From Phaeospirillum sp. (GTDB taxonomy: Bacteria > Pseudomonadota > Alphaproteobacteria > Rhodospirillales > Magnetospirillaceae), in NCBI GenBank assembly GCA_030824585.1, contig JAVBXM010000247.1, positions 1 through 59,242 of the forward strand: 59,242 nucleotides of DNA. Direction: 5' to 3'. Made by a program: the position numbers and the translations under genes. Under the pieces are notes generated by a model. The model worked only from the letters and a program-made list of their open reading frames with translations, searched no databases and was not told where the DNA came from. Of the stretch, positions 1 to 59,242 are shown piece after piece (the stretch's first letter is position 1; every line of letters starts with the position of its first letter).

Positions 1-9
1 ACTGTCTTA

Positions 10-40
10 CCCCCTCCCTCGGCTTACTTGGGGGAGGGGG
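10..40 (-). repeat. GC-rich inverted repeat just past nirD
   Basis: Arms CCCCCTCCC (10-18) and GGGAGGGGG (32-40) pair with a 13-base loop, directly after the nirD stop codon. There is no following U tract on the minus strand, so this may be a weak or factor-assisted terminator, or a hairpin between nirD and a further operon gene lying outside the window. Confidence 0.35.
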
Positions 41-42
41 CG

Positions 43-378
43 TCAGCCATGGGCCGCCTTTTTCGCCAGTTCCAGCTTCAGCCAGACCTGGCCGTCGGCC
101 ACCTTGGATTCCACCGGGCGGGTGCAGCCCTCGTCGGGGGCGGTGGCTTCGCCGGTTTCCAGGTCGATGGTCCAGGCATGCAGCGGGCACACCACCACAC
201 GGCCGGTGACGATGCCTTCGCTCAGCGGTCCGCCCTTGTGGGGGCAGCGGTTGAACAGGGCGAAAATCTCGTCGTCCCGGGTGCGGAACACCGCGATGTC
301 GCCCTTGGCCGTCTGCACGGTGCGGGCGCCCAGCTTGGGGATGTCGTCCACACGTCCGATCTTGATCCAGTCCTGCAT
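43..378 (-). CDS. nirD: Nitrite reductase (NADH) small subunit NirD, Rieske fold
   Basis: Small subunit of the cytoplasmic assimilatory NADH-nitrite reductase, which reduces nitrite to ammonium together with NirB. The 111-residue protein is one Rieske-type domain with C45-x-H47 (CPHKGG) and C64-x2-H67 (CPLHAW), so unlike NirD proteins that have lost the cluster ligands, this one keeps all four [2Fe-2S] ligands. It starts 4 nt after the nirB stop and is therefore the third gene of nasS-nirB-nirD. The length is normal for the family. Confidence 0.95.
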   Translation of the reverse strand: MQDWIKIGRVDDIPKLGARTVQTAKGDIAVFRTRDDEIFALFNRCPHKGGPLSEGIVTGRVVVCPLHAWTIDLETGEATAPDEGCTRPVESKVADGQVWLKLELAKKAAHG

Positions 379-382
379 GGCT

Positions 383-2839
383 TTAGCCCACCTCGGCCAG
401 GGTTTTGAACTCGTGCGCGTCGACCTCGCCGCTGGCCCGCTCGGCCCACGGATCGATCTGCGCGTATTTCTGCGAGAAGACGAAGCGGGAGAAGGCGGCG
501 CGGCGGCCCTCGGCGTCCTCGACCACCCGCTTCTTGACGTAGTCCATGCCGACCCGCTCGATCCACGGCGCGGTGCGCTCCAGGTAGCGGGCCTCCTCGC
601 GGTAGATCTGCATGAAGGCGCCGGAATACTCGATCACCTCGTCCTCGGTGGCGACGCGGACCAGATGGTCGGTGCCGCGCAGCTCGATGCCGCCATTGCC
701 GCCCACCGAGATGTCGTAGCCGGCCTCGACGCAGACCACGCCGATATCCTTGATGGTGGCCTCGGCGCAGTTGCGCGGGCAGCCCGATACCGCCAGCTTG
801 ACCTTGTGCGGTGTCCACGAGCCCCACATCAGCTTCTCCAGCTTGACGCCGAGGCCGGTGGAATCCTGGGTGCCGAAGCGGCACCATTCCGAGCCGACGC
901 AGGTCTTCACCGTGCGCAGTCCCTTGGCGTAGCCGTGGCCCGAGACCAGCCCGGCCCGGCCCAGATCGGCCCACACGCCCGGCAGGTCTTCCTTCTTGAC
1001 GCCCAGCAGGTCGAGACGCTGGCCGCCGGTGACCTTGACGGTGGGAATCTTGAACTTGTCCACCACGTCGGCGATGGCGCGCAGCTCCGTGGGATTGGTC
1101 AGCCCGCCCCACATGCGGGGGATCACCGAATAGGTGCCGTCCTTCTGGATGTTGGCGTGGACGCGCTCGTTGATGAAGCGGCTCTGGTAATCGTCGACGT
1201 ATTCCGCCGGCCAGGCGCACAGCAGGTAGTAGTTCAGCGCCGGGCGGCACTTGGCGCAACCATCGGCGTGGCGCCAGCCGAGCGCCCCGCGCAGCGCGTC
1301 CTGGGTCTTGAGCCCCTGGGCGAGGATGGCCTTGCGCACCTCGTCATGGGAGAGATCGGTACAGCCGCACATGCCGGCGGCCTTGGCCTCCACCACCTCG
1401 CCGGTGACGTGGGTCAGGATGGCCTGGACCACGGAAGCGCACTGGCCGCACGACGCGCTGGCCTTGGTGTGGGCCTTGACCTCGTCCAGGCTGGTCAGGC
1501 CCTTTTCGGTGATGGCCTTGACGATGGCGCCCTTGGAGACGCCGTTGCAGCCGCAGACCTGGGTGTCGTCGCTCATGGCGGCGACGCTGACGCCGCCCGC
1601 GCCCTTGCAGGTGGTGTCGGCATAGGCCTGGCCGAAGATCATGCGGTCGCGGATGGCGGCCACGTCGGCTTTTTCCCGCATCAGCTGGAAGTACCACGAG
1701 CCGTCGGCCACGTCGCCGTACATGACGGCACCCACCACCTTGTCGGCGCGGATCACCAGCTTCTTGTAGATGCCCCGGGCCGAGTCGCGGTAGACCAGTT
1801 CCTCGTCGGCTTCGTCCTGGGCGGCCAGTTGGCCGGCCGAGAACACGTCGATGCCGGTGATCTTGAGGCGGGTGGACAGCGGCGGCGTCACGTAGCTGGA
1901 ATCGTCGCGGCCGGCGAGACGCGAAGCACAGACCTTGGCCTGTTCCCAGATGGGGGCCACCAGGCCGAAAATCTGGCCGCGATGCTCGACGCACTCGCCC
2001 ACCGAGTAGATGGCCGGGTCCGAGGTGGCCATGTCGTCGCCCACCTCGATGCCGCGGTTGATGTCCAGGCCGCAGGCCTTGGCCAGGTCCACGTTGGGGC
2101 GGATGCCGATGGCCACCACCACCAGATCGGCGGGAATCTCGCGGCCGTCGGCCAGCTTGACGCCGGTGGCGCGGCCGTCCTCCTCGCCCATGATCTCCTC
2201 GGTCTGGCCCGAGGTGAAGAAGTGCAGGCCGCGCTCGGTCAGGTCCTTCTGCAGCAGGCCGCCGGCCTCGACGTCCAACTGGCGCTCCATCAGGGTGGGC
2301 ATCAGGTGGACCAGGGCGACGGGCATGCCGCGCCGCCGCAGGCCCCAGGCGGCCTCCAGGCCCAGCAGGCCGCCGCCGATCACCACGGCGCGCTGCTTGG
2401 CCTCGGCGGCGGCGAGCATCTTGTCCACGTCGGCGATGTCGCGGAAGGCGACCACACCGGGCAGTTCCAGGCCGGGCAGCGGCGGCATCAGCGGCTTGGA
2501 GCCGGTGGACAGCAGCAGCCGGTCGTAGGGCACCACCTGTCCGGCGGCCGAGGTCACCGTCCTGGCCGCGCGGTCGATGGCCACCACCGGATCGCCGGTG
2601 TGGAGCGTGATGCCGTTGTCGGCGTACCAGGCGCGCGGGTTGATGACGATGTCGTCCACCTGCTTCTCGCCGGCCAGCACCGAGGACAGCATGATGCGGT
2701 TGTAGTTGGGGTGGGGCTCGGCGCCGAACACCGTGATGTCGTAGCGGGCCGGGGCGATGGCCAGCAATTCCTCGACGGTGCGCATGCCGGCCATGCCGTT
2801 GCCGATGACGACCAGCTTCTGGCGGGGAACAGCATTCAT
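383..2839 (-). CDS. nirB: Nitrite reductase (NADH) large subunit NirB
   Basis: Catalytic subunit of cytoplasmic assimilatory nitrite reductase (nitrite + 3 NADH to ammonium). In 818 residues it shows an N-terminal FAD site (VVIGNGMAGM), an NAD site (VVIGGGLLGLEAA, about 145), a BFD-like [2Fe-2S] domain with CxC...CxxC near residues 428-465, a second Cys-rich block (CGC near 490, CAKC near 527), and the sirohaem/[4Fe-4S] ligands CVGSEWC (about 646) and CPRNC (about 687). The open frame runs further upstream, but that part lies over nasS in another frame. The ATG at 2839 overlaps the nasS stop by 4 nt (ATGA), giving translational coupling. Confidence 0.95.
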   Translation of the reverse strand: MNAVPRQKLVVIGNGMAGMRTVEELLAIAPARYDITVFGAEPHPNYNRIMLSSVLAGEKQVDDIVINPRAWYADNGITLHTGDPVVAIDRAARTVTSAAGQVVPYDRLLLSTGSKPLMPPLPGLELPGVVAFRDIADVDKMLAAAEAKQRAVVIGGGLLGLEAAWGLRRRGMPVALVHLMPTLMERQLDVEAGGLLQKDLTERGLHFFTSGQTEEIMGEEDGRATGVKLADGREIPADLVVVAIGIRPNVDLAKACGLDINRGIEVGDDMATSDPAIYSVGECVEHRGQIFGLVAPIWEQAKVCASRLAGRDDSSYVTPPLSTRLKITGIDVFSAGQLAAQDEADEELVYRDSARGIYKKLVIRADKVVGAVMYGDVADGSWYFQLMREKADVAAIRDRMIFGQAYADTTCKGAGGVSVAAMSDDTQVCGCNGVSKGAIVKAITEKGLTSLDEVKAHTKASASCGQCASVVQAILTHVTGEVVEAKAAGMCGCTDLSHDEVRKAILAQGLKTQDALRGALGWRHADGCAKCRPALNYYLLCAWPAEYVDDYQSRFINERVHANIQKDGTYSVIPRMWGGLTNPTELRAIADVVDKFKIPTVKVTGGQRLDLLGVKKEDLPGVWADLGRAGLVSGHGYAKGLRTVKTCVGSEWCRFGTQDSTGLGVKLEKLMWGSWTPHKVKLAVSGCPRNCAEATIKDIGVVCVEAGYDISVGGNGGIELRGTDHLVRVATEDEVIEYSGAFMQIYREEARYLERTAPWIERVGMDYVKKRVVEDAEGRRAAFSRFVFSQKYAQIDPWAERASGEVDAHEFKTLAEVG

Positions 2840-4059
2840 GTGAGGTCTCCTGATTCGGTCTTTGCCGTCGGGGGCAAGGCGGTGACGCGGGAGGTGAAGG
2901 GATCGAAGGTCAGCCCGCCCAGCATCAGGTCCGGCCCCATCTCCATGGGCCGGGTGGCCTTCAGCAGGCTCCAGGGGGCGGCATGCCCGCCCTCGGTCTT
3001 GTAGTCGGTCAGCGGGACCCGCAGGCCCAGCGCCAGGGCGGCCACCCGGTAGAGGTCGGGACGGAACACGGCTTCGGCGGCGGCACGCGAATCCAGGGCG
3101 GCGGGCGCCATGTCCCAGCGCTTCATCATTTCCAGGTACCACATGGCCTGGGAACGCCAGGGGAAGTTGGCGGCCAAGGCGTGGAAGGTCAGCAGGTCCC
3201 TGGGCAGGCCGTGTTCGCCCAGCAGCGGCGCCATCAGGGCTTCGGCCGGGGCGTTGACGTATTGCGGCTGGGCCAGCAGCTCGGCCAGTTCGCAGCGGTT
3301 GTCGTCGCACCATTGGGCGGCGGAGATCAGCGCCTGCAGCACCGCCAGATGGGTTTCCGGATGGGTCTCGGCCCAGCCCTGGGTGACGGCGAAGACCTTT
3401 TCCAGCCGGCCGGCGAAGATGTCGCGGCTGGTCGCCGCGATGCGGCCGAGATTCATGCGCGCCGCCAGGCTGCCCCAGGGCTCGCCGACGCAATAGCCGA
3501 CGATGTTGCCCGCCGACAGGAAGGAGATCATCTGGGGCGGCGGCACCACGGTGAAGGCGACGTCCCGCTGGGTATCGATGCCCGCCGCTTCCATCCACAG
3601 GCGCAGCTCGGCGGCGTGGGGGGAGTAGGGATAGACGGTGGCGAAGGTCATGGGCGGGCGGCCGCAGGCCTTGTCGGCCTCGATGACCCGCTTCAGGGCG
3701 CGGGCCGAGACGGGGCGGGCGGCCATGGATTCGGGATCGGCGGCCTCCATGCGCTCCCACAGGGCGTTGCCGATGGCGATGGTGTTGCCGCCCAGGTTCA
3801 GCGCCATGCCGGCCGCCATGGGCACTCGCAGCGGCGACAGACCCAGGCTCATGGCCAGCGGCATGGGGGCCAGCATCTGGGCGCCGTCGAGCGCGCCCAC
3901 CGCCACCTTGTCGCGGATCGAGGCCCACGAGGCCTCGCGGGACAGTTCGACGTCGAGGCCCATCTCGGCGAAGAAGCCGCGCTCCTTGGCCACCACCAGG
4001 GGGGCCGCATCGATCAGCGGGACGATACCGAGCTTCAGACGGGTCTTTTCCACTCTCAT
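2836..4059 (-). CDS. nasS: Nitrate/nitrite sensor NasS (cytoplasmic NrtA-like protein)
   Basis: A 407-residue NrtA/CmpA-family nitrate-binding protein without any signal peptide: the chain opens MRVEKTRLKLGIVPLIDAAP, straight into the binding fold. That is the mark of NasS, which in other proteobacteria binds NasT and releases it when nitrate or nitrite binds. The frame is open for 62 more codons upstream, but those codons run through the leader hairpins, so the ATG at 4059 with GAGGG upstream is preferred. It is the first gene of the nirBD operon and lies behind a NasT-type leader, while nasT itself lies about 7 kb away. The alternative, a lipid-anchored or soluble transporter binding protein, is less likely because nrtA is present separately. 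Confidence 0.85.
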   Translation of the reverse strand: MRVEKTRLKLGIVPLIDAAPLVVAKERGFFAEMGLDVELSREASWASIRDKVAVGALDGAQMLAPMPLAMSLGLSPLRVPMAAGMALNLGGNTIAIGNALWERMEAADPESMAARPVSARALKRVIEADKACGRPPMTFATVYPYSPHAAELRLWMEAAGIDTQRDVAFTVVPPPQMISFLSAGNIVGYCVGEPWGSLAARMNLGRIAATSRDIFAGRLEKVFAVTQGWAETHPETHLAVLQALISAAQWCDDNRCELAELLAQPQYVNAPAEALMAPLLGEHGLPRDLLTFHALAANFPWRSQAMWYLEMMKRWDMAPAALDSRAAAEAVFRPDLYRVAALALGLRVPLTDYKTEGGHAAPWSLLKATRPMEMGPDLMLGGLTFDPFTSRVTALPPTAKTESGDLT

Positions 4060-4250
4060 CTCTTGGTTCCCTCGGCCAAACGAAAAAGGCGCTCCGCGGA
4101 ATGCCCGGCGCCGGCCCCGCAAGGGGAAGCGCCGATTTTTCCGTGGAACGCCTTTGTTCCTTCGCCCAATGGCCGCCTCGTCGCGGCCGGTGGGCTTTTT
4201 CAGCGGCGGGGGCCTCGCCATTGAGGCCCGGTGCCGCTTTCGCAAACTCG
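4060..4250 (-). promoter_or_regulatory. NasT (ANTAR) antitermination leader RNA of nasS-nirBD
   Basis: About 190 nt of transcribed leader between the sigma-54 promoter and nasS. The first hairpin at 4210-4229 has a perfect 7-bp stem and loop AATGGC; the second at 4145-4160 is GGAAC-AAAGGC-GTTCC. Both hexaloops have A at position 1 and G at position 4, the signature of ANTAR-protein targets. The second hairpin competes with the terminator at 4083-4155. By family knowledge, NasT binding the hairpin pair would allow read-through; binding here is inferred. Confidence 0.85.
4083..4155 (-). terminator. Conditional intrinsic terminator in the nasS-nirBD leader
   Basis: On the minus strand the arm AAAGGCGTTCCACGGAA (4155-4139) pairs with TTCCGCGGAGCGCCTTT (4101-4085) and is followed by a U tract (4087-4083). 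Its 5' arm includes the loop and 3' stem of the GGAAC-AAAGGC-GTTCC hairpin at 4145-4160, so the two structures exclude each other. Confidence 0.85.
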
Positions 4251-4260
4251 CTTGCTGCTT

Positions 4261-4276
4261 TGCATACCCCGTGCCA
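4261..4276 (-). promoter_or_regulatory. Sigma-54 promoter of nasS-nirBD
   Basis: The minus strand reads TGGCAC-GGGGT-ATGCA, a -24/-12 element with correct spacing and one mismatch from TGGCAC-N5-TTGCW. The first leader hairpin starts about 32 nt downstream of its -12 end. Confidence 0.75.
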
Positions 4277-4316
4277 AGGCCCGAATGGCGGTTTGGCGGA
4301 GATCGGCCGGCAAGTG

Positions 4317-4368
4317 TGCCTAAATTTTAGGCTGACAAAAATTCACTGTTCAAATTTTAATCTCAAGC
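4317..4368. promoter_or_regulatory. Paired AT-rich motifs upstream of the nasS promoter
   Basis: TGCCTAAATTTTAGGC (starting 4318, nearly a full palindrome) and CAAATTTTAATC (4351-4362, reaching the end of the upstream ABC ATPase gene) lie about 40-90 bp upstream of the -24 element. Similar pairs stand before the other two sigma-54 promoters at 7632-7679 and 10840-10890. They may bind the enhancer-binding activator, perhaps NtrC; that is inference. Confidence 0.5.
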
Positions 4369-5157
4369 CGCGTGGCTGGCTGGGGCGTGGCCGTGCAGGA
4401 AGCGTAGAACCTCGGCCCGCAGGTGGTTGTAATGGGGGTCGGCGGCCAGATCGACGCGGCGGCGCGGGCGTTCCAGGTCGATGTCGAGGATCTGGCCGAT
4501 GGTGGCGGCCGGGCCGTTGTTCATCATCACGATGCGGTCGGACAGCAGCACGGATTCGTCCACGTCGTGGGTGATCATGATCACCGTGTTGCCCAGGCGG
4601 TGGTGGATTTCCATCAGGCTGTCCTGCAGGTGGGCGCGGGTGAGTGCGTCCAGCGCCCCGAACGGTTCGTCGAGCAGCAATACCTTGGGCTCCATGGCCA
4701 GGGCGCGGGCGATGCCGACCCGCTGCTTCATGCCGCCCGAGATCTCGCCCGGCTTCTTGTCCTTGGCCTGGTCCATGCGCACCAGGGCGAGATTGTGCAT
4801 GGTCCAGTCGTGGCGCTCGGCCTTGGTCTTGGTTCCGCCCAGCACCTTGTCCACCGCCATGCGCACGTTGTCGTAGACGGTGAGCCAGGGCAGCAGGGAA
4901 TGGTTCTGGAACACCACGGCGCGGTCGGGGCCGGGGGAGTCCACCTCGCGGCCTTCCAGCAGCACGCCGCCCTCGGTGGCCTGCAGCAGGCCGGCGACGA
5001 TGTTGAGCAGGGTGGACTTGCCGCAGCCGGAATGGCCGATCACCGAGATGAACTCGCCCTTGTCGATGCGGAGCCTCACGTCGTCCAGGGCGCAGAACGA
5101 TCCCTTGTCGGTCTTGAAGGTGATGCCGACGTTCTCGATGGAGAGATAGACGCTCAT
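4363..5157 (-). CDS. nrtD: Nitrate ABC transporter ATP-binding protein
   Basis: Cytoplasmic ATPase of the nitrate/nitrite importer. In 264 residues: Walker A GHSGCGKST (41-49), Q loop near 84, ABC signature SGGMKQ (140-145), Walker B LLLDEP (160-165) and H-loop ITHD. It belongs to the NrtC/NrtD/NasD group and lacks the C-terminal binding-protein domain of NrtC, so nrtD or nasD is the better name. It follows the permease by 15 nt with an AAGGA ribosome site and is the last gene of the three-gene operon. Confidence 0.9.
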   Translation of the reverse strand: MSVYLSIENVGITFKTDKGSFCALDDVRLRIDKGEFISVIGHSGCGKSTLLNIVAGLLQATEGGVLLEGREVDSPGPDRAVVFQNHSLLPWLTVYDNVRMAVDKVLGGTKTKAERHDWTMHNLALVRMDQAKDKKPGEISGGMKQRVGIARALAMEPKVLLLDEPFGALDALTRAHLQDSLMEIHHRLGNTVIMITHDVDESVLLSDRIVMMNNGPAATIGQILDIDLERPRRRVDLAADPHYNHLRAEVLRFLHGHAPASHAA

Positions 5158-5172
5158 GGCGGGTGATCCTTC

Positions 5173-6033
5173 TTAGCTCGAGAATTTCTGGCCGACGAAG
5201 GCGATCATGCGGTCCAGCATGAAGCCCACCAGGCCGACATAGATCAGGGCCAGGATGATCTCGCTCATCAGCGAGCTGTTCCAGGCGTCCCAGATGAAGA
5301 AGCCGATGCCCACGCCGCCGATCAGCATCTCGGCCGCCACGATGGCCAGCCAGGAGAGGCCGATGCCGATCTTCAGGCCGGTGAAGATGTAGGGAACGGT
5401 GGCGGGGATGACGATCTTGAAGAAGAACTCGATGGGCGACAGGCGCAGCACCATGGCGACGTTGCGGTAATCCTGGGGAATGTTGCGCACGCCGACGGCG
5501 GTGTTGAGGATGATCGGCCACACCGAGGTGATGAAGATCACGAAGATGGCGGAAGGGTCGGCCTGGCGGAAGGCGGCGAGCGAGATGGGCAGCCAGGCCA
5601 GCGGCGGCACGGTGCGCAGTACCTGGAAGATGGGGTCCAGCGCGCGGTAGGCCATGGTGCTCTGGCCGATCAGCACGCCGAGGAACACGCCGGCCACCGC
5701 CGACAGGCTGAAACCGACGGCGACGCGCTTGAGCGAGGCGAAGAGGTGCCAGAACAGGCCCTTGTCCACGCCGCCGTGATCGAAGAACGGATCGACGATC
5801 AGCGGCCAGGTGTCGCGCACCACCTTGGCCGGGCCGGGCAGCATGGCGTTGGGGCCGGAACAGGCCAGTTGCCACAGGCCCAGCACCACCGCCAGGCCGA
5901 GGACGGGCGGCAGCACCCGGCCGGCGATCTCGCGGGCCCTCTTGGCCGCCGCCCCGGGGGGCGGGGCCGGCTTGGCCGGGATGGATTGGGCCGGATCGGC
6001 GGTGAGGGCGGTGAGTTTTCCAACCATGGTCAT
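5173..6033 (-). CDS. nrtB: Nitrate ABC transporter permease
   Basis: Inner-membrane subunit of the nitrate importer, 286 residues. It has an N-terminal Pro/Ala-rich cytoplasmic tail, a first membrane segment (VLPPVLGLAVVLGLWQLA), then a BPD_transp_1 domain with the EAA-type region that contacts the ATPase (around the stretch IPQDYRNVAMVLRLSP), and several further membrane segments. The frame is open upstream through nrtA in another phase; the ATG at 6033 is chosen because GGAGG lies 5 nt before it. It starts 14 nt after the nrtA stop. Confidence 0.9.
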   Translation of the reverse strand: MTMVGKLTALTADPAQSIPAKPAPPPGAAAKRAREIAGRVLPPVLGLAVVLGLWQLACSGPNAMLPGPAKVVRDTWPLIVDPFFDHGGVDKGLFWHLFASLKRVAVGFSLSAVAGVFLGVLIGQSTMAYRALDPIFQVLRTVPPLAWLPISLAAFRQADPSAIFVIFITSVWPIILNTAVGVRNIPQDYRNVAMVLRLSPIEFFFKIVIPATVPYIFTGLKIGIGLSWLAIVAAEMLIGGVGIGFFIWDAWNSSLMSEIILALIYVGLVGFMLDRMIAFVGQKFSS

Positions 6034-6047
6034 GTCATCCTCCGTCG

Positions 6048-7358
6048 TCAGACCGCCGCGCGCTTGATGGCGAGGCTTTTCAGGTAGGCGGTGGGGTTGG
6101 CGGGGTCGAAGGTCTTGCCGTCGAAGAACGTCTCGATGCCGCGCGAGGTGGAGGTGGGGATCTGCGCCGCGGCCACGCCCAGGTCCTTGGCGGCGGCCCG
6201 CCAGATGTCCTCGCGGTTGACCTGGGCGATCAGCGCCTTGGTGTCGAGTTCCATGGGCTGGTAGCCCCAGCGCTGGTTCTCGGTGAGGAACCACAGCTCG
6301 TGGCTCTGGAAGGGATAGGAGGCGAAGTCCTTCCAGAACTTCATGACGTGCGGGCTCTTTTCCACCAGGCGGCCGTCGCCGTAATTGATGAAGCCCGAGG
6401 CGCGCGCCACGATGTCCTCGACCGGCACCTTGAACCACTCGCGGCCCGAGACGATCTTGCACATCTCCTCGACGTTGGCCTCGCACCACTGGGCGGCTTC
6501 CATGACCGCCATGGTGACGGCCCTGGCCGCCTTGGGGTTCTTTTCCACCCAGTCGGCGCGCATGGCCAGGCTCTTTTCCGGATGGTCCTTCCACAATTCG
6601 CCGGTGGTCACCGCCGAGAAGCCGATGCCCTGGTGGGCCAGCTGGTCGTTCCACGGCTCGCCGACGCAGAAGGCCTCCATGGTGCCCACCTTCATGTTGG
6701 CCACCATCTGGGGCGGCGGCACCACGATGGTCGAGACGTCCTTGTCCGGGTCGATGCCGTTGGCGGCCAGCCAGTAGCGCAGCCACATGTCGTGGGTGCC
6801 GCCGGGGAAGGTCATGGCCACCTTGATCTCCTTGCCCGCCGCCCGGCCCTTGGCCAGCGCCGGCCCGAAGGCCTTGGCCTCGGTGGTCAGCTTCAGCTCC
6901 TTGTAGGCGTTGGCGACCGAGATGCATTGGCCGTTGGTGTTGAGGCGCGCCAGGATGTTCATGGGCACCTTGGCGTTGTTCTTGGTGATGCGGCCCGAGC
7001 TCATCTGGTAGGGCATGGGGGTCAGGATATGGGCGCCGTCGATGCCGCCGCCGGCCGAGCCCAGTTCCAGATTGTCCCGTGTGGTGCCCCACGAGGCCTG
7101 CTTCAGGACCTGGACGTCGGGCATGCCATGCTTGGCGAAGAAGCCCTTTTCCTTGGCGATGATCAGCGGCGAGGAATCGGTCAGCGCGATGAAGCCGAAC
7201 ACGGCGCCCTTGACCTCGGGGGCGTCGCCGGCGGCGGCCCAGGCCCCGCCGGGCAGGGCGGCGCGGGCGGCGGCCAGCACGGCGGCGGAGGCCAGGACGG
7301 AACGGCGGGAGATACCCTTGGTCGGCTTGGTGCTGTTGCTGCTGGTCATGGTCGTCAT
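6048..7358 (-). CDS. nrtA: Periplasmic nitrate-binding protein NrtA, Tat-exported
   Basis: Substrate-binding protein of the nitrate/nitrite ABC importer, 436 residues. The N-terminus carries a twin-arginine signal (SRRSVLA, Arg18-Arg19) followed by an Ala-rich hydrophobic stretch ending near AWA, so it is exported folded. The mature part is the NrtA/CmpA fold and is clearly related to the cytoplasmic NasS at 2836-4059, with shared segments such as the APMPxxM and VGEPW-type blocks. First gene of nrtABD behind its own sigma-54/NasT leader. A second ATG lies 3 codons inside the start, a minor uncertainty. Confidence 0.93.
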   Translation of the reverse strand: MTTMTSSNSTKPTKGISRRSVLASAAVLAAARAALPGGAWAAAGDAPEVKGAVFGFIALTDSSPLIIAKEKGFFAKHGMPDVQVLKQASWGTTRDNLELGSAGGGIDGAHILTPMPYQMSSGRITKNNAKVPMNILARLNTNGQCISVANAYKELKLTTEAKAFGPALAKGRAAGKEIKVAMTFPGGTHDMWLRYWLAANGIDPDKDVSTIVVPPPQMVANMKVGTMEAFCVGEPWNDQLAHQGIGFSAVTTGELWKDHPEKSLAMRADWVEKNPKAARAVTMAVMEAAQWCEANVEEMCKIVSGREWFKVPVEDIVARASGFINYGDGRLVEKSPHVMKFWKDFASYPFQSHELWFLTENQRWGYQPMELDTKALIAQVNREDIWRAAAKDLGVAAAQIPTSTSRGIETFFDGKTFDPANPTAYLKSLAIKRAAV

Positions 7359-7553
7359 GTCCTTCGTTGGTCAGAACGAAAAAGGGGTCAAAACGCAAAA
7401 AAGGCGTTCCGCGGCGTCACGCATCCCATGCAGGGGGGAGCGTAATTCCGTGGAACGCCTTTGTTCCTTCTCGGCCGGGCCGGCATCGTCGCCGGAATGG
7501 CCGTCTGTCATTTCGTGCGGCGGGACCTCGCCATTGAGGAGTTCCGCCGTCGC
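7359..7553 (-). promoter_or_regulatory. NasT (ANTAR) antitermination leader RNA of nrtABD
   Basis: Hairpin 1 (7526-7539, with an outer stem reaching 7518-7549) has loop AATGGC closed by CCTC/GAGG. Hairpin 2 (7452-7467) is GGAAC-AAAGGC-GTTCC. The two are separated by about 60 nt containing another GC-rich fold, a wider gap than in the narK leader. The terminator at 7397-7462 overlaps hairpin 2. Same architecture as 4060-4250 and 10650-10772. Confidence 0.85.
7397..7462 (-). terminator. Conditional intrinsic terminator in the nrtA leader
   Basis: The minus strand has AAAGGCGTTCCACGG pairing with CCGCGGAACGCCTTT, followed by a run of six U (7402-7397). The 5' arm overlaps the GGAAC-AAAGGC-GTTCC hairpin at 7452-7467, so terminator and ANTAR hairpin are mutually exclusive. 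Confidence 0.85.
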
Positions 7554-7564
7554 ATGTCAGACAA

Positions 7565-7580
7565 AGCAACCATCGTGCCA
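7565..7580 (-). promoter_or_regulatory. Sigma-54 promoter of nrtABD
   Basis: The minus strand reads TGGCAC-GATGG-TTGCT, an exact match to the -24/-12 consensus TGGCAC-N5-TTGCW. The predicted start lies about 12 nt downstream, immediately before the first leader hairpin. Confidence 0.88.
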
Positions 7581-7631
7581 GAAGGGAATTTGACCAATTC
7601 AGGGATTTTGCTGCACCGCGGTACGGTGTGT

Positions 7632-7679
7632 ATGCCTATATTTTGATCACAATCAAATCACAGATTAAAATATAGGCAA
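7632..7679. promoter_or_regulatory. Inverted pair of AT-rich motifs upstream of nrtA promoter
   Basis: TGCCTATATTTT on the plus strand (from 7633) and the same 12 bases on the minus strand (up to 7678) form an inverted repeat about 52-100 bp upstream of the -24 box. Both continue with RATC. Likely activator site for the sigma-54 promoter; the protein is not known from sequence. Confidence 0.55.
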
Positions 7680-7680
7680 T

Positions 7681-9375
7681 TCATCGCAGGACCAGGGCGG
7701 CCAACAGCCCGGCGGCCAGCAGGGCCGAGACGGTCTGCCAGAACCGTACCGGGTCGCGGTCGTAGAGCGGCGGCTTCCTGAGGGGCGGCGGCTCCACCAG
7801 GGCGGAGCCGTGCTCCAGCTCCAGCACGAACTCGATGACGTCGCCCTGGCGGTCGGCGGGGCTGGGCGACAGGGCGCGGGTGATGGCCGCTTCCAGCCAG
7901 GACGGCAGGTCGGGCCGCACTTGGGTCAGGGCCGCCGGGCGGCCGAAGCGCGGCCGCGAGAACGGCTCGATCTCGCCATGAGGATAGGCGCCGGTGAAGG
8001 CGCGGAACAGGGTGGCGGCCACGGCGAACAGGTCCGAGGCCTCGGCCCCCGCCTCCCCGGCGAACAGTTCGGGGGCCATGAAGCTGGGAGTGCCGGGGAT
8101 GTCCTCGGCGCGGAACTCCTCCAGCCTGGGTATCCGGGCGACGCCCAGGTCGAGCAGGCGCAGCGAGCCGCCCTTTTCCAAGATGATGTTGTCGGGCTTG
8201 ATGTCGCGGTGGATGATCCCGGCCCGGTGCAGGGTCGCCACCGCCTTGCCCAGCTTGATGGCGATGTCCAGGCCCTCGTCCAGGCCCAGCGGCGGCTTGC
8301 GCTTCAGGCGGGCCTCCAGGGTCTCGCCCTCGTAGAACGGCATCACCGAGTAAAGCCGCGACTGCCGGCCGGGGGCGGGCTCCAGCACTTCGGCGATCCA
8401 CGGGCTGCGCACCCTTGCGGCGATCCATGCCTCGCGCAGGAAGGCGGATTTGTAGGTGGCCTCGCTGGCGACGCGCGGATGGGGGAACTTCAGCACCACC
8501 TGCCGCCCGTCGGTCTCGTCGCGCCCCAGGAACAGGCGGGAATAGCGGCCGTCGGAGAGTTGCGAGTCCAGGCGGTAGCCGTCCACCGACTCGCCCGCCC
8601 GGGGCAGGTCGCCGATGGACAGCGGCGCCAGGGCGAGGCCCAGGCTGTCCTGGTCCATGGCCGGCACGTCGATGACGTCCAGCACCAGGGCGCTGGCATT
8701 GTCGTCGCCCCCCGCCGCCAGGGCGGCGGCCACCAGGTCGTGGGCGGTCTCCTCGGGGGCCGAGCGCCGGCCCAGGATGGCGGCGATCTCGGGATCGGCC
8801 AGGGCGCCGTGCACCCCGTCGCTGCACAGCATCAGCCGGTCATGGGGCGAGACCGGGTGGTGGGCGTAGTCCAGCCGTACCGAATCCTCCAGGCCGATGG
8901 CCCGCAGCAGCACATGGGACAGGCCGGCCCGGCTCATGACGTGGTCCTGGGTCAGCCGCGACAGATGCTCGCCGGACAGGCGGTAGAGCCTTGAATCGCC
9001 CACGTGCAGAACATGCAGGGTGCGCCCCATGACCACCAGGCCGGTGAAGGTGCAGGCCATGCCGGCCAGGGTGGTGTCGGTGCGGCCCACGGTGTGGACC
9101 CAGCGGTTCAGCGTGTCGAGCACCCGCGTGGCGTTGCGCTGGGGCCCCAGGGTCTCGGGCTGCTCGAAATAGCCGTCGAGGAAGCCGCGCACCGTCAGTT
9201 CGGCGGCCTCGCGCCCGCCCTTGGCGCCGCCCATGCCGTCGGCCAGGGCGGCCAGGACGCCGCGCCCGGCGATCTGGCCGTCGCTGCCCAGGCAGGCGCC
9301 GGCGAAGTCCTCGTTGCGTTCGCGCCGCCCCGTTTCGCTGGCGACGCCGACGCGAACGCGCAAGGACCCCGCCAT
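7681..9375 (-). CDS. PP2C phosphatase / Ser-Thr protein kinase fusion, membrane-anchored
   Basis: 564 residues with opposed activities in one chain. Residues 1-235 are a PP2C-type phosphatase (RNED, ADGMGG, GDSRLY, CSDGVH, GGDDNAS metal-binding motifs all present). Residues about 270-520 are a Hanks-type kinase with Lys in VVLKF (about 295), HRDIKPDN (about 390), DLG in place of DFG, and GTPSFMAPE. The glycine loop (SDGRYSRLF) is degenerate. A single C-terminal membrane segment (about 544-563) would anchor it with the catalytic domains in the cytoplasm. The ATG overlaps the narK stop (TGATG), so it is coupled to the nitrate transporter. Related kinase genes sit beside nitrate/nitrite assimilation genes in Pseudomonas; the target is unknown to me. 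Confidence 0.88.
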   Translation of the reverse strand: MAGSLRVRVGVASETGRRERNEDFAGACLGSDGQIAGRGVLAALADGMGGAKGGREAAELTVRGFLDGYFEQPETLGPQRNATRVLDTLNRWVHTVGRTDTTLAGMACTFTGLVVMGRTLHVLHVGDSRLYRLSGEHLSRLTQDHVMSRAGLSHVLLRAIGLEDSVRLDYAHHPVSPHDRLMLCSDGVHGALADPEIAAILGRRSAPEETAHDLVAAALAAGGDDNASALVLDVIDVPAMDQDSLGLALAPLSIGDLPRAGESVDGYRLDSQLSDGRYSRLFLGRDETDGRQVVLKFPHPRVASEATYKSAFLREAWIAARVRSPWIAEVLEPAPGRQSRLYSVMPFYEGETLEARLKRKPPLGLDEGLDIAIKLGKAVATLHRAGIIHRDIKPDNIILEKGGSLRLLDLGVARIPRLEEFRAEDIPGTPSFMAPELFAGEAGAEASDLFAVAATLFRAFTGAYPHGEIEPFSRPRFGRPAALTQVRPDLPSWLEAAITRALSPSPADRQGDVIEFVLELEHGSALVEPPPLRKPPLYDRDPVRFWQTVSALLAAGLLAALVLR

Positions 9376-10649
9376 CAGACGCGGGCGCCCGACGCCGCGC
9401 CCCAGGTGGTGCGCCAGCGCCGCTTCACCCCGAACAGGGCGATCCAGCCCACCGCCACCAGGGCGCTGAAGAACAGGAAGCCGATACTGAAATTGCCGGT
9501 CATTTCCTTGGACATGCCCAGAGTCTTGGCCAGGAAGAAGCCGCCGATGCCGCCAAAGCAGCCCACCAGCCCCGTCATGGTTCCGATCTCGCCACGGAAA
9601 CGCTGCGGGATCAACTGGAACACGGCGCCGTTGCCCATGCCCAGGCACAGCACGCCCACCGAGAACACCACCACCGCCAGCCAGGCCTCGCGCGGCATGT
9701 CCAGCATGGCCCAGCCGGCCACCGCGCCGGTGCCGCCGCTGGCGGGGGCGGGGCCGGCCCCCAGGAAGGCGATGCCGAGATAGGTGACCGAGACGATGGC
9801 GAACAGCGCCAGCAGGGTGCGGATGCCGCCGATGCGGTCGGCCACGTAGCCGCCCACCGGGCGGAAGCACGAGCCGAACATCACGACGATGGCCACCATC
9901 AGGCCGGCGGTCACGCCGGACACGTGGTACTGGATGGTGAAATACAGCGGCAGCGAGTTGGCCAGGCCGACGAAGCCGCCGAAGGTGATGAAGTAGAAGA
10001 ACATGAACCACCAGCTGTCGCGGTCGGCGAAGATGGCCTTGTACTTGGCGAGCGTCACCGGCGAGCGGGCTCCCGGCGCCTCCTTGGAGAACACCACGTA
10101 GAACAGCAAGGTGGGGATCAGGGGGATCAGCAGGGTGGCGAGCGCGGTCTGCCAGCCGTATTTCTCGGCCAGGGACGGGATGATCAGGGCGTCGAGCACC
10201 GTGCCCATGTTGCCGGCGCCGGCGATGCCCATGACGATGCCCTGGTACTGGGGCGGATACCACTTGCTGGCCTGGGGCAGGGCCACGGCGAAGGAGGCGC
10301 CGGCCAGGCCGAGGACCACGCCCAGCAATTCCACCTCCAGCGGCGAATGCAGGCCGAAGGCCCAGGCGTAGGCGATGCCGGCGATGACGACGACCTGGGC
10401 GACGGTGCCGGTGATCTTGGCGCCGAACTGGTCGCAGAAGACGCCCATGGGCACCCGCAGGATGGCGCCGGCCAGGATCGGGATGGCCACCATGGTGAAC
10501 CTCTCGCCCACCGGAATGCTGAGCTCGGCGGCGATATAGACGATCAGCGGGCCGAGCGTGACCCAGGCCATGAAGCTGAAGTCGAAATAGAGGAACGAGG
10601 CCAGCAGTGTCGGCCAGTGCCCCGCCTTCTTGAAATCCTTGAAATTCAT
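9375..10649 (-). CDS. nasA: NarK/NasA-type nitrate/nitrite transporter (MFS)
   Basis: 424-residue polytopic major-facilitator protein of the nitrate/nitrite porter family, with about 12 hydrophobic segments and the nitrate-signature glycine stretches (AGAGNMGT near the middle, GCFGGIGGFF toward the C-terminus). It would import nitrate across the inner membrane, parallel to the ABC system nrtABD. The frame is open 59 codons further upstream through the leader hairpins; the ATG at 10649, preceded by AAGGA, is the natural start. First gene of a two-gene operon with the phosphatase-kinase. Confidence 0.9.
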   Translation of the reverse strand: MNFKDFKKAGHWPTLLASFLYFDFSFMAWVTLGPLIVYIAAELSIPVGERFTMVAIPILAGAILRVPMGVFCDQFGAKITGTVAQVVVIAGIAYAWAFGLHSPLEVELLGVVLGLAGASFAVALPQASKWYPPQYQGIVMGIAGAGNMGTVLDALIIPSLAEKYGWQTALATLLIPLIPTLLFYVVFSKEAPGARSPVTLAKYKAIFADRDSWWFMFFYFITFGGFVGLANSLPLYFTIQYHVSGVTAGLMVAIVVMFGSCFRPVGGYVADRIGGIRTLLALFAIVSVTYLGIAFLGAGPAPASGGTGAVAGWAMLDMPREAWLAVVVFSVGVLCLGMGNGAVFQLIPQRFRGEIGTMTGLVGCFGGIGGFFLAKTLGMSKEMTGNFSIGFLFFSALVAVGWIALFGVKRRWRTTWGAASGARV

Positions 10650-10772
10650 CGCTTGCGATCCTTCCAGCAAAAAAGGCGCTCCGCGAACGGACGGATCTCC
10701 CCCGGCGGGGCCGTCGATTCGTGGAACGCCTTTGTTCCGGGCCGGACCTCGTCCTTGAGGCCGGCCGATTTG
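10650..10772 (-). promoter_or_regulatory. NasT (ANTAR) antitermination leader RNA of nasA-kinase operon
   Basis: The most compact of the three leaders. Hairpin 1 (10740-10766) has a GGCCGG/CCGGCC outer stem, CTC/GAG inner stem and loop AAGGAC; hairpin 2 (10723-10738) is GGAAC-AAAGGC-GTTCC, one nucleotide away. Both loops fit A1/G4. The terminator at 10669-10734 competes with hairpin 2. Confidence 0.87.
10669..10734 (-). terminator. Conditional intrinsic terminator in the narK/nasA leader
   Basis: The minus strand pairs AAAGGCGTTCCACGAA with TTCGCGGAGCGCCTTT and ends in six U (10674-10669). The 5' arm shares AAAGGCGTTCC with the second ANTAR hairpin at 10723-10738. Confidence 0.85.
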
Positions 10773-10783
10773 CCATAGGGAAA

Positions 10784-10799
10784 AGCAATGGGCGTGCCA
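10784..10799 (-). promoter_or_regulatory. Sigma-54 promoter of nasA-kinase operon
   Basis: The minus strand reads TGGCAC-GCCCA-TTGCT, an exact -24/-12 consensus. The first leader hairpin begins about 18 nt downstream of its -12 end. Confidence 0.88.
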
Positions 10800-10839
10800 G
10801 CCCGGGAACGGGAGGAATGGTGCCAATCATTCATTGGAA

Positions 10840-10890
10840 ATGCATAAATTTTAATCCGCAATCAGGATGCGGATTAAAAAAGCGGCATGC
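10840..10890. promoter_or_regulatory. Inverted pair of AT-rich motifs between nasT and nasA
   Basis: TGCATAAATTTTAATCCGCA (plus, from 10841) faces TGCCGCTTTTTTAATCCGCA (minus, from 10889), giving AATCCGCA/TGCGGATT as inner inverted repeat with a 7-base gap. It lies 41-90 bp upstream of the -24 box, as at the other two nitrate promoters. The inner arms could also act as a terminator after nasT (stem then A/T run). Confidence 0.5.
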
Positions 10891-11468
10891 TAGCCGAGCA
10901 GTTCGGCGGCCTCGATGATCTTGTTGGCGATGTCGATCAGCCGCTGCTTCTGGTCCATGGCCATGCGGCGCATCAGACGATAGGCCTCGTCCTCCTCGAC
11001 CTTGCGCCGCTTCATCAAGATGCCCTTGGCCTTCTCGATCTGCTTGCGCTCGGCCAGGGTGGTCCGCGCCTTGTCCAGTTCGCCGCGCAGGGACTGGAAC
11101 TGGGCGAAGCGGGCGATGGCCACGTCGATCACCGGACGGACCCGGTCGGGCTTCAGCCCGTCGACCACATAGGCGGAAACCCCGGCCTCCACGGCGGCCT
11201 TGATGGTTTCCGGCTTGCCGTCCTGGGCGAACATCACCACCGGGCGGCCCTGCTCGATACCGACCCGGCGCATGTCCTCCAAGGTGTCGCGGTCGGGGGA
11301 ATCGATGTCGACGATGATCACGTCGGCGGCCAGTTCCGCCACCCGGGCGGGCAGCCCGGCGCCGCTGGCGAACACCGCCACCACGGTGAAGCCGTCGGCT
11401 TCCAGCGCGTCGCGGACCATTTCCGCCCGGTCCCGCTCATCGTCGACCACGATGACCCGCAATCCCAT
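10890..11468 (-). CDS. nasT: ANTAR-domain antiterminator NasT
   Basis: 192-residue RNA-binding response regulator. The N-terminal receiver domain has D9-D10 and the phospho-acceptor position D54 (IIVDID), and the C-terminal ANTAR domain (about 130-190) begins ERKQIEKAKGILMKR and ends KIIEAAELL. By family knowledge, NasT binds a two-hairpin RNA target and prevents termination, and NasS holds it inactive without nitrate. Three such targets lie in this window upstream of nasS-nirBD, nrtABD and nasA. The ATG at 11468 begins the receiver fold directly; a longer open frame upstream adds a non-conserved 33-residue stretch. No leader stands before nasT itself. Confidence 0.92.
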   Translation of the reverse strand: MGLRVIVVDDERDRAEMVRDALEADGFTVVAVFASGAGLPARVAELAADVIIVDIDSPDRDTLEDMRRVGIEQGRPVVMFAQDGKPETIKAAVEAGVSAYVVDGLKPDRVRPVIDVAIARFAQFQSLRGELDKARTTLAERKQIEKAKGILMKRRKVEEDEAYRLMRRMAMDQKQRLIDIANKIIEAAELLG

Positions 11469-11609
11469 GACCCGTCCCCGTTCCTGTGTTCCCGGAAAAC
11501 AAGCATGCATCATGCCAGTTGCCTCGCGGGTCGCTCCTCTCGGGAACTTAGGCGATCGGCCAGGCATTGCAATGGCCGACCGGGGTGATACCCTCGAAGC
11601 GGAAAGCGA

Positions 11610-12212
11610 ATGAGGAGCGGACCCAAGGTGACCCGATCGATCATGGTGACGGCCCTGCTCATGGCCCTGGCGGCTTTTCCGGCCGTGGCCGGCGGCAAGG
11701 GCGGCAAGGAAGGCGGCAGCAGCGGCGGCGAATCCCAGGGCGCCATGTGGGCGACCCTTCCCGGTCCGCGGGAAATCGTGGTGCCGCCGCCGCAGGCCAG
11801 CGAAAGCCTGGGGGTCGTTTCGGTCAGCGCCACCATGTGGGCCGGCTCGGGTTCGGCCAAGTGCCGGGTCAACTTCACCATCGAGAACTATTCCTCGGCC
11901 AACGTGGCGCTGGGCTTCATCGGCCGTACCTTCGGGGCCAAGGACGAACTGGTGGACAATTGGGTGATCACCGTCGCCACCCTGCCGCCCAACGGCCGCA
12001 CCGGCCGGCTGTTCTCCTGCACCTTGGGGGCGACCCAGTTCACCCTGGTCCCCACCAGCGGCTACGACTGGCCGCCGGCCAAATGCATCAAGGCGGGCGA
12101 GGAGACGGAAATGTGTCCGCTGACCCTCAAGCTCACCTCCACCGTCCCCATCGTCCTCAACAAGGAAGAGAAAAAAGAAGAGAAGAAGGACGATAAGAAG
12201 GGGAAGAAATAG
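11610..12212 (+). CDS. Secreted protein of unknown function with Lys-rich tail
   Basis: 200 residues. The N-terminus is a clear Sec signal (MVTALLMALAAFPAVAG), followed by a Gly/Lys-rich linker, a compact domain of about 120 residues with four cysteines (CRV, SCT, KCI, MCP) that could form two periplasmic disulfides, and a highly charged C-terminus (EEKKEEKKDDKKGKK). I do not recognise the family. A GTG at 11628 with GAGGAG upstream is an alternative start that still keeps the signal peptide. It is divergent from nasT and precedes the copper-receptor genes, with which it need not be linked. Confidence 0.7.
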   Translation: MRSGPKVTRSIMVTALLMALAAFPAVAGGKGGKEGGSSGGESQGAMWATLPGPREIVVPPPQASESLGVVSVSATMWAGSGSAKCRVNFTIENYSSANVALGFIGRTFGAKDELVDNWVITVATLPPNGRTGRLFSCTLGATQFTLVPTSGYDWPPAKCIKAGEETEMCPLTLKLTSTVPIVLNKEEKKEEKKDDKKGKK

Positions 12213-12286
12213 CCCCTAAACTTCTGTCGGACTTGCGGAGGGATGCTTCCGAACCTAGGGTCGCGGTTCGCAGGGGGCTTTCGCGC

Positions 12287-12658
12287 ATGATCCGGACATC
12301 AGGAAGCGGCTGGATAAGGCGCGCGGCAGCGTGGCTGCTGGCCCTCGCCCTGTTGCTGGGCACCGCCCCGCCGGTTCCGGGGACGCTGGGGGCCGGCGGG
12401 CCGGATTCCTTCGTTGCCGCCGATCTCTGCGCCGTGGCCGGTCATGTGAGCGATCCGGCCAAGACCGCCGGGGCGGACCATGATTGCGGCGGCCATTGCT
12501 GTGTCTTGTCGGGCAAGGTGCTGCCGCCCGCTCCGTTGTCGGCCCGGCCGCTCGGCGCGGTGGTTGCCGCACCGACCGCGCCGGCTCCATCGCCGGCCCC
12601 GGCCGAGCCGCCGTTCTCCGTCCATCCCGCCCGCGCTCCTCCGGTCCTCGCCGCCTAG
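12287..12658 (+). CDS. Small Cys/His protein (DUF2946-like), partner of copper receptor
   Basis: 123 residues starting at ATG 12287 (an upstream ATG at 12233 adds a non-conserved stretch). One N-terminal hydrophobic segment (AAAWLLALALLLGTAPP) suggests a signal peptide or anchor. The middle has DHDCGGHCCV, a Cys/His cluster suited to a soft metal such as copper, and the rest is Pro/Ala-rich. Proteins of this sort are often found immediately upstream of TonB-dependent copper receptors, as here (54 nt gap). The family name is from memory of its pattern; a metal role is inferred. Confidence 0.6.
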   Translation: MIRTSGSGWIRRAAAWLLALALLLGTAPPVPGTLGAGGPDSFVAADLCAVAGHVSDPAKTAGADHDCGGHCCVLSGKVLPPAPLSARPLGAVVAAPTAPAPSPAPAEPPFSVHPARAPPVLAA

Positions 12659-12712
12659 ATAACGGCCCGTTCGTCCGGGCCGCCTTCAGCGATTCATTCA
12701 TCGAGGACCATC

Positions 12713-14842
12713 ATGACCTGCCACGCGATTCATCGTGGCGGACGTCGGCGCGGCCGCGTTCGCCTGCTCAGCACGACCATTCTCGCCACCACCCTCATGG
12801 CCGGGGCCGCCCGGGCCGAGGACCCCCAGGCGATTCCCGAGGTGGTGATCAGCGCCCCGCGCTTCAGCGTGCCCGAGGCCGCCAAGACCGAGGCCGCCGG
12901 CGACACCGCCAGGCTGCTGTCCGGCACGCCGGGCCTCAACCTCATTTCCAACGGCGGCGTTTCCAGCCTGCCCGACATCCACGGCCTGGCCGACGACCGG
13001 CTGAAGATCGTGGTCGACGGCATGGAGGTCACCTCGGCCTGCTCCAACCACATGAACCCGCCGCTGTCCTATATGGACTCCTCCAAGGTCGAGAAGGTCG
13101 AGGTGTGGAGCGGCATCACCCCGGTCAGCGTCGGCGGCGACAATATCGGCGGCGTCATTTCCGTGAAGTCCGCCCCGCCGGTCTTCGCCAGGCCGGGCGA
13201 GCGCTATGCCGTGGGCGGCAGCGCCTCGGCCTTCTACAAGAGCGTCAACGACGGGATCGGCGGTTCCCTGGCCCTGCACGGCGCCAACGAGACTTTCAGC
13301 CTGGGCTATGACGGGTCGTGGTCGAAGGGCCGCGACTACTATGCCGGCGGTGACAACACGGCCGTCCTCTCCACCCTCTACGAGGCGCGCAACCACGCCC
13401 TGACCTTCGGCGCCCAGCACGAGGGGCATCTGCTGGTGCTGCAGGCCGGCCAGCACGACATCCCCTACCAGGGCTTTTCCAACCAGCATATGGATATGAC
13501 CGGCAACCGGGGCCTGCACGGCAAGGGCCGCTACGAGGGTGAATTCGGCTGGGGCAAGCTGGAGACCCGCGCCTACTGGCAGCAGGTCAAGCACTCCATG
13601 GACCAGATCGCCAGCGAAAAGGGCGGGCAGATGCCCATGCGCACCGAAGCCATGGATGTCGGCTACGCCGTCAAGGGCGATGTCCGGGTCTCGGAAAGCC
13701 AGACCATCCGGATCGGCCAGGAATTCCACCGCTTCCAGTTGGACGATTGGTGGCCGCCGGTGGCCGGCAGCATGATGATGTCGCCCAATACCTTCAAGTC
13801 CATCAACGACGGCACCCGCGACGTGATCAGCGCCTTCGTCGAGTGGGAGGAGAAGTGGTCGCCGCAATGGACCACCTTGCTGGGGGTGCGCAGCGACACC
13901 GTCGTGATGGATACCGGCAACGTCGCCGGCTACGCCACTTCGGGCACCGAGGCCGCCAACGCGGCGGCCTTCAACGCCAAGAACCACGCCAAGACCGACT
14001 TCAACTTCGACCTCACCGCCCTGGTCCGCTACGAGCCCAGCGCGGTCAGCGCCGGCGAGTTCGGCTATGCCAGGAAGTCCCGTTCGCCCAACCTCTACGA
14101 GCGCTATGCTTGGTCGACGACCGCCATGGATAGCGCCATGATCAACTGGTTCGGCGACGCCAACGGCTATGTGGGCGACCCGGGCGTGCGGCCCGAGGTG
14201 GCCCACACGGTCAGCACGTCCTTCGCCCTGCACGACGCGGGCCGCAAGGACTGGGCGGCCAGGATGACGCCGTATTTCACCTATATCGCCGACTATATCG
14301 GGGTCGATTATGTCAGTACCTCGACCACCCGCGGCTCACGTTTCCCGTTGCTCAAGTTCGCCAACCACGACGCCATGATGTACGGCGTCGACGTCTCGGG
14401 CAGCACCTTCCTGGCCCGCGACACGGGATACGGCGACTTCAAGGTCTCGGGGGTCATCGGCTGGCTGCATGGCGAGATGGTCAACACCGGCAAGTCCATG
14501 TACCACGTCATGCCCATCAACGGCAAAACCGCCATCGAGCACGGCCTGGGCGGCTGGACCAATGCCGTCGAGGTGCAACTGGTGGGAACCAAGGCGGGGG
14601 TCGATCCCCTGCGCAACGAACCCAAGACGCCGGGCTATGCCCTGCTCAACCTGCGCAGCGGCTACGAGTGGGAGAATTTCCAGATCAATCTCGGCATCGA
14701 GAACCTGTTCGACAAGCGCTACTACCACCCGCTGGGCGGCGTCGATTATTCCGAATGGACGCGCCACAAGTCGACCGGCCAGGTGGGAGCCTTGCCGGCG
14801 CCGGGACGCTCGTTCAACGCGGCGGTCACGGTGAAGTTCTGA
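12713..14842 (+). CDS. TonB-dependent outer-membrane receptor, copper (OprC/NosA) type
   Basis: 709 residues: an N-terminal signal peptide (ending near ARA), a plug domain beginning with a TonB-box-like EVVISAPR, and a beta-barrel ending in aromatic -VKF. The plug contains TSACSNHMNPP, where C110-x3-M114 matches the Cys/Met copper site reported for OprC; a later NQHMDM segment may supply further ligands. Copper uptake is therefore preferred over cobalamin, even though cob genes follow on the other strand. It lies downstream of the small Cys/His protein. Confidence 0.85.
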   Translation: MTCHAIHRGGRRRGRVRLLSTTILATTLMAGAARAEDPQAIPEVVISAPRFSVPEAAKTEAAGDTARLLSGTPGLNLISNGGVSSLPDIHGLADDRLKIVVDGMEVTSACSNHMNPPLSYMDSSKVEKVEVWSGITPVSVGGDNIGGVISVKSAPPVFARPGERYAVGGSASAFYKSVNDGIGGSLALHGANETFSLGYDGSWSKGRDYYAGGDNTAVLSTLYEARNHALTFGAQHEGHLLVLQAGQHDIPYQGFSNQHMDMTGNRGLHGKGRYEGEFGWGKLETRAYWQQVKHSMDQIASEKGGQMPMRTEAMDVGYAVKGDVRVSESQTIRIGQEFHRFQLDDWWPPVAGSMMMSPNTFKSINDGTRDVISAFVEWEEKWSPQWTTLLGVRSDTVVMDTGNVAGYATSGTEAANAAAFNAKNHAKTDFNFDLTALVRYEPSAVSAGEFGYARKSRSPNLYERYAWSTTAMDSAMINWFGDANGYVGDPGVRPEVAHTVSTSFALHDAGRKDWAARMTPYFTYIADYIGVDYVSTSTTRGSRFPLLKFANHDAMMYGVDVSGSTFLARDTGYGDFKVSGVIGWLHGEMVNTGKSMYHVMPINGKTAIEHGLGGWTNAVEVQLVGTKAGVDPLRNEPKTPGYALLNLRSGYEWENFQINLGIENLFDKRYYHPLGGVDYSEWTRHKSTGQVGALPAPGRSFNAAVTVKF

Positions 14843-14850
14843 TCCCGTGG

Positions 14851-14876
14851 GCCGAGGGGGGCTTTCCCCTCTCGGT
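14851..14876. terminator. Possible hairpin between convergent genes
   Basis: CCGAGGGG (14852-14859) pairs with CCCCTCTCGG (14866-14875) between the 3' ends of the TonB receptor and the phosphatase gene. It lacks a strong U tract in either direction, so the call is weak. Confidence 0.35.
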
Positions 14877-14886
14877 CCCCTCGGCA

Positions 14887-15498
14887 TCAGGCATAGGGCT
14901 GGGCGTTGACCGTTTCGACGCGCCAGCCCGACGCCGTCGAGTCCAGGCGGGTCAGCGACAGCGGCTTGGCCGCGAAGCGCAGCGCCTGCTCCGGCGTCAG
15001 GCCCAGGGCCACCGCCAGGGCGGCCCGTATGGTTCCCGCATGGACCACCGCCAGGATGTCGCGGCCCGCCTGGGCGGCGGTGATCTGTTCCAGGGCGGCG
15101 CGGACCCGCTCGACCATGGCGGCGAAGCTTTCGCCACCGGGCGGAGTGGAATCGGCGGGATTGGCCCAGAAGGCGGCGAGGTCGGGGTCCTTGGCCGCTT
15201 CCAGTTCCAGCCACGAGCGGCCCTGCCAGCGGCCGAAATCCTGTTCGACCAGATCGGGCTCGATCATGGGCGGCGGCAGCAGCAGGCCGGCCGCCTCCAG
15301 CGCCCCGGCGGTCTGGCGGCAGCGGATCAGGCCGCTTTCCACCAGCACCGGATTGACCGGCAGGGCGCGGGCCAGGGACTGGAACACCTCGTCCTCCGAG
15401 GTGTCGCAGGCCACGTCCAGGCGGCCGGTGATGCGGCCGTGCGGGCAGGGGACCGGGGCGTGGCGCAGCAGCCACCAGCGGGTGGAATTGGTGCTCAT
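14887..15498 (-). CDS. cobC: Histidine phosphatase family protein, probable alpha-ribazole phosphatase
   Basis: 203-residue phosphoglycerate-mutase-like phosphatase. The catalytic LRHA motif (the usual RHG is RHA here) is at residues 11-14, with the second Arg/Glu pair around IRCRQT and a C-terminal VVHAGTIRAAL containing the second catalytic His. Its start overlaps the cobS stop by 4 nt (ATGA) and cobT is divergent, so it most likely removes phosphate from alpha-ribazole phosphate in cobalamin lower-ligand assembly. The frame continues far upstream through cobS, but ATG 15498 is the real start. Other phosphatase roles cannot be excluded. Confidence 0.8.
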   Translation of the reverse strand: MSTNSTRWWLLRHAPVPCPHGRITGRLDVACDTSEDEVFQSLARALPVNPVLVESGLIRCRQTAGALEAAGLLLPPPMIEPDLVEQDFGRWQGRSWLELEAAKDPDLAAFWANPADSTPPGGESFAAMVERVRAALEQITAAQAGRDILAVVHAGTIRAALAVALGLTPEQALRFAAKPLSLTRLDSTASGWRVETVNAQPYA

Positions 15499-16274
15499 GA
15501 AAGGACTCCCGCGGCGGCCAGCAGCACGCCGATCTCCGTTGCCTGCTGCACCGCGCCCAGCACGTCGCCGGTATAGCCGCCCAGGGCGCGCCGGGCGATC
15601 CACACCACGGCGCCGCCCGCCGCCAGGGCGGCCAGCAAGGCGGCCAGGGTGCCGCTCAATCCCAGTCCGGCCAGGCAGGCCAGCAGGCCCAGGCCGGCGG
15701 CGGTGGCGGCGATGGTGGCGTCGGGGCAGCCGGCGCCGGCTCCCAGGCCGTCGCGGCGCGCCGGCCCCATCACCTGCATGGCGGCGGGGATCAGGGCGCG
15801 CGACAGGGCGCAGGCGGCCACCAGGGCGGCGCATTGGCTCCACCCCATGGGAATGGCCGCCAGGGCGGTGGCCCGCAGGCCCACCGTGAAGATCAGGGCC
15901 AGCACCCCGAAGGCGCCGCTGCGCGAATCGCGCATGACCTCCAGCCGCCTTTCGCGGTCGCCGCGCGCTCCCAGCCCGTCGGCCAGATCGGCCAGGCCGT
16001 CCTCGTGCAGGGCGCCGGTGACGAGCGCCAGGGCCAGGACGGCCACCAGGGCGGCCGGCAGGGCGGGCAGGACGCTGGCCGCCGCCCAGGCGATGGCGGC
16101 GGCGCCCAGGCCCAGGCCGGCCCCCACCAGGGGGAAGGCGCGCATGGATCGCGCCAGGTCGCCCATGCCGGCATCGGGCAGCGGCAGGCGGGTAAGGAAT
16201 ACCGCCGCCAGGTGGGCGTCGCCCAGCCAGGATCGCGGTGGCGGATTGTCGTCGATGACAGGTGACTCGCTCAT
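15495..16274 (-). CDS. cobS: Adenosylcobinamide-GDP ribazoletransferase CobS
   Basis: Inner-membrane enzyme that joins adenosylcobinamide-GDP and alpha-ribazole (phosphate) to give adenosylcobalamin (phosphate). The 259-residue protein has many Ala/Leu-rich membrane segments and the conserved blocks HEDGLADLADG (about 90-100) and RDSRSGAFG (about 115-123) that hold the acidic metal-binding residues. It overlaps cobC downstream, and its 5' end abuts divergent cobT, so the promoters for the two directions must overlap each gene's beginning. Confidence 0.93.
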   Translation of the reverse strand: MSESPVIDDNPPPRSWLGDAHLAAVFLTRLPLPDAGMGDLARSMRAFPLVGAGLGLGAAAIAWAAASVLPALPAALVAVLALALVTGALHEDGLADLADGLGARGDRERRLEVMRDSRSGAFGVLALIFTVGLRATALAAIPMGWSQCAALVAACALSRALIPAAMQVMGPARRDGLGAGAGCPDATIAATAAGLGLLACLAGLGLSGTLAALLAALAAGGAVVWIARRALGGYTGDVLGAVQQATEIGVLLAAAGVLS

Positions 16275-16330
16275 GGCGATGGTTTATAGGACGGCCAAGG
16301 CCGAGCCGCAATATGTTGGGGAGAAAATCC

Positions 16331-17350
16331 TTGAATTCGTCTATTTCTAGCGTTGCCCAGATCCGTTCCCTGCTGGCCGGCATGCCCGGTCCCGACGCGG
16401 CGGCCTCGGCCGCCTGGGCGGCGCGCGAGCCCCAACTGACCAAGCCGGCCGGCTCCCTGGGCCGCCTGGAGGACGTGTCCGCCTGGCTGTCCGCCTGGCA
16501 GGGTCGCCACCCGCCCGCCATGGCCCGTCCGGTGGCCCGGGTGTTCGCCGGCAATCACGGCGTGGCGGCGCTGGGCGTTTCGGCCTTTCCCGCCGAGGTG
16601 ACCGTGCAGATGGTCGCCAATTTCCAGCGCGGCGGCGCCGCCATCAACCAGTTGTGCAAGACCTTCGGCATCGAGTTGGACGTGCAGGCTCTCGACCTGG
16701 AGCGGCCCACCGCCGATTTCACCCGGGGGCCGGCCCTGGACGAGGCGGAGTTCGTCGCGGCCTTCCGGGCGGGCATGGACTCGGTGCCCGACGGCGCCGA
16801 CGTGCTGGTGATCGGCGAGATGGGCATCGGCAACACCACCCCGGCGGCGGCGGTGTCGGCGGCACTGTTCGGCGGCGATGCCGCCGATTGGACCGGGCGC
16901 GGCACCGGCGTGGAGGGCGGCGCCCTGGCCCGCAAGATCGAGGTGGTGGGCCAAGGCGTGGCGCGGCACAAGGGGCTTGCCCCGCTGGATATCCTGCGTT
17001 GCCTGGGCGGCCGCGAACTGGCGGCCATGGCCGGCGCGGTGCTGGCGGCGCGACTGAAGCGGGTTCCGGTGCTGCTGGATGGCTACGTCACCACGGCGGC
17101 GGTGGCCGCCCTGGAGGCCGAGGTCAAGGGGGCGCTGGACCACTGCATGGTCGGCCACGTCTCGGTGGAGCCGGGGCACAAGCGGCTGCTGGCCGCCCTG
17201 GGCAAGACCGCGCTGTTCGACCTGGGCATGCGCCTGGGCGAGGGATCGGGCGCCGCCCTGGCGGTGGGCGTGCTGAAGGCCGCCGCCGCCTGCCACGCCG
17301 GCATGGCCACCTTCGCCGAAGCCGGAGTCAGTGACAAGGACGAGGCATAG
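16331..17350 (+). CDS. cobT: Nicotinate-nucleotide--dimethylbenzimidazole phosphoribosyltransferase CobT
   Basis: Makes alpha-ribazole phosphate from dimethylbenzimidazole and nicotinate mononucleotide, the lower ligand used by CobS next door. Conserved GNHGVAALGVSAFP and EMGIGNTTPAAA segments are present, and the C-terminal Glu region (FDLGMRLGEGSGAA) matches the catalytic part. The start is uncertain: TTG at 16331 has GGGGAGAA 5 nt upstream and gives 339 residues, typical of the family; ATG at 16313 or 16262 would extend it, the latter overlapping cobS. Confidence 0.9.
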   Translation: MNSSISSVAQIRSLLAGMPGPDAAASAAWAAREPQLTKPAGSLGRLEDVSAWLSAWQGRHPPAMARPVARVFAGNHGVAALGVSAFPAEVTVQMVANFQRGGAAINQLCKTFGIELDVQALDLERPTADFTRGPALDEAEFVAAFRAGMDSVPDGADVLVIGEMGIGNTTPAAAVSAALFGGDAADWTGRGTGVEGGALARKIEVVGQGVARHKGLAPLDILRCLGGRELAAMAGAVLAARLKRVPVLLDGYVTTAAVAALEAEVKGALDHCMVGHVSVEPGHKRLLAALGKTALFDLGMRLGEGSGAALAVGVLKAAAACHAGMATFAEAGVSDKDEA

Positions 17351-17387
17351 GGCCATAATAGAAGGTCCGTTTTTCCAAGAGGCCATC

Positions 17388-17708
17388 ATGCAAAGCCAGA
17401 AACCCTTCTTCGACGATCTCGCCCGTGTCGCCTCCGGTGCCCTGGGTGCGTTGTCCGGTCTGCGCGCCGAGATGGAGGCGATGATGCGCCAGCAGTTCGA
17501 GCGCTTCACCTCCAGCCTGGACCTTGTCCCGCGCGAGGAGTTCGAGGTGGTGCGCGCCATGGCCATCAAGGCCCGCGAGGAGCAGGAGGCCCAGGCCGCC
17601 CGCATCGCCGAGCTGGAGGCCAAGCTGGCCGCCCTGTCCGCCGCCGCTCCGGCTCCGGCCAAACCCAAGGCCGCCCCCAAGCCCAAGGCCGCTCCCAAGG
17701 GAGCCTGA
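17388..17708 (+). CDS. ubiK: UbiK-like accessory factor (BMFP family)
   Basis: 106-residue small protein with an amphipathic N-terminal helix (PFFDDLARVASGALGALSG), a central coiled coil (EEFEVVRAMAIKAREEQEAQ and on) and a Lys/Pro/Ala tail of AAPKPK repeats. This is the pattern of the BMFP/DUF526 family, whose E. coli member UbiK assists ubiquinone biosynthesis and binds membrane lipids. The ATG at 17388 follows AAGAGG. Nearby genes give no support for or against the role. Confidence 0.8.
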   Translation: MQSQKPFFDDLARVASGALGALSGLRAEMEAMMRQQFERFTSSLDLVPREEFEVVRAMAIKAREEQEAQAARIAELEAKLAALSAAAPAPAKPKAAPKPKAAPKGA

Positions 17709-17929
17709 TCCCGCGCCGCCATGCCCCTTTGGGGGCATGGCTAGGCCCAAGGGGCCGCACCAATCCAGGGTTATCCACATAAATTCATAAATACTCCGTA
17801 AATAAAACCTTGCGCCCGTCGTTGGCGTTTGGGTAGGCTACCCCTTGTATAAATTCTGCAGGCGCGAACACAATCTTTTGATTCAGGCCGGCAGAATCGA
17901 CGGTAGCCATGCCAAGGGAGGGCACAGGC
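17709..17929. other. Intergenic region with one consensus DnaA box
   Basis: A short hairpin (CATGCCCC-TTT-GGGGGCATG, about 17719-17740) follows ubiK and may end its transcript. TTATCCACA at 17771-17779 is an exact DnaA-box consensus in a locally AT-rich stretch to about 17885. No cluster of further boxes is visible, so this is not called an origin. Confidence 0.4.
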
Positions 17930-18433
17930 ATGACCTTGACCGCCACGTATCAGGAAGAGCCCCAGATCAATCCCGTCGACCTTGTCGAGCAGGTTGTTGC
18001 CGCCAATGACTGGGCGTTCGACCGGCGCAACGACGAGGAACTGGCCGCCGAGGCCCCCGGGCAGTGGTGCAATTACAGCCTTTATTTCGCCTGGCGCGAA
18101 GACATGGGGGCCATGCACTTCACCTGTGCCTTCGACATGAAGATTCCGCCGGCCCGCCGGGCGGTGGTTCACGAGTTGCTCGCCACCCTGAACGAGAAGC
18201 TGTGGATCGGCCATTTCGGCCTGTGGGAGGACGAGGGCGTGCCCATGTTCCGCCATACCTCGCTGCTGCGCGGCGGGGCGGGCTTCGCGCCCGAGCAGGT
18301 CGAGGACCTGGTGGACATCGCCGTTACCGAGTGTGAGCGCTTCTATCCCGCCTTCCAGTTCGTCATCTGGGGCGGCAAGACCGCCGCCGAGGCCATTGCC
18401 GCCTCGCTGCTGGAGACCGTGGGCGAGGCTTGA
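17930..18433 (+). CDS. YbjN-domain protein
   Basis: 167 residues of the YbjN family, which resembles type III secretion chaperones in fold. The pattern is an N-terminal helix, then a mixed domain with NYSLYFAWREDMGAMHFTCAFDMKIP and a C-terminal helix with ERFYPAFQFVIWGG. ATG at 17930 has GGGAGGG about 8 nt upstream and is preferred to the one at 17909. It lies directly before proC, an arrangement seen in other alphaproteobacteria. Function is unknown. Confidence 0.8.
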   Translation: MTLTATYQEEPQINPVDLVEQVVAANDWAFDRRNDEELAAEAPGQWCNYSLYFAWREDMGAMHFTCAFDMKIPPARRAVVHELLATLNEKLWIGHFGLWEDEGVPMFRHTSLLRGGAGFAPEQVEDLVDIAVTECERFYPAFQFVIWGGKTAAEAIAASLLETVGEA

Positions 18434-18493
18434 CTTCGCTCCGTTCCCCGTGCCATGCCGGACACCTCGGGTGATCCAGGCGTGGAGAGTGTC

Positions 18494-19285
18494 ATGACCA
18501 AGATTCTGCTGGTCGGTTGCGGCAAGATGGGCTCGGCCATGCTGGCCGGCTGGCTCGAGCGCGGCATCGGCGCCGCCGACGTGGTGGTGGTCGACCCCTC
18601 GTCCCCCGATCTGGGGGCGGTGCGGGTGGTGACTTCCGACGCGGCCGTTCCGGCGCACTTCGTTCCCGACGTGGTGATCTTCGCGGTCAAGCCCCAGGTG
18701 ATGGCCGAGGTGGTGCCGCCCTATGCCCGCTTCGAACGCTCGGTGTTCCTGTCCATCGCCGCCGGCAAGACCATCGCCTTCTTCCGTGGCCGCCTGGGCG
18801 CCAAGGCGGTCATCGTGCGGGCCATGCCCAATACCCCGGCGGCGGTGCGGCGCGGCATCACGGTATGCTGCGCCGAGGACACGGTGTCCGCCGGGGCACG
18901 CAGCCTTTGCCAGTCGCTGCTGGAGGCGGTGGGTGAGGTCGGCTGGGTCGAGGACGAAGGCCTGATGGACGTGGTCACCGCCGTGTCCGGTTCCGGCCCG
19001 GCCTACATCTTCCTGCTGGCCGAGGCCATGGAGACCGCCGGCCTTGCCCAGGGATTGCCGCCCGCCCTGGCCGAGCGGCTGGCACGGGCCACCGTGGCGG
19101 GGGCCGGCGAATTGCTCCGCCTGTCGTCGGAAAGCACCGAACAGTTGCGCAGGAACGTGACCTCGCCCGGCGGCACCACCGCGGCGGCGCTGTCGGTGCT
19201 GATGGCGGAAAACCGCGGAATTCCTAGCCTGATGACCGAGGCGGTCGCCGCCGCCACCCACCGGGGACGGGAGCTGGCGGGATAA
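18494..19285 (+). CDS. proC: Pyrroline-5-carboxylate reductase
   Basis: Last step of proline synthesis in the cytoplasm (P5C + NAD(P)H to proline). The 263-residue protein has the N-terminal dinucleotide site VGCGKMGSAM, the RAMPNTPA motif, and the C-terminal signature with SGSGPAY and TSPGGTTAAAL. ATG at 18494 follows GGAG; the upstream extension in frame is not conserved. Probably in the same transcript as the YbjN-like gene, 60 nt before. Confidence 0.95.
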   Translation: MTKILLVGCGKMGSAMLAGWLERGIGAADVVVVDPSSPDLGAVRVVTSDAAVPAHFVPDVVIFAVKPQVMAEVVPPYARFERSVFLSIAAGKTIAFFRGRLGAKAVIVRAMPNTPAAVRRGITVCCAEDTVSAGARSLCQSLLEAVGEVGWVEDEGLMDVVTAVSGSGPAYIFLLAEAMETAGLAQGLPPALAERLARATVAGAGELLRLSSESTEQLRRNVTSPGGTTAAALSVLMAENRGIPSLMTEAVAAATHRGRELAG

Positions 19286-19321
19286 CCATTCCGTTAGCGC
19301 GAGATAGGTATTTGGATATTA

Positions 19322-19388
19322 TGCGGTGCGTTCGGTACGACTCTGTTTGACTCGAAACCGTCCGCGCGACTATGTTCGCTGCACCGCA
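19322..19388. promoter_or_regulatory. TGC-rich inverted arms in the phasin promoter region
   Basis: TGCGGTGC (19322-19329) and GCACCGCA (19381-19388, followed by AC) are inverted copies 51 bp apart in front of the phasin gene at 19418. The element resembles the stronger palindrome in front of the second phasin gene (47348-47379). PhaR-type repressors in Paracoccus bind TGC-rich sites; assignment is inference. Confidence 0.4.
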
Positions 19389-19417
19389 ACAAAAATACCC
19401 GGGTTGGAGATTCTATC

Positions 19418-19855
19418 ATGGCCGGCAAGCAGGCAGAGCAGTTCTTTGATTTCGATGTCGCCAAGTATCTGGGCGATTTCAAGGTTCCCGGCGTCGACGT
19501 CGAGACCATCGTCGCCAACCAGCGCAAGAACATCGAAGCGCTGACCCAGGCGAACAAGCTGGCCTTCGAGGGCCTGCAGAACGTGGTCAAGCGTCAGGTC
19601 GAGATTCTGCGTCAGACCATGGACGAGGTCGCCCAGGTCTCCAAGGATTTCGCGGAGCCCGGCTCTCCCCAGGACAAGGCCGCCAAGCAGGCCGAGTTCG
19701 CCAAGGACGCTTTCGAGCGCGCCCTGTCCAACGCCCGCGAGCTGGCCGAGATGATCGCCAAGGCCAATTCCGAGGCTTTCGACCTGCTGAACAAGCGCTT
19801 CACCCAGAGCCTGGACGAGGCCCGCGAGGTCTTCGTGAAGGCCGGCAAGAAGTAA
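19418..19855 (+). CDS. phaP: Phasin family protein (polyhydroxyalkanoate granule)
   Basis: 145-residue all-helical protein with the Phasin_2 pattern: an N-terminal segment with aromatic residues (FFDFDVAKYLGDFKVPGVD), then long amphipathic helices (NQRKNIEALTQANKLAFEG, VVKRQVEILRQTMDEV). It would coat polyhydroxybutyrate granules. It stands alone with its own promoter region and is followed by a strong terminator. A second phasin lies at 46930-47280, and acetoacetate-CoA ligase at 55977 fits the same metabolism. Symbol phaP is by family only. Confidence 0.85.
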   Translation: MAGKQAEQFFDFDVAKYLGDFKVPGVDVETIVANQRKNIEALTQANKLAFEGLQNVVKRQVEILRQTMDEVAQVSKDFAEPGSPQDKAAKQAEFAKDAFERALSNARELAEMIAKANSEAFDLLNKRFTQSLDEAREVFVKAGKK

Positions 19856-19884
19856 TCCTCTCGTCCGCCGAGAGATGATACGCC

Positions 19885-19920
19885 GACGGCCGCTCCCGCA
19901 AGGGGGCGGCCGTTTCGTTT
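19885..19920 (+). terminator. Intrinsic terminator of the phasin gene
   Basis: ACGGCCGC (19886-19893) pairs with GCGGCCGT (19906-19913), followed by TTCGTTT. Confidence 0.8.
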
Positions 19921-19930
19921 GGGGCGACCG

Positions 19931-21658
<1,728 letters not shown>

Positions 21659-21765
21659 TGTGCCGCGCTCCGTCGTTCTATCTGGCGCGGCGAGCTTAGC
21701 GCATCAGGGGGCGGAGAGGGAAATGGCGAAAATGCGAAGCATGCGCGCCGGCTTTCCGGCGGCGG

Positions 21766-22398
21766 TCATTTGCTTTCGATCAAGGCCAGCAGCGGAATCC
21801 ACTCGGTGGCATAGGAGCGGGCCCGGCGGTCGCCCGCCTCCAGCACCGTCGAACCGGCGGCGGCCACGGCGGTATAGATCTGGCTGTCGCGCAGGCGCGC
21901 CACCACGGGAAAGCCCAATCCGCCGAAAAATCCGTCCAGATGGTCGCTGGCCTTGGTGCCCGGCCGCAGACGGTTGCCCACCACCGCCACCACCCGCTTG
22001 TTCTTGCGCACCGCCTTGACCTTGGCGAGGCGCTCGAGGAAATGGGCGGTGGCATCCTCGTCGAAGGCGCCGGGCAGCACCGGCACGACGACGACCTCCG
22101 AGATGTCGATCAGGTCCTCGACATCCTTGTGGTGCATGGCGGCGGGGGCGTCGATCACCAGCCGGTCCAGGCCCTTGGGGGGCGATCCCACGTCCTTGGA
22201 CCAGTCCAGCCCGCCAATGGGGGCGAGCGTGGCGGGACGGCGGCGCAGCCAGTTGAGGCTGGAGCGCTGGCGGTCGCAGTCGCCGATGGCGGTGACCAGT
22301 CCCTTGCCGGCGAAGGCGGCGGCGATATGGGTGGCCAGCGTGGTCTTGCCGCAGCCCCCCTTGATGTTTCCCACCAGCACCGTCCGCATGCTCCGCAT
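21766..22398 (-). CDS. Orphan ParA/MinD-type ATPase
   Basis: 210-residue P-loop ATPase of the deviant Walker A type (NIKGGCGKTTLA, residues 10-21), with the DRQRSSL switch region and IDAPAA in place of the usual Walker B DxP. No ParB, plasmid or chemosensory-cluster neighbours are present, so it is an orphan. It lies 27 nt after envZ and 107 nt before the next kinase on the same strand. Proteins of this class position other complexes, but the partner cannot be told from this sequence. Start at the first or third Met (MRSMRTVLV) is uncertain. Confidence 0.82.
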   Translation of the reverse strand: MRSMRTVLVGNIKGGCGKTTLATHIAAAFAGKGLVTAIGDCDRQRSSLNWLRRRPATLAPIGGLDWSKDVGSPPKGLDRLVIDAPAAMHHKDVEDLIDISEVVVVPVLPGAFDEDATAHFLERLAKVKAVRKNKRVVAVVGNRLRPGTKASDHLDGFFGGLGFPVVARLRDSQIYTAVAAAGSTVLEAGDRRARSYATEWIPLLALIESK

Positions 22399-22425
22399 CC
22401 CCTTTGGCCGTTCAGGGAAAACCTA

Positions 22426-23751
22426 TCACAAAGGCAAACGCACGCGCGCCCGCAATCCGCCCAGCGGCGAGTCCTCCAGCAGGACCTCGCCGCCGTGGGT
22501 GCGCACGATGTCGCGCGCGATGGTCAGGCCCAGCCCGACACCGCCGGTGGCCAGATTGCGCGAGCTTTCCAGCCGGGTGAACGGCTTGAACACCTCCTCG
22601 CGCCGGTCGGCCGGGATGCCGGGGCCGTCGTCGTCGACCAGGACCTCGGCCACCTCGCCGCGCAACCCCACCCGCACCCAGACATGGCCGGCATAGCGGA
22701 CGGCGTTGCCGATCAGGTTGCCCAGCGCGCGGGCCAGGGAATCCGGGCGGAGCGGCATGACGATCTCGCCCTCGTGGTGCAGGTCGATGGTGGCGCCCTG
22801 GCGGCGGAAGCGGGTCACCACCTCGTCCACCAGCCCCGGCAGGTCGACCGGCTCGGGCTGTTCGCTGCCCTCGCCCCGGGCGAAGGCCAGATAGCCCTCG
22901 ACCATGCGCTCCATCTCGGCGATGTCCTCGTCCAGTTCGGCGCGTCCCTCCATGTCGCCCATGATGGCCAGTTGCAGCTTCATGCGGGTGAGCGGCGTGC
23001 GCAGGTCGTGGGATACGCCGGCCAGCATCTCGGTGCGCTGCTGAATCTGGCGCTGGATGCGTTGCCGCATCAGGTTGAAGGCCTGGGCGGCCTGGCGGAC
23101 CTCGCGGGCGCCCTCGGGCTTGAAGTCGGCCACGTCCTGGCCCTTGCCGAAGCGGTCGGCGGCCACCGCCAGCTTGCGTACGCTGCGCACCTGGTTGCGC
23201 ATGAACAGGGTGGCGATGCCGAACAGCAGCATGGCGGTGCCGATCATCCACAGGATGAAGACGTAGGTGGTGGAGCTGAACAGGCGCTTCTTGGGGGCGA
23301 AGATTTCCAGCATGCCGTCGGACAACTGGACACGGATCACCACCTCGCGGTCCAGGGATTCCGTGTCGATGCGGTAGGGGCGCTGGACCCGTTCCTCCAT
23401 GGCCTCGGCCAGGGCGCGCTCGAGAAAGCTGGATGGCGCGACGTTCGGCTGGTTGGGCAGGATGGCGCCCGGCAGGAAGCGGGTGTCCAGTTCCATGCGG
23501 GTGGCGGCGATGGACAGGATCACGCCCCGCTCCTCCTCGCCGGGGAAGGCGCGCATGGATTCGATGATCGAGCCGATGTCGCCGGCCAGCCCCTTGGCCA
23601 GGCGCTTGGCCACCGTTTCCCAGTGACTGCCGTAGAAGACGTAGGCCGAGACCAGTTGCAGCACCACCAGCGGCATGACGATGATCAGCAGCGATCGCCC
23701 CAGCAGGCCCTGGGGGGCCAGACGCTTCAGCAAAAGGCCCATATGGTTCAT
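22426..23751 (-). CDS. envZ: EnvZ-like sensor histidine kinase
   Basis: 441 residues: membrane segment 1 (about 15-40), a periplasmic domain of about 125 residues, membrane segment 2 (about 158-180), HAMP, HisKA with VSHDLRTPLTRMKL (His about 248) and HATPase_c with DDDGPGIP and GGVGLGLTIARD. The order and the SHDLRTPLTR box are typical of EnvZ. Its ATG at 23751 overlaps the stop of the preceding 36-codon mini-ORF (ATGA), an unusual relay from ompR. The stimulus is not predictable. Confidence 0.88.
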   Translation of the reverse strand: MNHMGLLLKRLAPQGLLGRSLLIIVMPLVVLQLVSAYVFYGSHWETVAKRLAKGLAGDIGSIIESMRAFPGEEERGVILSIAATRMELDTRFLPGAILPNQPNVAPSSFLERALAEAMEERVQRPYRIDTESLDREVVIRVQLSDGMLEIFAPKKRLFSSTTYVFILWMIGTAMLLFGIATLFMRNQVRSVRKLAVAADRFGKGQDVADFKPEGAREVRQAAQAFNLMRQRIQRQIQQRTEMLAGVSHDLRTPLTRMKLQLAIMGDMEGRAELDEDIAEMERMVEGYLAFARGEGSEQPEPVDLPGLVDEVVTRFRRQGATIDLHHEGEIVMPLRPDSLARALGNLIGNAVRYAGHVWVRVGLRGEVAEVLVDDDGPGIPADRREEVFKPFTRLESSRNLATGGVGLGLTIARDIVRTHGGEVLLEDSPLGGLRARVRLPL

Positions 23752-23858
23752 CGCTCAAAGCCCCTCAGACGCCGGGCGGGCGCCTCCGCGCCCTTGGCTT
23801 TCCTCCGCTGCGCTCCGGGGCGCTCAATGCGCCCGCGCTTCGGCTCCGCCTCGCTCAT
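23748..23858 (-). CDS. Mini-ORF B, 36 aa, in tandem repeat between ompR and envZ
   Basis: Starts ATG 23858, overlapping the stop of mini-ORF A by ATGA, and its stop overlaps the envZ start by ATGA. It opens MSEAEPKRGRIERPG and ends RRLRGFER; very basic, no hydrophobic segment. It is identical to mini-ORF A except for the last residue. An AGGGG ribosome site lies about 9 nt before its ATG. Whether the peptide is stable or only keeps ribosomes moving toward envZ is not known. Confidence 0.5.
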   Translation of the reverse strand: MSEAEPKRGRIERPGAQRRKAKGAEAPARRLRGFER

Positions 23859-23992
23859 GGCTCAAAGCCCCTCAGACGCCGGGCGGGCGCCTCCGCGCCC
23901 TTGGCTTTCCTCCGCTGCGCTCCGGGGCGCTCAATGCGCCCGCGCTTCGGCTCCGCCTCGCTCATCGCTCAAAGCCCCTCAGACGCCGGGCG
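23753..23992. repeat. 107-bp tandem repeat, two full copies plus 26 bp
   Basis: Copies begin at 23753, 23860 and 23967 (GCTCAAAGCCCCTCAGACG on the plus strand), with the third truncated at 23992. The two full copies look identical. The period of 107 equals a 111-nt ORF minus a 4-nt overlap, so on the minus strand each unit carries an ATG, a 36-codon frame and a stop overlapping the next start. Confidence 0.92.
23855..23965 (-). CDS. Mini-ORF A, 36 aa, first tandem unit after ompR
   Basis: Starts ATG 23965, about 33 nt after the ompR stop, with AGGGG about 9 nt upstream. Sequence begins MSEAEPKRGRIERPG and ends RRLRGFEP, then TGA overlapping the ATG of mini-ORF B. Strongly basic (many Arg/Lys). 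No family recognised. Coding is inferred only from the exact start-stop overlaps and the ribosome site. Confidence 0.5.
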   Translation of the reverse strand: MSEAEPKRGRIERPGAQRRKAKGAEAPARRLRGFEP

Positions 23993-23998
23993 TCCCGA

Positions 23999-24682
23999 TC
24001 AGTCGGGGCGCAGCATATAGCCCATGCCGCGCACCGTCTGAAGATAGCGCGGCATCTTGGGGTCGTCCTCGATCTTCTTGCGCAGGCGGGTCACCTGGAC
24101 GTCGACGGTACGGGGGTTGGCGGAATTGCCGGTCCGCGCCGCCAGATCGTCGCGCGACACGCCCTGGCCCGCCACCTCGGCCAGGATGGACAGCAGGTCG
24201 CGTTCGGCCTGGGTCAGGTGGACCGGCTGGTCGTCCTGGCGCAGTTCGGCGCGCCCCATATCCCAGACGAAGGCGCCCAGCCGCAGCTCGTTGGCGGGTT
24301 CCGGCTCATCCCTGGGGCTGCGGCGCAGGATGGAGGCGACGCGCAGCAGCAATTCGCGCGGCTCGAAGGGCTTGGACAGGTAGTCGTCGGCGCCGGATTC
24401 CAGCCCCTTGATGCGGTCGTCCACCTCGCCGCGCGCCGTCAGCAGCAGGATGGGCAGGCCCTTGCCCTCGGCCCTGAGCGAGCGGGTCAGCGCCATGCCG
24501 TCCTCGCCCGGCATCATGACGTCGAGCACCATCATGTCGAAGGCCAGCCCGGCCATGCACTGGCGCGCCTCGGCGGCGTCGGCGGCGGTGGCCACCAGAT
24601 AGCCGTTGTCGGAGAGATACTTGCGCAGCAATTCGCGCAGGCGCCGGTCGTCGTCCACCACCAGGATGTGGGCGTCTTCCAT
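23999..24682 (-). CDS. ompR: OmpR-family response regulator
   Basis: 227 residues: receiver domain with DDD at 10-12, phospho-acceptor Asp in VLDVMMPG (about 54), the Lys in SKPFEP (about 105), then a winged-helix Trans_reg_C domain ending TVRGMGYML. Partner of the EnvZ-like kinase downstream. It starts 3 nt after the marR stop, so the two are co-transcribed. DNA targets are unknown. Confidence 0.92.
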   Translation of the reverse strand: MEDAHILVVDDDRRLRELLRKYLSDNGYLVATAADAAEARQCMAGLAFDMMVLDVMMPGEDGMALTRSLRAEGKGLPILLLTARGEVDDRIKGLESGADDYLSKPFEPRELLLRVASILRRSPRDEPEPANELRLGAFVWDMGRAELRQDDQPVHLTQAERDLLSILAEVAGQGVSRDDLAARTGNSANPRTVDVQVTRLRKKIEDDPKMPRYLQTVRGMGYMLRPD

Positions 24683-24685
24683 GGC

Positions 24686-25192
24686 TCAGGCTCCCCGGCG
24701 CGGCCCGGCGGCGCGGGCGGGGAAGCGGCCGCGGCCGGCCTCGTCCACCAGGCCCAGCATCACCTTGCGAAAACCTTCCACCGCCTCGGCCCCGGCCTCG
24801 CGGTAGGCCCGCGCGATGCGGGCGCGCTGGCGTTCGGTCAGCAGCCTTTCCAGCTCGACGCCCTTCTCGGTCAGTTCCAGCAGGCGCTGGCGGCGGTCGC
24901 GCACCCCCGGCCGCTGGACGATGAATTTCTCGGTCACCAGTTGGCCCAGCACGCGGGACAGGCTCTGCTTGGTGATGCGCAGGATCTCCAGCAGGTCGCT
25001 CACCGTGATGCCGGGATGGCGGCCGACGAAATAGATCACCCGGTGATGGGCGCGGCCGAAGCCGTACTCCCCCAGGATGGCGTCGGGCTCGGCCGTGAAG
25101 TCGCGATAGGCGAAGAACAGCAGCTCGATCCCCTGGCGCAGTTCCTCCTCGCGCAGGAACAGCGGGTTGATGCCGGTCTTGATGTCGCTCAT
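24686..25192 (-). CDS. MarR-family transcriptional regulator
   Basis: 168-residue winged-helix repressor: a dimerising N-terminal helix, then the DNA-binding part ITVSDLLEILRITKQSLSRVLGQL and the wing RPGVRDRRQRLLELTEKG, the usual DxRxR stretch. First gene of the marR-ompR-envZ run. It is divergent from ilvE across a 120-bp AT-rich gap that contains a near-palindrome and two GTTACGTCA repeats, probable binding sites for itself or another regulator. Ligand unknown. Confidence 0.88.
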   Translation of the reverse strand: MSDIKTGINPLFLREEELRQGIELLFFAYRDFTAEPDAILGEYGFGRAHHRVIYFVGRHPGITVSDLLEILRITKQSLSRVLGQLVTEKFIVQRPGVRDRRQRLLELTEKGVELERLLTERQRARIARAYREAGAEAVEGFRKVMLGLVDEAGRGRFPARAAGPRRGA

Positions 25193-25197
25193 GGCGT

Positions 25198-25244
25198 GGT
25201 TACGTCAGTCATGTTGACATATATGGCCTATAAATGTTACGTCA
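25198..25244. promoter_or_regulatory. Candidate MarR operator between marR and ilvE
   Basis: Direct repeats GTTACGTCA at 25199-25207 and 25236-25244 flank an imperfect palindrome ACATATATGGCCTATAAATGT (25217-25237). The region is AT-rich in contrast to its surroundings and must hold both divergent promoters. Confidence 0.5.
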
Positions 25245-25312
25245 TGCAAGAGGGATTGGTAATTTTCCAACCTCCCGCCCTGCTGCCACCTCATTATTGG
25301 AACGGAACGACC

Positions 25313-26185
25313 ATGTCAGTCCTCCCCTTCGACGACCGCGACGGCTTTCTCTGGCTCGACGGCAAGCTGGTTCCCTGGCGCGACGCCAAGATCCACGTGC
25401 TGACCCATGGCCTGCATTACGGGTCCTGTGTATTCGAAGGTGAGCGGGTGTATGGCGGCAAGGTGTTCAAGCTGCGCGAGCATTCCCAGCGCCTGATCGA
25501 ATCCGGCCGTATCCTCGGCTTCGAGGTGCCGTGGACCGCGGAACAGATCGACGAGGCCACCATGGCGACCGTCAAGGCCAACAACATCGTCGACGGCTAT
25601 GTCCGCCCGGTGGCGTGGCGCGGCAGCGAGATGATGGGCGTGGCCGCCCAGTCCACCAAGATCCGCTTCGCGGTGGCCACCTGGTCGTGGCCCAGCTACT
25701 GGAGCCCCGAGGCCCGCATGAAGGGCATTCGCCTCAACGTCTCCACCTGGAAGCGTCCCCATCCCGAGACGGCGCCGACCGCGTCCAAGGCGGCGGGCCT
25801 GTACATGATCTGCACCATGAGCAAGCACAAGGCCGAGGGTGACGGGTACGAGGACTCCCTGATGCTCGACTGGCGCGGCCAAGTCGCCGAGGCCACCGGC
25901 GCCAATATCTTCTTCGTGTTCGGCAATGAGCTGCACACCCCCACCCCCGATTGCTTCCTGAACGGCATCACCCGCCAGACGGTGATCGAGCTGGCCAAGA
26001 AGCGGGGCATCAAGGTGGTGGAGCGGGCCATTTTCCCCGAGGACATGGCCAAGGCGTCCGAATGCTTCCTCACCGGTACCGCCGCCGAGGTGACTCCGGT
26101 GCGCGAGATTGGAACCTACACCTTCACGCCGGGCGATATTACGCGTCAATTGATAACGGATTATGACGCACTGGTGCGTGCCTAG
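25313..26185 (+). CDS. ilvE: Branched-chain amino acid aminotransferase
   Basis: PLP-dependent class IV aminotransferase, 290 residues, that makes or degrades Leu, Ile and Val. It has the N-terminal HGLHYGSCVFEGER block, ASKAAGLY around the catalytic-lysine region, EATGANIFFV, and the C-terminal ECFLTGTAAEVTPV that holds cofactor phosphate. ATG at 25313 is the natural family start; the frame is open for over 500 codons upstream by chance. Divergent from marR. A D-amino-acid aminotransferase is the alternative, less likely from the motifs. Confidence 0.92.
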   Translation: MSVLPFDDRDGFLWLDGKLVPWRDAKIHVLTHGLHYGSCVFEGERVYGGKVFKLREHSQRLIESGRILGFEVPWTAEQIDEATMATVKANNIVDGYVRPVAWRGSEMMGVAAQSTKIRFAVATWSWPSYWSPEARMKGIRLNVSTWKRPHPETAPTASKAAGLYMICTMSKHKAEGDGYEDSLMLDWRGQVAEATGANIFFVFGNELHTPTPDCFLNGITRQTVIELAKKRGIKVVERAIFPEDMAKASECFLTGTAAEVTPVREIGTYTFTPGDITRQLITDYDALVRA

Positions 26186-26339
26186 GTAATAGGCGGTCGC
26201 GGCGCTCTCAAGATTTTCCACGGACCAACGGAAAGCCGGTATTTTCTTTTCTGGGCTTTCGTAATAGGCTCCGCATGGGAATTAGAATGGGCGCTGCGAC
26301 CGGACCGGGCCGGCCGCGATTGAACGGGTGGGAGTCTCC

Positions 26340-28046
26340 GTGTCGCACGCTTGGCAGAATCTTCGGCTGTCTAGCCGTTTCATGCTCATTGTCGGGGCCG
26401 GCGTCGTCATTCTGATCGCCGCTGTCGTCCTCACCATCGCCCGGTTCGAGCGCGCCGAAATGGAGCGCCAGTTGCAGCAGCTCTCGGCCAACGAGATGAC
26501 CTCGCTGCACGCCCTGATCCTCAACGTCATGGCCAAGCGGCCCGAGGATGGCGACAACGTCGGCATCGCCGTCTTCAACAACTGGTTCGATTCGCGCAAC
26601 ATCCACTATCCCGGCAAGGTGTGGAGCGCCTGGGGGCCCAAGGTGGCCGCCCATATGAAGGAAGTCGAGCCCGACAAGCCGGTCAAGCTGCCCAAGGACG
26701 ACGTCGACCGCGAGGCCTTCGAAACCAAGGTGGCGGTCGGGCGGTTCGAGGACGGTTTCTACCGCTATTCGCTGCCCATCGTGCTGGGCGTCACCGACGG
26801 CGCCAAGGACGAGGTCTGCCACGCCTGTCACGGCGGCATGGGCATGAATGACGGCGACGTCATCGCCGTGCTGTCCTCGTCGCTGTCCACCGCCGAATCC
26901 GAGGCGCGCCTGCATCAGGTGCTGACCTGGCTGGTGGTGGGCGGCATCATCGCCACCGTGCTGGCGGTGTTCGGCGTGCGCACCATCTTGAAGCGGATCA
27001 TCGCCGACCCCATCGAGGACATGACCGTGCGCATGGAGCAACTGGCGCGCGGCGACGTCTCGGTGGGCGTGCCCGCCCTGGAGCGCAGGGACGAGGTGGG
27101 TGACATCGCCCGCGCCGTCCAGGTCTTCAAGGACAACACCATCGCCAAGCAGCAGATGGAGGTGGAGGCCCAGGCCGCCGCCGCCGCGCGGGAACAGCGC
27201 ATGCATCGGCTGGAGGACCTGATCGCCGCCTTCGACAAGGCGGTGACGGCGGTGCTGGATTCGGTCTCGGCCTCGGCGCAGCAGATGATCCAGACGGCGC
27301 GCAGCATGGTGAGTTCCGCCGATCAGGCGCTGGAGAAGGCCAATACCGCCGCGCATCAGGCCAGCGAGGCCAACCACAATGTCAGCACCGTGGCCGCCGC
27401 CGCCGAGGAACTGAGTTCCTCCATCAACGAGATCGCCCAGCAGGTGGGCATGTCCAACCAGGTGGCGGTCTCCGCCACCAAGGAGGCGGACTCGGTCAAT
27501 ACCAGGGTGCAGGGGCTGGCCGGCGCCGCCGACAAGATCGGCGAGATCGTCGAGATGATCACCGGCATCGCCGAGCAGACCAACCTGCTGGCGCTCAACG
27601 CCACCGTTGAGGCGGCCCGCGCCGGCGAGGCGGGCAAGGGCTTCAACGTGGTGGCGTCCGAGGTCAAGAACCTCGCCCGCCAGACCGTGGGCGCCACCGA
27701 GGACATCGCGTCGCAGGTCAACACCATCCAGCAGGAAACCGACAAGACGGTCCGCGCCATCCGCGGCATCAACACCACCATCTCGTCCATGGACGGCATC
27801 ACCACCGCCATCGCCTCGGCCATCGAGGAGCAGGGCGCCGCCACCCAGGAGATCGCGCGCAACATCGACCACGCCGCCTCGGGGACCAAGTTCGTCTACG
27901 AGAACATCAACGCGGTGACCCAGACCATCCACGAGACCGACCAGTCGGCCAAGGATGTGCTGGGGGCGGTGGAGACCCTGCAGCGCCAGGCCATGACGCT
28001 GCGGGCCGAGGTCGACCGCTTCCTGAACGGCATCCGCGAGGCCTGA
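26340..28046 (+). CDS. Methyl-accepting chemotaxis protein with periplasmic CxxCH haem motif
   Basis: 568 residues from GTG 26340 (GGGAG 5 nt upstream; GTG at 26328 is an alternative). Membrane segment 1 (about 14-35), a periplasmic domain of about 155 residues, membrane segment 2 (about 192-212), HAMP, and a C-terminal MCP signalling domain with [12 protein letters not shown]. The periplasmic domain has C160-H-A-C163-H164, a c-type haem attachment motif, like the Tll0287/DUF3365 sensor fold. It probably senses redox state, O2 or NO and steers motility. No CheW-binding pentapeptide for methyltransferase was seen at the C-terminus. Confidence 0.88.
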   Translation: MSHAWQNLRLSSRFMLIVGAGVVILIAAVVLTIARFERAEMERQLQQLSANEMTSLHALILNVMAKRPEDGDNVGIAVFNNWFDSRNIHYPGKVWSAWGPKVAAHMKEVEPDKPVKLPKDDVDREAFETKVAVGRFEDGFYRYSLPIVLGVTDGAKDEVCHACHGGMGMNDGDVIAVLSSSLSTAESEARLHQVLTWLVVGGIIATVLAVFGVRTILKRIIADPIEDMTVRMEQLARGDVSVGVPALERRDEVGDIARAVQVFKDNTIAKQQMEVEAQAAAAAREQRMHRLEDLIAAFDKAVTAVLDSVSASAQQMIQTARSMVSSADQALEKANTAAHQASEANHNVSTVAAAAEELSSSINEIAQQVGMSNQVAVSATKEADSVNTRVQGLAGAADKIGEIVEMITGIAEQTNLLALNATVEAARAGEAGKGFNVVASEVKNLARQTVGATEDIASQVNTIQQETDKTVRAIRGINTTISSMDGITTAIASAIEEQGAATQEIARNIDHAASGTKFVYENINAVTQTIHETDQSAKDVLGAVETLQRQAMTLRAEVDRFLNGIREA

Positions 28047-28164
28047 TCCGGACGCGGGAAAGGGAGGGCGGTGTTTCCGCCTTCCATTCCGGAGCGATTC
28101 CAGGTAACTCTATGGCCCACAAGGTATTGAAGGGTACCCCGGATCGGGGCACTAGGGGGTGTTG

Positions 28165-28356
28165 ATGAGCCTGCCAAAGACCGTGCTCGATTGCCCGCAC
28201 TGCCAACAGAGCAGCGACCATCGGGTCCATTCCTATGGTGATGGAACCGCCATCGTGTGGTGCGGCTCGTGCCATAACCCGCGTGAGCTGCTGATGGCCC
28301 AACTGCGCCGCATGGCCAACCAAGGCGGACGCCTGGCGACCATCGCGGCCGAATAG
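28165..28356 (+). CDS. Small zinc-ribbon protein
   Basis: 63 residues with C10-x2-C13 and C33-x2-C36, a single zinc ribbon, then a basic amphipathic helix (RELLMAQLRRMANQGGRL). ATG at 28165 follows AGGGGG with 5-nt spacing. No family recognised. It lies alone between a chemoreceptor and an HD-GYP regulator; a role with nucleic acid or protein is a guess. Confidence 0.6.
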   Translation: MSLPKTVLDCPHCQQSSDHRVHSYGDGTAIVWCGSCHNPRELLMAQLRRMANQGGRLATIAAE

Positions 28357-28434
28357 CCGGGCTTCATCCCGTCTTCCGCGATTCCAGCTTGCCATATGAG
28401 GCGGGGTTTGCTGTCGGAGGCGGGGCCGCCCGCC

Positions 28435-29460
28435 TCATAGCGGCGGCGATGCATCCTCGTCGAGGATGCCGGCCCCTTTTTCTTCCACGACATCGATGCA
28501 GGCCTGGACGACCGCCGGATCGTAGCGGCTGCCGGAATGGTCCCGCAGTTCCTGGACGGCCACGTCCAGGCCCAGGGCCGGCCGGTAGGGGCGGTGGGAC
28601 GAGATGGCTTCCAGCACGTCGGCCACGGCGATGATCCGCGATTCCAAGATGATCTCGTCGCCCTTGAGGCCCAGGGGATAGCCGCTGCCGTCCAGCCGCT
28701 CGTGGTGCTGGCGGATCATGTCGGCCACCGGCCAGGGGAATTCGATGTCCTTCATGATCTCCCAGCCCATCTGGGGGTGCATGCGGATCACCTTGTGCAC
28801 TTCGGCCGACAGCTTGCCGGGGCGCGAGAGGAATTCGGCCGGGATGTGGATCTTGCCGATGTCGTGCAGCAATCCCCCGGTGCGCAGTCCTTCCACCACC
28901 GCCTCGGACAGGCCCATCCGCCGCCCGATGGCGGTGGACAATTGCGCCACCCGGCGCTGGTGGCCGGTGGTGTAGGGGTCGCGCATCTCGAGCGTCAGCG
29001 ACAGCGAGCGGACGGTCTGGAGCAGCACCCGCTTCAGGCGTTCGGCGGTGGTGCGGCGCTCCTCCTCCACCGCCTTGCGCTCGATGGCGTAGAGGATGGT
29101 GCGGCGGATCAGGTTGCCGTCGCCCTGGCCCTTGACCAGATAGTCCTGGCAGCCGTGCTGCAGGGCCAGCAATCCCATGGATTCGTCGTCCAGCCCGGTG
29201 CAGATGACGATGGGCAGGGTCGGCGCCGCGGCGCGCAGCCGCTCCACCGTCTCGATGCCATGGGCGTCGGGCAGCGACAGGTCGAGAAGGACGGCGTCGG
29301 GGGGCTTGGCGGCGGTATCGGCGATGGCCTCGCCCAGGGTGGAGGCGCGGCGGCAATTGAAGCCCCCCACCTCGCTCAGCAGCAATTCGATCAGGCGGGC
29401 GTCGGCGGGATTGTCCTCGATGACCAGCAGGTCCACGGGGCTCGATCGCATATCGGTCAT
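28435..29460 (-). CDS. Response regulator with HD-GYP phosphodiesterase output
   Basis: 341 residues: receiver domain with EDN acid pocket and AVLLDLSLPD, a linker helix, then an HD-GYP domain with LLHDIGKIHIP and RLDGSGYPLGLKG. It should hydrolyse cyclic di-GMP when phosphorylated. The long open frame begins further up at 29550, but ATG 29460 begins just before the receiver fold. The single gene lies between two chemoreceptors, so it may link the same stimuli to the motile-sessile switch. Confidence 0.88.
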   Translation of the reverse strand: MTDMRSSPVDLLVIEDNPADARLIELLLSEVGGFNCRRASTLGEAIADTAAKPPDAVLLDLSLPDAHGIETVERLRAAAPTLPIVICTGLDDESMGLLALQHGCQDYLVKGQGDGNLIRRTILYAIERKAVEEERRTTAERLKRVLLQTVRSLSLTLEMRDPYTTGHQRRVAQLSTAIGRRMGLSEAVVEGLRTGGLLHDIGKIHIPAEFLSRPGKLSAEVHKVIRMHPQMGWEIMKDIEFPWPVADMIRQHHERLDGSGYPLGLKGDEIILESRIIAVADVLEAISSHRPYRPALGLDVAVQELRDHSGSRYDPAVVQACIDVVEEKGAGILDEDASPPL

Positions 29461-29834
29461 TTCGAGATCCCGTGTCAGGTGCATCGAGAATATCCCCGCC
29501 CCGTCGGACGCTATCGGGCCGAAGCCCGAGGTACTCCAATGTTGTGGCATAATGTAGCGAGGATGTTAAGGGGGGTGACGTGGTGGCAGAGTTGTCCATT
29601 ATGCACTTTGAGATATTGATCAGTCATTTGGATGCTGCATTCTTGATTAAGGTCATGTGACTGAAAAACATGAATATTCTGCGCATAAATCAATGGTAGA
29701 AACGCACGTTGCCATGGATAAACTCCTTTAAAAAGGGTTAATCTAGGCCCAATGTAATAGGGTGGCCTGTGCGGGTGGTGTGGACCTCTGGGATGGGCTG
29801 GGGGGCTCGCAAGGCCGATCGAGGGAGGTGTCCC
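29461..29834. other. AT-rich intergenic region between HD-GYP gene and chemoreceptor
   Basis: 374 bp that must hold divergent promoters. 29535-29760 is clearly richer in A+T than the flanks. It has CTCCTTTAAAAAGGGTT (29727-29743), a near-palindrome, but no ORF of credible length, no sigma-54 box and no structured RNA that I can support. Confidence 0.5.
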
Positions 29835-31529
29835 ATGGGCGGATTGAAATTGGGGATCGGTGCCAAGATCTGGGCGCTGGTTGCCTTGCTGGTGGCGGGG
29901 TTGGGCCTGCTGACCGCGCAAAGCCTGTCGTCGTTGCGAGATACCCTGGTGGAGGATCGCCGACAGTCGTTGAAGCAACTGGTCGAAACGGCGAACAGCA
30001 TCGTCGCCGGCTATCAGGCCCGCGCCGCCAAGGGCGAACTGAGCGAGGACGACGCCAAGGCCTTGGCCAAGACCGCCTTGCAGTTCATCCGCTACGGCAA
30101 GAACGACTATGTCTTCATCAATAATTACCAGTACAGCGCGGTGATGCACCCGCTGCGTCCCGAGATGGTCGGGCAGGACCAGTCGCAGATGAAGGACCCC
30201 AACGGTGTCTTCATCACTCGCGAGATGGTCGATACCTCGCGCAAGGACGGCGGCGGCTACGTCTATTACCACTGGCCGCGGGTCAAGGATCAGCCGCCGG
30301 TGCCCAAGATGGTCTATGTCGCCGATTTCAAGCCGTGGAGCTGGGTGATCGGCACCGGCGTCTACATCGACGACATCGACGAGGCCTACCGTACCAAGAT
30401 GATCGACATCGGCATGAAGGCGGCCGCCCTCGGCTTGCTGGCGGCGGTGGTGGCGGTGCTGATCGCCCGGTCCATCACCGGGCCGCTGGGCCGGCTGGTG
30501 ACCCGCATGCGGGCCCTGGCCGACGGCGACATCGCCCACGAGGTCCAGGGCACCGAGCGGCAGGACGAGATGGGGGCCCTGGCCCGTGCCATGGAGGTGT
30601 TCCGGGGCAGCGCCATCGAGAACCGCCGGCTGCTCGACCAGCAGGAGCAGCTCAAGCAGGCCGCCGCCCAGGAGCGCAACCGCACGCTGCGCGACATGGC
30701 CGAGGGGCTGGAGCGCCGGGTCAAGGTGGCGGTGGAGGCCATCAGCCGGGTGGGCCAGCGCCTGAACGGCGCGTCCAGCGCCATGACCCACACGGCGGAG
30801 CAGACCTCCGAGCAGACCAGCGCGGTGGTCGCCGCCACCGAGCAGACTTCCGGCAACGTGCAGACCGTGGCTTCGGCCGCCGAGGAATTGAGCGCGTCCG
30901 GCAACGAGATCAGCCGCCAGGTGGCCCTGACCGCCGATATCGCGCGCGCCGCCGCCGAGGAGGCGGAGCAGACCAATTCCATGGTGTCGGCCCTGGCCGC
31001 CGCCGCCGGCCGCATCGGCGAGGTGGTGCAACTGATCGACGCCATCGCCGGCCAGACCAACCTGCTGGCGCTCAACGCCACCATCGAGGCGGCCCGCGCC
31101 GGCGAGGCCGGCAAGGGCTTCGCGGTGGTGGCCGGCGAGGTCAAGACCCTGGCCAACCAGACCGCCAAGGCCACCCAGGAGATCACCACCCAGATCACCG
31201 CGGTCCAGGCGGAGACCACCAAGGCGGTGGCGGCCATCCGTCACATCGGCGAGACCATCAACCGGGTCGACGAGGCGACGTCCTCCATCGCCAGCGCGGT
31301 GGAGGAGCAAAACGCCGCCATCCATGAGATCACCCGCAGCGTGCAGGAAGCGGCGCGCGGCACCCGCGAGGTGGCCGAGCATATCGGCAAGGTGGAGGAG
31401 GGCACCAACACCTCGCGCTCCGCCGCCGAGGAAGTGGCCGGCTCGGCCAGCGAGATGGTGACCCAGAACGGCACCCTGACCCGCGAAATCGACGATTTCC
31501 TGCGGGAAATCCGGGCCCAGGCGGTGTAG
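29835..31529 (+). CDS. Methyl-accepting chemotaxis protein with single Cache domain
   Basis: 564 residues starting at ATG 29835, with GAGGGAGG upstream. Membrane segment 1 (about 9-30), an sCache_2 ligand-binding domain (about 35-185; motifs [35 protein letters not shown]), membrane segment 2 (about 192-212), HAMP, and an MCP domain with [12 protein letters not shown]. Such Cache domains bind small carboxylates or amino acids in the periplasm. Followed by a strong terminator, so it is a single-gene unit. Confidence 0.9.
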
Positions 31530-31551
31530 GAAACGGCTTGCGCCAAAGAAC

Positions 31552-31585
31552 AAGGGGCGGCTCCTCGCGGGGCCGCCCCTTTTTT
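31552..31585 (+). terminator. Intrinsic terminator after the Cache chemoreceptor
   Basis: GGGGCGGC (31554-31561) pairs with GCCGCCCC (31572-31579), followed by six T. It may also serve the convergent aspartate aminotransferase gene. Confidence 0.85.
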
Positions 31586-31605
31586 CATGCCGTTTCGGCG
31601 AAAGG

Positions 31606-34159
<2,554 letters not shown>

Positions 34160-34567
34160 TCACCCCTCGGCGAGCAGGGCGCGGCCCGTCTCGCCGCCGT
34201 CGCCGTCCAGGCGTTCGGCGATGACCCGCTCCATGCCCTCCGCCAGCCGGACCATGCGGGCCACGGCCTCGGAATCCGGGGCGGTTCCGGCCTCGATCAG
34301 CCGGCACAGCCGGTTTCCCAGTTCACTGACCAGGGGATAGCCGAACGTGGCGGCCTGCCCCTTCATGTCGTGGCTGATGGTGAACAGGCGCGGCAGCAGC
34401 AGGCCGAAATCGGCCCCGGGGGCCTGGATCTCGCCCAGGCAGGTCCGCAGCCGCGCGGCATCGGCGGCGGCCCAGTCCATGTAGCGGCCGGATAATCCGG
34501 CCAGGGCCGCCTCGGCGCGCGCCAGGATTTCGGGGGGAAGTTCGGGAAGGTCGCCGTTTCCGGCCAT
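34160..34567 (-). CDS. Histidine phosphotransfer (HPt) protein
   Basis: 135-residue helical HPt domain with the phospho-acceptor in SHDMKG (H66, K69, G70). It starts 6 nt after the receiver-domain gene at 34574-34993 and ends within 1 nt of the convergent Sel1 gene. With that receiver protein it forms a phosphorelay pair without a nearby hybrid kinase. Confidence 0.85.
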   Translation of the reverse strand: MAGNGDLPELPPEILARAEAALAGLSGRYMDWAAADAARLRTCLGEIQAPGADFGLLLPRLFTISHDMKGQAATFGYPLVSELGNRLCRLIEAGTAPDSEAVARMVRLAEGMERVIAERLDGDGGETGRALLAEG

Positions 34568-34573
34568 AGGGAC

Positions 34574-34993
34574 TTATTCCGCGGCTTGTTCCGCCGATTC
34601 CTTGCGCCGGCGATCCAATTCGATCAGGTCGGTGGCGCGGGTGATGATTTCAACGGCCGAGATGGGCTTGGCGATGATTTCGTCGATGCCGGTCTCCACC
34701 GCCGATTCCAGTACGGCGTGGTGCAGGGTCGGGCTGATGGCCAGCACCGGCACGTCGGCGCGGCCGATCTCGCCCCGGCGCAGCCGGTGGAGGAACAGCA
34801 CCCCCTCGGTCGGGTCGTCGCACCAATCCATGATGACCAGGTGGGGAGCCCGCTCCGCCACCAGCGTCGCCGCCTGTTGCGGCGTGCGGGCCTCGACCAC
34901 CTCGTGGGCGGGCACCGCTCCCATCAACGTGCCGATCAGCCGCCGCATATGGGCGTTCGGTTCGATGATCAAGACGCAGACGCGCCGGCTCAT
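34574..34993 (-). CDS. Stand-alone receiver-domain protein
   Basis: 139 residues, CheY-like receiver only. The phospho-acceptor is probably in VIMDWCDD (about 55) and the Lys in IAKPIS (about 109), but the acid pocket reads IIEPN, so one of the usual two acidic residues is replaced by Pro. It may still take phosphate or may work as a pseudo-receiver. It is co-transcribed with the HPt protein. A charged C-terminal helix follows the domain. Confidence 0.82.
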   Translation of the reverse strand: MSRRVCVLIIEPNAHMRRLIGTLMGAVPAHEVVEARTPQQAATLVAERAPHLVIMDWCDDPTEGVLFLHRLRRGEIGRADVPVLAISPTLHHAVLESAVETGIDEIIAKPISAVEIITRATDLIELDRRRKESAEQAAE

Positions 34994-35227
34994 ACCGCTC
35001 TCCCCCGAGACGTGGGGTGCTTCGACCCCTTGGCCGCCGCACCGCGCATTTCCCTTCCCTGTTCCGGCTCATTGACCGGATTACGGACGCTTTTGCAGCT
35101 TATCCGGTGAATACCCTAACACCAGAGGCGTGTCCGGGAAAATCGAGCCTCTAGTATTACGTAGATTCACGCCAAAGGGAGAGGGGCGAAGGCATGGGTC
35201 TTGCCTAACCGTCCGTCAGGGGTAACC
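34994..35227. other. Divergent intergenic region, receiver gene to lipoprotein gene
   Basis: AGAGGC and GCCTCT arms about 17 bp apart near 35125-35155 form an inverted repeat, without a U tract. No recognisable promoter consensus could be assigned with confidence. Confidence 0.3.
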
Positions 35228-35770
35228 ATGGAAGGCATGATGAAGAAGCTCCTCTCGCTGGGCGCCGCCGCCCTTGCCGCCCTGGTGGGCGGATGCGGCG
35301 ACGGCCCCTCCACGGTGCCGGGTGGCTATCGCAATGCCGCCACCTGGAGCACGTTCTTCGCCGCCACCTCGTCCGGCCCGCTGCTTCTTGAGGTGCACGG
35401 CAATCCCTTCGGCGATCCGGCCGCCGAACTGCGGGCGCGGGTGGCCCGGGCCATGTCCGCCGCCATTCCCGCCCGGCCCTTCACCATGACCACCGACGCC
35501 CAGGCGGCACCGGCGCCCAAGGTTCGGGTGGTGGTGGCGCTGGGGGCGCCGCCCTCCCTGGATGCCGCCGAACTGTGCGGCGGCAAGGTGGCGACGGCCG
35601 CCGCCGGGGCCGATGGCGGGCGGGTGGAACTGCTGGCCGCCTTCTGCGACGGCGGCTCGCTGCTGTCCTCGGTGCGGGGCTGGGTGGGCAAGGTGGACGG
35701 TTCCGACGATGCCCGCTTCGCCCGCTTGCTGGGACAGGTCATGCGGGAACTGGCGGGCGATCCCCAATGA
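35228..35770 (+). CDS. Putative lipoprotein of unknown function
   Basis: 180 residues. The start ATG 35228 has AGGGG 5-6 nt upstream. The signal sequence ends in the lipobox LVGG-C23, so the mature protein should be acylated and anchored to the outer or inner membrane. The rest is a small Ala/Gly-rich domain with two later cysteines (LCGG, FCDGG). No family recognised. Confidence 0.65.
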   Translation: MEGMMKKLLSLGAAALAALVGGCGDGPSTVPGGYRNAATWSTFFAATSSGPLLLEVHGNPFGDPAAELRARVARAMSAAIPARPFTMTTDAQAAPAPKVRVVVALGAPPSLDAAELCGGKVATAAAGADGGRVELLAAFCDGGSLLSSVRGWVGKVDGSDDARFARLLGQVMRELAGDPQ

Positions 35771-35926
35771 GCCCGGACGACCGGCCCGACGGGCTGGAGG
35801 CCATGCCGGCCGGGGAGGAGCAGGGAGAGGAGTTTGCCCCCTGACTCCGTTCGGAATCCGAAACGTGACTTTTGTTAAAGAATGCGTTAACCTAGTCCCC
35901 TAAATGTTCGCCAGAAAGGCAGGACC

Positions 35927-36151
35927 ATGGACGCATCATCCGTCGGTGCCGGGAATTCGGCGCTCTATCTTCAGCGGGCCGCTGCTGGTTTGCAGGCGCC
36001 GCTGACGGCTATCAAGCAGGAAGAGATGGCTGCCCAGGCGATCGCCCAGGTGTTGACCCAGGGCGGCCAAACGGCGCAGCAGGCCACCGCCGTCGCCGAT
36101 GCCGCCGCGAAAAGCGGTGCGCTGGGCCAGGTTCTGGACATCTCGGTCTAG
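35927..36151 (+). CDS. Small YjfB-like protein (putative motility protein family)
   Basis: 74 residues, starting at ATG 35927 after AGGCAGGA. The N-terminal MDASS, the mostly helical Ala/Gln-rich middle and the C-terminal LDISV match the layout of the YjfB/putative motility protein family. The resemblance is short and function unknown. It is a single gene between a lipoprotein and a convergent dehydratase gene. Confidence 0.5.
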   Translation: MDASSVGAGNSALYLQRAAAGLQAPLTAIKQEEMAAQAIAQVLTQGGQTAQQATAVADAAAKSGALGQVLDISV

Positions 36152-36168
36152 CGCGGGGCCGCCGCCGG

Positions 36169-36474
36169 TCATCCCGCCTTGGTATGGCCGGCCGCGCCGT
36201 CGATGGCGCGGGCCAGATCGATGTCCTTTCGCGTCACTCCCCCCGCGTCATGGGTGGAAAGCGTGACGTCGACCCGATTCCACACATTGAACCACTCGGG
36301 GTGATGATTCATCCGCTCGGCGACCAGGGCGATTCGCGTCATGAAGGCGAAGGCCTCGGCGAAGTCGCCGAAGCGCAGCGAGCGTCGGATGGCGTCGCGC
36401 CCCTCCGCCTCGGTCCAGCCGTTCAGTTCGGCCAGGGCGCGGATTCGCTCGTCTTCGCTCAGCTTGCCGCTCAT
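36169..36474 (-). CDS. phhB: Pterin-4a-carbinolamine dehydratase
   Basis: 101-residue PCD/DCoH protein. The catalytic histidines lie in [21 protein letters not shown], the family signature. It dehydrates 4a-hydroxytetrahydropterin, recycling the cofactor of aromatic amino acid hydroxylases; in bacteria without such an enzyme it may support molybdopterin or pterin metabolism. No hydroxylase gene is seen in this window. Confidence 0.93.
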
Positions 36475-36576
36475 CGCCGTGCCTCCTCGAGGATGCGCCG
36501 TGCCGCCGACGGCGCACCGCTATCATGAGAGTGGGGACCCCTGGTGCCGGCCGCAAGGACGAGGTAGATTCTCCTC

Positions 36577-36984
36577 ATGAGTAGAGTCATGCCCCACCAC
36601 AGCACGCCCCCCAGCATGGCCGACCTGGAAACCATCGCCCAGGCCGCCTTCGCCGATATTCCCGAGGAACTGCGCCACTACGCCGCCGACGTGGTGATCC
36701 GCGTCGACGACTTCCCCGACGAGGAGGTGGAGCGCGAGATGGACCTGGAAAGTCCGTTCGACCTCCTGGGGCTGTATCGCGGTTCCGCCATGGACATCCA
36801 CGCATTCGGCGGCGTGCCGGGCGACGTGGACATGATCTTCCTCTATCGCCGTCCCATCCTGGATTACTGGTGCGAAACCGGCGAGGACCTGTCCACCCTG
36901 GTCAAGCATGTGCTGATCCACGAGATCGGCCATCATTTCGGCCTGTCCGACGACGACATGCAGCGCATCGAGGATGAAGCGTGA
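36577..36984 (+). CDS. Minimal zinc metallopeptidase (MMP-like domain)
   Basis: 135 residues with HEIGH at 115-119, extended to H-E-x2-H-x2-G-x2-D (G122, D125), the zinc-binding motif of a minimal metzincin-like family often annotated as metallopeptidase family protein. No signal peptide, so it is cytoplasmic. Its stop codon overlaps the GTG start of the Lon-like protease by 4 nt (GTGA), which ties the two peptidases together. Confidence 0.85.
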   Translation: MSRVMPHHSTPPSMADLETIAQAAFADIPEELRHYAADVVIRVDDFPDEEVEREMDLESPFDLLGLYRGSAMDIHAFGGVPGDVDMIFLYRRPILDYWCETGEDLSTLVKHVLIHEIGHHFGLSDDDMQRIEDEA

Positions 36985-39455
36985 CCAAGCGCAAGACCGT
37001 TGCCCATCCCGCGCCGCTGCCCGCCGCCGCCCTGTATCGCGTGTGCGACCCGGCCCAGTTCGACTTCGCCACCACCGCCGACCTGCCCGGCGAGCCCGGC
37101 GGACCGGGGCCGGCGCTGGGTCAGGAGCGGGCCGTCGAAGCCATCCGCTTCGCCATCGGCATGCGCCACCGCGGCTTCAACCTGTTCGCCCTGGGCGAGG
37201 AGGGGACCGGACGGCGCAACCTGATCCTCGGGCACCTGCGCGAGGCCGCCGCCGTCCGCCCGCCGTCCGACGACTGGGTCTATGTGGAGAATTTCGCGGA
37301 AGCGGCGCGGCCCCGGGCGGTGCGCCTGCCCGCCGGGCGGGGACGGGTGCTGGAGCGCGACATGGCCCATCTGGTGGAGGAACTGGGCCATGCCCTGCCC
37401 GCCGCCTTCGAGGCCGAGGATTACCGGGCGCGGCGCCAGATGGTGGAGTCCGAGGCCAAGCAGCAGCGCGAGGCGGCCTTTTCCGCCATCCAGGAGGACG
37501 CCGAGGCCCATGGCATCGCCCTGGTCCGCACGCCCATGGGGCTGGGCCTGGCGCCGTCCAAGGGGGACGAGGTGCTGCCCCCCGACGAGTTCAAGCAACT
37601 GCCCGACGAGGTCCAGAACCGCCTGCGCGGCGAGATGGAACGGCTGCAGGAGCGGCTGGAGGCCACCATCAAGCAGGTGCCGCGCTGGGACCGCGACATG
37701 CGGGCCCGGCTGCGCGAACTGGAGCGCGAGGCGGTGGGCCACGCCATCGCCCATCTGATGGACGATCTCAAGGGCGACTGGGCCGCCCAGCCCGAGGTGC
37801 TGGCCTATCTGGACGACGTGGCCGCCGACGTGGCGCTCAACGCCCAGGACTTCCTGCCCGAGACCGAGGAGGCGGAACGCCGGGAAGAGGGGCGCCGCGA
37901 GGGGCGCCCGCGCGGCCCCGACGGCCGCTACCGCCGCTACCGGGTCAACGTGCTGGTCTGCCGCGAGGGCGAGACCGGCGCTCCGGTGGTGATGGAGACC
38001 TATCCCACCCAGCCCAACCTCATCGGCCGGGTCGAGCACATCGCCCAGTACGGCACGCTGATCACCGATTTCAACCTGATCAAGGCGGGCAGCCTGCACC
38101 GGGCCAACGGTGGCTATCTGGTGATGGACGCCCTCAAGCTGCTGATGCACCCCTTCGCCTGGGACGACCTGAAGCGCGCCCTTCGCGACCGCGAGATCCG
38201 CATCGAATCCCCCGGCCAGGCCATGGGGCTGATCAGTACTCTGTCGCTGGAGCCCCAGCCCATCCCGCTCGATCTCAAGGTGGTGCTGGTCGGCGACCCC
38301 ATGCTGTACTACCTGCTCAGCCACAACGACCCGGAATTCGGCGAGCTGTTCAAGGTTTCGGCGGATTTCGACTGGCGCATGGAGCGCAGCGAGTCCAACA
38401 CCGCCCTGCTGGCCCGCTCGGTGGCGATCCTGGCCGGCAAGGAGGGATTGCGGCCGCTCGATCGCTCCGCCGTGGCCCGCGTCGTCGAGCAGGCCTCGCG
38501 CGAGGTGGGCGATTCGACGCGGCTGTCCACCCACATGGCCAGCCTGGCCGATCTGGTGCGCGAGGCCGATTACTGGGCGGGGGAGGACGGCGCCGATCTG
38601 GTGCGGGCCGGGCATGTGGAGCGGGCGGTGGCCGCCTCGATCCGCCGTCTCGACCGGGTGCGCGACAACGTCCAGGAGGAGATGCTGGCCGGTACCGTCC
38701 ACATCGCCACCGGGGGCGAGGTGGTGGGGCAGATCAACGGACTGGCGGTGCTGGAACTGGGGCGCTTTTCCTTCGGCCGGCCCACCCGGGTGACGGCGCG
38801 GGTGCGTTTCGGCAAGGGCGACGTGGTGGATATCGAGCGCGAGGTCCTGCTGGGCGGGCCCATTCACGGCAAGGGGGTGATGATCCTGTCGTCGTTCCTG
38901 GCGTCGCGCTACGCCACCGAACTGCCCCTGGCGCTGTCGGCGACCCTGGTGTTCGAGCAATCCTATGGCGGCATCGAGGGCGATTCCGCTTCCTCCACCG
39001 AACTCTACGCCCTGCTGTCCGCCCTGTCCGACCTGCCCATCCGCCAGAGCCTGGCGGTGACCGGCTCCATCGACCAGTTCGGGCGCATCCAGGCCATCGG
39101 CGGGGTCAACGAGAAGATCGAGGGCTTCTTCGACCTGTGCCGGGCCCGGGGACTGGACGGCAGCCACGGCGTGCTGATTCCCGCCGACAACGTGCCCCAT
39201 CTGATGCTGCGCCGGGACGTGGTCGAGGCCGCCGAGGCCGGCCTGTTCTCCGTCTATCCGGTGGAGACCGTGGACCAGGGCATCGCGCTGCTGACCGGGC
39301 ATCCGGCCGGCGAGCGCGACGACGAGGGCAAGTTCCCGTCCAGCTCGGTCAACCGCCGGGTGGCGGCGCGGCTGGGCGCCTTCATGCGCCGGGCCGAGGA
39401 TCTGGCGGTGCCCCGCCCCATCAACGGCATGGGACGCAACGGAGTGGGCGGGTGA
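36981..39455 (+). CDS. Lon-related ATP-binding protease (LonB-like family)
   Basis: 824 residues. The N-terminal part carries an AAA-type ATPase region and long coiled coil (about 130-260), and the C-terminal part a Lon protease domain with catalytic Ser in GDSASSTE (about 671) and Lys in NEKIEGFF (about 712). The Walker A site reads GEEGTGRR, with Arg in place of the usual GK[ST], suggesting weak or altered ATP use. Starts at GTG 36981, overlapping the zincin gene, and its stop overlaps the next gene (TGATG). Likely a cytoplasmic quality-control protease; substrates unknown. Confidence 0.87.
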   Translation: MTKRKTVAHPAPLPAAALYRVCDPAQFDFATTADLPGEPGGPGPALGQERAVEAIRFAIGMRHRGFNLFALGEEGTGRRNLILGHLREAAAVRPPSDDWVYVENFAEAARPRAVRLPAGRGRVLERDMAHLVEELGHALPAAFEAEDYRARRQMVESEAKQQREAAFSAIQEDAEAHGIALVRTPMGLGLAPSKGDEVLPPDEFKQLPDEVQNRLRGEMERLQERLEATIKQVPRWDRDMRARLRELEREAVGHAIAHLMDDLKGDWAAQPEVLAYLDDVAADVALNAQDFLPETEEAERREEGRREGRPRGPDGRYRRYRVNVLVCREGETGAPVVMETYPTQPNLIGRVEHIAQYGTLITDFNLIKAGSLHRANGGYLVMDALKLLMHPFAWDDLKRALRDREIRIESPGQAMGLISTLSLEPQPIPLDLKVVLVGDPMLYYLLSHNDPEFGELFKVSADFDWRMERSESNTALLARSVAILAGKEGLRPLDRSAVARVVEQASREVGDSTRLSTHMASLADLVREADYWAGEDGADLVRAGHVERAVAASIRRLDRVRDNVQEEMLAGTVHIATGGEVVGQINGLAVLELGRFSFGRPTRVTARVRFGKGDVVDIEREVLLGGPIHGKGVMILSSFLASRYATELPLALSATLVFEQSYGGIEGDSASSTELYALLSALSDLPIRQSLAVTGSIDQFGRIQAIGGVNEKIEGFFDLCRARGLDGSHGVLIPADNVPHLMLRRDVVEAAEAGLFSVYPVETVDQGIALLTGHPAGERDDEGKFPSSSVNRRVAARLGAFMRRAEDLAVPRPINGMGRNGVGG

Positions 39456-40498
39456 TGCTGTGCCGCCTGCTGCTGCTCGCCGTTATGCTGCTGGCAGCGT
39501 TCGACGGGGCGGCCAGCGAGTTGCGGGTGCTGACCCGGTCCTCCTATCTGTCGCCGGAATTGCTGCGCAAGTTCGAGCGCGAGACCGGGATCTCCGTCGC
39601 CCTGACGGTGGTCGCCGGCCACGACGAGGTGATCGAGCGCCTGCTGGGCGCCAAGTCGGGCTTCGACATCGCCTTCTCGCCCGATTACCACGTGGGCGGG
39701 CTGATCCGGGGCGGGCTGATCGAGCGGGTGCTGGCCGACCGCCTCAACGGCTTTTGGAACGTGGAGGACCCCTGGCGGTCGCGCTCGTTCGATCCGCGCA
39801 ACGAATACACCATTCCCCATCAGTGGGGGACCACCGCCTTCGCCGTGGATACCTCCATCCATCGCGGCGACATCGATTCGCTTCGCCTGCTGTTCGAGCC
39901 GCCCCCCGAGATCGACGGGCATATCGGCCTTTTGGACGAAGGCGACATGGTCCAGCTGGCGCTGGTCCACCTGGGCGAGGCGCGCTGCGCCATCGACGAG
40001 GGCAAGCTGGAAAAGGCCGCCCGCCTGCTCGAGCCGCTGCTGGCCCGCAACCGGCTGGTGGCCGCCGAACAGGTGATGGCGACCTTGGCCGATCCCACCA
40101 TGGTGCTGGTGGTCGCCTGGAACGGCGACGCCATGCGGGCGAGGGACAAGCGGCCCAGCCTGGCCTACGCCTACCCGCGCGAGGGCAATCTGGTGTGGAC
40201 CGACGTGGTGGTGGTGCCGCGCAATCCCCCCAACCGGGCCAACGCCATGAAGTTCCTGACCTTCATGCTGAAGCCCGAGAACGCGGCGCTGGATTCCAAC
40301 TTCAACGGCTACGCCACCATGATCCGCGGCAGCGAGGGTTTCCTGGCCCCCACGGTGCTGGCCGCGCCGGAAATGGTGGCGCCCTGGCCGGCCAAGGTCG
40401 GCTTCCTGCCGTCATGCGGCGATTCCGCCCAGCACCGCCACGAAGCGGTCTGGGAGGAGGTCAAGAAACGGGCGAGGCGGCCCTCGGCGGAAAAGTGA
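39455..40498 (+). CDS. Periplasmic solute-binding protein, PotD/iron-binding type
   Basis: 347 residues, signal peptide (MLCRLLLLAVMLLAAFDGAAS), then an SBP_bac-type fold related to spermidine/putrescine and Fe(III) binding proteins (ELRVLTRSSYLSPELLRKFE, WGTTAFAVD, AMKFLTFMLKPENAA). There is no permease or ATPase nearby; instead it is translationally coupled to the Lon-like gene. It may feed a transporter elsewhere or act as a sensor ligand-binder. Ligand unknown. Confidence 0.82.
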   Translation: MLCRLLLLAVMLLAAFDGAASELRVLTRSSYLSPELLRKFERETGISVALTVVAGHDEVIERLLGAKSGFDIAFSPDYHVGGLIRGGLIERVLADRLNGFWNVEDPWRSRSFDPRNEYTIPHQWGTTAFAVDTSIHRGDIDSLRLLFEPPPEIDGHIGLLDEGDMVQLALVHLGEARCAIDEGKLEKAARLLEPLLARNRLVAAEQVMATLADPTMVLVVAWNGDAMRARDKRPSLAYAYPREGNLVWTDVVVVPRNPPNRANAMKFLTFMLKPENAALDSNFNGYATMIRGSEGFLAPTVLAAPEMVAPWPAKVGFLPSCGDSAQHRHEAVWEEVKKRARRPSAEK

Positions 40499-40534
40499 CC
40501 GGCGTTTCCCGGCTCCGATTGGCGCAAACCGGTT

Positions 40535-41059
40535 TCAACCCTGGTGATGGATCGGGGTGCCCTGCGGCACCTTGATGCGCAGGCCCGGCGTGGGAATCTC
40601 GGCGACGAAACGCCCATGCTGCAGGGTGGAACGGCGCTGCAGCAGGCGGGCGTGGCTGCCCAGCAGGGCGACGACGTTCAGGGCGAATAGCACGATGCTG
40701 GCCCGCATGGCGAAGTCTCCCAGGGGAGCCATCAGCGGAATGGCGAACAGCAGGGGCAGCAGGGCATAGAGGAAGGTGTCGCGCCAGCGCCGCGTGTAGA
40801 CCACCGCCGAGGCCAGGGCCGCCACCGGCGAGACCAGCACCATGTCCACCTTGGCGCGCAGCACCACCTGGGCGGCCAGTGCGGCATAGGTGGGCGACAG
40901 CCCCTCGAAGGTGGCGATCAGCGCCAGTCCGTCGTTGCTCGGCGTGAAGGTGGCGCGCAAAGCCTCCACCGGCCAGTGGGCACGGGGAATGACCAGGCGG
41001 ATTTCCTTGTAGACGGCTCGGGAGAACTCGGAATCGGGGCGTAGAAGCTCGCTGACCAT
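40535..41059 (-). CDS. Two-segment membrane protein of unknown function
   Basis: 174 residues: an N-terminal soluble domain (1-95), then two membrane segments (about 96-118, 124-146) and a short C-terminal cytoplasmic tail. No family recognised. Single gene, divergent from the hydrolase at 41146. Confidence 0.6.
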   Translation of the reverse strand: MVSELLRPDSEFSRAVYKEIRLVIPRAHWPVEALRATFTPSNDGLALIATFEGLSPTYAALAAQVVLRAKVDMVLVSPVAALASAVVYTRRWRDTFLYALLPLLFAIPLMAPLGDFAMRASIVLFALNVVALLGSHARLLQRRSTLQHGRFVAEIPTPGLRIKVPQGTPIHHQG

Positions 41060-41145
41060 GAGGCGTGGAGCGATCCTAGAGTGTTGGCGACGCCGTACTC
41101 TGCCATGATGGGGGCATCGGGGCCAAGCGGCTTGGGAGGATGAGG

Positions 41146-41973
41146 ATGCGCGGATGGTTGATGGCCTTGCCGTTGTTGCTGGCGGGGCATGGGACGTGGG
41201 CCGCCGACGCGGTGGTCGGCGAGCGGGCGCTGGAGATCGAAAGCCGCCCGGGGGTCACCACCGCCTTCTATCTGACGGAGCCTTCGCCACCCGCGGCCGC
41301 CATCGCGATCCTGCTGGCCGGCGGCGATGGCAGCGTCGGGGTGCGGCCGGGCGAGACCGTCACCGAACCGGTCGCCTTCGGGCGGGGCAATTTCCTGGTG
41401 CGGTCGCGCTGGCTTCTCGCCGGCCGGGGAATCCTGGTGGCGACCATGGACGCGCCGTCGGACCAGGGACGTTCCATGACGGCGCCTTTCCGCCTTTCCG
41501 GCGAGCACGCCGCCGATATCGCCGCCCTGGCCGCCTGGCTGAAACGCCGGAGCGGCGGCCTGCCGGTCTGGCTGGTCGGCACCAGCATGGGGACGCTGTC
41601 GGCGGCCAGTGCGGCGGTCCGGTTGGGCGGGCAGGTGGACGGAGTGATCCTGACCTCGTCCATCACCCGTGGGCACCAAAAGTATTCCTATCCGTCCAAC
41701 GGCGTGCTGGGCCTGGGACTGGGCGAACTCGCCGTCCCGGCCATGGTCGTCGCCCATTCGGGCGATTCCTGCGAGGTCACGCAGCCCGGCGACGCCGCCG
41801 GGCTGCTGGAGAGCATGGCGAAGTCGCCCCGGCGCCGGCTGCTGCTGGTCGATGGCGGCGCTCCGGCGCGGTCCGCCGCCTGTCAGGCCATGTCGCCCCA
41901 CGGCTTTTTCGGCCGCGAGGACGAGGTGATCGCCGCCATGGCCGAGTTCATCACCCCGCCTGCGCCGCGCTGA
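41146..41973 (+). CDS. Exported alpha/beta-hydrolase
   Basis: 275 residues with signal peptide (MRGWLMALPLLLAGHGTWA) and alpha/beta-hydrolase fold; nucleophile in GTSMG (S147), a later Asp around AHSGDSCEV and His around SPHGFFG could complete the triad. ATG 41146 follows GGAGG by 6 nt (ATG 41140 is closer to the site). The 3' end overlaps the convergent histidine-kinase gene by 23 bp. Substrate unknown; no lipase-like GxSxG variant beyond the one seen. Confidence 0.78.
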   Translation: MRGWLMALPLLLAGHGTWAADAVVGERALEIESRPGVTTAFYLTEPSPPAAAIAILLAGGDGSVGVRPGETVTEPVAFGRGNFLVRSRWLLAGRGILVATMDAPSDQGRSMTAPFRLSGEHAADIAALAAWLKRRSGGLPVWLVGTSMGTLSAASAAVRLGGQVDGVILTSSITRGHQKYSYPSNGVLGLGLGELAVPAMVVAHSGDSCEVTQPGDAAGLLESMAKSPRRRLLLVDGGAPARSAACQAMSPHGFFGREDEVIAAMAEFITPPAPR

Positions 41974-44155
41974 ACACCCGGCCGGGGGGAAAGGCGACCG
42001 TCACCCTCGTGCCCTGGTCGGGGCGGCTGTGGATGACCACCGTGCCGCCGTGCATCTCCATGATGGCGGCCACCATGGGCAGGCCGAGGCCGGTCCCCTC
42101 GTGGCGCCGGGCGATGCGGGCGTCCACCTGGATGAAGGGCTCGACGGCCTGGGCCATCTCCTCCTCGGTCATGCCGATGCCGGTATCGGAGACGTGAAGC
42201 TCCAGCCCGCCGTCCGGGGCCAGGGTGGCCGAGACGGTCACCGTTCCGCCGAAGGGCGTGAACTTGACGGCGTTGGCCAGCAGGTTGATCAGCACCTGAC
42301 GTATCCGTCGTTCGTCGGCCAGGACCTGGGGCAGCCTGGGGGGAAGCTCGACCTCCAGGGTCAGGCCGGCGGAGGCGCCGCGTTCGCGCAGCAGGCGGAT
42401 GGCGCCGTCGACCATGGGGGCCACGTCCAGGGGGCGGTCGTCCAGCTCCATGCGCCCCGCCTCGATCTTGGCCAGGTCCAAGATGTCGGTGATGATGCCC
42501 AGCAGATGGCGGCCCGAGGCGGAAATGTCGCCGGCATATTCGCGGTAGCGGTCGGGCATGGGGCCGAGAACCTGGGAATACATGGTCTCGGCGAAGCCGA
42601 TGATGGCGTTGAGCGGGGTGCGCAGCTCATGGCTCATGCCGGCGAGGAATTCGCTCTTGGCGCGGCTGGCGCTTTCGGCCTGTTCCTTGGCGGCCAGCAA
42701 TTGGGCCTCGGCCTGCTTGCGCCGCTCGATGTCCTCGGTGACGCCGATCAGGTACTCGATCCGTCCCTCGCGCCACAGGGCGGACAGGGTCAGGTTGACC
42801 CAGACGGCGGAGCCGTCCTTGCGGATGAAGCGCTTTTCCAGGGCGAAGCTTTGCCGGTCGCCGCGGATCATGGCGGCGATCTCGTCGGTGCCCAGGGCAC
42901 GGTCCTCGGGATGGGTGACGTCCAGGGTCGAGCGGCCGATCAGTTCGTCGGGCGTGTAGCCCAGCATGGCGGCGAAGCGGCCGTTGACCCGGATGAACCG
43001 GCGGCCGGGGGTGGCATGGCTCATGCCCACGGCGGCCTGCTCGAAGGTGGCGCGGAAGCGGTCCTCGCTGTCCTTCAGCCAGATTTCACGCTCGTTCAGC
43101 GCGCCGACCATGGTGTCGAAGGTGGTGCCCATCTCGCCCACCTCGCCCAGGCCGCCGCCGGTCCGGGCGCCCATGTCGCCTTCCCGCACCCGGCGCATGG
43201 CGTCGGCCAGCCGGCCCAGCGGCTGGAACAACAGCCGGCGGCTGGAGAACCACAGCAGCAGCACGGCCCCCGAGCCGGCCACCGCGAAGGCGATCACCGC
43301 CATGCGCAGGAATTGCCGCTCCGAACCGCCCAGCCTTTCCACCGGAATGGTCACCGCGACGATGGTCTCCGGCGCCATGCGGCCCAGCGGAGCGATGCCG
43401 AACACCGATGTTTCGCCGGTGATGCTGGTGGCGGTGAACGAGCCGCCGGCACCCTTTGCCGCCGCCTCCTTCAATTCGGGCACCGGAGTGACGGCCGGCG
43501 CCGATTCGGGAAGCGCCGGCACCCGGGCCACCACCGTGCCGTCGGCCTTCAGCACCAGCAGGCGGGCGCCCTCGGGCAGGATGGGCGGCGCCACCGCCTT
43601 GGCCAGGTGGTCCAGCGAACGGGCGGTGACCACCACACCCCGCGCCGCGCCCAGCCAGCCGAGGATGGGATAGGCCATGGGCAGGGCGGTGCGGCCGTCG
43701 TCGAGCAGTTCATAGGGGGCGGTGGCGAAGGTGCCGCTTGCCAGGGCCCGGTCGATATGGGGACCCCGCGTCAGCCAGGTGATGTCCCGGCCCAGGGCGA
43801 TGCTGCAGCCGACCCGTCCGGCGGGATCGATGCGGATGAAACCCTCATGCCCCTCGATGGCCAGCAGGAAGTGGCGGTAATGGCTGCCGCATTCGTCGTC
43901 CTCGGGATCGTTGGCCAGGGCGGCCAGGGCCTCGCGCGAGCTTTCCAGTCCACGGTCGTGGATGGCGGCGGCCATGCGGGCCAGGGCTTCCACCTGGGTT
44001 CCCGCCGCTTCCAGCGAGAGGGATTCCGCCACTTTGGCGATGACGGCCAGGGTGCCGAGAAAGATGGCGGGAACGAGGCCGAGCACCACCACCTGGAACA
44101 GGTGGCCGCGTGCTCCGCCCAGCCAAGTCAGGGTCCGGTCGCCCCTGTCCGCCAT
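41951..44155 (-). CDS. Membrane PAS sensor histidine kinase
   Basis: 734 residues: membrane segment 1 (about 20-42), a long periplasmic domain (about 45-283, possibly Cache-like), membrane segment 2 (about 284-306), HAMP, PAS with PAC (about 365-485), HisKA with MSHELRTPLN (His about 507) and HATPase_c with GTGLGLPMVAAIMEMHGG. No receiver. The layout parallels the kinase at 19931-21658 but adds HAMP and PAS. The cognate regulator is not nearby. Confidence 0.87.
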   Translation of the reverse strand: MADRGDRTLTWLGGARGHLFQVVVLGLVPAIFLGTLAVIAKVAESLSLEAAGTQVEALARMAAAIHDRGLESSREALAALANDPEDDECGSHYRHFLLAIEGHEGFIRIDPAGRVGCSIALGRDITWLTRGPHIDRALASGTFATAPYELLDDGRTALPMAYPILGWLGAARGVVVTARSLDHLAKAVAPPILPEGARLLVLKADGTVVARVPALPESAPAVTPVPELKEAAAKGAGGSFTATSITGETSVFGIAPLGRMAPETIVAVTIPVERLGGSERQFLRMAVIAFAVAGSGAVLLLWFSSRRLLFQPLGRLADAMRRVREGDMGARTGGGLGEVGEMGTTFDTMVGALNEREIWLKDSEDRFRATFEQAAVGMSHATPGRRFIRVNGRFAAMLGYTPDELIGRSTLDVTHPEDRALGTDEIAAMIRGDRQSFALEKRFIRKDGSAVWVNLTLSALWREGRIEYLIGVTEDIERRKQAEAQLLAAKEQAESASRAKSEFLAGMSHELRTPLNAIIGFAETMYSQVLGPMPDRYREYAGDISASGRHLLGIITDILDLAKIEAGRMELDDRPLDVAPMVDGAIRLLRERGASAGLTLEVELPPRLPQVLADERRIRQVLINLLANAVKFTPFGGTVTVSATLAPDGGLELHVSDTGIGMTEEEMAQAVEPFIQVDARIARRHEGTGLGLPMVAAIMEMHGGTVVIHSRPDQGTRVTVAFPPGRVFSAAQAG

Positions 44156-44237
44156 TCGGCACTATCCCCCCCAAGAAGACTGCCCGATGCCGCAAGCTAT
44201 CATACCGGATGGCTAAACCAATACCGGCTATCCGTCA

Positions 44238-45443
44238 TTACTGGTGGATGCCGGCACGGTTGAGGTCGCGCATGGCGCCATCCAGCCCCTCGAGGGTCAG
44301 CGGGTGCATGCGTCCCCCCATCAACTGCTCGATCATCTGGGTGGAATGGGTCCATTGCCAGCGGGCCTGGGGCGCCGGGTTGAGCCAGGCGGCGCTGGGC
44401 CACTGGTCGAGCAGGCGGCGCATCCAGACGTGGCCCGGCTCCTCGTTCCATTCCTCGACCGCGCCGCCCGGCATGGTGATCTCGTAGGGGCTCATGGCGG
44501 CGTCGCCCACGAAGATCAGCTTGTAGTCGGACGGGAAGGTATGGATGACGTCGAGCGTGCTGGTGACGTCCTGATGGCGGCGGCGGTTGTCCTTCCACAG
44601 GCCGGAATAGGGGCAGTTGTGGAAGTAGTAGTGCTCCAGGTGCTTGAACTCGGAGCGCACCGCCGAGAACAGCTCCTCGCAGGTGCGCACGTGCTCGTCC
44701 ATGGAGCCGCCGATATCGAGCAGCAGCAGCACCTTGACCTTGTTGTGGCGCTCGGGCCGCATCTTGAGGTCGAGCCAGCCGCCGGCCCGGGCGGTGGAGG
44801 TGATGGTGCCGGGCAGGTCCAGTTCGGTGGCGGCGCCCTCGCGGGCGAAACGGCGCAGGCGGCGCAGCGCCATGCGGAAGTTGCGGGTTCCCAGCTCGAT
44901 GCCGTCGTCGAGATTGCGGTAGGCCCGCTCGTCCCAGACCTTCACCGCGCGGCGGTGCCGCGATTCGTGCTGGCCGATGCGCACGCCCTCGGGATTGTAG
45001 CCGTAGGCGCCGAACGGCGAGGTGCCGGCGGTGCCGATCCACTTGGAACCGCCCTGGTGGCGCTCCTTCTGTTCCTCCAGGCGCTTTCGCAGGGTTTCCA
45101 TCAGCTTCTCGAAGCCGCCCGCCGACTGGATCTGCTCCATCTCCTCCGGGGTCAGGTGCTTTTCCGCCAGCTTGCGCAGCCATTCCTCGGGGATGGCGGC
45201 CTTCAACGCGGCGGCCAGTTCGTCGCCGGCCCCCACGATGCCGTCGAACACCCGGCCGAACACCCGGTCGAACTTGTCCAGGTTGCGCTCGTCCTTCACC
45301 AGGCAGGAGCGGGACAGGTAGTAGAAGGTGTCGACGTTCATCTCGGCGACGCCGTCGGCCAGCGCCTCCAGCAGGGTGAGGTACTCCTTCAGGGTGACCG
45401 GCACCTTGGCGTCGCGCAGTTCGAGGAAGAGGTTGAGAAACAT
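44238..45443 (-). CDS. VWA-domain protein (CoxE-like) of MoxR system
   Basis: 401 residues. The C-terminal von Willebrand A domain has a MIDAS-like DIGGSMD (Asp-x-Gly-x-Ser; usual DxSxS changed), with further acidic residues. The N-terminal part is helical with a charged, Arg/Glu-rich middle. Proteins of this kind work with a MoxR AAA+ ATPase as chaperones for metal-cofactor insertion. It is the third gene of moxR-hemerythrin-VWA, 5 nt after the hemerythrin stop. The client is not visible here. Confidence 0.85.
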   Translation of the reverse strand: MFLNLFLELRDAKVPVTLKEYLTLLEALADGVAEMNVDTFYYLSRSCLVKDERNLDKFDRVFGRVFDGIVGAGDELAAALKAAIPEEWLRKLAEKHLTPEEMEQIQSAGGFEKLMETLRKRLEEQKERHQGGSKWIGTAGTSPFGAYGYNPEGVRIGQHESRHRRAVKVWDERAYRNLDDGIELGTRNFRMALRRLRRFAREGAATELDLPGTITSTARAGGWLDLKMRPERHNKVKVLLLLDIGGSMDEHVRTCEELFSAVRSEFKHLEHYYFHNCPYSGLWKDNRRRHQDVTSTLDVIHTFPSDYKLIFVGDAAMSPYEITMPGGAVEEWNEEPGHVWMRRLLDQWPSAAWLNPAPQARWQWTHSTQMIEQLMGGRMHPLTLEGLDGAMRDLNRAGIHQ

Positions 45444-45448
45444 CGGTG

Positions 45449-45838
45449 TCAGCCGCCCTTGGCCCGGGTCCAGGCGGCGTAGCGCTGATCCTCGATCAGG
45501 ATGTGGCCTTTGAGCCAGGACCACAGGAAATCCTTGAGGCGGGAATCACCGGTCGCGAAGGCCTGCTCGCGGTACTGCCGGAGCATGGCGGCCACCTCGT
45601 CGGCGAAGGAATCGTGCTGGACGCGGTGGGCGGCCAGACCGGGAAAGCCGATGGCCTCCAGGTGGGCCTCCTCGCGCTCGAAATGGCCGGTGGTATAGTC
45701 GAGGACCGCGTTGAACAGCTCCATGAAGTCCGGGGCCGCGTGGTCCAGGTCGTTGATCATCTGAATCAGCTTCTTGTGGTCCTTGTCCAGGAGCGGGACG
45801 TTCACGCTCATGGCCTCGGTCCACTGGATGACGGTCAT
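45449..45838 (-). CDS. Bacteriohemerythrin
   Basis: 129-residue four-helix protein that binds O2 at a di-iron site. All seven ligands are in place: H21, H52 and E56 (HFERE), H71 and H75 (HRVQH), H112 and D117 (HILIED). Its start overlaps the moxR stop by 1 nt (TGATG) and the VWA gene follows 5 nt later, so it is expressed as part of a MoxR/VWA operon. It may deliver oxygen or iron to that system, or report oxygen to it; both are inference. Confidence 0.9.
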   Translation of the reverse strand: MTVIQWTEAMSVNVPLLDKDHKKLIQMINDLDHAAPDFMELFNAVLDYTTGHFEREEAHLEAIGFPGLAAHRVQHDSFADEVAAMLRQYREQAFATGDSRLKDFLWSWLKGHILIEDQRYAAWTRAKGG

Positions 45839-46683
45839 CAGCGTCCCTCCCGCCGGCTGAGGAAGGCCAGGCGTTCGAACAGATGGACGTCCTGCTCGTT
45901 CTTCAGCAGGGCGCCGTGCAGCTTGGGGATCAGCGAGTTCTTGTCCTTGGCGCGCAGATCCTCCGGGCTCAGGTCCTCGGCCAGCAGCAGCTTGATCCAG
46001 TCCAGCAGTTCCGAGGTGGACGGCTTCTTCTTCAGCCCCGCCACCTCACGGATGTCGAAGAAGGCGGTCAGCGCCTCGTGCAGCAGGGCCGGCTTGATGC
46101 CGGGATAGTGCACGGCGACGATCCGCTCCATGGTCTCGCGGTCGGGGAAGCGGATGTAATGGAAGAAGCAGCGGCGCAGGAAGGCGTCGGGCAGCTCCTT
46201 CTCGTTGTTGGAGGTGATGATCACCATGGGCCGCCGTTCCGCCTTGACCACCTGCTTGGTCTCATAGACATGGAACTCCATGCGGTCGAGTTCCAGCAGC
46301 AGATCGTTGGGGAATTCGATGTCGGCCTTGTCGATCTCGTCGATCAGCAGCACCGGCGGCGTGGGGGCCTCGAACGCCTCCCACAGCTTGCCCCTGACGA
46401 TGTAGTTGGAGATGTCGTGGACGCGGCTATCGCCCAACTGCGAGTCGCGCAGGCGCGCCACCGCGTCATATTCGTACAGGCCCTGCTGCGCCTTGGTGGT
46501 GGACTTGACGTGCCACTGCAGCAGCGGGCGGCCCAGCGACCTGGCCACCTCGGCGGCCAGCACGGTCTTGCCGGTGCCCGGCTCGCCCTTGATCAGCAGC
46601 GGGCGCTCGAGGCGCAGCGCCGCATTGACGGCGATCAGCAGATCCTCGGTCGCAACATAGCTATCGGTACCCTTGAACGACAT
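45838..46683 (-). CDS. MoxR-family AAA+ ATPase
   Basis: 281 residues: Walker A GEPGTGKT (33-40), Walker B LLIDEIDKAD, sensor-1 Asn in VIITSNNEKELP and arginine-finger LRRCFFHYI. MoxR ATPases act with VWA proteins to mature metal enzymes or membrane complexes. ATG 46683 is preceded by GGAGTGAG; the longer in-frame extension upstream covers the operator region and is not coding. First gene of moxR-hemerythrin-VWA, with a perfect 19-bp palindrome just upstream. Confidence 0.92.
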   Translation of the reverse strand: MSFKGTDSYVATEDLLIAVNAALRLERPLLIKGEPGTGKTVLAAEVARSLGRPLLQWHVKSTTKAQQGLYEYDAVARLRDSQLGDSRVHDISNYIVRGKLWEAFEAPTPPVLLIDEIDKADIEFPNDLLLELDRMEFHVYETKQVVKAERRPMVIITSNNEKELPDAFLRRCFFHYIRFPDRETMERIVAVHYPGIKPALLHEALTAFFDIREVAGLKKKPSTSELLDWIKLLLAEDLSPEDLRAKDKNSLIPKLHGALLKNEQDVHLFERLAFLSRREGR

Positions 46684-46740
46684 GGGCTCACTCCTTACTC
46701 GAGAAGAAAGGTAGGAGCCTTGGTGAATTCGGTCAAGGAA

Positions 46741-46759
46741 TGCCGATTTGAAATCGGCA
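46741..46759. promoter_or_regulatory. Perfect 19-bp palindrome upstream of moxR operon
   Basis: TGCCGATTT-G-AAATCGGCA, 58 bp upstream of the moxR start. On the minus strand it is followed within a few bases by TTGACC, 17 bp, TACCTT, a plausible -35/-10. The placement suggests an activator or repressor site. Confidence 0.55.
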
Positions 46760-46760
46760 A

Positions 46761-46796
46761 AGAAAAAGCCCCGGCCTTGGGAGGGAGGCCGGGGCT
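46761..46796 (-). terminator. Intrinsic terminator of the second phasin gene
   Basis: On the minus strand AGCCCCGGCC (46796-46787) pairs with GGCCGGGGCT (46776-46767) and runs into five U. It separates phasin transcription from the moxR operon. Confidence 0.85.
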
Positions 46797-46929
46797 CGTG
46801 CCCGTCGTCGCAAATGTCCGGAAGCAGCGGGATGGGGGGGAGAGCCCCGAACATTCATAAGCGGCGGCGGTCTCTTCGATCCAGGTCGGGCGAGGTGGGA
46901 GGACCTCGCCGGACCCCAGTCGGATCAAA

Positions 46930-47280
46930 TCAGGCGGCGACCTTGGTCAGCGCGGCGAAACGGGCCTGGATCGGCTCGACCGCGGCGGTCAGCGCGGAGG
47001 TCGACAGCTCGGCCAGCTTGCGGCCGTCGGCGATGGCGCCCTCGATGGCCTCGCGGGCCAGCTTGCCCTGCAGGTCGGCCAGCTCGGCCGGGCTCTTCAC
47101 GGAGAAGAGGGCCTTGATGGCGGCGTCGGCCTTCTTGACGTTCTCGGCGACCAGGGCCTGCTGGGCCTTGGCGATCTCTTCGAAGGCCTTGACGGTGGCG
47201 GCGCCCGACTTGGCGAAAGCGTCGGCGTTTTCCTTGCCCAGGGCGACGAACTTCTCGAAACCGTCGATCTTGATGGTCAT
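46930..47280 (-). CDS. Phasin family protein (second copy)
   Basis: 116 residues, all helical, starting MTIKIDGFEKFVALGKENAD, with typical phasin amphipathic repeats (AEENVKKADAAIKALFSVKSPAEL and similar), Ala- and Lys-rich. Shares only the family pattern with the one at 19418-19855. Likely a polyhydroxybutyrate granule surface protein. Own promoter with a TGC-rich palindrome overlapping it and own terminator. Confidence 0.85.
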   Translation of the reverse strand: MTIKIDGFEKFVALGKENADAFAKSGAATVKAFEEIAKAQQALVAENVKKADAAIKALFSVKSPAELADLQGKLAREAIEGAIADGRKLAELSTSALTAAVEPIQARFAALTKVAA

Positions 47281-47347
47281 GTGCGTGATCCTTATCAGGG
47301 GTGGGCGCGTTGTGCGCTGCAACATGACGCCAATCTAACAGAACTAC

Positions 47348-47379
47348 GTTGCAGTGCAATATGATTTTTGCACTGCAAC
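47348..47379. promoter_or_regulatory. TGC-rich palindrome overlapping the phasin promoter
   Basis: GTTGCAGTGCAA (47348-47359) and TTGCACTGCAAC (47368-47379) are perfect inverted arms. On the minus strand TTGCAC at the palindrome could be the -35 of a promoter with TAGATT as -10 (16-bp gap). A third TTGCAGCGCAC-like half lies nearer the gene (about 47316-47325). Looks like a PhaR-type repressor site. Confidence 0.6.
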
Positions 47380-47404
47380 ATAACTGTCTTGCATGGAGGG
47401 GCTG

Positions 47405-47448
47405 CAAAAAATGCGAACACCCCCGGAAGCCAGTGTTTCCGGGGGTGT
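47405..47448 (-). terminator. Intrinsic terminator of the CBS-domain gene
   Basis: ACACCCCCGGAA and TTCCGGGGGTGT (47417-47448) form a long perfect stem; on the minus strand the RNA continues TCGCATTTTTT. Confidence 0.85.
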
Positions 47449-47473
47449 CGGAGAATGGAGCGGCTGGGTCGCG

Positions 47474-47905
47474 TCAGCGGGTGGCGGCCACGTCGCGCAG
47501 CACGTTCATTTCCATCTGGGCCTCGGTCAGGCGGAAATTGACCGCGTCGCCGATGGAGACGATGCCGATCAACTCGTCCTTTTCCAGCACCGGCAGGTGG
47601 CGGATGCGGCGTTCGGTCATCACCCCCATGATGGTCTTGACGCTGTCGCCGGGAGCGCAGGTCACCACCGGACTGGACATGACGTTGCGCACCGGCATTT
47701 CCAGCGCGGCCTTGCCGTACTGGGCCAGACCCTTGACGATATCGCGCTCGGACAGCACGCCCTGCAGCTTGCCCTTGGCGTCGCAGACCACGGCGACGCC
47801 GACCTTCTTGTTGGTCAACAGCGCGGCGGCGTCGGCCACCGAATGTTCGGGGCGGATGGTGAAAACGACGCTGCCCTTGGTCTTCAGAATGGTTTCTACG
47901 GACAT
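47474..47905 (-). CDS. Two-CBS-domain protein
   Basis: 143 residues made of two CBS domains in tandem (about 8-65 and 73-130; GVLSERDIVKGL and GIVSIGDAVNFRL are the usual C-terminal strands). Such proteins bind adenine nucleotides or similar and regulate a partner. No fused effector domain. Single gene with a strong terminator. Confidence 0.88.
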   Translation of the reverse strand: MSVETILKTKGSVVFTIRPEHSVADAAALLTNKKVGVAVVCDAKGKLQGVLSERDIVKGLAQYGKAALEMPVRNVMSSPVVTCAPGDSVKTIMGVMTERRIRHLPVLEKDELIGIVSIGDAVNFRLTEAQMEMNVLRDVAATR

Positions 47906-48021
47906 GGCTGGTCCCCCTTTATGCCTTGGACTTAGTTTTTGTGGCGGGGTGACCGGTCCCAGACCCCCTACCTTTGAATAGGACCAGTCTGGAGCCGAAG
48001 CCGAAGAAATTCAAGCTACCA

Positions 48022-49407
48022 TCAGTGGGTATGCCCGAGACTTACGCCGCTGGCCGCCAACTGGTCGGCGAGAGTCTGGCGCAGGCGCTTCAACCCCTCG
48101 GAGCTGGCCGCCTCGCAGCGGGCCACCAGCACCGCCTGGGTGTTGGAGGCGCGCAGCAGCCACCAGCCGTCCGGGGTGTCAACCCGCACGCCGTCGATGG
48201 CGGAGAAGGTGGCGCCCTCGGCTTCCAGCCGCGCCCTGACCTCGGCCACCACGGCGAACTTGCGCTCCTCCGGGCAGTCGAAGCGCAGTTCCGGGGTGTT
48301 GATCATGTGGGGCAGTCTGTCGCGGCGCTGGCCGATGGTCATGTGATCCCAGCGGGCCACGATGCCCAGCAGGCGGATGGCGGCGTAAAGGGCGTCGTCG
48401 AAGCCGTAATAGCGGTCGGCGAAGAAGATGTGGCCGCTCATCTCGCCGGCCAGCGGCGCGCCGGTCTCGGCCATCTGGGTCTTGATCAGCGAGTGGCCGG
48501 TGCGGCCCATGACGGCGTTGCCGCCCATGCGGCGCACCTCGTCGAAGAACACCTTGGACGCCTTGACGTCGGCGATGATGGTGGCGCCGGGCAGGGTCTT
48601 CAGCAGGTCCTCGGCCAGGATCACCAGGATCTGGTCGCCGTAGAGGATGCGTCCTTCGGCGTCGACCACGCCGATGCGGTCGCCGTCGCCGTCGAAGGCG
48701 ATGCCCAGATGGGCGGATTCGGTCAGCACCTTGTCTTGCAGCGCCACCAGATTGTGGGGCTCGGTGGGGTCGGGGTGATGGTTGGGGAAGCGCCCGTCGA
48801 TCTCGCCGAACAGCACGGTGTGGGTGCCGGGCAGGCGCTTGACCAGGGCGTGCAGCACCTCGCCGGTGGCGCCGTTGCCGCAATCCCACACCACCCGCAG
48901 GCCGCGCCCGCCGTCATAGTCGCCGGCCAGCCGCGAGACGTATTCCTCGAACACCGAATCCTCGACCGCCCGGCCCTCGCCGACGGCGTAGTCGCCGGCC
49001 GCGGCGATGACGCCCAGGGATTGGATGTCGGGGCCGAAGAACGGCTTGCCGGCCAGCACCATCTTGAAGCCGTTGTGAGTGGGCGGGTTGTGGCTGCCGG
49101 TCACCATGATGCCGCCGTCGGCGTCGCGCACCTTGGCGGCGAAGTACAGCATGGGGGTGGGGCCGCGCCCGATGCGCCGCACGGTGCAGCCCGCCGCCAT
49201 CAGGCCCTTGGTCAGCGCCTCGGCCATTTCGGGCGACGACAGGCGCCCGTCCCAGCCCAGGGCGACCACATGGCCGCCATTGCGCCGCACGCGGGTGCCG
49301 AAGGCCCGGCCGATGGCCTCGGCATCGGCCGGGAACAGGGTCTCACCGACGATGCCGCGGATGTCGTATTCGCGCAGGATGGTGGGGTGGAAGGTGTGTG
49401 CGGTCAT
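48022..49407 (-). CDS. manB: Phosphomannomutase/phosphoglucomutase (AlgC-type)
   Basis: 461 residues of the alpha-D-phosphohexomutase family: phosphoserine loop VTGSHNPP (Ser about 104), metal-binding DGDGDRIG, sugar-binding GEMSGH and a C-terminal phosphate-binding domain. Interconverts mannose- or glucose-1- and 6-phosphates for GDP-mannose and related precursors. It is near a second phosphohexomutase (49973) and ugd/galU, which fits supply of exopolysaccharide or LPS sugars. Confidence 0.9.
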   Translation of the reverse strand: MTAHTFHPTILREYDIRGIVGETLFPADAEAIGRAFGTRVRRNGGHVVALGWDGRLSSPEMAEALTKGLMAAGCTVRRIGRGPTPMLYFAAKVRDADGGIMVTGSHNPPTHNGFKMVLAGKPFFGPDIQSLGVIAAAGDYAVGEGRAVEDSVFEEYVSRLAGDYDGGRGLRVVWDCGNGATGEVLHALVKRLPGTHTVLFGEIDGRFPNHHPDPTEPHNLVALQDKVLTESAHLGIAFDGDGDRIGVVDAEGRILYGDQILVILAEDLLKTLPGATIIADVKASKVFFDEVRRMGGNAVMGRTGHSLIKTQMAETGAPLAGEMSGHIFFADRYYGFDDALYAAIRLLGIVARWDHMTIGQRRDRLPHMINTPELRFDCPEERKFAVVAEVRARLEAEGATFSAIDGVRVDTPDGWWLLRASNTQAVLVARCEAASSEGLKRLRQTLADQLAASGVSLGHTH

Positions 49408-49416
49408 GGGGGCGTG

Positions 49417-49800
49417 CTACCGTTCGTTTAAGGAGAAAAGCGTTAGAGATATTTCGTCAATGACAGCCTGTACTGGGCGAGAGTTACAGTCAGGAGCTTC
49501 GAGGCATTTCTCTTTAAGTCTGGATAGAATTCGCGTGCTTATTTCACAATATTCTCTGTAATTCCTAAGCTCAAAGATAGCGGCGGCCTGCCTGTCTACA
49601 AACATTGCCTCACCGCCACCATCGCCAATGGCTAGCTTTAGCAAGGCATGATAATTTTCAAATCGCCTTTGTCGGAGGTCCGCCCCCCGAACCTGCACAT
49701 AACGATAGGCGGAGAATGCCAAGCCCGCCAGAGAGATTGCCGCAATTACGAAGCCTGCAATTGTTGCAATTTGAGCTGCTTGGTCGAGCGTCCAACTCAT
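49417..49800 (-). CDS. Small membrane protein of unknown function, low-GC
   Basis: 127 residues with one N-terminal membrane segment (IATIAGFVIAAISLAGLAFSAY) and a soluble C-terminal helical part with ELRNYREYCEISTRILSRLKEK. The gene's base composition is clearly lower in GC than that of its neighbours and codon use is different, consistent with acquisition. Resembles small hypothetical proteins seen in accessory regions. Start ATG 49800 is taken because upstream codons fall within the palindromic repeat. Confidence 0.6.
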   Translation of the reverse strand: MSWTLDQAAQIATIAGFVIAAISLAGLAFSAYRYVQVRGADLRQRRFENYHALLKLAIGDGGGEAMFVDRQAAAIFELRNYREYCEISTRILSRLKEKCLEAPDCNSRPVQAVIDEISLTLFSLNER

Positions 49801-49820
49801 CGCGCCTCCCCCTCCCCTTA

Positions 49821-49921
49821 TCGTCATGCCCGGACTTGTTCCGGGCATCCACGCCATGCCGCCCCATCGATGTTTCCGGTGCGGCACTGCGTGGATCGCC
49901 GGGTCAAGCCCGGCGATGACG
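49821..49921. repeat. Palindromic intergenic repeat element
   Basis: Two hairpins with CGTCATGCCCGG...CCGGGCATCCACG and CGTGGATCGCCGGG...CCCGGCGATGACG; the outer ends are inverted copies of each other. Such about 100-bp elements are common dispersed repeats in alphaproteobacterial genomes. It lies between the low-GC gene and pgm. Confidence 0.7.
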
Positions 49922-49972
49922 GGTTAGAATAATCCCCTTCGTGCCTTCGCGCCTTCGTGGTGAATCTTTGCG

Positions 49973-52595
<2,623 letters not shown>

Positions 52596-52596
52596 A

Positions 52597-52631
52597 GGAA
52601 AACCGCCCCTCTGAACCTGTCAAAGGGGCGG
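52597..52631 (-). terminator. Intrinsic terminator after ugd
   Basis: CCGCCCCT (minus strand 52631-52624) pairs with AGGGGCGG (52610-52603) and is followed by TTTTCCTTT. It also closes off the convergent methyltransferase-like gene. Confidence 0.8.
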
Positions 52632-52704
52632 CGGCAAGGGCAAAACCCGCCGCGGCTCATGCCGCGTAAGCCAGGCGAAACGCCCGGCGTCCGAGGGCAA
52701 CGAA

Positions 52705-54012
52705 CTACGGCCGGCCGATGCTGGTATAGGCGAAGCCCAGTTCGGCCATTTCCTCGGGCACATAGACGTTGCGCAGATCGACGATGGACGGCGAGGCCAG
52801 CAGCGACTTGACCTTCTTGAGGTCCAGGGCGCGGAACTCGTTCCATTCGGTGATCAGCACGGCGCAATGGGCGCCCGGCATGGTGGCGTAGGCGTCCTTG
52901 CAGTACTCGATGCCCGCCGGAAGCAGCTTCTTCGCCTCTTCCATGCCCTCGGGGTCGAAGGCCTTGATGGTGGCGCCCGCCTCGACCAGTGCCGCGACGA
53001 TATCCAGCGAGGGCGAATCGCGCATGTCGTCGGTATTGGGCTTGAAGGTCAGGCCCAGCACCGAGATGGTCTTGCCCTTGACCGAGCCGCCGCAGGCGGC
53101 CTTCACCCGTTCGGCCATCTGCTTCTTGCGGGCGTCGTTGACGGCGACCACCGATTCGACGATGCGCAGGGGCGCGTCGAAGTCCCGCGCGGTCTTGACC
53201 AGGGCCAGGGTATCCTTGGGGAAGCACGAGCCGCCGTAGCCGGGGCCGGGATGCAGGAACTTCTTGCCGATGCGGCCGTCCAGGCCGATGCCCTTGGCCA
53301 CGTCGTGGACGTTGGCGCCCACCTTCTCGCACAGATCGGCGATCTCGTTGATGAAGGTGATCTTGGTGGCCAGGAAGGTGTTGCCGGCGTACTTGATCAG
53401 CTCGGAGGTGCGGCGCGAGGTGAAGACGATGGGCGTCTCGATCAGGTAGAGTACCCGATAGAGCTGCTTCATCACCTTGCGGGCCTGTTCGGACTCGGTG
53501 CCGATCACCACGCGGTCGGGCCGCATAAAGTCGTTGATGGCCGAGCCTTCGCGCAGGAATTCCGGATTGGAGACCACGTCGAACTGGGCGTCGGGGCGGC
53601 GGGCGCGGATGATGCGCTCCACCTCGTCGCCGGTGCCGACCGGCACGGTGGACTTGGTCACCACCACGGTATAGCCGGTCATGGCGTCGGCGATTTCCTC
53701 GGCCGCCGCGTAGACATAGGAGAGGTCGGCATGGCCGTCGCCGCGCCGCGACGGCGTGCCCACCGCGATGAACACCGCGTCGGCATCCTTGACCGCCGCC
53801 TTGAGATCGGTGGTGAAGGCCAGCCGGCCGGCGTCCACGTTGGCGGCGACCATGTCGTCCAGGCCCGGCTCGTAGATGGGCATGACGTTCTGGTGCAGCA
53901 GCTCGATCTTGCGGGCATCCTTGTCGACGCAGGTGACGTCGATGCCGAATTCCGAGAAGCAGGTTCCCGACACCAGGCCCACATAGCCGGTGCCGATCAT
54001 GGCGATGCGCAT
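52705..54012 (-). CDS. ugd: UDP-glucose 6-dehydrogenase
   Basis: 435 residues: N-terminal NAD site IGTGYVGLVSG, the catalytic-Cys region GPGYGGSCFPKD, and a C-terminal UDP-binding domain. Oxidises UDP-glucose to UDP-glucuronate for surface polysaccharide. It follows galU by 13 nt in one operon, which makes consecutive steps of the same pathway. Confidence 0.95.
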   Translation of the reverse strand: MRIAMIGTGYVGLVSGTCFSEFGIDVTCVDKDARKIELLHQNVMPIYEPGLDDMVAANVDAGRLAFTTDLKAAVKDADAVFIAVGTPSRRGDGHADLSYVYAAAEEIADAMTGYTVVVTKSTVPVGTGDEVERIIRARRPDAQFDVVSNPEFLREGSAINDFMRPDRVVIGTESEQARKVMKQLYRVLYLIETPIVFTSRRTSELIKYAGNTFLATKITFINEIADLCEKVGANVHDVAKGIGLDGRIGKKFLHPGPGYGGSCFPKDTLALVKTARDFDAPLRIVESVVAVNDARKKQMAERVKAACGGSVKGKTISVLGLTFKPNTDDMRDSPSLDIVAALVEAGATIKAFDPEGMEEAKKLLPAGIEYCKDAYATMPGAHCAVLITEWNEFRALDLKKVKSLLASPSIVDLRNVYVPEEMAELGFAYTSIGRP

Positions 54013-54025
54013 GACGCTTCAGTCC

Positions 54026-54898
54026 TTAGCCGTGAAAGCGGGTGATCAGGTCGCGGGCGGCCTCGGCCATGTCCTCGCGGGCCAGGGCGAAGGCCAGGTT
54101 GGCCTCCAGCCAGCCCACCTTGTCGCCGCAATCGTAGCGGGTGCCCTCGAAGCGCAGGCCGTGGAAGGGGACCATGCCGATGGTCTGGCTGATGGCGTCG
54201 GTCAGCTGGATTTCGCCGCCGGCACCCTTCTCCTTCTTGTCCAGCACGTCGAACACCGCCGGGTGCAGGATGTAGCGGCCGATGATGGACAGCGTCGAGG
54301 GCGCCACCGCCGGATCGGGCTTCTCCACCAGACCCTTGGCGCGGGCCAGCCGGCCGTTGTCGTGCTCCACGTCCAAGATGCCGTAGCGCTTGGTGTGTTC
54401 GCGCGGCACGTCGGAGACGGCGACCACGTGGCCGCCCACCTCGGTGTGCACGGCGGCCATCTGCTTCAGGCAGGCGGTCTTGGACAGGATCAGGTCGTCG
54501 GGCAGCAGCACGGCGAAGGGCTCGTCGGCCACCAGGTCGCGGGCGCACCACACGGCATGGCCCAGGCCCAGGGGCTCGGACTGGCGGGTATAGGAGATCT
54601 GGCCCGACTTGGGCATCCACGAGGTCACCGCCTCGACCAGGTCGAACTTGCCGCGATCCTTGAGGATGCGCTCGAGTTCGGGATTGTGGTCGAAATGGTC
54701 CTCCAGCGCGTTCTTGCCGCGCCCGGTGACGAAGATGAAGTGCTCGCAACCGGCCGCCGCCGCCTCTTCCACCGCGTACTGGATCAGCGGCTTGTCCACC
54801 ACCGGCAGCATTTCCTTGGGCATCGCCTTGGTGGCGGGCAGGAAGCGGGTGCCCATGCCACCCACGGGGAACACGGCCTTGCGGACTCGACGAGTCAT
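54026..54898 (-). CDS. galU: UTP--glucose-1-phosphate uridylyltransferase
   Basis: 290 residues with the nucleotidyltransferase signature GGMGTRFLPATKAMPKEMLP and VDKPLIQYAVEEA, plus FVTGRGKNALEDHFD. Makes UDP-glucose from UTP and glucose-1-phosphate (the product of Pgm at 49973). AGGAG lies before the start. First gene of galU-ugd. Confidence 0.95.
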   Translation of the reverse strand: MTRRVRKAVFPVGGMGTRFLPATKAMPKEMLPVVDKPLIQYAVEEAAAAGCEHFIFVTGRGKNALEDHFDHNPELERILKDRGKFDLVEAVTSWMPKSGQISYTRQSEPLGLGHAVWCARDLVADEPFAVLLPDDLILSKTACLKQMAAVHTEVGGHVVAVSDVPREHTKRYGILDVEHDNGRLARAKGLVEKPDPAVAPSTLSIIGRYILHPAVFDVLDKKEKGAGGEIQLTDAISQTIGMVPFHGLRFEGTRYDCGDKVGWLEANLAFALAREDMAEAARDLITRFHG

Positions 54899-54998
54899 CG
54901 ATCACTCCTGAAGCTTTGTCTCGACCGCCCGGCGCTCTTTGCCGCGCCTCGTTACGGTCGCGGCATGTTTTGCCATGCCCACGCAGCGGAAGCAACGA

Positions 54999-55484
54999 TT
55001 ACCCCAACAGGATGTCGCGGGCTTGATTGAGCCGGGCGGCGATCCAGGTGGAGCCGCCGGCGTCGGGGTGGGCCGCACGCATCAGGCGGCGGTGGGCCTC
55101 GCGCACCTCATCGGGGGTGGCGCCGGGCTGCAGGCCCAGCACCTCGTAGGCCTGGGCGCGGGTCATGGCGGTCTCGGCGGGCGGGGAAGAGGGCGGTGGC
55201 GGCTCGGCGGCGGCGGCGCCTCGGCCGCTCATCCGGCGGATGGATCGCCAGAGTTGATGCAGGCGCATGGCCCGGCCGATCCACGGCGACAGGCCGGCCA
55301 GGATGGCGAACAGCCCGGCCAGCTTGCCGATGACCACCAGCGCCACGCCGCCGATCACCAGGGCGGCGAGCACGGCGCCGACCAGCGCCTTCCTTGCCTT
55401 GTCGGGCGGGGCCTTGGACCACCAGCGCAGCCCCCACCAAAGGGCGAGCAGGCCGCCGACCGCCAGAAGCAGGCGCAGGGCCAT
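54999..55484 (-). CDS. Membrane-bound J-domain protein
   Basis: 161 residues: two or three N-terminal membrane segments ([19 protein letters not shown], and about 35-68), a Pro-rich linker and a C-terminal J domain (about 108-161) with the HPD motif (AHPDAGG). The order, membrane then J domain, is that of the alphaproteobacterial TIM14/Pam18-like type. It would recruit DnaK to the membrane. Starts 9 nt after the STAS gene, so probably co-transcribed. Confidence 0.85.
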
Positions 55485-55493
55485 GGGCGTGGT

Positions 55494-55796
55494 CTATTCG
55501 AAATCGAAGCTGGAATCGCCGTCGGTCAGTTCGAACAGGCGCCGCACATTGCCCGATGCTCCGCGCAGGGTGAGGCGCCGTCCCTTGCCGACGATTTCGT
55601 CCTTGGCCAGATGCAGCATTCCCAATCCGACGGAATCCACCCGTCCCACCTTGGCCAGGTCGAAGACGACCCGGGTTGCCGTGATCGAGTTGATGTCGGT
55701 GATCAGGCCGTTCATCTGGCTGGTGACGGTATAGTCCATGGTCCCGTCGAGCCGGACGGTCAGGGTATCGTCCTGGTGGGAGATGGAAATGTTCAT
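55494..55796 (-). CDS. STAS-domain anti-anti-sigma factor-like protein
   Basis: 100-residue STAS domain with D54-S55 (VDSVGLGML), the usual phosphorylation site of anti-sigma-factor antagonists. It is co-transcribed with the J-domain gene. No sigma factor, anti-sigma kinase or PP2C gene is adjacent, so its partner is elsewhere. Confidence 0.85.
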
Positions 55797-55976
55797 GTGA
55801 AGCCTGAATTCCTCGATTGGATAGCCGATGAGTATGCTACGACTTTGCTCGCCGCTCCAGGGATTGAATCAGGCAAATTGTGTCTCGCCTATAGGTGTTT
55901 CCCGCAAGATCAACCCTTGGCGCGGCTGCGGCTTCGCGGTAAAAACGAACAAATGATCGTAAATTGTGGAGGTAGC

Positions 55977-57932
<1,956 letters not shown>

Positions 57933-57995
57933 TGGACGGCGGCGGGCTTTGGCGATAGCCTCTTTTTCCGAGCAAAGGGAAGGGGAGGGGTTGCC

Positions 57996-58766
57996 ATGGA
58001 TCGTCGTTCATTCCTCAAGGGGGCCACGGGTGCCGCCTGCCTGTGCGGCACGTGTGGCGGTTCCATTGCCCGGGCGGTGGCCGCCGAAGGCGCCCACTGG
58101 GCCTACGAGGGGCATGGCGGGCCCAAGGAATGGGGTATGCTGTCGCCGGAATACGCCGCCTGTTCCATGGGGCGCGAACAATCGCCCATCGACCTCTCCA
58201 AGCCCATCGCCGCCATCGTCGGCGACCCGCTGACCGCCTGGCGGCCGGTGCCGCTCCGGGTACAGAACAACGGCCATACCATCCAGGTGGATTGTACCGG
58301 CGGCGGCAGCCTGATGCTGGACGGCAAGTCGTACGACCTGCTGCAGTTCCACTTCCACCATCCCAGCGAGCACACGGTGGACGGGGCCTTCTTCGACATG
58401 GAGTGCCATTTCGTCCACAAGGCCGCCGACGGCAGTCTGGCGGTGCTGGGCGTGATGATCGCCAAGGGTGGCGCCAACCCCGCGCTGGAGGCCATCTGGC
58501 AGGTGATGCCGGCCAAAGGCGGTGAGAGCGTCACCGCGTCGTCCATGCTCGATCCCGCCATGCTGGTGCCCAAGGACCCGGTGACCTTCCGCTATGCCGG
58601 GTCGCTGACCACGCCGCCCTGTTCCGAGGTGGTGCAGTGGGTGGTCTACCGTCAGGCCATCACCGCCTCGGCCGAGCAATTGGCCGCCTTCGCCAAGCTG
58701 TTTCCCAACAATGCCCGTCCGGTCCAGCCGCTCAACCGCCGCAAGCTGCTGCTCGACGTGATGTGA
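57996..58766 (+). CDS. Alpha-type carbonic anhydrase, Tat-exported
   Basis: 256 residues; twin-arginine signal DRRSFLKG (Arg3-Arg4) followed by an Ala/Cys-rich stretch. The alpha-CA core has REQSPIDL, the zinc histidines in QFHFHHPSEH and ECHFVHK, and GSLTTPPCSE. It hydrates CO2 in the periplasm. ATG 57996 lies after GGGGAGGGG. A partial lipoprotein gene follows on the same strand 10 nt later. Confidence 0.92.
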   Translation: MDRRSFLKGATGAACLCGTCGGSIARAVAAEGAHWAYEGHGGPKEWGMLSPEYAACSMGREQSPIDLSKPIAAIVGDPLTAWRPVPLRVQNNGHTIQVDCTGGGSLMLDGKSYDLLQFHFHHPSEHTVDGAFFDMECHFVHKAADGSLAVLGVMIAKGGANPALEAIWQVMPAKGGESVTASSMLDPAMLVPKDPVTFRYAGSLTTPPCSEVVQWVVYRQAITASAEQLAAFAKLFPNNARPVQPLNRRKLLLDVM

Positions 58767-58776
58767 GGTGGGTGAG

Positions 58777-59242
58777 ATGACGCATCGGTTTCCGCCCACT
58801 CTCCTGCCATTCGGCGTCCTGGTGCTGCTGGGAGGCTGCGCCGCCGCGCCCCAGCCCATGGACGGGGGCTGGCATCTCGGCACCTGGATCGTCACCGACG
58901 CCTTTCCCTCGGGAGCGGTGACGGATGCCGCCTCGGCGCCGCGCGGCCAGACGGTCCCCATGGAAGCCGGGCGGGCCGGCGACGCCGCCGGCCGGGTCTG
59001 CCCGTCGCCGCACTATGGCGAGACGCGGGCGCCGCTCAGTTCGGTGATCGGGGCGGCCGCCGCCGACTGGCCGGGCATGGCCGATCAGGTCGCGGTTCTC
59101 GATGTGGAATGCGGCGGCAAGCCTTTCGCCCGCTATGCGGCGATGGCGGACGGCGCCCTGATGACCCGCTACGGCGGCTGGGTGCTGCGGCTGGAGCACG
59201 GGGAGAAGCTGGCCGCCAATCCCGCCCCCATGGTCGCCGAGC
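58777..59242 (+). CDS. Putative lipoprotein, cut by the window end
   Basis: Starts ATG 58777, after GAGGTGGGTGAG, and is open to the window edge (155 codons visible). The signal sequence ends LLGG-C21, a lipobox, and the chain continues QPMDGGWHLGTWIVTDAF, with later GRVCPSPHYGE and VECGGKPF. No recognised family. It follows the carbonic anhydrase gene closely and may be co-transcribed. Confidence 0.65.
   Translation, partial: MTHRFPPTLLPFGVLVLLGGCAAAPQPMDGGWHLGTWIVTDAFPSGAVTDAASAPRGQTVPMEAGRAGDAAGRVCPSPHYGETRAPLSSVIGAAAADWPGMADQVAVLDVECGGKPFARYAAMADGALMTRYGGWVLRLEHGEKLAANPAPMVAE

Follow-up and report, generated by a model that had tools for sequence, protein, structure and literature searches.

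Three neighbouring operons for nitrate use in the analysed DNA are very likely initiated at sigma-54 promoters, attenuated within their leaders and opened by nitrate through antitermination by NasT; this is the best explanation for the features described below. NasT-type antitermination of the three sigma-54 operons is well supported by the anatomy of the leaders, by their folding and by comparison with relatives. The kind of switch is ordinary, and multiple leaders as well as two layers of control are already known, but the detail is real. The leaders in front of nasS and nrtA carry three successive hexaloops and the narK leader carries two at a short distance; one NasT therefore probably reads two geometries, one of which is outside the linker rule described for EutV. 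We consider the third hexaloop and the presence of two geometries under one NasT to be the new part of this finding.

The window, i.e. the whole stretch of 59,242 nucleotides that was analysed, is part of a 4.94 Mb genome that is split over 262 contigs. All features discussed here are located on the minus strand, in the order nasT, leader 3 with a narK-type gene and a PP2C/kinase gene, leader 2 with nrtA-nrtB-nrtD, and leader 1 with nasS-nirB-nirD. The nasT gene (10890..11468) codes for a receiver and an ANTAR domain (PF00072, PF03861) and for 192 amino acids if read from an inner ATG; the upstream ATG at 11567 would give 225 amino acids. The gene is separated by 90 bp from the downstream promoter site of leader 3. 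NasT is the sole ANTAR match in the genome; it can be aligned with EutV and Rv1626 over nearly its full length and with NasR in the ANTAR region. The lysine of the EutV receiver is replaced by Asp103, a residue nearly invariant among 13 NasT proteins, which would suit a receiver controlled by NasS and not by a kinase. The operon behind leader 3 had been predicted as nasA-kinase; according to profile matches it consists of a NarK-type nitrate/nitrite MFS transporter (9375..10649; TIGR00886, 237 bits, below the cut-off of 312) followed by a fusion of a PP2C phosphatase and a Ser-Thr kinase (7681..9375). Leader 2 precedes an nrtA-like nitrate-binding protein (6048..7358; PF13379), the permease nrtB (5173..6033; TIGR01183, over cut-off) and an nrtD-type ATPase (4363..5157; TIGR01184, over cut-off). 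The unit behind leader 1 comprises the NrtA-like sensor gene nasS (2836..4059; PF13379, with matches to the C-terminal domain of NrtC and to NrtA in the PDB), nirB (383..2839; TIGR02374, over cut-off) and a nirD-like small subunit (43..378) that was read from the sequence by eye. No export signal was seen in NasS by eye; judged in this way, a cytoplasmic NrtA-like NasS is encoded together with an ANTAR-type NasT, as is typical of a NasS-NasT system. The host is a magnetic bacterium, and two of its three neighbouring nitrate-use operons have an extra loop beyond the published two-loop model.

Each leader directly adjoins the end of the preceding operon and combines a sigma-54-type site, hexaloop hairpins and a terminator. 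Leader 1 has the site at 4276-4262 (4262..4276; TGGCAC-N5-TTGC with one mismatch), a first hairpin, P0, at 4213..4226 (inner stem CCTC-[AATGGC]-GAGG, seven pairs in total), hairpin P2 at 4145..4160 (GGAAC-AAAGGC-GTTCC, exact) and a terminator that folds from 4083..4155. The corresponding features of leader 2 are the site at 7580-7566 (7566..7580; exact), P0 at 7526..7539 with the same inner stem and loop, the identical P2 at 7452..7467 and the terminator at 7397..7462, and those of leader 3 are the site at 10799-10785 (10785..10799; exact), a first hairpin at 10747..10760 (inner stem CCTC-[AAGGAC]-GAGG, continued outward to about ten pairs with a bulge), P2 at 10723..10738, again identical, and the terminator at 10669..10733. 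First hairpins were assigned from sequence and folds, terminators from folds. Two hexaloop hairpins with A1 and G4 are present in all three leaders, and GG and GC of the promoter are in place at all three sites. The sigma-54 pattern taken alone is weak and not significant, since 5.6 matches with up to one mismatch are expected by chance in this GC-rich window and three were found, all of them in front of the leaders.

The combination is much more specific. A caller that requires an A1/G4 hexaloop in a terminator, an upstream hexaloop and a sigma-54 site found three cases in the 59 kb and none in 30 dinucleotide shuffles (both strands), which bears out the original prediction of three leaders with a shared architecture. 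The P2 sequence with up to two mismatches has a shuffle mean of 0.02; exact copies are found three times genome-wide, all in the window and none elsewhere. Model searches of the entire genome returned the same three leaders, and the next best match of model R2 had an E-value of 0.27. A candidate for a fourth leader on contig C182 (model R1, E 0.027) turned out to be a long palindrome that lacks both a U tract and a hexaloop, and was rejected. The position of every leader directly behind an operon would also be expected if the hairpins were mere terminators or insulators between operons without control by NasT. Each terminator, however, has a sigma-54 site of its own upstream and has bases in common with P2, and a plain terminator would keep neither the identity of the hexaloops nor the covariation between loop and terminator described below, so that we regard this explanation as very improbable.

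The 5' arm of the terminator is built from bases that also form P2, and the two structures are therefore mutually exclusive: the last 11 letters of P2, AAAGGCGTTCC, pair at 11 of 11 positions with the 3' arm, which runs into 5, 6 and 6 U in leaders 1, 2 and 3. These U tracts are located at 4083-4087, 7397-7402 and 10669-10674. When the full-length leaders were folded, terminator pairs had probabilities of 0.74-1.0 and P2 of 0.0; when folding was stopped before the terminator 3' arm, P2 reached 0.94-1.0. Forcing P2 in the full-length folds, a check proposed with the original prediction, cost 13.4, 9.2 and 12.6 kcal/mol for leaders 1, 2 and 3. Relatives point in the same direction. The third base of the P2 loop and its partner in the terminator form A-T in 23, C-G in 11 and G-T in 1 of 36 family leaders; in the remaining one (L062) the script found no terminator and base 3 was mismatched. 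These compensatory changes suggest that evolution keeps the pairing between P2 loop and terminator arm and leaves A1 and G4 of the loop untouched. The pairings of P0, Pm (the middle hairpin, see below) and the terminator are likewise supported by covariation, the opposite of which had been named as grounds for giving up the model. P2 itself never varies in the alignment and its stem thus gives no evidence either way, a constancy that arises in part by construction as the leaders were picked by the exact P2 pattern. Folds with and without the 3' arm, the cost of forcing P2 and the covariation of loop and terminator thus agree with the predicted exclusive pair.

The assumption of one module repeated three times is correct in so far as all leaders have P2 and a first hexaloop. 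It does not extend to the number of hexaloops, which is three in two leaders and two in the narK leader; the plain hairpin pair initially proposed had missed a third hexaloop hairpin in the two long linkers. The distance from the first hairpin to P2 is 49, 58 and 6 nt in leaders 1, 2 and 3, and the linkers of the nasS and nrtA leaders contain C[GACGAG]G and C[GACGAT]G, respectively, at the top of a longer helix. By sequence and folds, this middle hairpin, Pm, spans 4164..4195 in leader 1 (inner part GGCCGC-[GACGAG]-GCGGCC, 4188-4171) and 7472..7503 in leader 2 (inner part CCGGC-[GACGAT]-GCCGG, 7495-7480), and the foot of its outer helix is 3 and 4 nt away from P2. Leader 3 has no Pm.

Pm is preserved in the family. 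Among the 33 of 36 family leaders aligned in A4 (the narK leader and L062 were left out for their short linkers, L059 for lack of the P0 pattern), the closing C-G pair and A2 of Pm are present in all 33, a pyrimidine at position 3 in 32 and G4 in 32, whereas the first base of the loop is G in 23, A in 9 and C in 1; the letters of P0 in this alignment depend in part on the choice of rows, those of Pm do not. Two of the four stem pairs of Pm change on both sides (10 + 5 = 15 cells), and the three-helix structure beat 500 of 500 shuffles and every slid version in cells paired and covariation score, although covariation counts are inflated by kinship among the sequences. Counted in the 110 nt upstream of P2, with a closing C-G and at least four pairs and in leaders selected by P2 alone, 61 R-A-N-G hexaloops were present in the 36 leaders compared to a shuffle mean of 0.8 and a largest shuffle value of 4; two were found in 26 leaders, one in 9 and none in 1. 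Five control types of loop or closing pair gave 0, 1, 2, 1 and 0 matches. Two family leaders recovered later (L210, L214) are outside all of these counts. A literature search, which mostly did not reach subscription papers, found no description of the three-hexaloop form.

We tentatively assume that Pm serves as a relay linking the distal P0 to P2, which allows a long linker to be tolerated. We favour this reading, which fits the successive-binding model of PMC8934654. Pm may, however, bind poorly: position 1 of its loop is G in the two leaders of the window and in 23 of the 33 in the family, and A1 of the hexaloop is reported to matter for EutV and NasR (PMC3369931, PMC3369936, PMC7496416). 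Since G1 breaks this rule, it is nearly as likely that only P0 and P2 (in leader 3, P1 and P2) are NasT sites and that Pm is a plain spacer which brings P0 beside P2, a possibility we hold just as provisionally. It is in line with 12 leaders from outside the family, mostly of Rhizobium and Agrobacterium and taken from the best 80 NasT loci, in which a canonical hexaloop is located 26-68 nt from P2 and none is near; several of the folded linkers form a hairpin without a canonical loop. A spacer need not, on the other hand, keep A2 (33/33), G4 (32/33) and the closing C-G pair (33/33), and Sulfuricella-type leaders have A1 and G4 in all three loops. In a further alternative, Pm and P2 are the working pair at EutV-like spacing, as the 3-4 nt between the outer helix and P2 would permit, and the role of the distal P0 is limited to recruitment, or P0 is a relic. 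The proximal-only arrangement is indeed the commonest class outside the family (26 of 74 loci among the best 80). Against this, P0 has A1 and a covarying stem and is present in most leaders chosen by P2 only, and a distal-only class exists; even with the caveat that the identity of the P0 loop in A4 is partly due to row choice, we consider this alternative rather unlikely.

The distribution of the leaders was followed with model R1, built from P2 and the terminator of the three window leaders, and with R2. R1 found leaders in 29 and R2 in 30 of 55 family genomes; by R2, 25 genomes have none, 23 one, 6 two and only the genome of the window three. A class-wide R2 search gave matches in at least 3 of 387 genomes, two of which are from the family, with 11 candidates per genome scored; we take this as the result of an insensitive search and not as absence. 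In 20 loci whose gene order was determined by tblastn, several have a single long operon nasT-[leader]-nrt-nasS-nirB, and the two-leader genomes of the genus show nasT-[leader]-nrt-[leader]-nasS-nirB. The window has, in addition, a narK-kinase unit with its own leader in front. In the leader tree, the six nasS leaders cluster together (99/94), from which it follows that the nasS leader arose once in the genus, and the nrtA leader of the window groups with nrt leaders. The narK leader is a long branch of unsure placement and possibly originated by loss of Pm. The kinase is found with more than 50% identity in five other family genomes, four of which have narK and the kinase after nirB; the contig of the fifth shows nothing else. 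The family thus illustrates how a regulon grows, in that each time an operon was split the new piece had a leader of its own.

Named genomes were scanned for NasT, and the region downstream of nasT was searched by a fixed-rule script in the best 80 loci; 65 had a leader candidate and in 15 none was found. In the 74 of these loci outside the family, a canonical hexaloop was near P2 only in 26, far only in 12 and both in 7; one locus (Inquilinus limosus) had a near G1 and a far canonical loop, one a near canonical and a far G1 loop, one a near G1 loop only, 11 had neither and 15 no leader, classes that are approximate because the script sometimes takes the wrong hairpin as P2 (e.g. L082, L102, L128, L145). 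The linkers of the far-only class are usually folded in another manner. A1 and G4 in all three loops were found in three Sulfuricella-type or Hydrogenophilales leaders, and a strict count gave two upstream hexaloops in 1 of 33 leaders outside the family. Judged by these sequences, the triple form is common in the family of the window and scattered elsewhere.

The following reaction of the system to nitrate can be proposed. Each operon would be initiated at its sigma-54 promoter, the activator probably being NtrC, and would be attenuated by the intrinsic terminator of the leader. As in other members of the protein family, NasS presumably holds NasT when nitrate is absent and the leader terminates; in the presence of nitrate, NasS would release NasT, which binds the hexaloops and holds P2 so that the polymerase can pass. 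The nasS and nrtA leaders would then offer NasT three successive hexaloops (P0, Pm, P2) and the narK leader two. As nasS itself is preceded by a terminator that depends on NasT, free NasT should increase the amount of its own inhibitor, a negative feedback that may set the basal level. In 15 of the 18 loci showing both, nasS is behind the leader, which suggests that NasS production is restricted to conditions under which NasT is free; in 3 of 18, nasS is between nasT and the leader. In Paracoccus, a changed hairpin HII is reported to have little effect under nitrate (PMC5424462), an observation that speaks against the model.

NtrC is encoded in the genome (722.9 bits, over cut-off). NtrC-like sites with up to two mismatches to the consensus of P. 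denitrificans (PMC5424462) are present upstream of 16 of 28 leaders, with about 7 expected in shuffles, and frequently at a distance of 69 or about 98 bp from the promoter. The sites of leaders 1 and 2 have two mismatches and are not strong, and leader 3 is outside the set of 28. Such enhancer sites are suggestive only. An FNR-type box at 7643-7656 was considered as a third layer; it is exact in the window, the other leaders listed all had at least two mismatches, and it was dropped. The two-layer logic of the original prediction is consistent with the sigma-54 sites and the antitermination anatomy but is not novel, as Ntr control and antitermination have been described for nasF of K. oxytoca (PMC5424462).

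In comparison to known systems, the leaders resemble the ANTAR dual-hexaloop leaders (EutV/eut, NasR/nasF, AmiR/amiE, NasT/nas) in A1/G4, the closing C-G pair and a P2 shared with the terminator. Leader 3 is of this ordinary kind; leaders 1 and 2 are unlike it in having three hexaloops, the canonical one being separated from P2 by 49-58 nt. Linkers of E. faecalis eut have 5-12 nt, comparable to the 6 nt of leader 3, whereas in leaders 1 and 2 (49 and 58 nt) it is the G1 hexaloop that is 3-4 nt from P2. Replacing the natural linker by one of 3 or 14 nt is reported to strongly reduce induction in the case of EutV (PMC3369931), and 20 added nucleotides to abolish antitermination in vitro (PMC8934654); the spacings in far-only and triple NasT leaders differ from this rule. 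Published descriptions of ANTAR antitermination involve two hairpins and a tightly constrained linker, and searches have been designed accordingly: a survey of actinobacteria considered linkers between 2 and 25 nt only (PMC8164766). Searches of this kind would overlook leaders in which a hexaloop is distal or a third one is present. The EutV structure paper does not settle why two hairpins are needed (PMC8934654), and both geometries under one NasT in one genome represent a natural test of this need.

Several leaders per locus and an encoded ANTAR regulator (here one match, NasT) are shared with eut. The view that only single leaders were known elsewhere does not hold, as four EutV leaders are reported for the E. 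faecalis eut locus and at least 13 matches in six units for Desulfotomaculum acetoxidans (PMC3369931, PMC3369936), and several NasT hairpins are predicted in B. diazoefficiens (PMC6759348). Paracoccus denitrificans and Bradyrhizobium diazoefficiens have the same protein pair, NasS-NasT, and their leader RNA is reported to be bound by NasT (PMC3795266, PMC5424462, PMC6759348). P. denitrificans is described to cotranscribe nasT-nasS ahead of the leader, whereas nasS of the window is behind a leader.

At gathering scores, Rfam gave no match in the window. Below threshold, leader 3 matches the narK RNA (RF03032) with 18.1 bits (E 0.2; gathering score 43.2), and leaders 1 and 2 do not match; a hexaloop hairpin and the P2 sequence are part of its consensus, and leader 3 is located before narK. 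P11 (RF00625) was matched end to end by leader 3 (22.8 bits) and leader 2 (19.0 bits), far below the gathering score of 70, and not by leader 1; E-values in 7.5 kb were 0.089 and 0.81, respectively, and 0.0026 for leader 3 in a search of 221 bases. Both consensuses include a sigma-54-like site, which in P11 is followed by a hexaloop hairpin and then by GGAC-AAAGGC-GTCC in a terminator; the P11 model has no middle hairpin. P11 was over cut-off in 17 of 397 phylum genomes. All 17 matches have nirB directly downstream and a P2-like hairpin, 15 a first hexaloop on the right strand and 14 a kinase of the window type upstream. The same anatomy and the position directly before nirB in 17 of 17 cases suggest that P11 is the branch of these NasT leaders found in Pseudomonas. 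A literature search for NasT together with P11 returned no relevant paper, judged by titles. According to published work, P11 is the small RNA that underlies learned avoidance in C. elegans, and it regulates the nitrogen assimilation operon of PA14 (PMC10977744, PMC12080996). Given this description and the same anatomy and position, terminated leaders might also have a function in trans, either as small RNAs or by serving as decoys through which the three operons share NasT; nothing in the sequence requires such a role, and we consider it improbable. Returning to antitermination in cis, our overall proposal, still a tentative one, is that NasT leaders come in three geometries, with the canonical hexaloop close to P2, distant from it or at both places, the two present here being read by one NasT, that Pm serves as a relay, that the EutV rule applies to the nearest loop, and that P11 belongs to the same switch as its attenuated leader. 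If P11 is indeed the same element, an RNA investigated as a small RNA acting in trans would in the first place be a leader acting in cis.

In the receiver domain of the window NasT (10890-11468, minus strand), a receiver and ANTAR protein, alignment places Asp103 where EutV, the ANTAR regulator of eut leaders, carries its conserved receiver lysine. Since this aspartate is nearly invariant among 13 relatives, the sequence makes control of NasT by phosphorylation unlikely.

A group of predicted NasT leaders, mostly from Rhizobium and Agrobacterium (loci L132, L135, L136, L141, L143, L147, L149, L152-L154 and L156), has its canonical hexaloop, the A1/G4 loop of the upstream hairpin, 26-39 nt away from P2, the terminator-overlapping last hairpin; among those folded, the linker usually contains a hairpin without a hexaloop.

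The promoters of many leaders in the family are preceded by a palindrome close to TGCCTA-N5-TAGGCA, which resembles the alphaproteobacterial NtrC consensus and tends to sit at one of two distances from the promoter, about 69 bp or about 98 bp. Leader 2, preceding nrtA-nrtB-nrtD, has an exact FNR-type box upstream of it (TTGATTGTGATCAA, 7643-7656); no such box with fewer than two mismatches was found at the other leaders listed in the motif comparison. Whereas narK and the PP2C/kinase fusion lie 3' of nirB in four relatives (L056, L210, L211 and L213), in the window (7681-10649) they are located between nasT and nrtA and have their own leader.

P11 is a Pseudomonas small RNA known from learned avoidance in C. 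elegans (PMC10977744, PMC12080996). The window contains P11-like stretches at 10675-10811 and 7403-7592 (P11 loci compared: L170-L186), and nirB follows directly downstream in 17 of 17 P11 matches over the cut-off. Like a NasT leader, the Rfam P11 family presents a sigma-54-like site, then a hexaloop hairpin and then P2 within a terminator.
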